DNA of 42,039 nt. Origin: Alphaproteobacteria bacterium. GTDB taxonomy: Bacteria; Pseudomonadota; Alphaproteobacteria; RF32; CAG-239. Below are positions 1-42,039 of this stretch, piece after piece. The notes below the pieces were generated by a model. That model was not told the origin of the DNA. It did no database searches and was given only the letters and a program-made list of their open reading frames with translations. Numbering within the stretch: the first letter of the stretch is position 1; every line of letters starts with the position of its first letter. Location of the stretch: NCBI GenBank assembly GCA_017471705.1, contig JAFUSH010000009.1:1-42039 (forward strand), read 5' to 3'. A program made the position numbers and the translations under genes.

Positions 1-300
1 TCCCTGTTTGCGTAAATCATCTAATTCTACGCATTCTTTATAGCCACGTTGCAACCGGTCAACACAATTTACAACTATTGCGGTTTTATGTGTTTGCTTT
101 TTTACATAATCCAACATTTCATAAAAAAGTTTGCGTTCACCACGAGTTGAGCTTTCGGTTATGGAAAACACTTGAAGAACTTTAAGTTTTTGAGGCTTAG
201 TCGGTGTTACATTGTCGCAATAATCTTTAACAGATTTAAGCTGAGCATCAATGGAAGCACCTTTTTTCTGTTCTTCCGATGATACGCGAGCAAATAGCCG
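1..300 (-). pseudogene. serine recombinase N-terminal fragment, open at both ends
   Basis: Read on the minus strand, this stretch is open for about 100 codons and carries the resolvase-domain start ARVSSEEQ, with the first Ser of the RVS motif in the catalytic position, followed by GASIDAQ, STRGERK and DRLQRG. These are typical of large serine recombinases that mobilise phages and conjugative elements. The first ten or so residues that normally precede ARVS are missing. Upstream of about base 300 the frame runs antisense through a transposase, so the gene has lost its start. The C-terminal side leaves the window at base 1. I infer a non-functional remnant joined to another mobile element, although a chimeric assembly would look the same. 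Confidence 0.7.
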
Positions 301-688
301 CGCGACTTCCGGTTGTGCTGCCAAGTTTTTGGAAGAAGTTATTAAAGAATATCCTTTCAAAATAGAATCGGTTCAAGTTGACGGCGGAAGCGAGTTTATG
401 AAGGATTTTGAACAGGCTTGTAAAGAAAAAAATATCAAACTTTTTGTTCTTCCGCCTCGTAGTCCTAAATTAAACGGCGGTGTCGAGAGAATTAATCAAA
501 CTTGGAGAACTGAGTTTTATAATTTTAGAGATGATTTGCCGGAAAATATCTTGCAACTATCTGATTTTGTGAAAAATTATCAACATTATTATAATTTTGA
601 CAGACCTCATAAAGCTCTTGATTTTTTTACTCCTTTCGGATACTTTTTTAATATCTCTTCTGCTCCAAAAGAGTCTCATATGTTGTGA
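251..688 (+). pseudogene. IS481-like transposase, C-terminal DDE fragment
   Basis: From about base 290 the frame encodes the second half of an rve-type integrase core: VQVDGGSEF carries the middle Asp, and RSPKLNGGVERINQT followed by EFY carries the final Glu region. The ending FDRPHKALDFFTP is typical of IS481/IS3-like transposases. The first catalytic Asp and the N-terminal helix-turn-helix are absent, because full-length members exceed 300 residues and this fragment has about 130. The first 13 codons of the open frame (bases 251-289) are only the antisense of the recombinase remnant, so the apparent ATG is not a genuine start. No terminal inverted repeat was recognised. It is almost certainly inactive. 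Confidence 0.75.
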
Positions 689-703
689 ACTAGCACAAAA
701 AAC

Positions 704-732
704 TTGACAAAAATATTATATTACGCTAATAT
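704..732 (+). promoter_or_regulatory. near-consensus sigma-70 promoter
   Basis: A perfect -35 hexamer TTGACA (704-709) is followed after exactly 17 bases by TAATAT (727-732), 31 bases before the ATG at 764. An AAGGAG ribosome-binding site lies at 751-756. It drives the 308-codon gene and probably the HAD gene behind it. This is one of the strongest-looking promoters in the window. Confidence 0.75.
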
Positions 733-763
733 GTGCATAATAAAAGCAATAAGGAGATAAAAA

Positions 764-1690
764 ATGGTTTCAGTAGCTGCAGCTGTCGCTGGTGCAAATG
801 CCACTATAAACGCGGAAAAAAATCGTAGACGCAGAGAAGAATTGCTTGATGAAAATATAGAAGAGAGAAACCGATACTGGAAAATAGAAAATAAACGTTT
901 GGCAGAAGAGCGTCGTGAGACAAAAAAATATCTTCACAGAAAAGAAAGTATACATCGAGAAGAAGACAAAGTGCTTAATGCCACCAGATTGGCAATTATT
1001 CGTAAAAAAGTTGCACATAATATTGATAAAAAATTGGGAACTGATTTAGAAGAAAAAAGAATACCCAGATTTGTGAAAAAGGGGATTGAAAAGCCTGTAA
1101 GTAATATCATAGATACACTTTTAAACGAAGATTTTTCTATTAAGAGAAAAAGTTTTATTGTGGAAAGAGCGGAGGAATTAGGTGGAAGAGAAGCAGTTAA
1201 AATTAAATATAAAACCTCTAGAGGACAAACCTTAAGTGTATCCTTTGAATATCATAAAGAACATAATAGCAAAACGAATAGCCTAGCTTGGGAGGGTTTT
1301 CTTAAAACAAAGATATCAATTAACAATATACTGAAATCCAAAAAACTTTTTTCAGAGGAGAGGAGCCTCGGTGTTAAAGATTTAGGGCAACGCAATGAAG
1401 TGCCGTCTAGTTTGGATGACTGTTTATTCTATAAATATTTTGAACATATCAAAGATGAAAAAATACACAATATACTGTCAAAAGCAATGAGAGATGCACG
1501 AAATGCTTTGACGCGTTATTCTGCAGACAGACATGTCAGATTTGATACAAGATATACAAACAAAGAAAGGCTTGTAAAATTGTTCCGAAATTTAAATCAA
1601 ATGACCAATCGGTTGTTTAAGGCTTCGTCCGATCAAAAAGAAAGTGGAACAGAAATATATATAAGAAAATTTAAAAAAGAAAGATACTGA
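764..1690 (+). CDS. unknown 308-residue basic protein
   Basis: I do not recognise this protein. It opens with a short Ala/Val stretch (about residues 2-15, too short and polar for a clear signal peptide). A long, highly charged Lys/Arg/Glu-rich helical region follows to about residue 100 (likely coiled coil), then a more globular part with alternating beta-like segments (residues 130-190) and a second helical, basic part to the end. There are very few Cys and no P-loop, HTH or nuclease motif that I can see. The start is well supported by AAGGAG seven bases upstream and a strong promoter. Only five bases separate its stop from the downstream HAD gene, so the two are probably cotranscribed. The position beside recombinase and transposase debris suggests acquired DNA. 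Confidence 0.75.
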   Translation: MVSVAAAVAGANATINAEKNRRRREELLDENIEERNRYWKIENKRLAEERRETKKYLHRKESIHREEDKVLNATRLAIIRKKVAHNIDKKLGTDLEEKRIPRFVKKGIEKPVSNIIDTLLNEDFSIKRKSFIVERAEELGGREAVKIKYKTSRGQTLSVSFEYHKEHNSKTNSLAWEGFLKTKISINNILKSKKLFSEERSLGVKDLGQRNEVPSSLDDCLFYKYFEHIKDEKIHNILSKAMRDARNALTRYSADRHVRFDTRYTNKERLVKLFRNLNQMTNRLFKASSDQKESGTEIYIRKFKKERY

Positions 1691-1695
1691 CAAGT

Positions 1696-2412
1696 ATGAA
1701 CAAATTAATTATTTGGGATTTTGACGGCGTTATTGCAGATAGCGAAAAATTGTGGGTTTCTGTTTGGCTTGAAACATTGCAAAAAGAAAAAAATATTTCT
1801 CTATCAGAGGATGAAAAACTTAATTTATTGGTTGGAATCGCAGATAAAAACAAAAAAATAAATTTAGAAAAATATTTTTCGAATTTAACTTTAGATGATG
1901 ATTTTATGCAAAAAATTGATGCCGGAGAAAAATATAAAGGTATGCACTTTATGCAACCTATTGATGGTGTTGAAGATGTAATGAGTGATAATCGTTTTGC
2001 TCATTGTATTGCCACCGGTGCCACCAAAGAACAGCATGCTTGGAAAATGACGCAATTTAAGTGGATTGAAAGATATATGTCACCGAATGACTATTTTACC
2101 GTGGATATGGTTAAACAAGGAAAACCGGAGCCGGATATATTTCTGTTAGCTGCTGAAACAAAAGGATATAAACCCCAAAATTGTATCGTTATCGGCGACA
2201 GTTTGAATGATTTTAAGGCTGCCAGTGCCGCAGGAATGAAAAGTATTGCTTTTGTCGGAGCAGAGGGAAATAATACTCCGGAATATCGCCAAAAATGTAT
2301 TGACACAGGGGTTGTTGCGGTTTGTGCGTCTATGAAAGAAGTAAAACAAGTCCTAAATAATTTTGCCACGGAAATAAATTTGTTTAATGCAAAAGATTCT
2401 TATTCAAGATAA
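1696..2412 (+). CDS. HAD-family phosphatase (copy 1)
   Basis: A 238-residue haloacid-dehalogenase hydrolase of the beta-phosphoglucomutase-like subfamily. Motif I is DFDGVIADS (nucleophile Asp8, acid/base Asp10), motif II centres on Thr107 in ATGAT, motif III is the Lys in KQGKPEPD (about 143) and motif IV is GDSLNDFKAA (Asp168, Asp172). The segment between motif I and motif II is the helical cap. Such enzymes dephosphorylate small phosphorylated metabolites; the substrate cannot be read from sequence. It is clearly paralogous to the gene at 8237-8905, with long identical stretches around every motif, but has about 16 extra C-terminal residues. It starts five bases after the upstream gene with only a weak ribosome-binding site, suggesting translational coupling. 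Confidence 0.9.
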   Translation: MNKLIIWDFDGVIADSEKLWVSVWLETLQKEKNISLSEDEKLNLLVGIADKNKKINLEKYFSNLTLDDDFMQKIDAGEKYKGMHFMQPIDGVEDVMSDNRFAHCIATGATKEQHAWKMTQFKWIERYMSPNDYFTVDMVKQGKPEPDIFLLAAETKGYKPQNCIVIGDSLNDFKAASAAGMKSIAFVGAEGNNTPEYRQKCIDTGVVAVCASMKEVKQVLNNFATEINLFNAKDSYSR

Positions 2413-2456
2413 AAGGTTATGAATTTTTTCTTTTAATATAGCAAATTCTTGCGCAT

Positions 2457-2478
2457 AATTAGTCCGATAAGTGCAAAG
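2457..2478. repeat. boundary motif, copy R0
   Basis: Contains AGTCCGATAA (2461-2470) just beyond the stop codon of the minus-strand Bro/DinD-like gene. The 22 bases match 18 of 22 with 8033-8054 at the far end of the minus-strand block. The AGTCCGATAA core recurs at 5034-5043 and 6394-6403. Confidence 0.5.
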
Positions 2479-2496
2479 CAACTGGTTATGAATGGT

Positions 2497-3351
2497 TTAT
2501 TCACAATCCTTCGATTTGTTAATACTTTTCTGCTTTTTCTTAGTTGGCAAATAATTTTCATCCGTGACAACTTTTTGACCTGTTCGCTCTTCAAAATCTT
2601 CTCGGGCGCGTTTGGAAATATTTCCGCCGATTTTTGCTGCTTTTTTATTTTCTTTCATTCCTGTTGCGCTGGTGTTTTCTGCAACCTGACGAGTTGAAAG
2701 CTCCGCTAATGCGGTAAAGATAAGTTCGGCTTCACTCATATGGTCGCGCAAATTCTGCGATTTTAATCCCTTGAGTTGCTTATGTTCTTTTACAGACAAT
2801 CCCGACCATTCTTGATGAATGATCTTTGTTAAAATTGCATATTCTTCATCTTTGGTAATGTTGTGTTCTTTCCAATAATCAGTCAACTTATTGCGTGTTT
2901 CCTGCCCCATCATACGTTGCTGTATCCATTTTTCGGAGTGCCCAAGTTTTTGCCAATTTTCACGTGCACGGTTAATACTGATTGCAGGATCAATGGTTTC
3001 TTTCATCCGTTCATAACCGACTTTAGCTAACCACTGCTTAATCGGTTCGGCTTTGGGACTCGGAACTGATTGCACAATACGGAGCATTGTCTCGGCATCG
3101 GCGACTGTTGTTAAATATTTTTTACCATCGGCAGATTCTAATTTCAGTTGGTGACAATTTGTCACCGACTGCTCGGCGCCCTCATTTCTAAGACGTTCTG
3201 CTAATTTATTCCAATATTTTCGTGCTGTTTGATAATCTTTTTCTAAAAGAATTACCATAACATCAACCACTGAAAAATACCAAACGTCTTTTTCTTCATC
3301 ATAAATTGAGCGGATTTTATTTTGTTCAAAAAGTTTAACATCATTTTTCAT
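2497..3351 (-). CDS. Bro-N / DinD-like protein
   Basis: A 284-residue protein resembling the DNA-damage-inducible protein D (DinD) and phage antirepressor (Bro-N) group. The N-terminal part has the Bro-N pattern (IRSIYDEEKDVWYFSVVDV, then a segment on YQTARKYWNKL and TTVADAETMLRIVQ). The C-terminal half is the helical DinD-like extension, ending in a basic Lys-rich tail. E. coli DinD interacts with RecA filaments; function here is only inferred. The frame is open from a TTG at 3363, but the ATG at 3351 has a GAGG motif at normal distance and is preferred. It is the last unit of the minus-strand accessory block and converges on HAD copy 1, with no clear terminator between them. Confidence 0.75.
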   Translation of the reverse strand: MKNDVKLFEQNKIRSIYDEEKDVWYFSVVDVMVILLEKDYQTARKYWNKLAERLRNEGAEQSVTNCHQLKLESADGKKYLTTVADAETMLRIVQSVPSPKAEPIKQWLAKVGYERMKETIDPAISINRARENWQKLGHSEKWIQQRMMGQETRNKLTDYWKEHNITKDEEYAILTKIIHQEWSGLSVKEHKQLKGLKSQNLRDHMSEAELIFTALAELSTRQVAENTSATGMKENKKAAKIGGNISKRAREDFEERTGQKVVTDENYLPTKKKQKSINKSKDCE

Positions 3352-3449
3352 TATATACCTCAAAACAACAGTTCTATATTTGTTCTTATTTTAGAGAAAA
3401 AAGTTAAAATATAAATAACAAAACAAAGATATTAACAATTATCTACTTT

Positions 3450-3506
3450 TAAAAGCAACTCCAGATTATATCCCAACTGCTTATAATCATCATAATTTTC
3501 AGTCCG
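3450..3506. repeat. intergenic repeat R1
   Basis: These 57 bases align without gaps to 6343-6399 with 48 identities, a true homologous repeat in non-coding DNA. The 3' part shares the segment ending CATAATTTTCAGTCCG with the copies at 5008-5043 and 6343-6403. On the minus strand the copies can be read as short related peptides (RTENYDDYK...), so they may descend from the end of a lost coding region. This copy has no gene directly beside it. Confidence 0.7.
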
Positions 3507-3651
3507 GAATCGTAGCGCCGGAAGAAATCGGCGCAAGATTGACGACGAAGAATGAGCCGGCCGCTTGCGGTGCGCAGTGCGAAGCGCGCGCACATAATCG
3601 CAAAGCAAAAGCGCACCATTTTTGAAAACCGTTCCGAAAGGAGCGGTTTTT
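3505..3651 (+). ncRNA. GC-rich structured island, candidate RNA ending in a terminator
   Basis: About 60% G+C over bases 3505-3605 by hand count, against a strongly AT-rich background. Inverted repeats lie in series: GCGCCG with CGGCGC around an 8-base loop (from about 3513), and GTGCGC with GCGCAC (about 3571-3594). The island is followed by a perfect GAAA-tetraloop hairpin and T-run at 3625-3651. In AT-rich genomes such islands are often structured RNAs. I cannot match it to a known family, and a REP-like element or imported DNA is also possible. No protein-like frame convinced me. Confidence 0.35.
3625..3651 (+). terminator. rho-independent terminator with GAAA loop
   Basis: Stem arms 3625-3635 and 3640-3650 pair over 11 bases with one G-T wobble, closed by a GAAA tetraloop and followed by a T-run (647-651). 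A-richness on the other side makes it potentially bidirectional. It ends the GC-rich island; no protein gene feeds into it from the left on the plus strand. Confidence 0.7.
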
Positions 3652-3673
3652 GCTTTGTCGGGGCTAGCTCACA

Positions 3674-3731
3674 AAAAGTCCGATTTTTTCGTTTCCCCAA
3701 AAAACATTTTTTCAAAACTTATCGGACTTTT
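3674..3731. repeat. inverted repeat carrying AGTCCGAT
   Basis: AAAAGTCCGAT at 3674-3684 is mirrored perfectly by ATCGGACTTTT at 3721-3731, 11 base pairs around a 36-base AT-rich loop. The arm contains the same AGTCCGAT core that lies behind neighbouring genes. A further AGTCCGAT (3776-3783) abuts the stop codon of the NERD gene. Bases 3652-3783 hold nothing else that I recognise. Confidence 0.6.
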
Positions 3732-3783
3732 GAGAGAAAAGCTAATAAAATCAAGCAGTTTGATAAATCAATCCCAGTCCGAT

Positions 3784-4521
3784 TTATCTGTCTGAATGGG
3801 TATAATGACATCTTGGATAATTGCTGCATCCGTAAAATTCTCCATATCGTCCTTTTCGTAAAACCAATGGTGCACCGCATTTCGGACAAATACCTTGTTG
3901 CACGTTAAGTGCTTCTATCATAACATTACTTCTAATCTCAGCCACGTGCTGCTGTTTCATATCCGGAGAATTTATGTTAATCGCTTTAATTCGTCCAACT
4001 ATGCCATCTATCTGCGTTTTATCAAACTTAATATCAGTATGCCGTTTAATTTCGCTATAAATTTGAGAGATGTAAATAATCGGTGTTTCGGTCTCCACTT
4101 TAAGTGAACAATTACCGGAAAAAGCAATAATCGGTATAAAATTGTCCTCAATGATATAAAGTTCGTTCTTAAGAGCAAGTATATGACTCTTGTTCTGCTT
4201 TATAGGATTATAAAATGAGTTTTTGTGACCAAAAATGTTCTGAGTCCACTGCTTTGAATTTTCATAGCCGGTTATCCAACCGGAATAATTTTTAGTTTCA
4301 ATCACGAAAATCCCATAGATTGAAACAACTATATGGTCAATTTGTGATGTATATCCATTTGTTTGAATAATTACATCGTTGATAATTTTATAATCCTCTT
4401 CCGGTAATAACGATAAAATTCCGGCCACTTTCATTTCTCCCCATTTTCCCTTTATATCAGAAGAATAGGGTTTGAAAAAAAAGATAACTGCAAGGACTAT
4501 AAATCCAACTATAAATTCCAT
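3784..4521 (-). CDS. NERD nuclease-like membrane protein with zinc finger
   Basis: A 245-residue protein. Residues 2-17 are a single hydrophobic segment, so the body is probably membrane-tethered in the cytoplasm. Residues about 25-140 are a NERD domain, a nuclease-related fold of the PD-(D/E)XK type, with Asp62 in QIDHIVVS and Glu75/Lys77 in [13 protein letters not shown] forming the expected active-site pattern. The C-terminus is a topoisomerase I-type zinc ribbon with Cys212, Cys215, Cys232 and Cys238 ([13 protein letters not shown], then GCSNYPRC). NERD proteins act on or sense nucleic acids and are common in mobile DNA and defence contexts; the specific role is not known. All key residues are present, so the gene looks intact. 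Confidence 0.85.
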
Positions 4522-4546
4522 TATTAATTCTTTCTACTCATCGAAA

Positions 4547-4909
4547 TTAATTTTTAGAATTTAGGTATTGTAGATTTACAGCTTTGCAGGCATATATTAA
4601 ATATCGTCTATATGTATTAAAAGATGTTCCCGAAGTATTCATATTATATGAAGAGAAACCACCAAAAGAATTTTCTCTGCCTTTAGTATTAAAATCTAAA
4701 AAATTTCCAGCAGGTGTTTCTGATGACATTACAATATCATATCCTGCAGGACAAATTCTATTTGCCTCAATAAAACAATCACCAAAATCGGTCCAACTGC
4801 AATCTGTCTGATAAACTTCGTGTCCTTGCTCATTAGAATATAAGAAACGACTTTGATTGTGAACACATCCACCAAGTAAAACAAATATTACTAAAATCAG
4901 TTTTTTCAT
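4547..4909 (-). CDS. small putative lipoprotein
   Basis: A 120-residue protein with a lipoprotein signal: MKKLILVIFVLLGGC, lipobox LGGC, lipidated Cys15. The mature part has a Cys pattern (DCSWTDFGDC, then ICPAGYDIV) and a later Cys near the end. It has no enzyme motif and I do not recognise the family. An AGGAG ribosome-binding site supports the start. It lies 25 bases before the NERD gene and may share its transcript. Its promoter region is a near copy of the one in front of the HD gene at 7735. Confidence 0.75.
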   Translation of the reverse strand: MKKLILVIFVLLGGCVHNQSRFLYSNEQGHEVYQTDCSWTDFGDCFIEANRICPAGYDIVMSSETPAGNFLDFNTKGRENSFGGFSSYNMNTSGTSFNTYRRYLIYACKAVNLQYLNSKN

Positions 4910-4934
4910 TCCATATCTCCTAAAACTTTTGTTT

Positions 4935-4963
4935 AGGATACAAAACTATAAGCTTTCTTTCAA
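4935..4963 (-). promoter_or_regulatory. promoter of the lipoprotein gene (repeated block)
   Basis: On the minus strand, TTGAAA (4958-4963) and TATCCT (4935-4940) are separated by 17 bases, about 25 bases before the ATG. The -35 and the 37 bases upstream belong to a block repeated in front of the HD gene (7789-7831). Confidence 0.65.
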
Positions 4964-5000
4964 TATGCTTTTATATATTTTCCTATGTTTTCTCTATCCT
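4958..5000. repeat. promoter-block repeat, copy 1
   Basis: These 43 bases match 7789-7831 at 41 positions. Both copies end at the -35 element of a minus-strand gene, and both lie downstream of Fic sequence (an intact gene here, a remnant there). The simplest reading is an old duplication of a Fic-plus-promoter segment. Confidence 0.85.
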
Positions 5001-5007
5001 ATCTCTC

Positions 5008-5043
5008 AGCTGCCTATACTCATCGTAATTTTCAGTCCGATAA
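5008..5043. repeat. intergenic repeat R2
   Basis: These 36 bases, ending in AGTCCGATAA, match 32 of 36 with 6368-6403. The copy sits 32 bases beyond the stop of the Fic gene at 5076, the same relative place as R3 behind the second Fic gene. Confidence 0.8.
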
Positions 5044-5075
5044 GTGTATCATAGTGCGTTTCATTACAGCGTTTA

Positions 5076-6158
5076 TTATAATATCAGCTTTTCATATTCT
5101 TTAGCTAAGCTATAAGTGCGGTTTTTACGAGCCTTATTGACAATGCTCAAAAATCCTTCTTGTACCCATTTGTTCAAGATTAGTCTTGCTGATTGTGATG
5201 ACAAATTTAAATATTCACCTGCTTGTATGGATGTTATTTCCTCAAATTCGGTAAATAATTCCAGAATTTTGCGTTGTTTAATATCTAATTTACGTAGTAT
5301 TGGCGAAATATCAGCTTTACCGGTTATATCTTTTTCTTTGGCTTTAATTTCAATGTTTGTAAATGCATTGGCTACACCTCTGATGAAATATTCAAGCCAA
5401 GATGTTAAATCTGCTTCATTTCTGCCAAAGTAGTAATTATGATGCGGATGGGTTGCCAGTGCTTTATAATAGTCACCTAAGTTTTTAGCATAATATTCTT
5501 CCAAGGAATAAATACCTTTTAAGCCATAACCGAATTTACGCATAATATAACTGGTAATTAAACGAGCGGTACGACCATTTCCATCAAAATATGGGTGAAT
5601 AGTTACAAATTGATAATGAAATAAACCTGCAACAATCGGTGTTGGCAATGTGTTAATATTATCTTGTACCCATTTAACTAAATCATCCATCATTATTGGG
5701 ACATCTTTTGTTTCTGGTGGCAAGTAAACAAGTGCACCGTCTGAGCTGTCATAAATTGCGTTTTGAGCATCTCGATAAGGAATATTTTTTTTACTTCCTT
5801 CAATAATACTATGGATTTTCTGAATAAAGCTTAACGAAAATGGTGAATGACTATCTAAATATTTCTCCATATAGTTTATAGCTTCGTAGTAGGATTTGAC
5901 TTCCTTTTCATCATGTCCTTGGTAATTCTTAGCAGACTTATTAGAAGTATATAGAGCATTTTCAACTTGTTTTAATGTCAAACGATTACCTTCAATTTGA
6001 GTTGAATAGTGTGTTTGCGATATTTTAGCTGTTTTGTGTAATGAAGACAGTAAAACAGGTGACAATGGTTGATCATCAAAAGAATTTTTAACGGTTTCTA
6101 TCTTGGTTAAATCTTTCAGTATTTCTTTGGTAATTGTATATTTAGGTGTCCAATTCAT
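5076..6158 (-). CDS. Fic-family AMPylase, class II, with C-terminal winged helix
   Basis: A 360-residue Fic protein. The core motif HPYFDGNGRTAR (His188 to Arg199) is complete, including the catalytic His and the phosphate-binding GNGR, so it should transfer AMP (or a related group) from nucleotide to a protein hydroxyl. Residues 52-57 read STQIEG, the SxxxE(G/N) inhibitory helix placed N-terminal to the Fic core, which defines class II self-inhibited enzymes. The N-terminus matches the Fic-N/DUF4172 type, and residues about 285-355 form a predicted winged helix (IKQRKILELF, then SIQAGEYLNLS). Targets are unknown. It has its own promoter. A frameshifted remnant of residues about 95-145 is found at 7855-7999. 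Confidence 0.93.
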   Translation of the reverse strand: MNWTPKYTITKEILKDLTKIETVKNSFDDQPLSPVLLSSLHKTAKISQTHYSTQIEGNRLTLKQVENALYTSNKSAKNYQGHDEKEVKSYYEAINYMEKYLDSHSPFSLSFIQKIHSIIEGSKKNIPYRDAQNAIYDSSDGALVYLPPETKDVPIMMDDLVKWVQDNINTLPTPIVAGLFHYQFVTIHPYFDGNGRTARLITSYIMRKFGYGLKGIYSLEEYYAKNLGDYYKALATHPHHNYYFGRNEADLTSWLEYFIRGVANAFTNIEIKAKEKDITGKADISPILRKLDIKQRKILELFTEFEEITSIQAGEYLNLSSQSARLILNKWVQEGFLSIVNKARKNRTYSLAKEYEKLIL

Positions 6159-6184
6159 AATTTTTTCCTTTTATTTTATGATTA

Positions 6185-6213
6185 TTCTATGATTAAATTA
6201 TGAATAAATCAAT
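6185..6213 (-). promoter_or_regulatory. promoter of the class II fic gene
   Basis: On the minus strand, TTGATT (6208-6213) and TAGAAT (6185-6190) are separated by 17 bases and lie 27 bases from the ATG at 6158. An AAGGA-type ribosome-binding site follows. The remainder of the gap up to R3 is AT-rich, with nothing else that I recognise. Confidence 0.65.
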
Positions 6214-6342
6214 AATAAAATAGGATTAACTAACGATTTTTTGATTTTTCCATTAAGTGATTTTAAAGTCAAATAATCGGATTTTTGATATTTAAGCAAG
6301 GAGAAGTTGCAAGTTGTTTGTTTCTTGTTGGTCGTCTTGGTC

Positions 6343-6403
6343 TAAAAGCAGCTCCAACTTATATTCTAGCTACTTGTAATCATCGTAATTTTCAGTCCGA
6401 TAA
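6343..6403. repeat. intergenic repeat R3
   Basis: The longest copy. Bases 6343-6399 match R1 (3450-3506) at 48 of 57 positions, and 6368-6403 match R2 at 32 of 36. It ends in AGTCCGATAA, 21 bases from the stop of the second Fic gene. Confidence 0.8.
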
Positions 6404-6424
6404 TCGCACGCGGATATACATAAG

Positions 6425-7036
6425 TTACGAGAGTAACTTATGTATATCATATTCGTCATAACCTTCATAATAATAACTGATATCAATGCCTTTCATAAAT
6501 ACTTCACGCTCATTAATTTTATCTGTTAAGGCATTTTTCAAAAGGTGTTTAATTTCAATATCTTTTATCGGGCTTCGTTCCATTGCCGATAAATAATCTT
6601 CCTTATCAATTTTATTCCAATCCACAACCCTTTTCAGTTCTTTTTTGAATATTAAATCAAGCCAGATTCTAGTTGCTCGTCCGTTACCTTCTCTGAATGG
6701 ATGTGCAATATTCATCTCCACATATTTTTCAACAATTTCATCAAAAGTTGATTGCGGCATTTTCTCTATATTTTTTAATGATTGCTCTAAATACATAACC
6801 GGAGCAAAACGGAAATTGCCTTTAGATATGTTTACATCGCGTATAATACCTGCAAAGTCATAAATATCTTCAAACAAAAATTTATGTATTTGCTGCAATC
6901 CCTCAACCGTACCAGCCTTTATTGTATCAATTTTACCGCTATCAAAAAGTTTTATAGCTTTTTCTTTGCTTATTTTTTCCTCTGTTTTATTGAGTTCTAT
7001 CTGATTTGCGATATTTAATTTGTTTGTTAAGACCAT
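6425..7036 (-). CDS. Fic-family AMPylase, class III
   Basis: A compact 203-residue Fic protein. The active-site motif [12 protein letters not shown] (His112 to Arg123) is complete, and a flap region [19 protein letters not shown] precedes it, as in cell-filamentation/NmFic-like proteins. Near the C-terminus SYYYEG (Ser187 to Gly192) fits the SxxxE(G/N) inhibitory helix, here placed after the core, which is the class III arrangement. Such enzymes modify host or self proteins such as gyrase and topoisomerase IV in some species; the target here is unknown. No antitoxin-like small gene lies beside it, consistent with self-inhibition. It follows the HD gene by 90 bases. Confidence 0.92.
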
Positions 7037-7126
7037 AAGTGTTCCTTTTCATTAACGTATTCATAACATTTTTTAAAGTCGTAATGACAATATATTGCAC
7101 AAATACTAAAATTTACATAACAACAA

Positions 7127-7735
7127 CTAGTTGAAAAAATCATAGATATTATGACCTATTTTATTATCAAAATACTTTTTTATTTCATTACTGTCTATTA
7201 AAATATCATCAACATTTACATTTCCGTGACGTTCAATAAATTCTGCCGCACGCTGCTCTAATGTAACAAAACCATTTTTATTTGCAAGGTTATCACATAA
7301 TTGAATTAAATAATCCTCATCAACGGGTTTATTATTTTCAATAAAATCAACACTAAATTGGTAATCATCTTTTTTACCATAGAATAAGTTTTTACACTTT
7401 TCATACTGCGGTAATTTACTCCACGGAAACATATGAACTAAACAAATTCGTGCGACATCTTTATCTTGATTTATTAATTTTTCATACCCTAATATACCGT
7501 GAAAACGCTGAACTCTGTCTTCTTCTGTTCTGCAAATATCATGCAACAATCCCATAATATAAACTTTGTCCGGATTCATAGTGCTTATCTCTGATGCAAT
7601 CATTTTTGCAATTTGAGCTGTTCCGTACACGTGATTTTCGTAAGTGTACCAAGTTTTAGGATCCCTTCCCAAAGCTATTTCATTTTGCTTTAATTCATTA
7701 ATTAAATTTTGTGCTTTTGAAATTGATATTGTCAT
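7127..7735 (-). CDS. HD-domain phosphohydrolase
   Basis: A 202-residue protein with a metal-binding HD signature: His35 (ENHVYGTAQIA), His65-Asp66 (GLLHDICRT), His101 (CLVHMFPW) and Asp148 (QLCDNLAN). HD proteins hydrolyse phosphate esters, often of nucleotides or cyclic nucleotides. The closest-looking relatives are small stand-alone HDIG-type proteins; the substrate cannot be told. It sits at the start of the minus-strand block under a promoter shared in sequence with the lipoprotein gene. The motifs are complete and the frame intact. Confidence 0.82.
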   Translation of the reverse strand: MTISISKAQNLINELKQNEIALGRDPKTWYTYENHVYGTAQIAKMIASEISTMNPDKVYIMGLLHDICRTEEDRVQRFHGILGYEKLINQDKDVARICLVHMFPWSKLPQYEKCKNLFYGKKDDYQFSVDFIENNKPVDEDYLIQLCDNLANKNGFVTLEQRAAEFIERHGNVNVDDILIDSNEIKKYFDNKIGHNIYDFFN

Positions 7736-7765
7736 ATTTATTACCTCTATTTTTTCATTTTGTTC

Positions 7766-7794
7766 AGAATATAAAACAATGGATTTTCTTTCAA
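7766..7794 (-). promoter_or_regulatory. promoter of the HD gene (repeated block)
   Basis: On the minus strand, TTGAAA (7789-7794) and TATTCT (7766-7771) have a 17-base spacer, the same layout as at 4935-4963. A GAGG ribosome-binding site precedes the ATG at 7735. Confidence 0.65.
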
Positions 7795-7831
7795 TATGCT
7801 TTTATATATTTTCCTATGCTTTCTCTATTCT
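7789..7831. repeat. promoter-block repeat, copy 2
   Basis: Second copy of the 43-base block at 4958-5000 (41 identities). Homology fades a few bases beyond 7831, and the Fic remnant begins 23 bases later. Confidence 0.85.
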
Positions 7832-7854
7832 GCTTCTTAATATTTATAACTATA

Positions 7855-7999
7855 TAAACAAGTGAACCATCTGAGCTGTCGTAAATTGCGTTTTTGAGCA
7901 TCTCGATAAGGAATATTTTTTACTTCCTTCAACAATACTATGTACTTTTTGAATGAAGCTTAAGGAAAAAAGTGAATTGCCATCCAAGTATTTTTTCTA
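7855..7999 (-). pseudogene. remnant of a class II fic gene
   Basis: This stretch is closely similar to 5725-5868 inside the intact Fic gene (residues about 95-145), with a different number of Ts in two homopolymers, which breaks the frame. No Fic motif survives, and both ends of the gene are missing. It shows that a second Fic gene once stood upstream of the HD gene, as the intact one stands upstream of the lipoprotein gene. The rest of the gap 7736-8236 holds the promoter block, a decayed boundary motif, a terminator and the promoter of HAD copy 2. Confidence 0.85.
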
Positions 8000-8032
8000 T
8001 TATATGCCCTAACATTTTTTATTTTTTGGTAC

Positions 8033-8054
8033 AATTGGTTAGATAAGTACAAAG
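8033..8054. repeat. decayed boundary motif, copy R5
   Basis: Matches R0 (2457-2478) at 18 of 22 positions, sharing GATAAGT and CAAAG. R0 and R5 bracket the minus-strand block. AT-rich sequence makes this weaker than R1-R3. Confidence 0.35.
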
Positions 8055-8081
8055 TTCAGATTTTTCTATTTAAAATGAAAG

Positions 8082-8118
8082 TCCCTTGCTGCCGTAAATG
8101 AAGTGCAAGGGATTTTTT
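8082..8118 (+). terminator. rho-independent terminator
   Basis: TCCCTTGC (8082-8089) pairs perfectly with GCAAGGGA (8105-8112), followed by six Ts. No intact plus-strand gene precedes it, so it may be left from a deleted gene or protect HAD copy 2 from read-through. Confidence 0.7.
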
Positions 8119-8181
8119 AAATCTTGCTTATTGCAAAACTTCCAAGTGCTCCTCGTATATCTGGAACCATTTACAGCAATA

Positions 8182-8210
8182 TTGACTCTTTTCCTTATCT
8201 GTGCTACGAA
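8182..8210 (+). promoter_or_regulatory. probable promoter of HAD copy 2
   Basis: TTGACT (8182-8187) is followed after 17 bases by TACGAA (8205-8210), a weak -10. A CGGAG ribosome-binding site lies before the ATG at 8237. Confidence 0.45.
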
Positions 8211-8236
8211 ATTAAAAGATTTACAACGGAGCATAT

Positions 8237-8905
8237 ATGTACAAGTTAATTATCTGGGATTTTGACGGAGTTATAGCCGATAGCGAAAAACTATGGATTT
8301 CCGTCTGGTTGGAAACTTTGCAAAAAGAAAAAAATCTCTGTCTTACCGAGGAAGAAACTTTTAAATTAATGGTCGGAATTGCCGACAGAGAAAAGAAAAT
8401 AAATTTAGAAAAATATTTTCCCAATTTAACTTTAGATGATGATTTTATGAAAAAAGTTGAAGAAGGATACATATATAATGAAATACATTGTATGGAGCTG
8501 TTTGAAGGCGTTCAGGATATTATGCAAGATAAACGATTTGAACATTGTATCGCTACCGGAGCAGACAGAAAACAGCACACCAGAAAAACGAGCAAATTTG
8601 AATGGCTCAAAGAGTATGAGAGTTTCACGGTCGATATGGTCAAACAAGGCAAGCCGGCGCCGGATATATTTCTATTAGCCGCAAAGACCAAGGGATATAA
8701 ACCGGAAAATTGCATTGTTATCGGTGACAGTTTGAATGATTTTAAGGCAGCCAACGCCGCCGGAATAAAAAGTATTGCCTTTGTCGGGGCGGAAGGAAAT
8801 AATACAGAAGAATATCGCCGAAAATGTATTGATACCGGAGTTATCGCTGTTTGTGCAACAATGAAAGAAATAAAGCAAGTTATAAATAATTTGCAATCAG
8901 CATAA
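8237..8905 (+). CDS. HAD-family phosphatase (copy 2)
   Basis: A 222-residue paralogue of the protein at 1696-2412, with all four HAD motifs intact: DFDGVIADS (Asp8, Asp10), the Thr in ATGAD, KQGKPAPD and GDSLNDFKAA. The cap region between motif I and motif II and the strand after ATGA differ most (YIYNEIHCMELFEG versus EKYKGMHFMQPIDG), so substrate preference may have shifted. The two copies lie in the same orientation on either side of the minus-strand block. Its G+C and codon use are somewhat richer than copy 1 (for example GCCGGCGCC-type codons). It is followed at 52 bases by an HD-domain gene that it may be transcribed with. Confidence 0.9.
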   Translation: MYKLIIWDFDGVIADSEKLWISVWLETLQKEKNLCLTEEETFKLMVGIADREKKINLEKYFPNLTLDDDFMKKVEEGYIYNEIHCMELFEGVQDIMQDKRFEHCIATGADRKQHTRKTSKFEWLKEYESFTVDMVKQGKPAPDIFLLAAKTKGYKPENCIVIGDSLNDFKAANAAGIKSIAFVGAEGNNTEEYRRKCIDTGVIAVCATMKEIKQVINNLQSA

Positions 8906-8957
8906 ATTCGTAAAGTGAAAATATTTACTGTTTTATAAAAAAACAAAGGATAATAAA

Positions 8958-9398
8958 ATGATTACCGAAAACAGATGGATGCACATTTTAGGAGTAGCAC
9001 GTAAAGCCAAAGAAATTGCCGCAAAATTTAAGCCCAATGATGATAAATTCATTGAAGATATGTTTTTATTGGGAATAATGCACGATTTGGGATATGAATT
9101 TATGGAAAGTAATACTTCTCACGCCGCCGTAGGGGGAGAAATTTTAAAACGCGGCGGATATAAATATTGGCAGGAAGTAGCTATGCACGGTGATGAAACC
9201 GTCGAAAATATGACAGACCAATTATTTATATTAAATTGTGCCGATATGATGACAGGTCCAAACGGGGAAAATTTTACTTTTGATGAAAGACTGAAGGAAA
9301 TCGGCAATCGTTTCGGTAAAGATTCGGCACCTTATCAAAAATGTATAATTGAAGTACGAAAATTAAAGAATGATACACGATATTCAAAAATATTATAA
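8958..9398 (+). CDS. small HD-domain phosphohydrolase
   Basis: A 146-residue HD protein with His9 (RWMHILGVA), His42-Asp43 (GIMHDLGYEF), His55, His77 and Asp96 (LNCADMMTG), a complete metal-ligand set. It belongs to the small stand-alone HD phosphohydrolases that act on nucleotide-type phosphates; the substrate is unknown. An AAAGGA ribosome-binding site supports the ATG. It is unrelated in detail to the HD gene at 7127-7735. The operon with HAD copy 2 ends at the hairpin directly behind it. Confidence 0.85.
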   Translation: MITENRWMHILGVARKAKEIAAKFKPNDDKFIEDMFLLGIMHDLGYEFMESNTSHAAVGGEILKRGGYKYWQEVAMHGDETVENMTDQLFILNCADMMTGPNGENFTFDERLKEIGNRFGKDSAPYQKCIIEVRKLKNDTRYSKIL

Positions 9399-9409
9399 AC
9401 GTAAAACAA

Positions 9410-9435
9410 AAAAGACCGATTTCACTCGGTCTTTT
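9410..9435 (+). terminator. rho-independent terminator
   Basis: AAAAGACCGA (9410-9419), a six-base loop, then TCGGTCTTTT (9426-9435). The self-complementary A/T flanks allow use from both sides. It ends the HAD copy 2 and HD unit. Confidence 0.85.
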
Positions 9436-9512
9436 CTGTTTCAAAAGCAACATCTAATCCTACTCTCAAATCATTTACTGATAATTCTGTACCAGTGTTT
9501 TTATATTAAATA

Positions 9513-9541
9513 TTGACAAGCTTCTACCAAATAAATAAAAT
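9513..9541 (+). promoter_or_regulatory. consensus promoter of the GNAT-kinase gene
   Basis: TTGACA (9513-9518), 17 bases, TAAAAT (9536-9541). Because the in-frame TTG at 9513 is itself the -35 element, translation must begin downstream, at the ATG at 9573. Confidence 0.75.
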
Positions 9542-9572
9542 TCAATCATCACAATTTTACGAGAGAAGAACA

Positions 9573-10580
9573 ATGTATTTAAAACTGGTTTTGCCGTCCG
9601 AAAAATATCTGCCGAGTGTTTACGAAGCAATTGACGAATATCGTAAGCATCCTTCAAAATTTGAAATAAATGCCGTTCAAAAAATGATAGAAGCACAAGA
9701 AAATAATTTCGCTGATTACTTTAAGCAAACAGAAAATGAAAGGCTGGGAATAAATCTTAAATCAGGATATGTTTCCCACACTGTTTTTTGGCTTATAGAC
9801 AATAATAAATATATCGGTACTTTTAATTTGCGTCATAGTTTAACACCGTATTTAAAACAAATCGGCGGGCACATTGCATATCAAATCCGTCCGTCAGAAC
9901 AAAAAAAGGGATATGCCTATGCCGGATTGCTGTTATGTTTAAATGAAGCTTATAAAATGGGATTAAACAAAGTTTTATTAACCTGCAAAATGGATAATAT
10001 ACCCTCTTACGCCACAATGAATAAAGCTATGATTAATTACGGAGGCATAGAAGATACATCTTTTAATGACAATGACGGTATTATTAATAAACGACTTTGG
10101 TTATGGACAACAAAAAAGCCTACTCTTTATATGATTTGCGGATTTTTAGGAGCAGGAAAAACTACCTTTTCGCAAAAATTATCCGCTCAAACAAATGCCG
10201 CACACTTAAATCCGGACGAATGGTGTATGAAACTTTATCCGCAAAAAGAATACGAAACCAATTGGGATAATTGCTTTATAAACACTGTTAATCTTTTATG
10301 GGAAAAAACCGCCGAATATGCCAAACAAAACAAAAGTGTTATTTTTGATATGGGTTTTTGGAATAAGAAAAATCGGCAAAACGATTGTAAAAAAGCGCTC
10401 AAGTTGGGTTTTGAACCGGTCATTTATTATTTATATGCTCCTGATGAAATTCTAATCAAGCGTATTTCGCAGAGAAGAGGTGTAATTGCCGAACATAATA
10501 TTAAAAATTTCAGCAATATTAAACAATATTTTGAAGCACCTGAAGATGATGAATTTTATGTAAAAATCAATAATTTCTGA
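9573..10580 (+). CDS. GNAT acetyltransferase fused to a P-loop kinase
   Basis: A 335-residue two-domain protein. Residues 1-180 are a GNAT N-acyltransferase related to predicted acetyltransferases that begin LKLVLPSEKYLPS; the acetyl-CoA loop is at RPSEQKKGYAYAG (about 106-118). Residues 185-335 are an AAA_33/zeta-toxin-like nucleotide kinase with Walker A GFLGAGKTT (190-198), an FDMG segment as candidate Walker B, and basic lid residues RISQRRG. The kinase half resembles small-molecule phosphotransferases such as chloramphenicol kinase-like proteins. I infer a bifunctional modifying enzyme; substrates are unknown. The ATG at 9573 is chosen because the longer frame starts inside the promoter. 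No second ribosome-binding site separates the domains, so this is a true fusion. Confidence 0.85.
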   Translation: MYLKLVLPSEKYLPSVYEAIDEYRKHPSKFEINAVQKMIEAQENNFADYFKQTENERLGINLKSGYVSHTVFWLIDNNKYIGTFNLRHSLTPYLKQIGGHIAYQIRPSEQKKGYAYAGLLLCLNEAYKMGLNKVLLTCKMDNIPSYATMNKAMINYGGIEDTSFNDNDGIINKRLWLWTTKKPTLYMICGFLGAGKTTFSQKLSAQTNAAHLNPDEWCMKLYPQKEYETNWDNCFINTVNLLWEKTAEYAKQNKSVIFDMGFWNKKNRQNDCKKALKLGFEPVIYYLYAPDEILIKRISQRRGVIAEHNIKNFSNIKQYFEAPEDDEFYVKINNF

Positions 10581-10599
10581 TTATAAAAACACTGTATTT

Positions 10600-10622
10600 A
10601 AAACTCTGCGGCTTTGGGTTTT
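10600..10622. terminator. weak bidirectional terminator between convergent genes
   Basis: AAAACTC (10600-10606) pairs with GGGTTTT (10616-10622) with one wobble. It lies between the plus-strand fusion gene and acyP. Confidence 0.4.
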
Positions 10623-10634
10623 ACAAATATGTTT

Positions 10635-10919
10635 TTATATCCGCTGAAAAATCCCTTCATATACCGGAGGAAACAGTGTATTTAAAGAAGGATTTTCTTT
10701 GACACTGTCAACTCTGGAAAATAAAGGACCTTTATGTAAAACCATAAATAATTTATTCAAATCTTCTTCATCGCCCACAGCTTTAACCAAAACATTTCCA
10801 TTCGGATGATTCATAGCATATCCGGATAAACCGCCGATTTTGGAAGCTTGTCTTATTACCCAATATCGAAAGCCGACACCTTGCACACGTCCGCTTATTT
10901 CCCAACAGCGTTCTGTCAT
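10635..10919 (-). CDS. acyP: acylphosphatase
   Basis: A 94-residue acylphosphatase, which hydrolyses carboxyl-phosphate bonds such as acetyl phosphate in the cytoplasm. The signature GRVQGVGFRYW holds the phosphate loop and catalytic Arg18, and the catalytic Asn lies in GYAMNHPNGNV (Asn37), one residue further from the Arg than usual. Its ATG overlaps the stop of the ATP12 gene as ATGA (10916-10919), so translation is coupled; a longer frame from TTG 10928 is less likely. It is the last gene of the long minus-strand operon. Confidence 0.92.
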   Translation of the reverse strand: MTERCWEISGRVQGVGFRYWVIRQASKIGGLSGYAMNHPNGNVLVKAVGDEEDLNKLFMVLHKGPLFSRVDSVKENPSLNTLFPPVYEGIFQRI

Positions 10920-11404
10920 TTTAACCAATCCTTGACTAAACTTATTTCTTTTCTCACTTTTTCACGTTTATTAAAAGCTTCCTTATCAATACCCCATAAT
11001 TCGTTTTGATAAATATCTTCTAAAAACGCCGCATTAAATATATCATCTGCATTTATTTTGTTATTCAAGACAGATAATCCCAAAAAAACGGATTTCAGCA
11101 GCGCAGATGTTAAAAAAGCCGCTGTCAGTTCTCTGTCCGATAAATTGTTAAGTCTGCTTTTTACCCATAAAAAACATTGTTCATTATCAGGTATTTCGAG
11201 GCTTTGCGAAATTTTTATTTTTGTACCGCTTTCATTTTCAAAATAATTCAAAAAAGGTTGCCAAACATTTAATTGACGTGTATACACCTCTGCATTATCG
11301 CTCCAAAACAGCAACAAATCCGTAGCGGCAAAACGAAGCATTATTTCTGTTGTTTCGCTGCGATGGGATTTTATGTATTGTTCTGATTTTAATAAGTCCG
11401 TCAA
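10916..11404 (-). CDS. ATP12-like F1-ATPase assembly chaperone, short form
   Basis: A 162-residue protein with the core of ATP12 (mitochondrial ATPAF2 family), which binds the F1 alpha subunit before assembly. Recognisable parts are RFAATDLLLFW, a WQPFL segment where family members have WDPLL, a helical stretch, and QNELWGIDKEA matching the family's QxxxWGxDxEA motif. Typical members have about 230-260 residues; here the N-terminal beta domain is missing. The frame starts with TTG at 11404, overlapping the asmA-like stop as TTGA. The next ATG would remove 21 residues and the start of the helical domain. Nothing upstream suggests a frameshifted N-terminus, so the shortening seems real. Confidence 0.75.
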   Translation of the reverse strand: MTDLLKSEQYIKSHRSETTEIMLRFAATDLLLFWSDNAEVYTRQLNVWQPFLNYFENESGTKIKISQSLEIPDNEQCFLWVKSRLNNLSDRELTAAFLTSALLKSVFLGLSVLNNKINADDIFNAAFLEDIYQNELWGIDKEAFNKREKVRKEISLVKDWLK

Positions 11405-13581
11405 TTAAACAACCCTTTAATTTGTTTTTTAATATCTTTAGCGCTGTTTTTTAAATCTTTAGCCTGATTTTTTATACCTTTTCCCAAATCAATTATAGAA
11501 TCTTTGGTATTATTATACCCTTTGCTTACTGTTCCTCCGACAGATTTATCCGCTTTAAAATAATCCGCATACTTTGTTTTCAACAAAGCAGTATGACAAG
11601 GTGCTCCGTCTGCCGAAAGAAGTAAATCTCCAACATTATAAGCCCCCCCCGAAGCTATGGCTCCGATAACATTTTTGGCTGTGGCTGTTTGATTTATACC
11701 TATTTTAGGATTATCTATCGTACCGGTAATTTTTATCAAATTACCCAAAATCGAAGAAATATTAACATCGGTAATTTTGCCTGAGAAAGGTTGCAAGTCC
11801 AAATTTATCTTATCATTTTGCAGATTTATTTTACCATCGGCAACCAAATAAAACGTATCGGCATTAAAAGCTATACCCTTTGGAAAATTTATCAGACCTT
11901 TTGTTATATCACCTCTTATCACGGCGCAAGACATATTCATATCACCATCTGTTGTTTTTATTTTCAAAACATCCAAAATTTGCATTAAAAAATTACCCTG
12001 TAATTTTTTTAAGCTTTTTACATTTATCACCGAATCATCAGCAAAAGCTATAATTTGTCCGCTTGCATTACTTAAATAATCATCGGTACTGCTTCCCGAT
12101 GTATTTATATCTATATCAAACGTTGTTTTTCCACCGCTTTTAATATGTAAATTATCACTGTTATTTTGACCTAAAGGTTTGTAAAAATTTTGGGCAATAA
12201 TATTTGAACCATTTAAATAAACCGCTAAAGTTTTATTACCGGAATTAAGTAATACAGAACCTTTTATTTTTCCGCCGCCGGCAGTTATATTTTCTATATT
12301 TCCCTTTAAAATACCGTTTTTTAAATTTGCATTAGCCGCCACATCAGATAAAGTAATATCTTTTTTATCGGTTATATTCTTTAAGTTGATACTTATATCT
12401 GCATTTATTATTTTAAAATATTGATACGGTATTTTAAAATTTTTGTTTTTTAAGGCGGAAGCCTGAGCAGAACTTATAAACCAATCAAAATTTATTGATG
12501 ACCTTTTATCATTTTTTTTTTCGCCTAAAAAATCATTAATATCAAATCCGTCGCCTTTAATATTAAGCTTTATGTACGGCAACGATTTCGGAGAAGTGAT
12601 TTCAGCCGCTCCGTTTATAACATTATTTTTATATTTCAAATTTTGTATATTTGATTTTAATACACCTTCTTTCAAAGAAACATCGCCTTTAACATCATTA
12701 ATAACTATTTTTTCATCAATTTTTATTTGCTTAACATCGATAGTAATATCCGCATTAATCATTCGCAGATAATCATACGGTATTTCCGTGTTCGGAATGT
12801 ATTCTTCGGCATAAGCATCAGAAATAAACCAATTATCAGAAACTTTTTTCTCATTATTAAAATCATTTACATTTATGTTTTCACTGTTTATATTAAGCTT
12901 AACGTAAGGAATGTTTCCTTGTGTATTCAAATCAAAATATCCTGATATTTTATTTTTTTTGTAAAAAACATCGTAATTACCGTTTGCCTTTATATCGCTT
13001 TGCAGACCGCTCACGGAACCGTTATAATGTAAATTATATCCCATAGCCTTAACATCTGCTTTTATATCGCTTTTATCATAATTATCCGTATTAAGTTGCT
13101 TAAGTGAATTTATCACCATACTTCCGAAAATATCAATTCCTGCCACGGAAGTGTCAAAAGCAATATTTACGGGAGAATCATAATCTGGTGTTTTTACATC
13201 TAAATCATTGATAACTATACTGTCTTTATCATTATAAAAAATTTCCGTATTTTCGGCTTGCACCTTCTCAACCACAATTTCTTTGCGCAATAAAGGTATA
13301 ACGGAAACTTGCACCAAAGCATTGCCTATTCTGGCAATTTTTGTATTATCTTCAATATCGGAAATATATACATCATTTAATTCCAAACTCGGTTTTAATG
13401 AAACCCCTATTTCTATATTCCCGTTAATTTTCATATCTACTTTGGCATATTTACGCACCAATTTTTCAATATCCGGCTTATAATTATTCAAATCGGCAAA
13501 CTTTAAAAAACCTATTGCTGCCGCAAACAAAACCACAGGTACAAAAAGCACAATCAGAAAAACTTTATAAAATTTTTTCAT
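11401..13581 (-). CDS. AsmA-family protein
   Basis: A 726-residue AsmA-like protein. One N-terminal membrane helix (about residues 5-27) anchors a large periplasmic part that begins with the AsmA N-domain (NIEIGVSLKPSLELNDVYI) and ends with the conserved AsmA C-terminal strand set (TIDNPKIGINQ). AsmA proteins belong to the bridge-like lipid-transfer group and affect outer-membrane phospholipid homeostasis. Between residues about 215 and 460 two or three copies of a roughly 120-residue module recur (PYxKLNI, then INDF, then DWFISSAQA, then KIINADISI). Overlaps: ATGA with the rluC-like gene upstream and TTGA with the ATP12 gene downstream. Confidence 0.85.
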   Translation of the reverse strand: MKKFYKVFLIVLFVPVVLFAAAIGFLKFADLNNYKPDIEKLVRKYAKVDMKINGNIEIGVSLKPSLELNDVYISDIEDNTKIARIGNALVQVSVIPLLRKEIVVEKVQAENTEIFYNDKDSIVINDLDVKTPDYDSPVNIAFDTSVAGIDIFGSMVINSLKQLNTDNYDKSDIKADVKAMGYNLHYNGSVSGLQSDIKANGNYDVFYKKNKISGYFDLNTQGNIPYVKLNINSENINVNDFNNEKKVSDNWFISDAYAEEYIPNTEIPYDYLRMINADITIDVKQIKIDEKIVINDVKGDVSLKEGVLKSNIQNLKYKNNVINGAAEITSPKSLPYIKLNIKGDGFDINDFLGEKKNDKRSSINFDWFISSAQASALKNKNFKIPYQYFKIINADISINLKNITDKKDITLSDVAANANLKNGILKGNIENITAGGGKIKGSVLLNSGNKTLAVYLNGSNIIAQNFYKPLGQNNSDNLHIKSGGKTTFDIDINTSGSSTDDYLSNASGQIIAFADDSVINVKSLKKLQGNFLMQILDVLKIKTTDGDMNMSCAVIRGDITKGLINFPKGIAFNADTFYLVADGKINLQNDKINLDLQPFSGKITDVNISSILGNLIKITGTIDNPKIGINQTATAKNVIGAIASGGAYNVGDLLLSADGAPCHTALLKTKYADYFKADKSVGGTVSKGYNNTKDSIIDLGKGIKNQAKDLKNSAKDIKKQIKGLFN

Positions 13582-14507
13582 TCGTTTATCTCCAATCCGA
13601 AAAATTTACAAGCCTCAGCAAAATGCTTCGGTAAATTTGCTTTTATAATCATCTTCTTACCATATATTACACTTAAATCAATTTTGTAAGCGTGTAAATA
13701 TAACTTATCCGCAACTTCTTTCAAACGAACACGTTCACTGCCAAAATACTTACTATCTCCCAAAATAGGAGTATTTATGGTCTCAAGATGCGCTCTTATC
13801 TGATGAGTTCTGCCCGTTAACGGATATACCTCTATCAAGGCATATTTTTTGGCTGCATTATCCAAAACTTTGTATTCGGTAATCGCTTTCTGTCCGTCTT
13901 TGACAACTTGCATCCGCTCACCTGTTTTTTCCAGTGAAAATTTTATAGTACCTTCAAATTTATCCGGACAGCCGCGCACCAAAGCCAAGTATGTTTTCCG
14001 TAAATTATGCTCGCGAAAGGCTTCAGTTAAAATATCAGCATATTTACGATTACGTGCCAAAAGCAAAATACCGCTGGTATCTTTATCTATACGGTGTACT
14101 AATTTAGGTCTTTCATTATTTTCAAATTTTAGCGCATCCAAAAGACCGTCTATATGTTTAACCGTATTGGTACCTCCTTGTACCGCCAAACCTGAAGGTT
14201 TGTTAAGTACAATAATATTATTGTCTTTATAAATAACCATTGATGTTATTAATTCAATATCATTCTTGCTTATATTTTCTTCCTTTTTCTGTGCTTTTTC
14301 ATTATCAAGCGGAGGCAAGCGTAATTCTTGTCCGGCTGATAATCTGGAAGATGTTTCCGCTTTTTTACCGTCAAGTTTTATTTGTTTGGTACGTAATAAT
14401 TTTTGCAACCGCGATAAACTTAATGAAGGATATTCGCGTAAAAACCATCTGTTCAGCCTTATGCCGTCATCTTCCGGTGCTATCTTTACTGTTTTAACTC
14501 CTGACAT
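13578..14507 (-). CDS. RluC/RluD-type 23S rRNA pseudouridine synthase
   Basis: A 309-residue enzyme that isomerises specific uridines of 23S rRNA to pseudouridine. Residues about 15-65 are an S4 RNA-binding domain (RLNRWFLREYPSLSLSRLQ). The catalytic domain contains HRIDKDTSG with the nucleophile Asp141, then GRTHQIRAHL near the C-terminus. RluC (positions 955/2504/2580 in E. coli) is the likeliest assignment because RluC-type enzymes neighbour ATP12 in Alphaproteobacteria, but specificity cannot be proven here. The start directly follows the stop of the upstream small gene, with no gap. Confidence 0.9.
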   Translation of the reverse strand: MSGVKTVKIAPEDDGIRLNRWFLREYPSLSLSRLQKLLRTKQIKLDGKKAETSSRLSAGQELRLPPLDNEKAQKKEENISKNDIELITSMVIYKDNNIIVLNKPSGLAVQGGTNTVKHIDGLLDALKFENNERPKLVHRIDKDTSGILLLARNRKYADILTEAFREHNLRKTYLALVRGCPDKFEGTIKFSLEKTGERMQVVKDGQKAITEYKVLDNAAKKYALIEVYPLTGRTHQIRAHLETINTPILGDSKYFGSERVRLKEVADKLYLHAYKIDLSVIYGKKMIIKANLPKHFAEACKFFGLEINE

Positions 14508-14888
14508 TTAACGACCGCCTTTCTTTTGGGAATTATATTTTTTATTTAAAATATTTTTAGGACAATATGGCTTTGAGTGTTTCAAATGTTTTTCCTTAAA
14601 AGATTCCCCCAACATTTTTACATCAATATCAGGTTTTATTTCTTTAAGATAAAATTTTAATTCTTTGGGAGATAATTCTTCAATATTTGTTGTTTCAATT
14701 ATAGAAGCATTATATTTTTCATCTGTCAGAGCAACACCGGCAAGTTTCTTTTTATCTTCATCGCTCAAGTTTATATATTCCTCTTTACTTATTGAAACGA
14801 GAAAATCATCGGATTCGGATAATATCTTTCGACTTGTATTTTTTAATTTTAAAAAGTTTAAATATGATACAATAACAAGTTTATTCAT
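14508..14888 (-). CDS. small unknown protein between rarA and rluC
   Basis: A 126-residue Lys- and Glu-rich soluble protein that I do not recognise. It contains two acidic helical segments (SKEEYINLSDEDKKKLAG and SPKELKFYLKEIKPD) and a basic tail ending KKYNSQKKGGR. The ATG at 14888 overlaps the rarA stop by eight bases (ATGAATAA), a junction type also used twice elsewhere in the window; the longer frame would run 50 bases into rarA. The dense operon position supports a real gene, perhaps linked to replication or translation, but nothing more can be said. Confidence 0.7.
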   Translation of the reverse strand: MNKLVIVSYLNFLKLKNTSRKILSESDDFLVSISKEEYINLSDEDKKKLAGVALTDEKYNASIIETTNIEELSPKELKFYLKEIKPDIDVKMLGESFKEKHLKHSKPYCPKNILNKKYNSQKKGGR

Positions 14889-16206
14889 CTTTATTTTCTT
14901 TCTTTCTATTGGCTTGTTTTTCCCGACGTAAATTATCAAAAAAATCTATGCGTTTTTTTATTTCACGCTCAAAACCCCTGTCTACCGGAAAATAAAATTT
15001 CATTCTGCTCATACCGTCCGGAAAATAGTTCTGTCCGGAAAAACCGTCTTCCAAATCCTGATCATAAATATATCCGCTATGATAACCCAAATCTTTCATT
15101 AATTTTGTAGGAGCATTTAAAATGTGTTTCGGCGGCATAAGAGAACCTGTTCTTTTGGCTGTGTCTAAGGCTTTGTACATTGCTTTATACACTTCTGCCG
15201 ATTTTGGAGCCGTTGCCAAATAGGCCGTTAATTGCATAATAGCCAAATCCCCTTCGGGAGATCCTAAACGCTCGTATGTTTCACTGCACGCTATTGCCTG
15301 ATTAACCGCATTAGGATCGGCAAGTGAAACATCTTCTATGGAAAATCTCAAAAGACGGCGTAATATATATTTGGGATCTTCTCCCGCCACCAACATTCTG
15401 GCAACCCAATAAAGAGCCGCATCAACATCTGAACCTCTTAAAGATTTATGCACGGCAGAAATCAAATTATAATGACCGTCGCGGCCTTTGTCATATATAG
15501 GTGCCCGTGAGCGAATTATATTTATTATTTGTTCTTTATTGAATATTTCTCCGGTTTGCGCATAAGACCATATATTTTCAGCTATATTTAAAATATAACG
15601 TCCGTCACCGTCGGCAATATTTTTTATAAATTCTCTTGCTTCGTCATCAATAGGCAGTTTTTGTCCTTCTTCTTCTTCGGCGCGTTGTAATAACTGTTCA
15701 AAATTATCCGGTGTTAAACGATTTAGTACAAAAACCTGACAACGTGATAACAAAGCCGAATTTAATTCAAATGATGGATTTTCGGTAGTGGCACCCACTA
15801 AAATTACCGTTCCGTTTTCAACATAAGGTAAAAAACCGTCTTGCTGCGATTTATTAAATCTGTGAATTTCATCAACAAAAAGTAAAGTACCTTTTCCTTG
15901 ATTCTTTCGTCTGTCTTCCGCATACTGAAAAACCTTTTTTAAATCGGCAACTCCGGAAAAAACTGCGGAAATTTGCTCAAAATAAAGATTTGTATACTCG
16001 GCAATTAATCTGGCTATCGTTGTTTTTCCGCACCCCGGAGGACCCCATAAAATAAATGAAGTTATTTTACCAGATTTAATCATTCTGCCTAAAGGAGCAT
16101 TATCGCCGACTATATGATCCTGACCTACTACTTCTTCAAGTTTTGTCGGACGTAATCTGTCGGCTAACGGACTTTTTACACTACCGGAAAATAAAGTATT
16201 CTGCAT
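14881..16206 (-). CDS. rarA: replication-associated recombination protein A
   Basis: A 441-residue AAA+ ATPase of the RarA/MgsA/WRNIP1 family, which acts at stalled replication forks and is related to clamp-loader subunits. Walker A GPPGCGKT is at residues 55-62 and Walker B LLFVDEIHRFNKSQQ has Asp112/Glu113. The sensor region TTENPSFELNSALLSRC and the C-terminal tetramerisation part (GSDVDAALYWVARML, then PKHILNAPTKLMKD) are complete. Its ATG overlaps the preceding stop as TAATG. Length and motifs are normal for the family. Confidence 0.96.
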   Translation of the reverse strand: MQNTLFSGSVKSPLADRLRPTKLEEVVGQDHIVGDNAPLGRMIKSGKITSFILWGPPGCGKTTIARLIAEYTNLYFEQISAVFSGVADLKKVFQYAEDRRKNQGKGTLLFVDEIHRFNKSQQDGFLPYVENGTVILVGATTENPSFELNSALLSRCQVFVLNRLTPDNFEQLLQRAEEEEGQKLPIDDEAREFIKNIADGDGRYILNIAENIWSYAQTGEIFNKEQIINIIRSRAPIYDKGRDGHYNLISAVHKSLRGSDVDAALYWVARMLVAGEDPKYILRRLLRFSIEDVSLADPNAVNQAIACSETYERLGSPEGDLAIMQLTAYLATAPKSAEVYKAMYKALDTAKRTGSLMPPKHILNAPTKLMKDLGYHSGYIYDQDLEDGFSGQNYFPDGMSRMKFYFPVDRGFEREIKKRIDFFDNLRREKQANRKKENKDE

Positions 16207-17330
16207 TACCTTTCATATCCTTTTTGTGTATTTATCATAGCCTTTGCCTCATTTATTCTTTCTCTGGTTTTTTCGTTTTCGGCTTCTTTCTCTTCTTTTG
16301 ATTTTTGTTCTCGGCGCTGTTCCAAAACTTCTTGCTTATATTGTTCTATTGATTTACGCAGCTCATCATTACTGTCTTCTTTATTTTCTTCTTTTTCTTC
16401 ACGGTTTTTTTTGAAATTTTTCATTATTTGCTCATCAGAATCGGGACCCTTAAGGCTATCTCTTAATTCTTTACCGAATTTAAGTATATCCTTAATACTC
16501 ATACCACCTTTGGTAGTATCCCAAACAAAACTTCCCCTGCCTTCAAAAAAAGCTGAAAGGTCTATACCCTTCATTTTAAATTTACCTTTTTTCTTCTTCG
16601 GAGCCAAAATCTTTTTTAACTCTTCAGGTGTCGGAAAGTGACCTATTGCTTGAGCAATTTGTGCCGGAGAAATAATACATTCACTCAAATCAAGTTCATA
16701 AATATTTACTCCGAAAAAATTACAACCGGTAAAATCAACCCCGCGCAAATTTACCTGCCGTAAATCTATCCTGCTTAAATCCAATAATGTAAGATTAATC
16801 CGCGTTAAATTAAGCTTATGAGGATAATAAACAGCCAAATATTCAACCAATTCCTGTAATTCTTCTATGGTTAAATTATCTAAATCAGCGTCAAGTAATA
16901 TGGCATCTTGCAAATCCGCATCAATAAGTTTAACGCCGTGCATATGTGCGCCGGTAAAATTGGTGCCTATTAATTTTGCGCCGGTAAATATGGCGCCGTC
17001 CAAATTTGTATAACTTAAGTCTGCACCGCTCAAATCGGCACCGGTAAAATCAACATTTTTAAGATTTGCCTTGCTTAAATTTATTTCTTGCATATTACTG
17101 CCGCTGAAATCGGCATCTTCAAGATTTTCTCCGCTGAAATTACCGCCTTGTAAAACTTTTCCGCTGAAAACAAAGCGACGGCTTTTTAATTCACCTTTTT
17201 CATTATATTTATCAAGCTGATCTGATATAGCTTTCCACGACTCGCTGCGATTAAGAATATCCTGTGTTTTATATTCTCTTATAGGCTGTTTTATAGCCGT
17301 TTTGTCGTGCTTATTTTTATATTCGGTCAT
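16206..17330 (-). CDS. pentapeptide-repeat protein with charged tail
   Basis: A 374-residue protein. Residues about 55-150 and 175-220 consist of A(D/N)LxX pentapeptide repeats (ADFSG, ANLKN, ADLSG and similar), forming a right-handed quadrilateral beta-helix interrupted by a helical insert. After residue 235 comes a basic linker (KKKKGKFKMKG), then a long Glu/Lys/Arg-rich tail likely to be coiled coil. Some pentapeptide proteins mimic DNA and protect gyrase, but most have unknown roles and this one is not a clear Qnr. The ATG at 17330 is chosen over TTG 17336. It precedes rarA with a one-base overlap. Confidence 0.85.
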   Translation of the reverse strand: MTEYKNKHDKTAIKQPIREYKTQDILNRSESWKAISDQLDKYNEKGELKSRRFVFSGKVLQGGNFSGENLEDADFSGSNMQEINLSKANLKNVDFTGADLSGADLSYTNLDGAIFTGAKLIGTNFTGAHMHGVKLIDADLQDAILLDADLDNLTIEELQELVEYLAVYYPHKLNLTRINLTLLDLSRIDLRQVNLRGVDFTGCNFFGVNIYELDLSECIISPAQIAQAIGHFPTPEELKKILAPKKKKGKFKMKGIDLSAFFEGRGSFVWDTTKGGMSIKDILKFGKELRDSLKGPDSDEQIMKNFKKNREEKEENKEDSNDELRKSIEQYKQEVLEQRREQKSKEEKEAENEKTRERINEAKAMINTQKGYER

Positions 17331-17394
17331 AATCAATAATCTCTCGTTTAAGCAACAATGATATGATAGAATATTTTTTCTTATTTTACAATTG

Positions 17395-18684
17395 TTATTT
17401 ATCTTTTTTTATACAAAATAAAATAATGAATATGCTGGGTAAACTCATTAAACCTGATATTATAAAAAATATTATCCAACCGGAATTCGGAAAAATATTT
17501 TCCGCATATTGATAAACTACTCCGCTGGTTGCTGAAAATATATCTCTGGAAAGACTCATAACCGATGATAATAAAGCATATTGCGTTGCCGTATATAATT
17601 TATTACACAATGAAGAAATATATGCTACAAATGCCGTTGTAGCCAGTCCGGATGATAAATATTCCAAAGCTACTACAATCATAAATAAAGGCATATTATG
17701 TCCGTAATATGCTTGTACGGAAAATAACATTGTTGTCATACACTGCGTAAAGCCAAATAATAACAAACTTTTGCGCATACCTATTTTTAATACTATTATT
17801 CCACCCAATAATCCGCCTATTATAGTCATTATTATACTGTAAATTTTAGTTACAAAGGCAATTTCTTCCTTAGTAAATCCCATATCATCATAAAACGGAT
17901 TACTCATAGGGCCAAAATATGAATCACTTAATCTGTATGTAAAAATAAACGCTAAAATCCAAAACCAATTATTATTTTTAAGAAAAGAAACAAAAGGATT
18001 TATAAGTGAATTATTAAAAAAATGTCTTAAAATTTTTTTATCCCAGTCTAATTTTTTGTATTTATAATCTACTGCTTCTTTTGAAAAAATAACAGCACTT
18101 AAACCAATAAAAACACCTAAAGACATTATTATATAAACACTTGGCCACGAAATTTTTGAGGCTAAATAAATAGCTCCGGCTCCGGAAAATATAAGTCCTA
18201 ATCTGTATCCCAATACAAAAATTGCCACACCGGAAGAAAGTTTTTCCGGTTCATCATTAAAAGATTCAACTCTGTATGCATCTAATATAATATCTTGAGT
18301 TGCTGATAAAAAACTGGTTATAAAAGCAAATATCGCCAATAAATATAAATTTTGTTGAGGATTTACCGTTGACATTAAAAATATAAATATTCCCAATAAA
18401 ATTTGCGTTACTAACGCCCAAGATCTGCGTCTGCCAATTTTATATAAAAAAGGTACTTTAACATTATCAACTATCGGTGACCATAACCATTTTAAAGAAT
18501 AAGGTATTTTTACCAATGACATTGCACCTATAGAAGCATAAGCAATTCCATAATCTTTTAATAAAAAACTCAATGTTCCGAAAACCAATGCCAGCGGAAA
18601 ACCGCTCGAAAATCCGAATAAAAGCATACTTATCATACGCTTATTAAAATAAATGTCATATATGTTTTTTATATATTTAATCAT
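17395..18684 (-). CDS. AmpG-like MFS permease
   Basis: A 429-residue inner-membrane protein with about 12 hydrophobic helices. The N-terminus matches AmpG muropeptide permeases: LLFGFSSGFPLAL, then PYSLKWLWSPIVDN and GRRRSW, the motif between the first helices. AmpG imports anhydromuropeptides for murein recycling, which would fit the MltA lytic transglycosylase encoded in this window, though acetyl-CoA transporter-like relatives share this pattern. The ATG at 18684 overlaps the dnaQ stop by eight bases (ATGATTAA). The longer frame would invade dnaQ by 80 bases and is unlikely. Confidence 0.8.
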   Translation of the reverse strand: MIKYIKNIYDIYFNKRMISMLLFGFSSGFPLALVFGTLSFLLKDYGIAYASIGAMSLVKIPYSLKWLWSPIVDNVKVPFLYKIGRRRSWALVTQILLGIFIFLMSTVNPQQNLYLLAIFAFITSFLSATQDIILDAYRVESFNDEPEKLSSGVAIFVLGYRLGLIFSGAGAIYLASKISWPSVYIIMSLGVFIGLSAVIFSKEAVDYKYKKLDWDKKILRHFFNNSLINPFVSFLKNNNWFWILAFIFTYRLSDSYFGPMSNPFYDDMGFTKEEIAFVTKIYSIIMTIIGGLLGGIIVLKIGMRKSLLLFGFTQCMTTMLFSVQAYYGHNMPLFMIVVALEYLSSGLATTAFVAYISSLCNKLYTATQYALLSSVMSLSRDIFSATSGVVYQYAENIFPNSGWIIFFIISGLMSLPSIFIILFCIKKDK

Positions 18685-19381
18685 TATTTTCGGATGTATC
18701 GCTGAGCCATAAAGAATTTTTAATATTATTTTGTAAAAAAGAAATATGCTCTTCATTTTCTTTTTCAGATAAATAAAAATGTCTTTCTTTTATATTAACT
18801 TTATTAATTTTTATATTATCATTATTAATATGCTCTGTTTTTGCACTTATAAAATTTATACTCGGTTCATCGCCTCCCATAAGTTGCAAATACACCTCAG
18901 CCAAAAGCTGGGCATCGAGTAATGCACCGTGTAAAGTTCTTGATGAATTATCTATATTGAAACGTTTGCATAAGGCATCAAGATTGTTATGAGCTCCGGG
19001 AAATTGTTTTCTGGCTATAGCTAAGGTATCTATAACTCTGTCCCAATCATAAGTTGCCAATCCGCATTTTCTAAGTTCCATATTGATAAATTTTATATCA
19101 AATTCAGCATTATGAGCTACCAAAATACCGTCATCACCAACAAAATCTATCCACTTTTGAGCTATTTCTCTAAATACAGGTTTATCACTTAAAAATTCAT
19201 TGGTAATACCGTGTACATCAACGGCATCTTGAGACACATCACGCTCCGGATTTATATATTCGTGAAATTGCTTTCCGGTAGGAATATGATTAATTAATTC
19301 CAAAGCCCCTATTTCTATTATTCTATCACCGCCATCGGCATATAATCCTGTTGTTTCAGTATCAAAACATATTTCTCTCAT
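18677..19381 (-). CDS. dnaQ: DNA polymerase III epsilon subunit (3'-5' exonuclease)
   Basis: A 234-residue DEDDh exonuclease that proofreads replication. The metal ligands are Asp7 and Glu9 (FDTETTG), Asp95 (HNAEFDIKF) and the catalytic pair His151 and Asp156 (HGALLDAQLL). Its C-terminal 60 residues are divergent and presumably hold the polymerase-binding segment. It overlaps coaE as TAATG. The coaE-dnaQ pair adjoining the origin is typical of Alphaproteobacteria. Confidence 0.96.
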   Translation of the reverse strand: MREICFDTETTGLYADGGDRIIEIGALELINHIPTGKQFHEYINPERDVSQDAVDVHGITNEFLSDKPVFREIAQKWIDFVGDDGILVAHNAEFDIKFINMELRKCGLATYDWDRVIDTLAIARKQFPGAHNNLDALCKRFNIDNSSRTLHGALLDAQLLAEVYLQLMGGDEPSINFISAKTEHINNDNIKINKVNIKERHFYLSEKENEEHISFLQNNIKNSLWLSDTSENND

Positions 19382-19962
19382 TACATTATCTCTTGTAAAA
19401 ATTTTATTATCTGAACTTTATTAATACCATCAGGAAGAGCAGTATTTATAATATAATCAGCCGCTGAATATTTTATTAAATTATCCGTTTGAATAGCTAT
19501 AATTTTTTTAACATCCTCTTTTTTTATATTATCACGTTTCATAACTCTTTGTATTTGAATTTCTTTTTCAACATCAGCAACTATTATATAATCACAATAC
19601 TTATCCCATTTATTTTCCAATAACAAAGCAGCATCTAAAAATAAAAAATCATTATTTTGAGCATATTTATTAATAATTTTTTTTAATTTACGTTTTAAAA
19701 ACGGATGAATAATACTCTCTAAAATTTTAAGTTGCTTATTATCATTAAAAACAATATTTCTAAGTTCTCTTTTATTAAAAATTCCTTCAGCGTCAAAAGT
19801 TGTCGGAAAATATTTTTTTATAACCAGTAAAAAATCTTTCTTTTTATATAAATTACGTACCCAATGGTCAGGATTATATACACTGTATCCCATATTTTTC
19901 AAAATATTTGCCAAATATGTTTTTCCACACCCAATAGATCCGGTAATTCCTATAATTTTCAT
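19381..19962 (-). CDS. coaE: dephospho-CoA kinase
   Basis: A 193-residue enzyme for the last step of coenzyme A synthesis, phosphorylating the 3'-hydroxyl of dephospho-CoA. The P-loop GITGSIGCGKT opens the protein and the CoaE hallmarks DPxW-like NPDHWVR, IHPFLK and DAALLLENKW follow. The ATG at 19962, with AAAGG upstream, is chosen; the longer frame adds 13 non-conserved residues. It is first in the long minus-strand operon and faces the AT-rich intergenic region. Confidence 0.95.
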   Translation of the reverse strand: MKIIGITGSIGCGKTYLANILKNMGYSVYNPDHWVRNLYKKKDFLLVIKKYFPTTFDAEGIFNKRELRNIVFNDNKQLKILESIIHPFLKRKLKKIINKYAQNNDFLFLDAALLLENKWDKYCDYIIVADVEKEIQIQRVMKRDNIKKEDVKKIIAIQTDNLIKYSAADYIINTALPDGINKVQIIKFLQEIM

Positions 19963-20140
19963 TTTTTTACCTTTATTCAAAAAGTTATAATTTTTATACA
20001 CATACTACCATAAAATTGTGCATAAAATGCCGCTACTTGAAATTTTTAACAAAGTATATACATAATGTAAAAAAATTAAGATAACTTATCAACATGTTGA
20101 TATAAATATCACAGCTGTGTTAATAATGTGGAATACTTTA

Positions 20141-20156
20141 TTAACCATTTATTAAC
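20141..20156 (+). promoter_or_regulatory. CtrA-type binding site
   Basis: TTAACC at 20141 and TTAAC at 20152 form TTAA-N7-TTAAC exactly, the full CtrA consensus. In Caulobacter CtrA represses the origin from such sites. The AT-rich context raises the chance of a random match, so this rests on location. Confidence 0.4.
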
Positions 20157-20311
20157 TTATTGATTTATTAATAAATAATTAATATTTAATTTTATTATTT
20201 TTATGTGAAAATATGTTGATAAAATTTAATTAACATATTATACAGCCATAAACAATAATAAATAAAATTATTTAAAAAAAATAATATGAAAAATGTTTTG
20301 TGCAAAAAATA

Positions 20312-20340
20312 TTGACAATATTAAACTTTTTTTATATAAG
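20312..20340 (+). promoter_or_regulatory. rho promoter
   Basis: TTGACA (20312-20317), 17 bases, TATAAG (20335-20340), about 60 bases before the rho ATG. The leader contains a hairpin (20349-20366) followed by a U-rich run. Confidence 0.7.
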
Positions 20341-20348
20341 CAAGCTGA

Positions 20349-20366
20349 CAGACATTTATATGTTTG
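20349..20366 (+). promoter_or_regulatory. hairpin in the rho leader, possible attenuator
   Basis: CAGACAT (20349-20355) and ATGTTTG (20360-20366) pair over seven bases with one wobble, with a four-base loop and CTTTTCTTT behind. rho is autoregulated in other bacteria. The hairpin is weak and AT-rich. Confidence 0.35.
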
Positions 20367-20399
20367 CTTTTCTTTATTAACAATCAATAAAAGGTTACT

Positions 20400-21653
20400 A
20401 TGCATTTAAAAGATTTAAAGGGTAAATCTCCTACCGAGTTATTGACTCAGGCTGAAGATTTAGGTGTAGAAGACGCATCATCTATGCGTGTTCAGGATTT
20501 AATTTTTGCAATTATGAAAAAACTTGCCGAAGATGATAAGGTTATTATTGGCGACGGTGTTATAGAAGTTATGCAGGACGGTTTCGGATTTTTGCGTTCT
20601 TCAAAATCAAATTATCTTGCCAGTGCAGATGATATATATGTTTCTCCGGCGCAGGTGAAAAAATTCGGATTAAGAACTGGTGATAGCGTTGAGGGTGAAA
20701 TAAGAGCTCCTAAAGATAATGAACGTTATTTTGCTTTAACAAAAATAAATACCATAAATTTTGATGATCCTGAAAAGTCTAAATTAAGAGTAAATTTCGA
20801 TAATTTAACTCCTCTTTATCCTACCGAAAAACTTAATTTTGATATTATATGCGGTGATAAAGATTATACCACAAGAGTAATTGATTTAATATCTCCGCAG
20901 GGCAAAGGTCAGCGCGGTTTGATTGTTGCTCCTCCTCGTACAGGTAAAACAGTTATGCTGCAAAATATAGCTCACGCAATTGCCGTTAATCATCCTGAAG
21001 TATATTTAATGGTATTGCTTATTGATGAACGTCCGGAAGAAGTTACTGATATGACACGTTCAGTAAAAGGTGAAGTTATATCTTCAACATTTGATGAACC
21101 GGCAACCCGTCACGTTCAGGTTGCGGAAATGTGTATAGAAAAAGCTAAACGTTTGGTGGAAAATAAAAAAGATGTAGTTATTTTACTTGATTCCATAACT
21201 CGTCTAGGAAGAGCTTATAACGCAGTAGTTCCTTCATCTGGTAAAGTATTAACAGGAGGTGTCGATGCTAATGCTCTGCAGCGTCCTAAACGTTTATTGG
21301 GTGCTGCCCGTAATGTTGAAGAAGGTGGTTCTTTAACTATTATAGCTACAGCCCTTATTGATACAGGTTCGCGTATGGATGAAGTTATTTTTGAAGAATT
21401 TAAAGGTACCGGTAACTCTGAAATTATATTGGATAGAAAATTAACCGATAAGCGTTTATTCCCGACAATTGATATTACCCGTTCAGGTACTCGTAAGGAA
21501 GAATTATTGGTTGATAAAGCAACCCTTACAAAAATGTGGGTATTACGCCGCGTTTTAATGCAAATGGGTATGACAGACGGTATGGAATTTTTGTTGGATA
21601 AATTAAGAAATTCAAAAAATAACGATGACTTTTTCCAAAATATGAATTCTTAA
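20400..21653 (+). CDS. rho: transcription termination factor Rho
   Basis: A 417-residue hexameric RNA helicase that ends transcripts. The N-terminal helix bundle and cold-shock-like RNA-binding domain ([15 protein letters not shown], then DDIYVS) are followed by the ATPase core: Walker A APPRTGKT, Walker [17 protein letters not shown], the Q-loop region [12 protein letters not shown] and the R-loop region [13 protein letters not shown]. Length is normal. AAAGG lies six bases before the ATG. It points away from the proposed origin and ends at a strong hairpin terminator. Confidence 0.98.
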
Positions 21654-21660
21654 AGATTAT

Positions 21661-21694
21661 AAGTGCGTTAATAAGTATGTTAGCGCACTTTTTT
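21661..21694 (+). terminator. rho-gene terminator
   Basis: AAGTGCG (21661-21667) pairs with CGCACTT (21684-21690) around a 16-base loop, followed by a T-run. It overlaps the stop codon of the convergent gene. Confidence 0.75.
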
Positions 21695-22298
21695 ATATAT
21701 CTTTGTTATTTTCTCTATCTTTTTGCTTCAATTCAAAATTAGATACTTTTATGGATTCATAATAAGGTAATAATACCAATATGACTATAATTAAAATAAG
21801 ATAAAGTCTGTATCCGGTAACTTCTATAATATTAAGAACATCCATAAGTAAAATAAGAAAAGTGATTATTACTAATGAAAATGTAGCTAATTTAAGACTC
21901 CCCACAGCTTTTGTTTTATTATTGTTTATCAATATGTTGCTTGCATTTTTACCTTTTTGTACTGATTTATCATAATTAAAAGACAACGGTTGCACACTTT
22001 TTTTATTATCGTAATCGGTAATACTGAAAAATGGACTTTCTGCACTTTTTTCGACTATATAAATAATTATATCAGGATTAATTTTTCCAGCTTCTTTTAC
22101 ATAATTTTTTATTTTATTGTCTTCCAATTTATTGAAATCTTTTATTACAAATATTTGTAAAGGAGTATGTGTTATTATATCAACTACCACCAAATCAGCG
22201 CGAAATTTACCTATCATATAATTATTTAACAGGCTGTCTTTAGGATAACCTTTTTCTAAAAGATAATTAATCAGATTTTCTAATATATTGTTTGCCAT
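21693..22298 (-). CDS. HsdR_N-like domain protein with two C-terminal membrane helices
   Basis: A 201-residue protein. Residues about 5-95 resemble the type I restriction enzyme R-subunit N-terminal domain (PD-(D/E)XK fold): YMIGKFRADLVVVD supplies the Asp, and TPLQIFVIKDF is placed where nucleases have the (E/Q)xK strand. The acidic residue before Lys is replaced by Val-Ile, so catalysis is doubtful. Residues about 130-152 and 162-182 are two hydrophobic helices, followed by a short charged cytoplasmic tail. I infer a membrane-anchored, possibly non-catalytic nucleic-acid-binding protein. It follows the Smr gene by 57 bases in the same direction. Confidence 0.6.
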   Translation of the reverse strand: MANNILENLINYLLEKGYPKDSLLNNYMIGKFRADLVVVDIITHTPLQIFVIKDFNKLEDNKIKNYVKEAGKINPDIIIYIVEKSAESPFFSITDYDNKKSVQPLSFNYDKSVQKGKNASNILINNNKTKAVGSLKLATFSLVIITFLILLMDVLNIIEVTGYRLYLILIIVILVLLPYYESIKVSNFELKQKDRENNKDI

Positions 22299-22355
22299 TA
22301 AATAAACCCTTGAAAATTTAATAATAGCTTATTTTAAAATTTAAAGTAATAAAAA

Positions 22356-22898
22356 TTATATTAGAATGTTTTTATTTCTTTTTAAAAGGATATATAAAGA
22401 TCCGCTTCCGCCTAATTTTTCAGACGGGTGTTTATAAATTAAAATCATAGATCTTATTCTTGGCATATCAAGCCATTGCGGTACTTGTCTTTTTAAAATT
22501 CCTTTCGGAGTAAAAATATCATCATCTTCTCTTACGGTAAGACCTTTTCCGGTAATAATCACCACACATCTTTTACCTTGATTGTAACATTGAGGTATGA
22601 AATTATCTACCTTTATAAAAGCATCATCTTCGGTAAATCCGTGTAAATCAAGTGTAGCTTCAATTTTGAATTCTTCTCTTTTAAATTTACGCAAAGTTGC
22701 TTTATCTATGCCTTCGGGTTTATTATTATCAAAATATTTTGAATAGGTGGTAAATTCTTGTTTTACGGCAAATTGACGATGTTCTTTTATTTCTATTTTA
22801 GGATTTTTTTCTTTGATTATAATATTTATTGGTTTAGATTCTTTAACATCTTTAACTGTTTCCAGCCAAAAATTTTTATCTTCATCTTCCAAAAACAT
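22356..22898 (-). CDS. Smr-domain protein
   Basis: A 180-residue protein with a C-terminal Smr (small MutS-related) domain: the LDLHGFTEDDA motif at about residue 98, TGKG at about residue 126, and the closing GGSGSLYILLKR. Smr domains bind branched DNA or cleave RNA; recent work on stand-alone members points to mRNA cleavage at stalled ribosomes. The N-terminal 90 residues are charged and variable. The ATG lies one base after the mltA stop. The Tim44-MltA-Smr order is a conserved alphaproteobacterial cluster. Confidence 0.9.
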   Translation of the reverse strand: MFLEDEDKNFWLETVKDVKESKPINIIIKEKNPKIEIKEHRQFAVKQEFTTYSKYFDNNKPEGIDKATLRKFKREEFKIEATLDLHGFTEDDAFIKVDNFIPQCYNQGKRCVVIITGKGLTVREDDDIFTPKGILKRQVPQWLDMPRIRSMILIYKHPSEKLGGSGSLYILLKRNKNILI

Positions 22899-22899
22899 T

Positions 22900-24060
22900 T
22901 TAATTAACCTTTAAACCGCTTTTTTTAGGCGCCAGAATGTAATATTTACCGACAGAGTTCATTCTGCCGGCTTCTTTTAAAGCTTGCTCTCCGTGACCCC
23001 AAAAATAGTCGCCGCGAACTACTCCTTTTATTGCGCTTCCTATATCTTGAGCAAAAACCGTTTTATTAATTTCTTTTTTATCAGGATTATATGTATTAAG
23101 CCACATAACAGCTCCCAAAGGTATATAATTATTATCAATGGCAATTGAGCGTCCTGCTGTTAAAGAAACCCCCATAGCTCCCAAAGGTCCGTCGGAATCA
23201 GACAAACGCTGAAAAATAAATCTTTCATTTTCAGCCATTAGTTCTTCAGCTTTTTGAGGATTATTACGCAGCCATTCTCTTATTTTAACCATAGAAGCAT
23301 CTTTTGGTTCTATAATTTTTTTTGAAATTAAAATACCTCCTATACCGCGGAATTTATGTCCGTTATTGTCGGCATAACCCACACGCAAATCAGACCCGTC
23401 CGACATATGAGCAATGGCAGAGCCTTGTATTTGCATAAAATGAATATCCACTAAATCATTGCCCCACATAATAACCGGTGCTTTTATACCGTTTTTTTCT
23501 ATTTCCCGCCTGTTGTAGTAAGGAATAAACTTTCCGTCTTTTACTCTTCCCACTAACCGTGTGTTAGGTAAATTTTTATCAAAATCGCGCAGATTTATTT
23601 CAATCAAATCTGAAGGTTTGCCATATATGGGATATTTATATTCTGAAGTTTTTTCGAAAGAAGCATAAATTTCTGCTTCATAATAAGAAGTAAATTTACC
23701 TTCTTGATTATTTCCGTCACTTACCGAATAAGGATAAAATTCACTCTCTATAAAATTTTTCATCTGCTCTGATGTTTTTATATTTTTGACCGTAAACTTT
23801 CGGCATATTTCTTTATAATCTGATGTTTTAATTTTTATTTGCGAAGAGTAAATAAATTCATTTTTATTATTGTTAATAAAACGGCAATTTTTAGAAAAAA
23901 CAGGTATAACTTCCATAAAATCGTCATTATTCCAGCCTTTAAGCTCATTAAAAGACGTTTTTTTAACAACAACGGCAGATTCAGTATCGGAAATAGCGGA
24001 TTCTTTAATACATCCGCTTGTTTCCAAAATAAAAAGAATGCCTAAAATAAATTTAAGCAT
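22900..24060 (-). CDS. mltA: membrane-bound lytic murein transglycosylase A
   Basis: A 386-residue lipoprotein-type lytic transglycosylase that cleaves peptidoglycan glycan strands. The N-terminus is a signal peptide ending TSGC, a slightly unusual lipobox with Thr at -3, so Cys17 would be lipidated. The MltA domain (GKFTSYYEAEIYAS, then YPIYGKPSDLIE) is followed by the 3D domain with the catalytic Asp in AQDIGSAIKG (about Asp339) and RGDYFWGHG. The ATG at 24060 overlaps the Tim44-gene stop by eight bases (ATGCTTAA); the longer frame would put a hydrophilic stretch before the signal peptide. Confidence 0.93.
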   Translation of the reverse strand: MLKFILGILFILETSGCIKESAISDTESAVVVKKTSFNELKGWNNDDFMEVIPVFSKNCRFINNNKNEFIYSSQIKIKTSDYKEICRKFTVKNIKTSEQMKNFIESEFYPYSVSDGNNQEGKFTSYYEAEIYASFEKTSEYKYPIYGKPSDLIEINLRDFDKNLPNTRLVGRVKDGKFIPYYNRREIEKNGIKAPVIMWGNDLVDIHFMQIQGSAIAHMSDGSDLRVGYADNNGHKFRGIGGILISKKIIEPKDASMVKIREWLRNNPQKAEELMAENERFIFQRLSDSDGPLGAMGVSLTAGRSIAIDNNYIPLGAVMWLNTYNPDKKEINKTVFAQDIGSAIKGVVRGDYFWGHGEQALKEAGRMNSVGKYYILAPKKSGLKVN

Positions 24061-24721
24061 TTTTTTTGGTTGATACCAATGTCCATTGATTATTTTTTGC
24101 ATTTAGTGTTCTTTCAAAAGTCCATATATCGGTAATTTTTTGTACGAAGTTTTCATCACCTTCTATTATTTCACCTTTTTCATTTCTTAAAATATTTATT
24201 TGTTCGCTTACAAATTCAACTACTATCTTAGCACTGTTTTTAAGCAATTTAACTTCTTTTATTTCACTTTTATCAAAACAGATAAAATCAACTTCAGATG
24301 TCATATTATTTTCTTTTCTGAAAGCAATAACCTGATTGAAAGCATCCCAAAGTTTTTTACTGACTAAATCCTTTATTCCGGTAATATTTCCGCTGCTGAA
24401 AGCTTGTAAAACAACTTCAAAAACTCTGCAGGCTCCGCGCATAAAATTATCTTTATTGAAATTAGGAATTTTAGCCAAGCTTTTTTCAGGTTCCGAAAGA
24501 CTGTCAAAATCAATAATATCAGCCTTATTATCCGTTTTTTTAGATTCTTTTATAACTTTGGAAATATTTTCCATCAATTTTTTTTCGGCATTTTTATCAA
24601 TAGGCTTTATTATCACGCGCACCTTTTCATCGTTTCCGTTTGAACCGAAAACACTGTATAAACGAGTGATTATAAAAGCCACTAAAATCATTAAAAAAAC
24701 TATATCAATAAAAGAACCCAT
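24053..24721 (-). CDS. Tim44-domain membrane protein
   Basis: A 222-residue protein with one N-terminal membrane helix (residues 5-22), a Lys/Glu-rich linker and a C-terminal Tim44-like domain (AKIPNFNKDNFMRGACRVFE, then VQKITDIWTFER). It corresponds to alphaproteobacterial TimA-like proteins, homologues of the mitochondrial import-motor subunit Tim44. The bacterial protein's role is not firmly known, but it lies at the membrane and often beside secB. The gene starts the mltA-smr operon and is divergent from secB. Confidence 0.88.
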   Translation of the reverse strand: MGSFIDIVFLMILVAFIITRLYSVFGSNGNDEKVRVIIKPIDKNAEKKLMENISKVIKESKKTDNKADIIDFDSLSEPEKSLAKIPNFNKDNFMRGACRVFEVVLQAFSSGNITGIKDLVSKKLWDAFNQVIAFRKENNMTSEVDFICFDKSEIKEVKLLKNSAKIVVEFVSEQINILRNEKGEIIEGDENFVQKITDIWTFERTLNAKNNQWTLVSTKKNA

Positions 24722-24751
24722 TTTATTATCCTTAAAAAATCATTTCGTATA

Positions 24752-24780
24752 AATATAATAACAATTTAAAAATTTATCAA
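24752..24780 (-). promoter_or_regulatory. promoter of the Tim44-mltA-smr operon
   Basis: On the minus strand, TTGATA (24775-24780), 17 bases, TATATT (24752-24757), about 30 bases before the ATG at 24721. A plus-strand TTGACG (24791-24796) with TATTTC 17 bases on is a possible secB promoter. Confidence 0.55.
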
Positions 24781-24849
24781 TATAAAATATTTGACGTATC
24801 AACTTTTTAGTATTATTTCTAGGTAAAACATATAAAAAAGGAGAAAAAA

Positions 24850-25326
24850 ATGGAAGAAAATAAAAATTCTGCAAATGCAAATCAGGTTGCCTTGATGATT
24901 CACAGTCAATATATCAAAGATATGTCGTTGGAAATTCCGATGGCACCGCAAATTTTTGCCGAAATGAATCAAGCGCCTAATGTGCATATTGATATAAGTA
25001 TGGGAAATAAAAAGTTAGAAGAAGGTAATTATGAAGTTACTCTTACCGCTAAAATGGATGCTGACATAAAAGATAAAAAACTGTTTATAGTTGAATTGAC
25101 ATACGGTGCCGTAGCAACCGTAAATGTACCGGAAGAACATTTTGAACCGGTTATGTACATTGAACTTCCTCGCTTATTGTTCCCTTTTGTCAGAAGTATT
25201 GTTGCCAACAGTTTATCGGCAGCCGGATTGCCTGCTATGTTGATAAGTCCGATAGATTTTGTTGCTATGTATAATGCTAAAAAGGCTAAAGAAGCCGAAA
25301 AAGCGGCAAATAACAATAAAAAATAG
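24850..25326 (+). CDS. secB: protein-export chaperone SecB
   Basis: A 158-residue tetrameric chaperone that keeps preproteins unfolded and delivers them to SecA. Family markers are HSQYIKDMSLEIP, the ELTYGAVATV strand with EEH after it, ELPRLLFPFVRSI and SPIDFVAMY. The short Lys/Ala-rich tail is normal. AAGGAG lies seven bases before the ATG. Clients in this window would include the giant autotransporter and other envelope proteins. trmL starts eight bases later. Confidence 0.97.
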   Translation: MEENKNSANANQVALMIHSQYIKDMSLEIPMAPQIFAEMNQAPNVHIDISMGNKKLEEGNYEVTLTAKMDADIKDKKLFIVELTYGAVATVNVPEEHFEPVMYIELPRLLFPFVRSIVANSLSAAGLPAMLISPIDFVAMYNAKKAKEAEKAANNNKK

Positions 25327-25334
25327 GTAATAAA

Positions 25335-25808
25335 ATGCGTTTGGCATTATATCAGCCGGATATTCCGCAAAACACGGGCACGCTCCTCAGACTTGGAGCG
25401 TGTTTGGGTTTGGCTGTTGATATAATAGAGCCTTGCGGATTTATGTTTAATGAAAAAGCTATGCGCAGAGCCGGTATGGACTATTTGGAATTTTCAAATT
25501 ACCGCCGTCATAATTCGTGGAATGATTTTTTGAATTACAGGCAAGAGCATTCCGAAGAATACGGACGTATAGTGTTGTTAACCACCAAAAGCTCGGATTC
25601 TTTTATAGATTTTAATTTTTTACCTAATGATATTATACTAATGGGCAGGGAAAGCGCAGGAGTTCCGGAAAATGTGCATCAAAAAGCAGATGCCAGACTT
25701 CGTATACCGATGAATCCCGAGGCTCGTTCAATAAATATGGCTGTTTCGGCGGCAATGGCAATAACCGAAGCATTGCGCCAAACCAACCTTTTTCCGCCGA
25801 TAAAATAA
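25335..25808 (+). CDS. trmL: tRNA (cytidine/uridine-34-2'-O)-methyltransferase
   Basis: A 157-residue SPOUT methyltransferase that 2'-O-methylates the wobble base of tRNA-Leu. It begins LYQPDIPQNTG and carries the knot motifs LMGRESAGVP and IPMNPEARSINMAVSAA, the TrmL (formerly YibK/CspR) signature with the SAM-binding trefoil. Length is normal. It is cotranscribed with secB at eight bases' distance. Confidence 0.95.
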   Translation: MRLALYQPDIPQNTGTLLRLGACLGLAVDIIEPCGFMFNEKAMRRAGMDYLEFSNYRRHNSWNDFLNYRQEHSEEYGRIVLLTTKSSDSFIDFNFLPNDIILMGRESAGVPENVHQKADARLRIPMNPEARSINMAVSAAMAITEALRQTNLFPPIK

Positions 25809-25906
25809 AAAAATCGAAAAAAATTAATTTTTACACTGGATTTGCCTTTAAAAATATGGTATATTAAACTCCGTTGTCACAATTAGTTTATTTTTTAGGA
25901 GCCGAT

Positions 25907-26431
25907 ATGAGTGTTAAAAAATTACCGTCGTTGACTTTTAATGCCGGAGAATATGTTGTGTATCCAAATCACGGGGTAGGCAAGATAGTTGGTGTTACCA
26001 AAGAGAATATAGCCGGTGCGGAATTGGAATGTTTAGTAATTAATTTTACCAAAGATAAAATGAGTGAAATGTTGCCTACATACAGAATTTCAAGTTCGGG
26101 TTTACGTAAAATATCTGATGAAAAAACAATGAACGAAGCTTTTGATACTCTTAAAGGTAAAGCTAAAGCCAGAAAATTCACGTGGTCAAGACGTTCTCAG
26201 GAATATGAAAGCAAAATAAATTCCGGAAATCCTATAGCTATAGCGGAAGTTATAAGAGATTTGTACCGTAGCGAAAACATAGCGGAACAATCGTACAGCG
26301 AAAGACAAATGTACGAAAAGGCCGTTGAAAGATTAGCTACCGAAGTTTCTGTATATAGCAATTGTTCTCTGGAAGATGCCAACAAACAATTAACTGATAT
26401 TTTAGCTAAAGCTAAAAGTGTCCAAATATAA
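25907..26431 (+). CDS. CarD-family transcriptional regulator
   Basis: A 174-residue protein. The N-terminal Tudor-like RNA polymerase-interacting domain (FNAGEYVVYPNHGVGKIVGV) is followed by the helical DNA-contacting domain (WSRRSQEYESKI, then SGNPIAIAEVIRDLYR). CarD/CdnL proteins bind the RNAP beta subunit and stabilise open promoter complexes, mainly at ribosomal RNA and housekeeping promoters. The ATG at 25907 with AGGAG upstream is preferred to an in-frame TTG at 25874. It ends at a strong bidirectional terminator. Confidence 0.94.
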   Translation: MSVKKLPSLTFNAGEYVVYPNHGVGKIVGVTKENIAGAELECLVINFTKDKMSEMLPTYRISSSGLRKISDEKTMNEAFDTLKGKAKARKFTWSRRSQEYESKINSGNPIAIAEVIRDLYRSENIAEQSYSERQMYEKAVERLATEVSVYSNCSLEDANKQLTDILAKAKSVQI

Positions 26432-26452
26432 AAATATATTCTTAATTACAAA

Positions 26453-26488
26453 AAAAAAGAACCGTGATAAAAAACACGGTTCTTTTTT
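26453..26488. terminator. strong bidirectional terminator
   Basis: A 14-bp perfect stem, AAAAAAGAACCGTG (26453-26466) with CACGGTTCTTTTTT (26475-26488), around an 8-base loop. It serves carD and the convergent autotransporter gene, whose stop begins four bases on. Confidence 0.92.
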
Positions 26489-26491
26489 GCT

Positions 26492-29400
26492 TTAGAACTT
26501 ATACCCTAAATTAAGCAGATAATAAGTTTTTTTCTTCTGTTCAAGCGGAACATTAGCTGAAACCGCAGCTGAAAACTTTTTGTAATCATATACAGTCTTT
26601 AAGCTTATTAATCCGAAGTTACGTTGGAAACGATTGCTTATAATATCGTAATGTCCGTACATATCGCTTATTGTAGCACGTGATGTATATTTATCACCTA
26701 ATTCGTGGAAATATTTACCTCCGGCAATAACAGATAAAGAATGTTTATCATTGAACTCAAATTTCTTTTTGATATCCATACCCAAAGAAATAAGAGACGA
26801 TAAAGTATTGTTACTCTTTATTTTCAATCCGTCTTTATTTTCTTTTGTATCGTCGGCATAAAGACCGGTGAAATTAAATCCGGCATTAGGCTCAACAGCA
26901 AAATATGTCAAATCAATACTATGACGTAATCCGGAATCAAAACCGTAGTAAAATTCTTTGGTATTTGCTTTATATGCCTTATTCACGGCATTACGACGAT
27001 AATGACCGCGGGAAAAACCGGCTTTAGGTTTGAATAGAACTGAAACAACATCGTTATTGAATATTATAGGAATACCTGCTTCAAATAAATTATTGTATCG
27101 CGAAGAATCGTCATCAAAATCACTCTCGGAGCGGGTAACCATCAAAGATAATCCGCCGCGTAATTTATTGTTTAGCAATTTATCGGTATATCCGTATACC
27201 GAAATAACTTTATCTTTATATCCGCTGACTTCGTGCTTTGAATTAACTTCATTTTTATAAGTTATAACATTAACTTTACTTCTGTTAACTTCTTTCAAAT
27301 CGGTCAATAAATCATCATTAAGCTCGGTATTAACCGTTCTTTCAATATCTAAACTTTGTTTTGTTAAATCAGGTATAATATTAAATCCGAGTTCGCGATT
27401 GAGGTAATCATCAAACTGCGCTTTATTACCGGCAGATTTAAGAATATCGAAAATTGCTTCACCTTTTTGGTTTTGATAATTATTGCTTAAATATTGAGCA
27501 ATGCGAGAATTTTCAACTTTATCTTCAAATGATGACATAGTCATAACAACATTTAAATTCCCGTTTTCATTGCTTATTAAAGAAGCATCAAACAAATAAG
27601 ATTGCGAAACAATATTTAATCCGTTATCGGTTCCTACAAAGGCATCTTCGTTAACATAAACAGTTTCAAAACCTCCTTCAACCAAACTGTTATCAGCCAT
27701 AACAGTTCCGCTGAAAGATTCTGCTTCATAAGTACCGTTTTTTCCGATTGAAGCTACACTGCCGGCTTCATCGGAACCGAAATCAACATCTCCGGTCAGG
27801 CTTATTTGTCCGAGGTTTAACAGGCGGATATTTCTTACCAAAGAAGGGTCTGACAACGAAATCAGAGAAGAACCGATAGATGATGTTCCCGATACGTACC
27901 CTCCCCAATCAATTTCACCGTTTTTGCAATGCTGTCCGCAAGAACCGCCGTAAACCACTGCATCTTCACCCATTGCCCCCGGATTAACGGTTGTTCCGTC
28001 AGTATATTTTGTACCGATTTGATCACCTTGAGTTACTTCTTCTGTATTAAGTTGATAATTTTTTACGACATAAATTGCGTATCCGCTGGCAACATTTATA
28101 TTACCTGTATTGGTAATAATTACCGTGGAACCGACATAAGGAACTTCAACATAAATACCGTTTCCGGTTCCGGTGCTGACGGATATTGTACCGCTGTTTG
28201 TAATAGTTCCCGGATTTGAAGTATAAATACCGTGTCCGTTATAAATTCTGATAACACCGCTGTTATTTACGTTTGTAGCTCCTAAAATAGCGGCAGTTGC
28301 CGATCCGGTAACTTCTATTGTACCGCTGTTATTAACGGTGGTTACTCCATTGATTGCGGCAACTCCGGAAGCTATTGAAATAGTACTGTCAGTATTGTTT
28401 GTGAGGGTTGTTCCTCCATCAACGGCATAATCTGTTCCGATTATTTGACCGGAGTTGGTAATAGTAGAAGCCCCTCTTATGGCGGTGCCGGATGAAGTTT
28501 TTATGATACCTCCGGAACCGTTTGAAACATCACGCACTCCGCTGACGGCTGTGCCGCTTTCGACACTGACGGTTCCCCCTGTATTACTTAAGGATAAAGC
28601 ACCGTCAACGGCAGTTCCGCTTCCGTTAACTATAATGTCTGAGGTATTTGTAACCGAGCCTGTGGCAATAACCGCTGTACCGCTTCCAATTTCAATGTTT
28701 CCGCTGTTGTTCAAAGAAGAACCTCTTACGGCAGTTCCGCTTCCGCTGACAACTATATTTCCCCCGTTTGTTACGGAATTTTTGGCATTAACGGCTGTGC
28801 CGCTTCCTAAGTTTATATTACCGCTATTTGTGACGGTTGAAGCATTATTAATGGCATATCCTGAGCCTGATACGGTAATGTTACCGCTGTTTATCACCGG
28901 TGTATTATTGGTCGCGTAGATTGCCGAACCGGACACAATATTAATAGTTGCCACGGCACTGTTATTTATGGTTCCGGTGCCTATAGAATATATTCCGGTT
29001 GCGGTGGAACCGGTCATATTAATAAAACCGTTATTCGTAATACTGCCGATAGCTGTATAAATACCAACGCTTCCGGCATTTTTAATCAATATATTGCCGC
29101 CGTTAACCAAAGAAGTTGCAGATTGTCCGTAAATACCGTAACCACCGCCGTAAATGTAAATATTACCGTTATTTTGAATAGTTCCGTCAAGAGAATAAAT
29201 ACCATAATTTCCGTTATTTCCGGTGACGGTTGAAGAGCCGATAACTATAGATGAATTGACATCGGTAGAAATAGAAGCGGAAGCAGCTCTTATACCGTAA
29301 CTGTTTTCGGCAACGGTTATATTGATTTTCTTGGAATTTGATATGGTGGAATCCCCGTTGGAACGTATGCCTGTATTATTCTTATTATAAAGATTAATAT

Positions 29401-32400
29401 TTCCGTTATTAATTATTTGCTCTGAAGCATTTCCGTCAATACCGTAGCTGTTTGTGGCATAAATATTTATGAGGGCATTATTTGATATCTTATTGGCATT
29501 TTCCGCATAAATACCGTAAGCTCCGGCAGAAGAAATGGTATCGTTGTTACCAATAGAAATCGTACCGCCGCTGTTATTGGTAATCTCAGCATTTCCGGTG
29601 GAATAAATACCATAACTTCCGATAGGTGATGATAAGGATATGGAAGCGTTGTTTTCAATGGAATTTCCGTTGGAGGCAATACCCTTGCTGTTACTGTGGT
29701 ATAATGTTAGCATTCCGTTGTTAACTATATTATTGCCGCCGGTAACGGCAGTACCCGACGTATATGTGGTAATCGGAGCATAATTGGTAATACTGTTTGC
29801 ATTTAAAGCATAAATACCGTAATCGTTTCCAATATCACTTAAAGTTGAGCCTATAATGATTTCTCCGGAAGCGTTGTTGGTTATATCTACGGTTCCGGTA
29901 GAGTAAATACCATAGTTATTTCCTGCTTGAGTAATTCTGATAACACCGCTGTTTTCGACGGATGTTCCGTTTGAAGATATACCTTTACTGCCGTTTTGAT
30001 ATAGGTTTAATGACGCCGTATTGGTGATTGCATCTCCGCCGGTAATGGCGCTACCGCTTGCATATATATGAATTGCCGAATTATTCTTTATGCTTTTGGC
30101 ATACGGAGCATAAATACCGTTTCCGTTTGAAGCGGTGGAAGTTGATTTACCCAAAGTAATAATACCGCCGGAAAGATTTTCTATTTCAGCTTCGCCGGTA
30201 GCATAGATACCATAACCGTTGTTAGCATTATTTAAGGTTATGAGGTTTTGATTTCTGATGATGCCCGAACCGGTGGTGCTGATACCTTTACCACCATCTT
30301 CTTTAATTTGAATTTGTCCGCGGTTAGTAATTAAGCTGACTTCTCCACCGGATATGGCGGTGCTGTTTTTACCATTCATTGTTATGGAGTTATTATTGGT
30401 TATGGAATTTCCGCTTTCGGCATAAATTGCGTAACTGGAATTATTGTAAATAATAAATATTCCATCGTTAACTACCGAATTTATGGCTTTGGCAAAAACA
30501 CCGTAGCTGTCATATCCTTCTGCCCCCGATGTGCCTACTGTTATTTTTCCGCTGTTATTAAAAGTTAACCCGTCAACGGTTGTTTCATCAACGGATGCCA
30601 CAGTACTTCTAACTGCTTCAACATTAGTTCCCTTTACGGTTATTTCTCCGTTATTATTGACGGTAGCTGATGCCGAAGCAAAAATTGCCGATGAATAGCC
30701 GTTGAAAGAATATATGTTTTTATTGTTAATGAATGTGGAATTTCCGCTCAGAGAAACCGCGTGACTTTCACCGTTTTCAACGCTGTACAGGTTGATGGTG
30801 CCGTTATTTGTGAGAGTTCCCGCGGATTCTTCTTCTGAGGAATCTACGAAAACCATACCGTTACTGTTGCTTACGCTTTGTTCGGAATTACCGACATTGA
30901 TGGTTGCGCCGGATTCATTAAATACTTCCGTGTTTTTTGATGCTTCCAAAGCATTATTGTTATCGTAGTTAATATTTATATCCTGCTTGTTTATGATTTT
31001 TCCGCCTTCGGCATAAATAGCCGTGCCGTTTTCATTATTAAGATTTATGATTCCGTCATTGGTTACTTCTTTATTGTTTATAGAATAAATGGCATAACCT
31101 TTTTGAGCGGCATCATTGTAAAGATTTATGGTTCCTTTATTTGATATTTCACTCTCGGTTTCGTTATAAATACCGTAACTTTCGGAAACAGGATTAGCGG
31201 CCGTACCGACATTAATAACACCGGCAGAATCGTTGGTAATTTCGTGTTTTCCGCTACCGATAGTATAAATTCCGGCAGCATCATCTCCGTAAACATTTAA
31301 GGTATTTTTGTTGCTTATGGTAACATCAGAGCCTTTGCTGTATATTGCCGCACCGGCTTCTTTTGTATATAAGTCTATTGTTCCGTTATTTTCAATATAT
31401 GCCGTTCCTTCTTCTCCGATATAAATACCGAAACTGTTTTCAATTTCCGAGCCGTTCCCGCCAACGGAAATTACACCGTCCGCAGAGTTGATAATACGAG
31501 TTTTTCCTGTACTTCCCGTGCTGTATATGGCAATATTGTTATCACCTTTCATCGTAATATTTTTATTGTTTCTTGTATTGCTGTAACCGGAAGAATACAT
31601 ACCCAAAGAATACTCATCTTTTACCGTTATATCACCGTTATTTATCATACTTGCGTTTTTCTCCGAGGCGTTGGCCATAGCAGCCGAAAAGCGAGAAGCT
31701 GTGTTGATGATGTTATTATTGGTTATATAAGCATTATTTATGGCGCCTTCAGCTAAATACATACCGACGGTATTTGTAGCATTACTGTGTAAACTGTCGG
31801 TTATGTTTATTTCTCCTTCATTAAAAGCTTTTCCTTGTGTTTCACCGCTTTCATCGGTCTCAACCGACATTGCTGATACAAAAGATGAACCATCCATATT
31901 TATAACTGAATTTTTATCGTTATAAATTTTTTCGGTTGTTGAAGATGAAAATACCGTTTGTTCATCTAACACCGAGCGAGACTGTGTGCTGATAATCGAA
32001 TTACCGATGGAAAGCGTGTAATTTGCGAAAGGATTATATTTTTCACCGTCTGATGCGGCTTCTCCCGTGGAGTTGGCATAATAGTTTATAGTATTGGAGT
32101 TATGCGCTTCACTGTATGCACCGCCGAAAACATAGGAATTGGTAGCACTTTCGAAAACGTTAATAATACCGTTATTGTAGATAGTTGTTCCGCCGGAAAA
32201 ATCATTTTGCATTGCGATGGAATCGTGAGAATAAATGTTTATGGTTCCCGTATTTTCCAAAGTAGCCTCTTTAGTTTGTCCGTAACCGTAGATGGCAATA
32301 TTTTTTTGATATTGGGTTGTGGTTTCCGGTTTACCCAAAGTAATAATACCGCTGTTTTTTAAATTTCCGCCGTTAAAAGAAGCAATACCGAAACTGTTAC

Positions 32401-34168
32401 TGGCTTGGATTGCAATATTTCCCGAATTGATTAAATTTTGATTTAAATCGGCATAGAGCCCTGATACACTGCCGGAACCTTCAACCGAAACCATTCCGTA
32501 ATTTTTGCGTTGGTTTCCCGCAGATGTTTTTATGTTAATATTTCCGGAGTTGGAAAGATTACCGCCGTGAATTGATTGCATACCGGCGGCCACATCTATG
32601 GAACTGCTTCCCGTAGAATATTCTTCCAAATTAAGATTTATATTGTTCAAATTATAGGCTGAAGTTCTGGCATCTGCCCGCATAGCGACAATTCCGCCGG
32701 TTCCTTTACGCAGCGACAGTTCGGAAGAAGGAGTATAGTTTCCGGTATAACTGATGTTAATTTCACCGGAGTTTCGCAGAACAACATTTTCGGCACGATT
32801 TATATTCTTAGAACCGTTCATAAATCCATCGTCTAAAAAGCTTCCCATTCCAATCATCGAAACTTTAATATCTTTATCTGAAGCTCCGGCATCTCCAGCG
32901 CTTAAATAAATTTTTCCGCCGGATTCGTTTAATAAATTAATGGTGTCTTTATTTAAATCTTTGCCGGCATTTACAATCATCGCTTCCATACCGACTAAAG
33001 TTCCGGATGCTGCGGATTCTTTAACAGATTCTTCTTCGCCTTGTCCGGCGTTAGGGTCTAAAAGTCCGCCTATATCTTGATTTTGCGTTTCGGATTCGGA
33101 GGAAGCTTTAATGGCTGATCCTTTAATATCTCCGAAATTTTGTAAAACAGATTTACTGTCGGCATACATACCGATGAGAGTATGAGAATCGTTATATCCC
33201 GAAAAGTTTAATGAAATACCGTTATTTGATTGAACTCCGCTCGGATTATTTATAATACCTTGACCGTAATTGGTTGCCATAGAACCTTCGCTTGCAACCA
33301 TACCTATACTGGCGTTATAACTGTCGACGTTTATATATCCGAAATTGTTGATTTGCGCTTTTTTGGTTGCAGTCATACCAATCGTTCCGGCACCCGCTTG
33401 CAAAACGGTATCAACGGTGTTGGTATAATTTCCGCTGTTTTGAGCTTTAAGAGCAACATCTAAATAGTCAGTATTTTTCAAAATGTTTGAATTAAAATTT
33501 ATGTTGGCTATTTCTTCAGTTTTGGAATTTGTAATGTTTATAAAAGAAGAGTTTTCGGCAGAAGTTTCCGTGATTGATTTGTAAATTGTTCCTTTTGTTC
33601 CGGCATAAGATCCCAAACTGTTATAGTCTTCAGTATCGCCGCCACTGTTACCATCGTGACCGCCACCGCCGCCGCCACCGCCGCCGAGAGCGAGAGCTAA
33701 AGCTCCTCCCACTAAAGCAGCACCGCCTATCCACCACCAAATTTTCGGAGATACGCTGTAATTTTCTTTTCCGATATAACCGTATGCGGCTCGCGGTGTT
33801 GATGTAACCGGAACGGCGCGTGATGAATTTATAAAATTATCATAATCTTCAATATTTTGCGTGCAGGGATGGCGAGGATTTGCACCTGCCGCACGAAAAG
33901 AATTGTATGTATAAGAATCGTGTCTGCGCGCAGCAACACAAAGACCGGTATCGCCGTTAGAGTTCATTACATCAATATTAAGCCCTCGATTAATGGATGA
34001 ACGTAAGGCTTCTACTCTGCCGTTTTGCGCCAAAGCATACATTTCTTCAAAGGATTCCGGTGTTAAACGGTATCCGTAGGCATTGGCAATCCGCGGAAGA
34101 TTCGCCAAAGCAAAAGAAAAAATAGTTGTTATACAAACAGTTTTTTTCAAAAGCGCACTTTTAAGCAT
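26492..34168 (-). CDS. giant autotransporter with ankyrin-like N-terminus
   Basis: A 2558-residue type V secreted surface protein. Residues 1-30 are a signal peptide (cleavage after ANA). Residues about 40-100 look like one or two ankyrin repeats (GRVEALRSSINRGLNIDV, then GDTGLCVAARRH). Residues about 145-180 hold a WWW-hydrophobic segment and a nine-Gly run. The passenger (about 190-2250) is rich in Asn, Gly and Ser with endless NNSGxI/GIYA turns, as in beta-helices. A 100-residue super-repeat occurs at least three times, and 20-22-residue rungs run from about 1745 to 1985. The last 280 residues are the autotransporter beta-barrel ending LLNLGYKF. No protease or adhesin motif is seen; adhesion is inferred. 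Confidence 0.92.
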   Translation of the reverse strand: MLKSALLKKTVCITTIFSFALANLPRIANAYGYRLTPESFEEMYALAQNGRVEALRSSINRGLNIDVMNSNGDTGLCVAARRHDSYTYNSFRAAGANPRHPCTQNIEDYDNFINSSRAVPVTSTPRAAYGYIGKENYSVSPKIWWWIGGAALVGGALALALGGGGGGGGGHDGNSGGDTEDYNSLGSYAGTKGTIYKSITETSAENSSFINITNSKTEEIANINFNSNILKNTDYLDVALKAQNSGNYTNTVDTVLQAGAGTIGMTATKKAQINNFGYINVDSYNASIGMVASEGSMATNYGQGIINNPSGVQSNNGISLNFSGYNDSHTLIGMYADSKSVLQNFGDIKGSAIKASSESETQNQDIGGLLDPNAGQGEEESVKESAASGTLVGMEAMIVNAGKDLNKDTINLLNESGGKIYLSAGDAGASDKDIKVSMIGMGSFLDDGFMNGSKNINRAENVVLRNSGEINISYTGNYTPSSELSLRKGTGGIVAMRADARTSAYNLNNINLNLEEYSTGSSSIDVAAGMQSIHGGNLSNSGNINIKTSAGNQRKNYGMVSVEGSGSVSGLYADLNQNLINSGNIAIQASNSFGIASFNGGNLKNSGIITLGKPETTTQYQKNIAIYGYGQTKEATLENTGTINIYSHDSIAMQNDFSGGTTIYNNGIINVFESATNSYVFGGAYSEAHNSNTINYYANSTGEAASDGEKYNPFANYTLSIGNSIISTQSRSVLDEQTVFSSSTTEKIYNDKNSVINMDGSSFVSAMSVETDESGETQGKAFNEGEINITDSLHSNATNTVGMYLAEGAINNAYITNNNIINTASRFSAAMANASEKNASMINNGDITVKDEYSLGMYSSGYSNTRNNKNITMKGDNNIAIYSTGSTGKTRIINSADGVISVGGNGSEIENSFGIYIGEEGTAYIENNGTIDLYTKEAGAAIYSKGSDVTISNKNTLNVYGDDAAGIYTIGSGKHEITNDSAGVINVGTAANPVSESYGIYNETESEISNKGTINLYNDAAQKGYAIYSINNKEVTNDGIINLNNENGTAIYAEGGKIINKQDININYDNNNALEASKNTEVFNESGATINVGNSEQSVSNSNGMVFVDSSEEESAGTLTNNGTINLYSVENGESHAVSLSGNSTFINNKNIYSFNGYSSAIFASASATVNNNGEITVKGTNVEAVRSTVASVDETTVDGLTFNNSGKITVGTSGAEGYDSYGVFAKAINSVVNDGIFIIYNNSSYAIYAESGNSITNNNSITMNGKNSTAISGGEVSLITNRGQIQIKEDGGKGISTTGSGIIRNQNLITLNNANNGYGIYATGEAEIENLSGGIITLGKSTSTASNGNGIYAPYAKSIKNNSAIHIYASGSAITGGDAITNTASLNLYQNGSKGISSNGTSVENSGVIRITQAGNNYGIYSTGTVDITNNASGEIIIGSTLSDIGNDYGIYALNANSITNYAPITTYTSGTAVTGGNNIVNNGMLTLYHSNSKGIASNGNSIENNASISLSSPIGSYGIYSTGNAEITNNSGGTISIGNNDTISSAGAYGIYAENANKISNNALINIYATNSYGIDGNASEQIINNGNINLYNKNNTGIRSNGDSTISNSKKINITVAENSYGIRAASASISTDVNSSIVIGSSTVTGNNGNYGIYSLDGTIQNNGNIYIYGGGYGIYGQSATSLVNGGNILIKNAGSVGIYTAIGSITNNGFINMTGSTATGIYSIGTGTINNSAVATINIVSGSAIYATNNTPVINSGNITVSGSGYAINNASTVTNSGNINLGSGTAVNAKNSVTNGGNIVVSGSGTAVRGSSLNNSGNIEIGSGTAVIATGSVTNTSDIIVNGSGTAVDGALSLSNTGGTVSVESGTAVSGVRDVSNGSGGIIKTSSGTAIRGASTITNSGQIIGTDYAVDGGTTLTNNTDSTISIASGVAAINGVTTVNNSGTIEVTGSATAAILGATNVNNSGVIRIYNGHGIYTSNPGTITNSGTISVSTGTGNGIYVEVPYVGSTVIITNTGNINVASGYAIYVVKNYQLNTEEVTQGDQIGTKYTDGTTVNPGAMGEDAVVYGGSCGQHCKNGEIDWGGYVSGTSSIGSSLISLSDPSLVRNIRLLNLGQISLTGDVDFGSDEAGSVASIGKNGTYEAESFSGTVMADNSLVEGGFETVYVNEDAFVGTDNGLNIVSQSYLFDASLISNENGNLNVVMTMSSFEDKVENSRIAQYLSNNYQNQKGEAIFDILKSAGNKAQFDDYLNRELGFNIIPDLTKQSLDIERTVNTELNDDLLTDLKEVNRSKVNVITYKNEVNSKHEVSGYKDKVISVYGYTDKLLNNKLRGGLSLMVTRSESDFDDDSSRYNNLFEAGIPIIFNNDVVSVLFKPKAGFSRGHYRRNAVNKAYKANTKEFYYGFDSGLRHSIDLTYFAVEPNAGFNFTGLYADDTKENKDGLKIKSNNTLSSLISLGMDIKKKFEFNDKHSLSVIAGGKYFHELGDKYTSRATISDMYGHYDIISNRFQRNFGLISLKTVYDYKKFSAAVSANVPLEQKKKTYYLLNLGYKF
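28340..28930. repeat. tandem 60-66-bp modules in the passenger
   Basis: About nine degenerate units of 20-22 codons, each with an SGTAV-like core followed by NSGxI (for example GSGTAV, VSGSGTAV, ESGTAV). The DNA repeats the phrase meaning GTAV in different codons, so the units are old but still alignable. Confidence 0.7.
29300..30230. repeat. 300-bp super-repeats in the passenger
   Basis: YGIYATG, YGIYSTG and YGIYSTG recur at about 30220, 29920 and 29620, exactly 100 codons apart, with a more diverged fourth (YGIRAAS) near 29300. Each unit contains, in order, a GIY-TG turn, an ITN-GGxI strand, a second GIYA turn, an IYASGxA turn and a KGI-SNG turn. Confidence 0.75.
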
Positions 34169-34246
34169 TGTAAAACCCTTTCTATACAGTAATACACCGC
34201 TATCATAGATATTAAACTTTAAGTTTTGGTAAATATTGAATATAAA

Positions 34247-34273
34247 AGCCCTGTTTTTATGGTAAACAGGGCT
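34247..34273 (-). terminator. hsp20 terminator
   Basis: A 10-bp perfect stem (34247-34256 with 34264-34273). On the minus strand it follows the hsp20 stop by six bases and is followed by a T-rich run; plus-strand use is also possible. Confidence 0.75.
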
Positions 34274-34279
34274 GCTTTT

Positions 34280-34774
34280 TCAGTTGGTGTTTTTTTGAAT
34301 ACTTATTTTTTTGAATTTTTGTTTTTCTACCGGAGTTTTAGGAATGGAAACGCTTAGAACGCCATTTGTGTACTGCGCGACGGCATTATCATAATCCAAA
34401 TCCCAAGGCAGAGGAATTGTGCGTTTGAAGGAGCCGTAAGAAATTTCCGAAAAATAAGCTTCTTTATCATTGCTTTCAAATGTATTTTCTTTTTCTCCGC
34501 AAATAGCTAAGTAACCGTCGGAAGAAATTTGCAAATCTAAATCATTTTCTTTTATTCCCGGCAGTTCGGCGGTTATATTTACGGCTTCTTTGGTTTCAAC
34601 CACCTGAATCCGCGGTTCCCATTCACCCAGAGAAGAACCTTCTGTCGATGAATTTGAAGCATCTAAATAGTTCCACAAATAATTCATCAGATGGTTAAAT
34701 TCTGAACTGCGGTTCATTGCGGGCATTTCGGAGCTGTGATTGCGGGATGAAGAATATGTGCTGATATTTTTCAT
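34280..34774 (-). CDS. Hsp20 small heat-shock protein
   Basis: A 164-residue ATP-independent holdase. The N-terminal 50 residues are Ser-rich and variable. The alpha-crystallin domain spans about 52-150 (WEPRIQVVETKEAVNITAEL, then ELPGIKENDL, then the hallmark NGVLSVSIPK). The C-terminal IxI-like segment is KKISIQ. It binds unfolding proteins under stress. The gene follows a 45-codon gene by nine bases and is likely cotranscribed with it. I saw no convincing heat-shock (sigma-32) promoter. Confidence 0.94.
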   Translation of the reverse strand: MKNISTYSSSRNHSSEMPAMNRSSEFNHLMNYLWNYLDASNSSTEGSSLGEWEPRIQVVETKEAVNITAELPGIKENDLDLQISSDGYLAICGEKENTFESNDKEAYFSEISYGSFKRTIPLPWDLDYDNAVAQYTNGVLSVSIPKTPVEKQKFKKISIQKNTN

Positions 34775-34783
34775 ATTTTCCCC

Positions 34784-34921
34784 CTACTTACTGATTTTTG
34801 TATCGCTTACTTCAATATCTTCTTCATATTCAGAACAAGTATTGGAAGAACATCCGCAACTTCCTTTTTTATCGGTTGATTTTTTATCATCTTCTTCGAA
34901 AAATTTATTTTTAGCTTTCAT
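34784..34921 (-). CDS. 45-residue Cys-containing acidic protein
   Basis: An intact small gene with a perfect AGGAG ribosome-binding site seven bases before the ATG. The protein is very polar, with many Glu, Asp and Lys, and contains CGCSSNTC, a cysteine cluster (Cys22, Cys24 and Cys29) that could bind a metal. No signal peptide or membrane segment is present. It lies just upstream of hsp20 in the same direction, suggesting a stress-operon partner. I do not recognise a family. A larger frame on the opposite strand across this region looks spurious. Confidence 0.7.
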   Translation of the reverse strand: MKAKNKFFEEDDKKSTDKKGSCGCSSNTCSEYEEDIEVSDTKISK

Positions 34922-35037
34922 ATTTTTTCTCCTGTTTTTATTGAACCAAAGCAAAAACTAAAGTGTTTTCACATCGCAAGAGATAAACATAAAATCGAAG
35001 ATTCAAAGCTAAACAATAGGATAATATAATCCAAAGA

Positions 35038-36588
35038 TTATTTTTCCTTAGTTTCGTGATAAGACTTTTCGGTATTAACCGCCCAAATCGATTTTTTATC
35101 TTTGGTGCGTCCTAAAATATGATTGACCGCAACAAAAGCCGTTGCCATTGAGTGATCCATATTGTTATAGCGATGTTGACCGTTACGTCCCACGCAATAC
35201 AGATTTTTAAAGCCGTTTAACCAATTAATAAGTTTATCAATGTCTTTATAGGTATCAAAATATGCTGGATAGGCTTTTTTAACTCTTTCCACGTGAGAAT
35301 CTTCTACATCGCCGGCAGAAATAACATCCATTTTTACTAACTCACCGGCGGCAAATTTTTGCCACTCTTCATCAGACATATTCCAATATTTATCGCCTTC
35401 TTTGCAGAAATATTCCAAGCCAATCCAGACTTTTTCCTCCGGTTTGGCAACCAAATACGGTGACCAGTTATTGAAAATCTGGATTCGTCCCAATTTTACA
35501 CCGGTATCCTGAACGTATATCCAGCAATCAGGTACAATATTATTTAAAGTTTTGAATTTAGTTTTATTTTTCATATTGAGTTTGGAAAGCAATAATCCGA
35601 CGGTTACAAAATCACGATAAGGCAAGCCCTCGGCAATGGTCGAAATATCCTGCGGAGCATCTTTTATTCCGGCGGTTAAATCTTTAAGCGGCATAGAAGA
35701 AATTACAATATCGGCTTCCTTTTTTATTTTTTTACCTTCTTTCATATATATAACGCTTGAGATTTTATTATCAGCAGTTTCAAAAGCAATAACTTTGGCG
35801 TTTTTGATTATATTGCCGCCCATATCCTCTATTTTTTCGGCAGCTGTCTCCCATAATTGTCCCGGACCGAATTTGGGATAACTGAATTCTTCAATAAGAG
35901 AAGTTTCCACATCCCTGTTTTTTACAGGTAAAATTTTGCTTAAAATATCTTTTATAATGGCAGTAATCGATAAACCCTTTACCCGTTGTGCTCCCCAATC
36001 GGCGGAAATATTGCGAGGGTGGCGTCCCCAAAGTTTTTCGGTATAACCTTCGAAAAACATAGAATAAAGTTTACGACCGAAACGATTGATGTAAAAGTTT
36101 TCCAATGAATTTTCCTGAAGTTTGCGTATAACTGACCATAAATAACTCAATCCCGCAACAAAGGTAGTAAAAACCCCCATATTCATAATGGTATTAAAAT
36201 TCATTTTCACCGGATAATCGAAAAATTTATGCCGGTAGAATATACGGGAAACACGGCGACGTTTGAGCATAACTATATCATCGGTTTCAGGATTCGGACC
36301 CTTGGGATTAAGTTCAAATTCACGTCCGGTGAGAATATCGTCAAAAGAAGGCTTACCTTGCAAAGGCATTAAATTATTCCACCATTGCACCACTTCTTCA
36401 TCTTTAGAAAAAAAACGGTGCCCGCCTATATCCATCCTATTGCCGTTATATTGTACGGTACGTGAAATTCCGCCCACCGCATCGCTTTCTTCCAATACCG
36501 CGACTTCATAATTTTTGGAATTTTTTAAAAGTTCATAGGCAGCAGTTATTCCGGCAGGACCTGCTCCGATAACAATAACTTTTTTCAT
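35038..36588 (-). CDS. FAD-dependent oxidoreductase, UDP-galactopyranose mutase-like
   Basis: A 516-residue flavoprotein. The N-terminal Rossmann motif is [14 protein letters not shown], followed by [12 protein letters not shown] and [13 protein letters not shown], the dinucleotide-binding and substrate-facing segments of the amine-oxidase/protoporphyrinogen-oxidase superfamily. [21 protein letters not shown] is a hallmark shared with UDP-galactopyranose mutase relatives. The C-terminus closes the FAD site with [15 protein letters not shown]. It may act on a sugar or polyprenyl substrate in envelope-polysaccharide synthesis, as homologues sit in such clusters, but here it stands alone. AAGGAG supports the start. 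Confidence 0.85.
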
Positions 36589-36657
36589 TGACGAACTCCT
36601 TGTTTATTAATGCATAATAAACGGACATAAATTAAAATGCAATTAAAATAAAGCTTC

Positions 36658-36686
36658 TTGTTTTTTGTGTAAAAAATTCCTAGATT
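36658..36686 (+). promoter_or_regulatory. promoter of the zinc-ribbon gene
   Basis: TTGTTT (36658-36663), 17 bases, TAGATT (36681-36686), with AAGGAG just behind at about 36692. The transcript would be nearly leaderless except for the ribosome-binding site. Confidence 0.45.
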
Positions 36687-36703
36687 ATTATAAGGAGAAG
36701 TAA

Positions 36704-37099
36704 ATGAAAAAATATTTTTGTTTTAATTGTCAAAAAGAAATTGAGCCGTATTCATTATGGAAATGGCGCTTTTGTCCGCACTGCCGGCGGCGGATAACCG
36801 ATGCCGGCGAAGGCTTTTATATGGTTTGCGATGAATGCGGAGCTAATTTACCGCCCGATGCCAAACATTGCCTTAAATGCGGTAAAAAACTTTTGGGAGA
36901 TAAGGATATAGATGTTTATGCTCCAAAGTCGTTTTTATTTGATAATGATTGGCCTAATTTAATAATTGGCTCGGTTGTATTGTTTCTATTTATGATTATA
37001 GGGTTGGGTGTTCTGTATGTTTCATTTTATTTGATAATATTCTTTGTTTTTATGGGTGCAATAATGTACGCGCTCAATTTATTTAGATTAAGAATGTAA
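36704..37099 (+). CDS. double zinc-ribbon membrane protein
   Basis: A 131-residue protein. Two zinc ribbons occupy the N-terminal half: Cys6/Cys9 with Cys24/Cys27 (CFNCQ, then CPHCR) and Cys42/Cys45 with Cys56/Cys59 (CDECG, then CLKCG). Residues about 83-127 form two closely spaced membrane helices. It is probably an inner-membrane protein with cytosolic zinc domains; function unknown. AAGGAG precedes the ATG. Confidence 0.78.
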   Translation: MKKYFCFNCQKEIEPYSLWKWRFCPHCRRRITDAGEGFYMVCDECGANLPPDAKHCLKCGKKLLGDKDIDVYAPKSFLFDNDWPNLIIGSVVLFLFMIIGLGVLYVSFYLIIFFVFMGAIMYALNLFRLRM

Positions 37100-37112
37100 A
37101 GAGAAAAAACAA

Positions 37113-37142
37113 AAAAGGTCGCTTCTTACAAAGCGGCCTTTT
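37113..37142. terminator. bidirectional terminator
   Basis: Arms 37113-37124 and 37131-37142 form a 12-bp stem with one G-T wobble and a six-base loop, A-rich before and T-rich after. It separates the convergent zinc-ribbon and ppiC-like genes. Confidence 0.85.
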
Positions 37143-37164
37143 CGCATAACATTAATTGAAAATA

Positions 37165-37995
37165 TTATTTATCTTCAATTTTTTTGCCTTCCAAATCAAA
37201 TTTTTCAATTTTAGCATTATCATTTAATTCTTTAACTATTTCGGTAACGGCTTGCTGAGAAAGGCTCATTTTTATTTGATTTTCAATAGCTTCCAACGGT
37301 TGCGGTTTAGTTTCTCTTACATCTTCAACCAAGATAACGTGCCAACCGTATTGAGTTTTAACAGGTTCTTTTGAATAAGTTCCGGCATCCATAGCCATAG
37401 CGGCTTCGGAAAATTCCGGTAACATAACATCTGCCGTGAAGTATCCCAAGTCAGCCTGATCTTTGGAATATTTTTTAGCCAAATCATCGAAAGAAGCTTT
37501 TTTGTCATTCAATTGAGCAATAATATCTTTAGCTAAATCTTCTTCTTCAACTAAAATATGTTTGGCCTTAACTTCTTTTTCAGCTTTAAATTTAGCCAAA
37601 TATTCATCGTATACTTCTTTTACTTTAGCATCTGTAACCTTTTCTTTAACTTGCTTTTCAAGATAAACTTGACGAGCAACTTCATCCTGAAGTTCAGCCA
37701 GTTGTTTTTGATATTCAGGTGTAGCTTGAATATTAGCTTTTGAAGCAGCTTGTAAAGCTAACTTGCTGTTAACCATAATATCCAAAGCCTGTGTGTAAAA
37801 TTCTTCAAACGAAGCCTGAGCTTTAATCTGAGGATTTTGCTCATAAGCCTCTTTCATTTCGGCGACGGTAATTTTTTCACCATTAACAACGGCAGCAACC
37901 CCATTGTTTTTCTCGGCATAAACTTTATAAGTAAAAGCTCCGGCGACCAAAACAACGATAACAGCCGTTACGGCAAGTAAATATTTTTTCTGCAT
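37165..37995 (-). CDS. PpiC/SurA-type parvulin peptidyl-prolyl isomerase
   Basis: A 276-residue periplasmic foldase. Residues 5-22 are a membrane anchor or uncleaved signal. The chaperone (SurA-N-like) part is residues about 33-140, helical with VVNGEKITVAEM at its start. The parvulin domain covers about 140-235 (KAKHILVEEEDLAKDII, then FDDLAKKYSKDQADLGYF, then KTQYGWHVILVED). It helps outer-membrane and exported proteins fold after Sec translocation. It is divergent from secA, a common alphaproteobacterial pairing. Confidence 0.93.
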   Translation of the reverse strand: MQKKYLLAVTAVIVVLVAGAFTYKVYAEKNNGVAAVVNGEKITVAEMKEAYEQNPQIKAQASFEEFYTQALDIMVNSKLALQAASKANIQATPEYQKQLAELQDEVARQVYLEKQVKEKVTDAKVKEVYDEYLAKFKAEKEVKAKHILVEEEDLAKDIIAQLNDKKASFDDLAKKYSKDQADLGYFTADVMLPEFSEAAMAMDAGTYSKEPVKTQYGWHVILVEDVRETKPQPLEAIENQIKMSLSQQAVTEIVKELNDNAKIEKFDLEGKKIEDK

Positions 37996-38027
37996 AAATT
38001 TTCTCCTTAAAAAAATAAATCGGTGTC

Positions 38028-38055
38028 ATCATATCTTTTTTATTTTAAATTTCAA
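38028..38055 (-). promoter_or_regulatory. ppiC-like promoter
   Basis: On the minus strand, TTGAAA (38050-38055), 16 bases, TATGAT (38028-38033), with AAGGAG before the ATG at 37995. Confidence 0.6.
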
Positions 38056-38083
38056 TATAAGTTTATAACTTTTGCTCAAAGTA

Positions 38084-38112
38084 TTGACTTTATTATTTAT
38101 TCAAACTAATTA
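38084..38112 (+). promoter_or_regulatory. secA promoter
   Basis: TTGACT (38084-38089), 17 bases, TAATTA (38107-38112), 30 bases before the ATG. It is back-to-back with the ppiC-like promoter, which leaves little room for other regulators. Confidence 0.6.
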
Positions 38113-38142
38113 TTATTAGATAAAATCAATTAAGGAATACAA

Positions 38143-40824
38143 ATGTTAGGACAAATAGCAAGAAAAATTTTTGGCAGTGCCAATGATCGTTTTGTGAAAA
38201 AACAATATAAAACAGTTAATCAAATCAATGCGTTAGAGCCGGATTTTATAAAACTTTCCGATGAAGAACTTAAAGCTAAAACCGATGAATTCAGACAGCG
38301 TTTGAAAGACGGTGAAACACTTGACGATATTTTACCGGAAGCTTTTGCTACCGTCAGAGAAGCGGCAAAACGCGTTATGGGACAACGGCATTATGACGTA
38401 CAGCTTATAGGCGGTATAGTTCTGCATAAAGGTATGATTGCCGAAATGAAAACCGGTGAGGGTAAAACACTGGTTGCAACATTGGCTGCATATTTAAATG
38501 CTATTGAGGGTAAAGGTGTTCACGTCGTTACGGTTAATGACTATTTGGCAAAACGAGATGCCGAATGGATGGGGCAGATTTACAGATTTTTAGGTTTAAC
38601 CGTAGATTACATTGTTCACGGCAAAAATGATAACGAGCGTCGTATGGCTTATGCTTCTGATATTGTTTACGGTACCAATAACGAATTGGGATTTGACTAT
38701 TTGCGCGATAATATGAAATTCAGTCTTTATGAAAGAGTTCAACGTGATTTTAATTTTGCGATTGTCGATGAAGTTGATTCCATTTTAATTGATGAAGCCA
38801 GAACTCCGCTGATTATTTCAGGCGAAGCCGAAGATTCTTCGGCAACTTATGTTACGGTATCCAAATTGATTCCTGAATTAAAGGAAACTGATTATGAAAA
38901 AGATGAGAAACAAAAGAACATCACTTTAACCGAAGCCGGTATGGAGCATATGGAGCAGCTTTTGCGTGAGGCCGGATTGGTCAAGGAAGGTTCCTTGTAT
39001 GATATAGGCAATGTTAATTTAGTTCAGCACGTTAATAACGCTTTGCGCGCTCATAAAATGTTTCAGCGTGACGTTGATTATATTGTAAAGGATGGTAAAG
39101 TAGTCATTGTTGATGAATTTACCGGTCGTATTATGGAAGGACGTCGTTTCAGCGACGGTTTGCATCAGGCTTTGGAAGCTAAGGAAGGAGTGAATATTCA
39201 ATCGGAAAATCAAACTCTTGCCTCGATTACATTCCAAAATTATTTCCGCTTGTATCCGAAATTATCCGGTATGACAGGAACCGCAATGACCGAAGAAAAC
39301 GAATTTTGCGATATTTATAATTTGGTGTGTGTCGAAATTCCGACTAATAAGCCGGTAAAAAGAGAAGACCTGCAAGATGAAATTTATCGTACGGCTGATG
39401 AAAAGTACAGAGCCATAATTAATACCATATTGGAAAGTCATAAAAAAGGACAGCCGGTATTGGTCGGTACGACTTCAGTGGAAAAATCCGAGATTGTCGC
39501 CGAATTATTGCATCAAGCTGCTCCGGATTTGGATTTTGAAGTATTGAATGCCCGCCATCACGAGCGTGAAGCGGCAATTGTTGCTCAGGCAGGCGTTTCC
39601 GGAGCAATAACCATTGCTACCAATATGGCCGGTCGCGGTACGGATATTCAGTTGGGTGGTAATCCGGATATGAAATTAAAAGAAAAATTAACCGGAGAAG
39701 AAACTCCCGAGCAAATTGCCGAAATTAAAAATCAGATAGAAGCGGAAGTAGCGGCGGATAAAGAAAAAGTTTTGGCGGCAGGCGGTTTATATATTGTCGG
39801 AACGGAACGTCACGAAAGCCGCCGTATAGATAATCAATTACGCGGTCGTTCCGGTCGTCAGGGGGATCCGGGAACTTCTAAATTTTTCCTTTCTATGGAA
39901 GATGATTTAATGCGCATTTTCGGCTCTGAAAAGATGTCTAATGTATTGCAACGTTTGGGGCTGCCGGAAGGCGAGGCTTTAGTTCACCCGTGGATAAGCA
40001 AAGCTTTGGAAAAAGCTCAAAAAAAGGTTGAAGAGCGTAACTTTGATATTCGTAAAGATTTGCTCAAATATGATAATGTTATGAACGAACAACGCAAAAT
40101 TATTTATGCAGAGCGTCGTGATATAATGGAGCAAGAAGATGTTTCCGATACCATAAAAGAAATGCGCGATGAGTATTTGGGTGTAATTATAAACGCACAC
40201 GTTCCGTACGGTACTCCGCCGGAAGAGTGGAACAAAGACGGATTGAAGCAAGATATTTTAGCGGCTACTTCTTTCAGTATGCCGATAGAAAATTGGTGTA
40301 ACACTCCGGATATTGACAGCGAAAAAATGAAAGAAACCATATTAAACGAAGTGGATAATCGTTTGGCGGAGCGTGAAAAAACTTTACCGGAAGAAGTTGT
40401 TAAAATGGTTCAGAAAAGCATTTTATTACAGGTTTTGGACCAGTTGTGGAAAGATCATATAGCTTCATTGGATTTGATGCGTCATACCATAGTTTTGCGG
40501 GCTTACGGTCAAAAAGATCCGCTTAATGAATATAAAAAAGAAGCGTTTAATATGTTTTCTAATTTATTAAACACTTTAAAAGAACGAGTTTCTGTGGTAA
40601 TATGCCACACAGTTATTCAAACAGATTCACAGCAGCGTATGGAACAGGCAATGGAAAAAGAGCAAAATCGAAAAATGTCGGCAGTTCACGACGGGGCAAT
40701 TACCAACGATGAGCCTTTGGAAAAGCTTGATAAAAAAATGTTTGCCGGAGTCGGTAGAAATGATCCCTGTCCGTGCGGAAGCGGTAAAAAATTCAAGCAT
40801 TGCCACGGACGCATAGCTATGTAG
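38143..40824 (+). CDS. secA: preprotein translocase ATPase SecA
   Basis: An 893-residue motor that pushes unfolded preproteins through SecYEG using ATP. Walker A is GEGKT (105-109) and Walker B is VDEVDS with Asp209/Glu210. The helicase-like second domain has NMAGRGTDI and [18 protein letters not shown]. The C-terminal zinc and SecB-binding tail is [13 protein letters not shown] (Cys876, Cys878, Cys887, His888), complete and consistent with SecB encoded in the same window. AAGGA precedes the ATG. It is followed after nine bases by a pilin-like gene. Confidence 0.98.
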
Positions 40825-40833
40825 GAGGTTGAA

Positions 40834-41595
40834 ATGTACAACAAATATAAAGAGCCGGAAACATTTTGGGAAAAAGTAGAGGAGTTTTACAAATATAATC
40901 AGAAACGCTTGTCCAGACTCTTTAAATTTGCAGCAGTTTGCCTTGTATTTATAATAGGTTTTAAAGTTGTTAACGTAGCAACATATAACTATAAGCTGAA
41001 TAAGGACGTAAAAGCCGCGGTTGCAGAAATAACGGCGATGATAAGAAATATAAGGACGCTTTATGCCACTAACGGTCAGGAAGTAAGCAATATTTCCGAA
41101 TTGTTAATTCAATCCGGCGCGGTTTCCAAATCATCGGTAGGTGATGTGGGTATAAAGAATATTTTGGGTGGAAAGATTGTAATAGTATCCAAGATTCGGA
41201 AAAACAAAAAGCCCAGTGAAAGCGAAAAATCTTCTTTTGTATTAGCTTATCAAGGTTTGCCGCACGGAGTTTGTGTAAAATTAGCCGGTTTGGATTGGGG
41301 AAATTCCAAGAGCGGCTTAATGGCTGAAGCCATTGGGGTTGTTGATGAAGAAGGCAACGATTCGGCACTTACCGATATTGAGAATTATGACGGTAAAGAA
41401 GTTGCGGTTGTAGGTAAAGACGGAAAGGTTCGTTATACCGAAATTAAACAGCGTAAGATGTACACTGTGGCTAAGCCTGATGATAACCTCACGCAATATC
41501 CGATACCTGAAAATGCGGCTATTTTAGGTTGTGCTTGCGGTAAATTAAATGTTTGTTCGTTTGTGTTACGTTATTCCATTTTTCCGGAACGTTAA
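40834..41595 (+). CDS. type IVb pilin-like (PilS-like) membrane protein
   Basis: A 253-residue protein. A hydrophilic N-terminus of about 28 residues precedes one membrane helix (29-48). The segment ITAMIRNIRTLYATNGQEVS, then ELLIQSGAVS, then IKNILGGKIVI is the pattern of type IVb/PilS pilin globular domains. No clear prepilin peptidase site (Gly-Phe with Glu at +5) is visible, so it may be a minor or membrane-retained pilin-like protein. Four Cys lie in the C-terminal half. A perfect AGGAGG overlaps the secA stop, so it should be strongly translated from the secA transcript. Confidence 0.65.
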   Translation: MYNKYKEPETFWEKVEEFYKYNQKRLSRLFKFAAVCLVFIIGFKVVNVATYNYKLNKDVKAAVAEITAMIRNIRTLYATNGQEVSNISELLIQSGAVSKSSVGDVGIKNILGGKIVIVSKIRKNKKPSESEKSSFVLAYQGLPHGVCVKLAGLDWGNSKSGLMAEAIGVVDEEGNDSALTDIENYDGKEVAVVGKDGKVRYTEIKQRKMYTVAKPDDNLTQYPIPENAAILGCACGKLNVCSFVLRYSIFPER

Positions 41596-41763
41596 TATAC
41601 CGAGTACTTTTTAGCAAAATATTTTCTGCTTGTTTATTGTTTTTGCAAATAAAAAAACAATAGGAATTCTTTACATAAAAGTTCACAAAAAGTTCATAAT
41701 TATTTTCGAAAAAGTATGTTATTATACATAGTGTATATATTTAAACATCAATAGGAGGATACT

Positions 41764-42039
41764 ATGTTTAATACATATCAAATCCCCTTTGTGAGGTCAT
41801 TCTTCCGGCGATTAATCGGAAGGATGGCTGTTTGCACATTATTATGTGCGACAGTTTTAATCCAAACAAAGGATGCCTATGCGAAAGTCTGTTTTTTGCC
41901 GGGAGGTAAATGTCCCGGTGATGCTACGATGAGTAGCGTAAAGGCAGTTCAAGGCAGTCAATGTCTTGGTTATACATTAACACAAATAAAATGTAAGGAC
42001 CAAGCTTGTGAAGAGGGGTGGAATTGCGAATCGTGTACA
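41764..42039 (+). CDS. secreted cysteine-rich protein, N-terminal part
   Basis: The frame is open for 92 codons to the end of the window. After an unusually long N-region of about 20 residues with several Arg, a signal sequence (MAVCTLLCATVLIQTKDAYA) ends in a good AYA cleavage site. The mature part starts KVCFLPGGKCPG and has eight or so Cys in 50 residues, suggesting disulfide-bonded modules. I do not recognise the family. AGGAGG lies six bases upstream. The 168-base gap before it is AT-rich with no convincing hairpin. The protein continues beyond the window. Confidence 0.7.
   Translation, partial: MFNTYQIPFVRSFFRRLIGRMAVCTLLCATVLIQTKDAYAKVCFLPGGKCPGDATMSSVKAVQGSQCLGYTLTQIKCKDQACEEGWNCESCT

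Follow-up and report, generated by a model that had tools for sequence, protein, structure and literature searches.

Where does chromosome replication begin in an alphaproteobacterial genome in which neither of the textbook origin markers, hemE and COG1806, is found? The window analysed here, 42,039 bp, is one whole contig (C59) of a genome of 1.82 Mb in 89 contigs, and an earlier note on its sequence had placed the chromosome origin between coaE and rho, at 20002..20399. Our findings support that reading: a conserved array of DnaA boxes, extreme AT content, parS sites near by in many relatives and a switch of GC skew in several of them together suggest that the coaE-rho gap, 19963-20399, is the single replication origin (oriC) of the chromosome, a prediction to which we assign a probability of roughly 0.92. 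The flanking genes, the gap and the sites discussed below are as follows.

18677..19381, minus strand: dnaQ, DNA polymerase III epsilon (Pfam, NCBIfam)
19381..19962, minus strand: coaE, dephospho-CoA kinase, left flank of the gap (Pfam, NCBIfam; start from relatives)
19963..20399, no strand: predicted replication origin, the whole coaE-rho intergenic region, 437 bp, 17.8% GC (boxes and AT content; skew and parS in relatives)
19994..20002, plus strand: exact DnaA box TTATACACA, coaE-proximal, first of a convergent pair (exact in 11 of 12 genus gaps)
20017..20025, minus strand: exact DnaA box TTATGCACA (the plus strand reads TGTGCATAA), second of the convergent pair (exact box there in 12 of 12 genus gaps)
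20085..20102, no strand: back-to-back near-consensus DnaA boxes TTATCAACA/TGTTGATA (position kept across the genus)
20141..20156, plus strand: predicted CtrA-type site TTAACCATTTATTAAC, TTAA-N7-TTAAC (sequence; spacing-specific enrichment in family gaps)
20147..20206, no strand: predicted DNA unwinding element, the least stable 60 bp of the window (nearest-neighbour energy, sampled every 5 bp)
20168..20182, no strand: second predicted TTAA-N7-TTAA site (sequence)
20299..20307, minus strand: near-consensus DnaA box on the rho side, TTTTGCACA, with a single mismatch (conserved in most cases, just 5' of the rho -35)
20312..20339, plus strand: rho promoter-like TTGACA ... TATATAA (by eye; absent from the promoter-scan list)
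20400..21653, plus strand: rho, transcription terminator, right flank of the gap (Pfam, NCBIfam)

Most of what had been claimed for the locus itself holds. The two genes diverge, coaE on the minus and rho on the plus strand, and both identities come from Pfam and NCBIfam. Because the alignment with relatives begins near residue 13 of the long coaE frame, we moved the coaE start to 19962 from 20001, and the gap is therefore 19963-20399; the earlier interval thus named the right gap, but with its left edge at 20002 instead of 19963 it just missed the best evidence, the exact box at 19994-20002 and with it the convergent pair. The back-to-back box-like 9-mers do form a 16-bp palindrome, TATCAACATGTTGATA at 20087-20102, which consists of TTATCAACA (from 20086) and its overlapping mirror, and the TTAA-N7-TTAAC site is present, accompanied by a second TTAA-N7-TTAA. 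The extreme AT-richness is likewise real: the gap has 17.8% GC against 34.5% for the window, and the lowest-GC 400-bp stretch of the window falls within it. An IHF site counts among the features of hemE/COG1806-type origins; by raw count the gap holds three perfect matches to an IHF consensus, two of which are the two strands of the palindrome. A sigma-70 scan gave no signal (8 matches, 6.4 expected from shuffles), an Rfam scan of the window gave no match and no tRNA was found in it, and a DnaA-trio was looked for by eye only, with none claimed. Between the box pair and the palindrome, at 20037-20076, lies an AT-rich element, TTGAAATTTTTA-CAAA-TATATACATA-TGTAAAAA, that is strongly conserved in the 12 genus gaps and matches no recognised site.

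Three features by which an oriC is recognised can be sought here: a cluster of DnaA boxes beyond chance in an intergenic region, an AT-rich unwinding element beside the boxes, and parS close by. The window's own gap holds two exact boxes where 0.03 are expected (200 dinucleotide shuffles; row L003). A search for Rho gave a match in 72 of 74 genomes, a figure that takes in the window's genome as well as weak matches to other ATPases; among 30 family rho loci, again including our own, coaE lies upstream in 26, the contig ends first in 3, and one genome (G007) has something else upstream. The 26 family coaE-rho gaps together contain 67 exact boxes, compared with 1.59 expected from shuffles; at least two exact boxes occur in 24 of them, and 19 carry a convergent pair at 23-24 bp, an arrangement that shuffles produce at 0.00. 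Only one exact box is found in the gaps of G035, whose two-box spot lies elsewhere, and of L028. The gaps share descent and are therefore not independent trials; their conservation itself is the evidence. On seven contigs, with frames of at least 100 aa counted as genes, 200 of 204 other intergenic regions of at least 200 bp have no exact box, four have one and none has two, and the gap is the densest exact-box cluster on six of the seven. The methylation motif GANTC (CcrM type) occurs 38 times in the 26 family gaps, where shuffles give 12.5, but most of these sites belong to other genera than that of the window, whose own gap has none, and the motif was therefore set aside as evidence. As to unwinding, the gap is the lowest-GC 400 bp on six of the seven contigs, and by sequence and calculated stability an AT-rich element lies by the boxes, its place varying among relatives: the least stable 60 bp starts anywhere from 71 to 482 across the 26 gaps.

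As the window's own genome is in 89 contigs, we tested GC skew in relatives, computing cumulative skew on contigs of eight of them. Relative to the rho start, the minimum falls 48 bp before it in G017 (336 kb contig, 72 kb masked), at +34 bp in G034 (222 kb), at +2.3 kb in G033 (271 kb) and at +4.2 kb in G037 (392 kb), whereas it lies off rho in G016 (+18.6 kb), G035 (+59 kb, at the contig end) and G041 (+98 kb), and in G007, where rho and coaE are apart, it is 12.1 kb from the coaE start. The minimum is thus within 50 bp of rho in two relatives, within 5 kb in four, and misses in four. A least-squares single change point lies less than 5 kb from rho in five of seven relatives (G033, G034, G035, G037 and G041) and misses it in G017 (-23.8 kb) and G016 (+51 kb). 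Within the 42-kb window alone, which does not settle the origin, the skew minimum (at 38.1 kb) and the change point both lie to the right of the gap, by 17.7 kb and 4.6 kb respectively. The earlier note had named a skew minimum elsewhere as evidence against its proposal, and on this point the record is divided, with four relatives placing the minimum by rho and the other four, like the window alone, placing it elsewhere.

Origins usually have parS close by, and exact parS-type sites are present in 124 of 152 family genomes. Among the matches listed, 29 genomes, our own included, have both rho and parS placed: in 18 the nearest parS lies 2.8-31.5 kb from the rho start on the same contig, which provides the third of the features above, and in 11, including the window's genome, parS is found only on contigs other than that of rho, these contigs often being short. 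Some genomes have additional parS matches elsewhere; in the window's own genome the exact sites are on contig C7, inside a gidA-looking gene. Gene order adds partial support for the origin position. In comparisons of the window with G017, G034, G035 and G037, all 33 reciprocal best matches that change gap side also change strand, as expected for inversions centred on an origin, whereas with G041 only one of ten does so, and pooling all 21 contig pairs gives 95 of 152. Neighbouring genes move together, and the side swaps are therefore few and non-independent events; clean against four relatives and mixed overall, their polarity was dropped as a general proof. Gene-strand bias proved a weak marker, with 33-75% of coding bases pointing away from the gap, per arm, on the seven contigs.

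Two other placements of the origin have to be weighed against this evidence. The gap might be a promoter region common to coaE and rho, with DnaA acting there only as a regulator of their transcription and the origin lying elsewhere; the genes do diverge and a promoter-like TTGACA/TATATAA precedes rho. We consider this very improbable, given the two relatives with a skew minimum within 50 bp of rho, the AT-richness of the gap on six of seven contigs, and the situation in G007: there rho and coaE are 3.9 kb apart, one exact box and a palindrome-like stretch (by eye) remain upstream of coaE after the separation, and no exact box is found within 440 bp upstream of rho, which argues that the array is not merely a control region of rho. 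An origin next to dnaA-dnaN, the arrangement of many bacteria, or else at the parS/gidA cluster would accord with the general proximity of parS to origins, with the presence of dnaA on the rho contig in G034, G035 and G037 (29-57 kb away), and with G016, whose skew minimum is nearer its first parS (+21.0 kb) than rho. DnaA was found in 12 of the 13 genomes searched, but no exact DnaA box occurs in the 8 kb around the window genome's own dnaA-dnaN, and in G034 the skew minimum is at rho, with dnaA 57 kb and parS 9 kb away, so that we find this placement scarcely credible.

The gene order of the class supports the coaE-rho gap as the origin position. Of a longer list of rho loci we took the best 80, of which 64 have at least 6 kb upstream; within these 64, coaE(-) is upstream of rho in 54, with hemE(+) between the two in 41, a hemJ-like gene only in 10 and neither in 3. 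A hemE or hemJ-like gene thus stands between coaE and rho in 51 of the 64, and maf in 49. The usual order of the genes that were placed, COG1806 not among them, is dnaQ-coaE-aroE-maf-gap-hemE-(hemH)-hemJ-rho-trmE-gidA-parA (the labels gidA, trmE, parA, recF and hemJ-like, like the gene names given below for G042 and G063, come from reading the translations by eye and not from a family search). G062 shows this order with its boxes in place: maf is followed by exact boxes, four in the gap and one overlapping the maf start, and then by hemE-hemH-hemJ-rho. In G042, of the same taxonomic order as the window, four exact boxes lie between rho and coaE, and in G063, of another family, two lie between rho and dnaQ; an uncultured alphaproteobacterium (CALXRR010000001) has the same coaE-rho arrangement as the family.

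Within the family, the usual neighbours of this position were not found or lie elsewhere. With the Caulobacter control found in both searches, hemE (PF01208) was detected in none of 13 family genomes, the window's own included, nor in G042, and COG1806 (PF03618) was detected in none of the same 13, or of 17 genomes in all, G062 included. We found maf in all 14 genomes searched, away from rho. The proposal of a trimmed neighbourhood therefore gains support from the contrast between this family and the hem genes retained in the class-wide loci, and the more specific claim that hemE, maf and aroE are absent is correct for the window, where none of the three was recognised among the genes scanned, and, as far as the search shows, for hemE genome-wide, but not for maf, which is present on another contig. 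Since hemE and COG1806 were found neither here nor in 12 other family members, and most of the class loci compared keep hem genes between coaE and rho, the origin likely stayed while nearby genes went, and the coaE-rho gap seems a clear case of an origin kept while adjacent genes were lost. In Bartonella florencae (L082), maf is followed by rho with no hemE match between them, and 384 bp ahead of rho stands an exact DnaA box, possibly a parallel loss of hemE beside the origin.

A further question is whether the origin is under the control of CtrA. With both strands of the 26 gaps counted, TTAA-Nn-TTAA occurs 86 times at n=7, whereas the remaining spacings between 2 and 13 yield 4-26 each (43 against 2-13 per strand), and summed genus means give 21.1 at N7 against 1.3-5.8. 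At least one TTAA-N7-TTAA is present in 20 of the 26 gaps and in 10 of 13 genera. Its density is 3.57 per kb in the gaps against 0.14 in other intergenic regions, where no peak appears (12 at n=7, 11-20 at other spacings), nor is there an N7 peak on the contigs outside the gap; the half-site TTAACCAT behaves similarly, at 0.58 against 0.06 per kb. The window's genome encodes GcrA and CtrA, the latter in L215, which passes the NCBIfam model NF045991 with 400.9 bits (cut-off 350); L207, the best Trans_reg_C match, was set aside as PhoB-like by eye. Given the enrichment at exactly N7 and the encoded regulator, CtrA may therefore gate the origin, and by analogy with Caulobacter we put at about even odds that phosphorylated CtrA binds the predicted sites at 20141 and 20168 and blocks initiation. 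A serious alternative, whose chances we rate a little under one half, is that these sites are 11-bp phased repeats of the unwinding element, or overlapping weak DnaA boxes (TTATTAACA). Eleven base pairs correspond roughly to one turn of the helix, the gaps are rich in TTAAC of any kind (13.0 per kb, compared with 3.3, an excess to which TTATTAACA/TTATCAACA boxes contribute), the 20 lowest-GC other regions show a slight excess (6 at N7, 1-4 at other spacings), and six of the 26 gaps have no site. The sharpness of the N7 peak, its confinement to the gap, the half-site enrichment and the presence of CtrA and GcrA argue for CtrA sites.

In the excerpted text of PMC1914354, Cori of Caulobacter crescentus and the Rickettsia prowazekii origin resemble the gap in being intergenic, about 400 bp long, AT-rich for the genome and provided with DnaA and CtrA-type sites, and the Cori-like layout, in which coaE stands opposite the hem genes and rho, recurs in the same 51 of 64 class-wide loci (among the best 80). 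Cori lies between hemE and COG1806 (PMC1914354, in excerpt), whereas neither gene is found in this genome, and the boxes of the gap are exact TTATNCACA, in contrast to the weaker G- and W-boxes of Cori (PMC4468827, in excerpt). Of the features that define origins of the hemE/COG1806 type (PMC1914354), the gap has AT content above that of the genome (82.2% against 65.5%, the window standing in for the genome) and CtrA-type sites, as predicted (two in the window, and in 20 of 26 gaps), but not the position beside hemE or COG1806, and it is therefore set apart from that type; as judged from its sequence, it is very likely an ordinary DnaA-type oriC whose gene setting is new. The origins of Wolbachia, Ehrlichia and Anaplasma (hemE-COG1253), like the gap, were predicted from binding sites and AT content and have one flank changed; they keep hemE, whereas here neither classical marker is found (PMC1914354, in excerpt). 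According to excerpts of the respective sources, the origins of Caulobacter and possibly Rickettsia are described as having CtrA sites, which are said to be absent from others (PMC4468827), and predicted sites are reported for Wolbachia (PMC1914354). Sinorhizobium meliloti and Brucella are alphaproteobacteria that encode CtrA, like the present genome; in contrast to the predicted sites of this family, the S. meliloti origin is described as lacking CtrA motifs and not bound by CtrA (PMC4433202, in excerpt), and Brucella CtrA is reported not to bind the origin (PMC2877005, in excerpt). Among the titles and abstract openings surveyed, we found no report of a coaE-rho origin.

If the coaE-rho gap is the origin, DnaA would bind the two exact convergent boxes next to coaE and extend from there over the palindromic boxes and the one near rho, the AT-rich DNA around 20147-20206 would melt, and a helicase would presumably load, with two forks departing in opposite directions. 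The predicted melting stretch adjoins or contains the TTAA-N7-TTAA sites at 20141 and 20168, and phosphorylated CtrA bound to these sites would block initiation. Over evolutionary time, hemE and COG1806 would have disappeared and maf would have been relocated, with the origin staying where it was, flanked by the rho side and the coaE side. We tentatively propose, at slightly short of even odds for the scenario as a whole, that in this hemE-less family the origin outlived its neighbourhood, with hemE and COG1806 gone, maf moved off, rho and coaE closed in, and coaE no longer adjacent in a more distant relative, and that the DnaA array was kept with CtrA sites on the melting stretch; if true, this would add another lineage whose origin is gated by a two-component regulator of the cell cycle.

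These findings assign a probable origin to a family of little-known alphaproteobacteria without detected hemE or COG1806. As both textbook markers were not found, a rule based on them would miss this origin, and the coaE-rho pair could be used as a substitute marker, for example in estimating growth rates from read depth. Control of the origin by CtrA, described for Caulobacter and absent in Sinorhizobium, might be older or more widespread than thought, a question that the sites predicted here make testable.

Several observations concern the genomes more broadly. Seven genomes of the genus (G005, G009, G012, G013, G020, G024 and G025) have neither a full rho nor a coaE match, and of the 12 genomes searched for coaE the remaining five gave one; bins seem to lose the origin-side contig as a whole, and one guess is that a coverage effect of the origin lies behind it. 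The window also contains a 2558-aa open frame with no Pfam match (26492-34168, minus strand) and two adjacent Fic-domain genes (5076-7036, minus strand) with NERD and Bro-N genes close by. Two HAD hydrolases (1696-2412 and 8237-8905) and two HD-domain proteins (7127-7735 and 8958-9398) all lie inside 8 kb and look like a duplicated pair. Pilin-like open reading frames are found beside ctrA (L215:1193-1804), near dnaN (L218:7257-7838), near rho (L225:4685-5311) and at the right end of the window (40834-41595); the L215 and window copies are PilS/Bundlin by Pfam, the L218 and L225 copies are linked to them only by a similar-looking start, and together they are perhaps a multicopy pseudopilin family.
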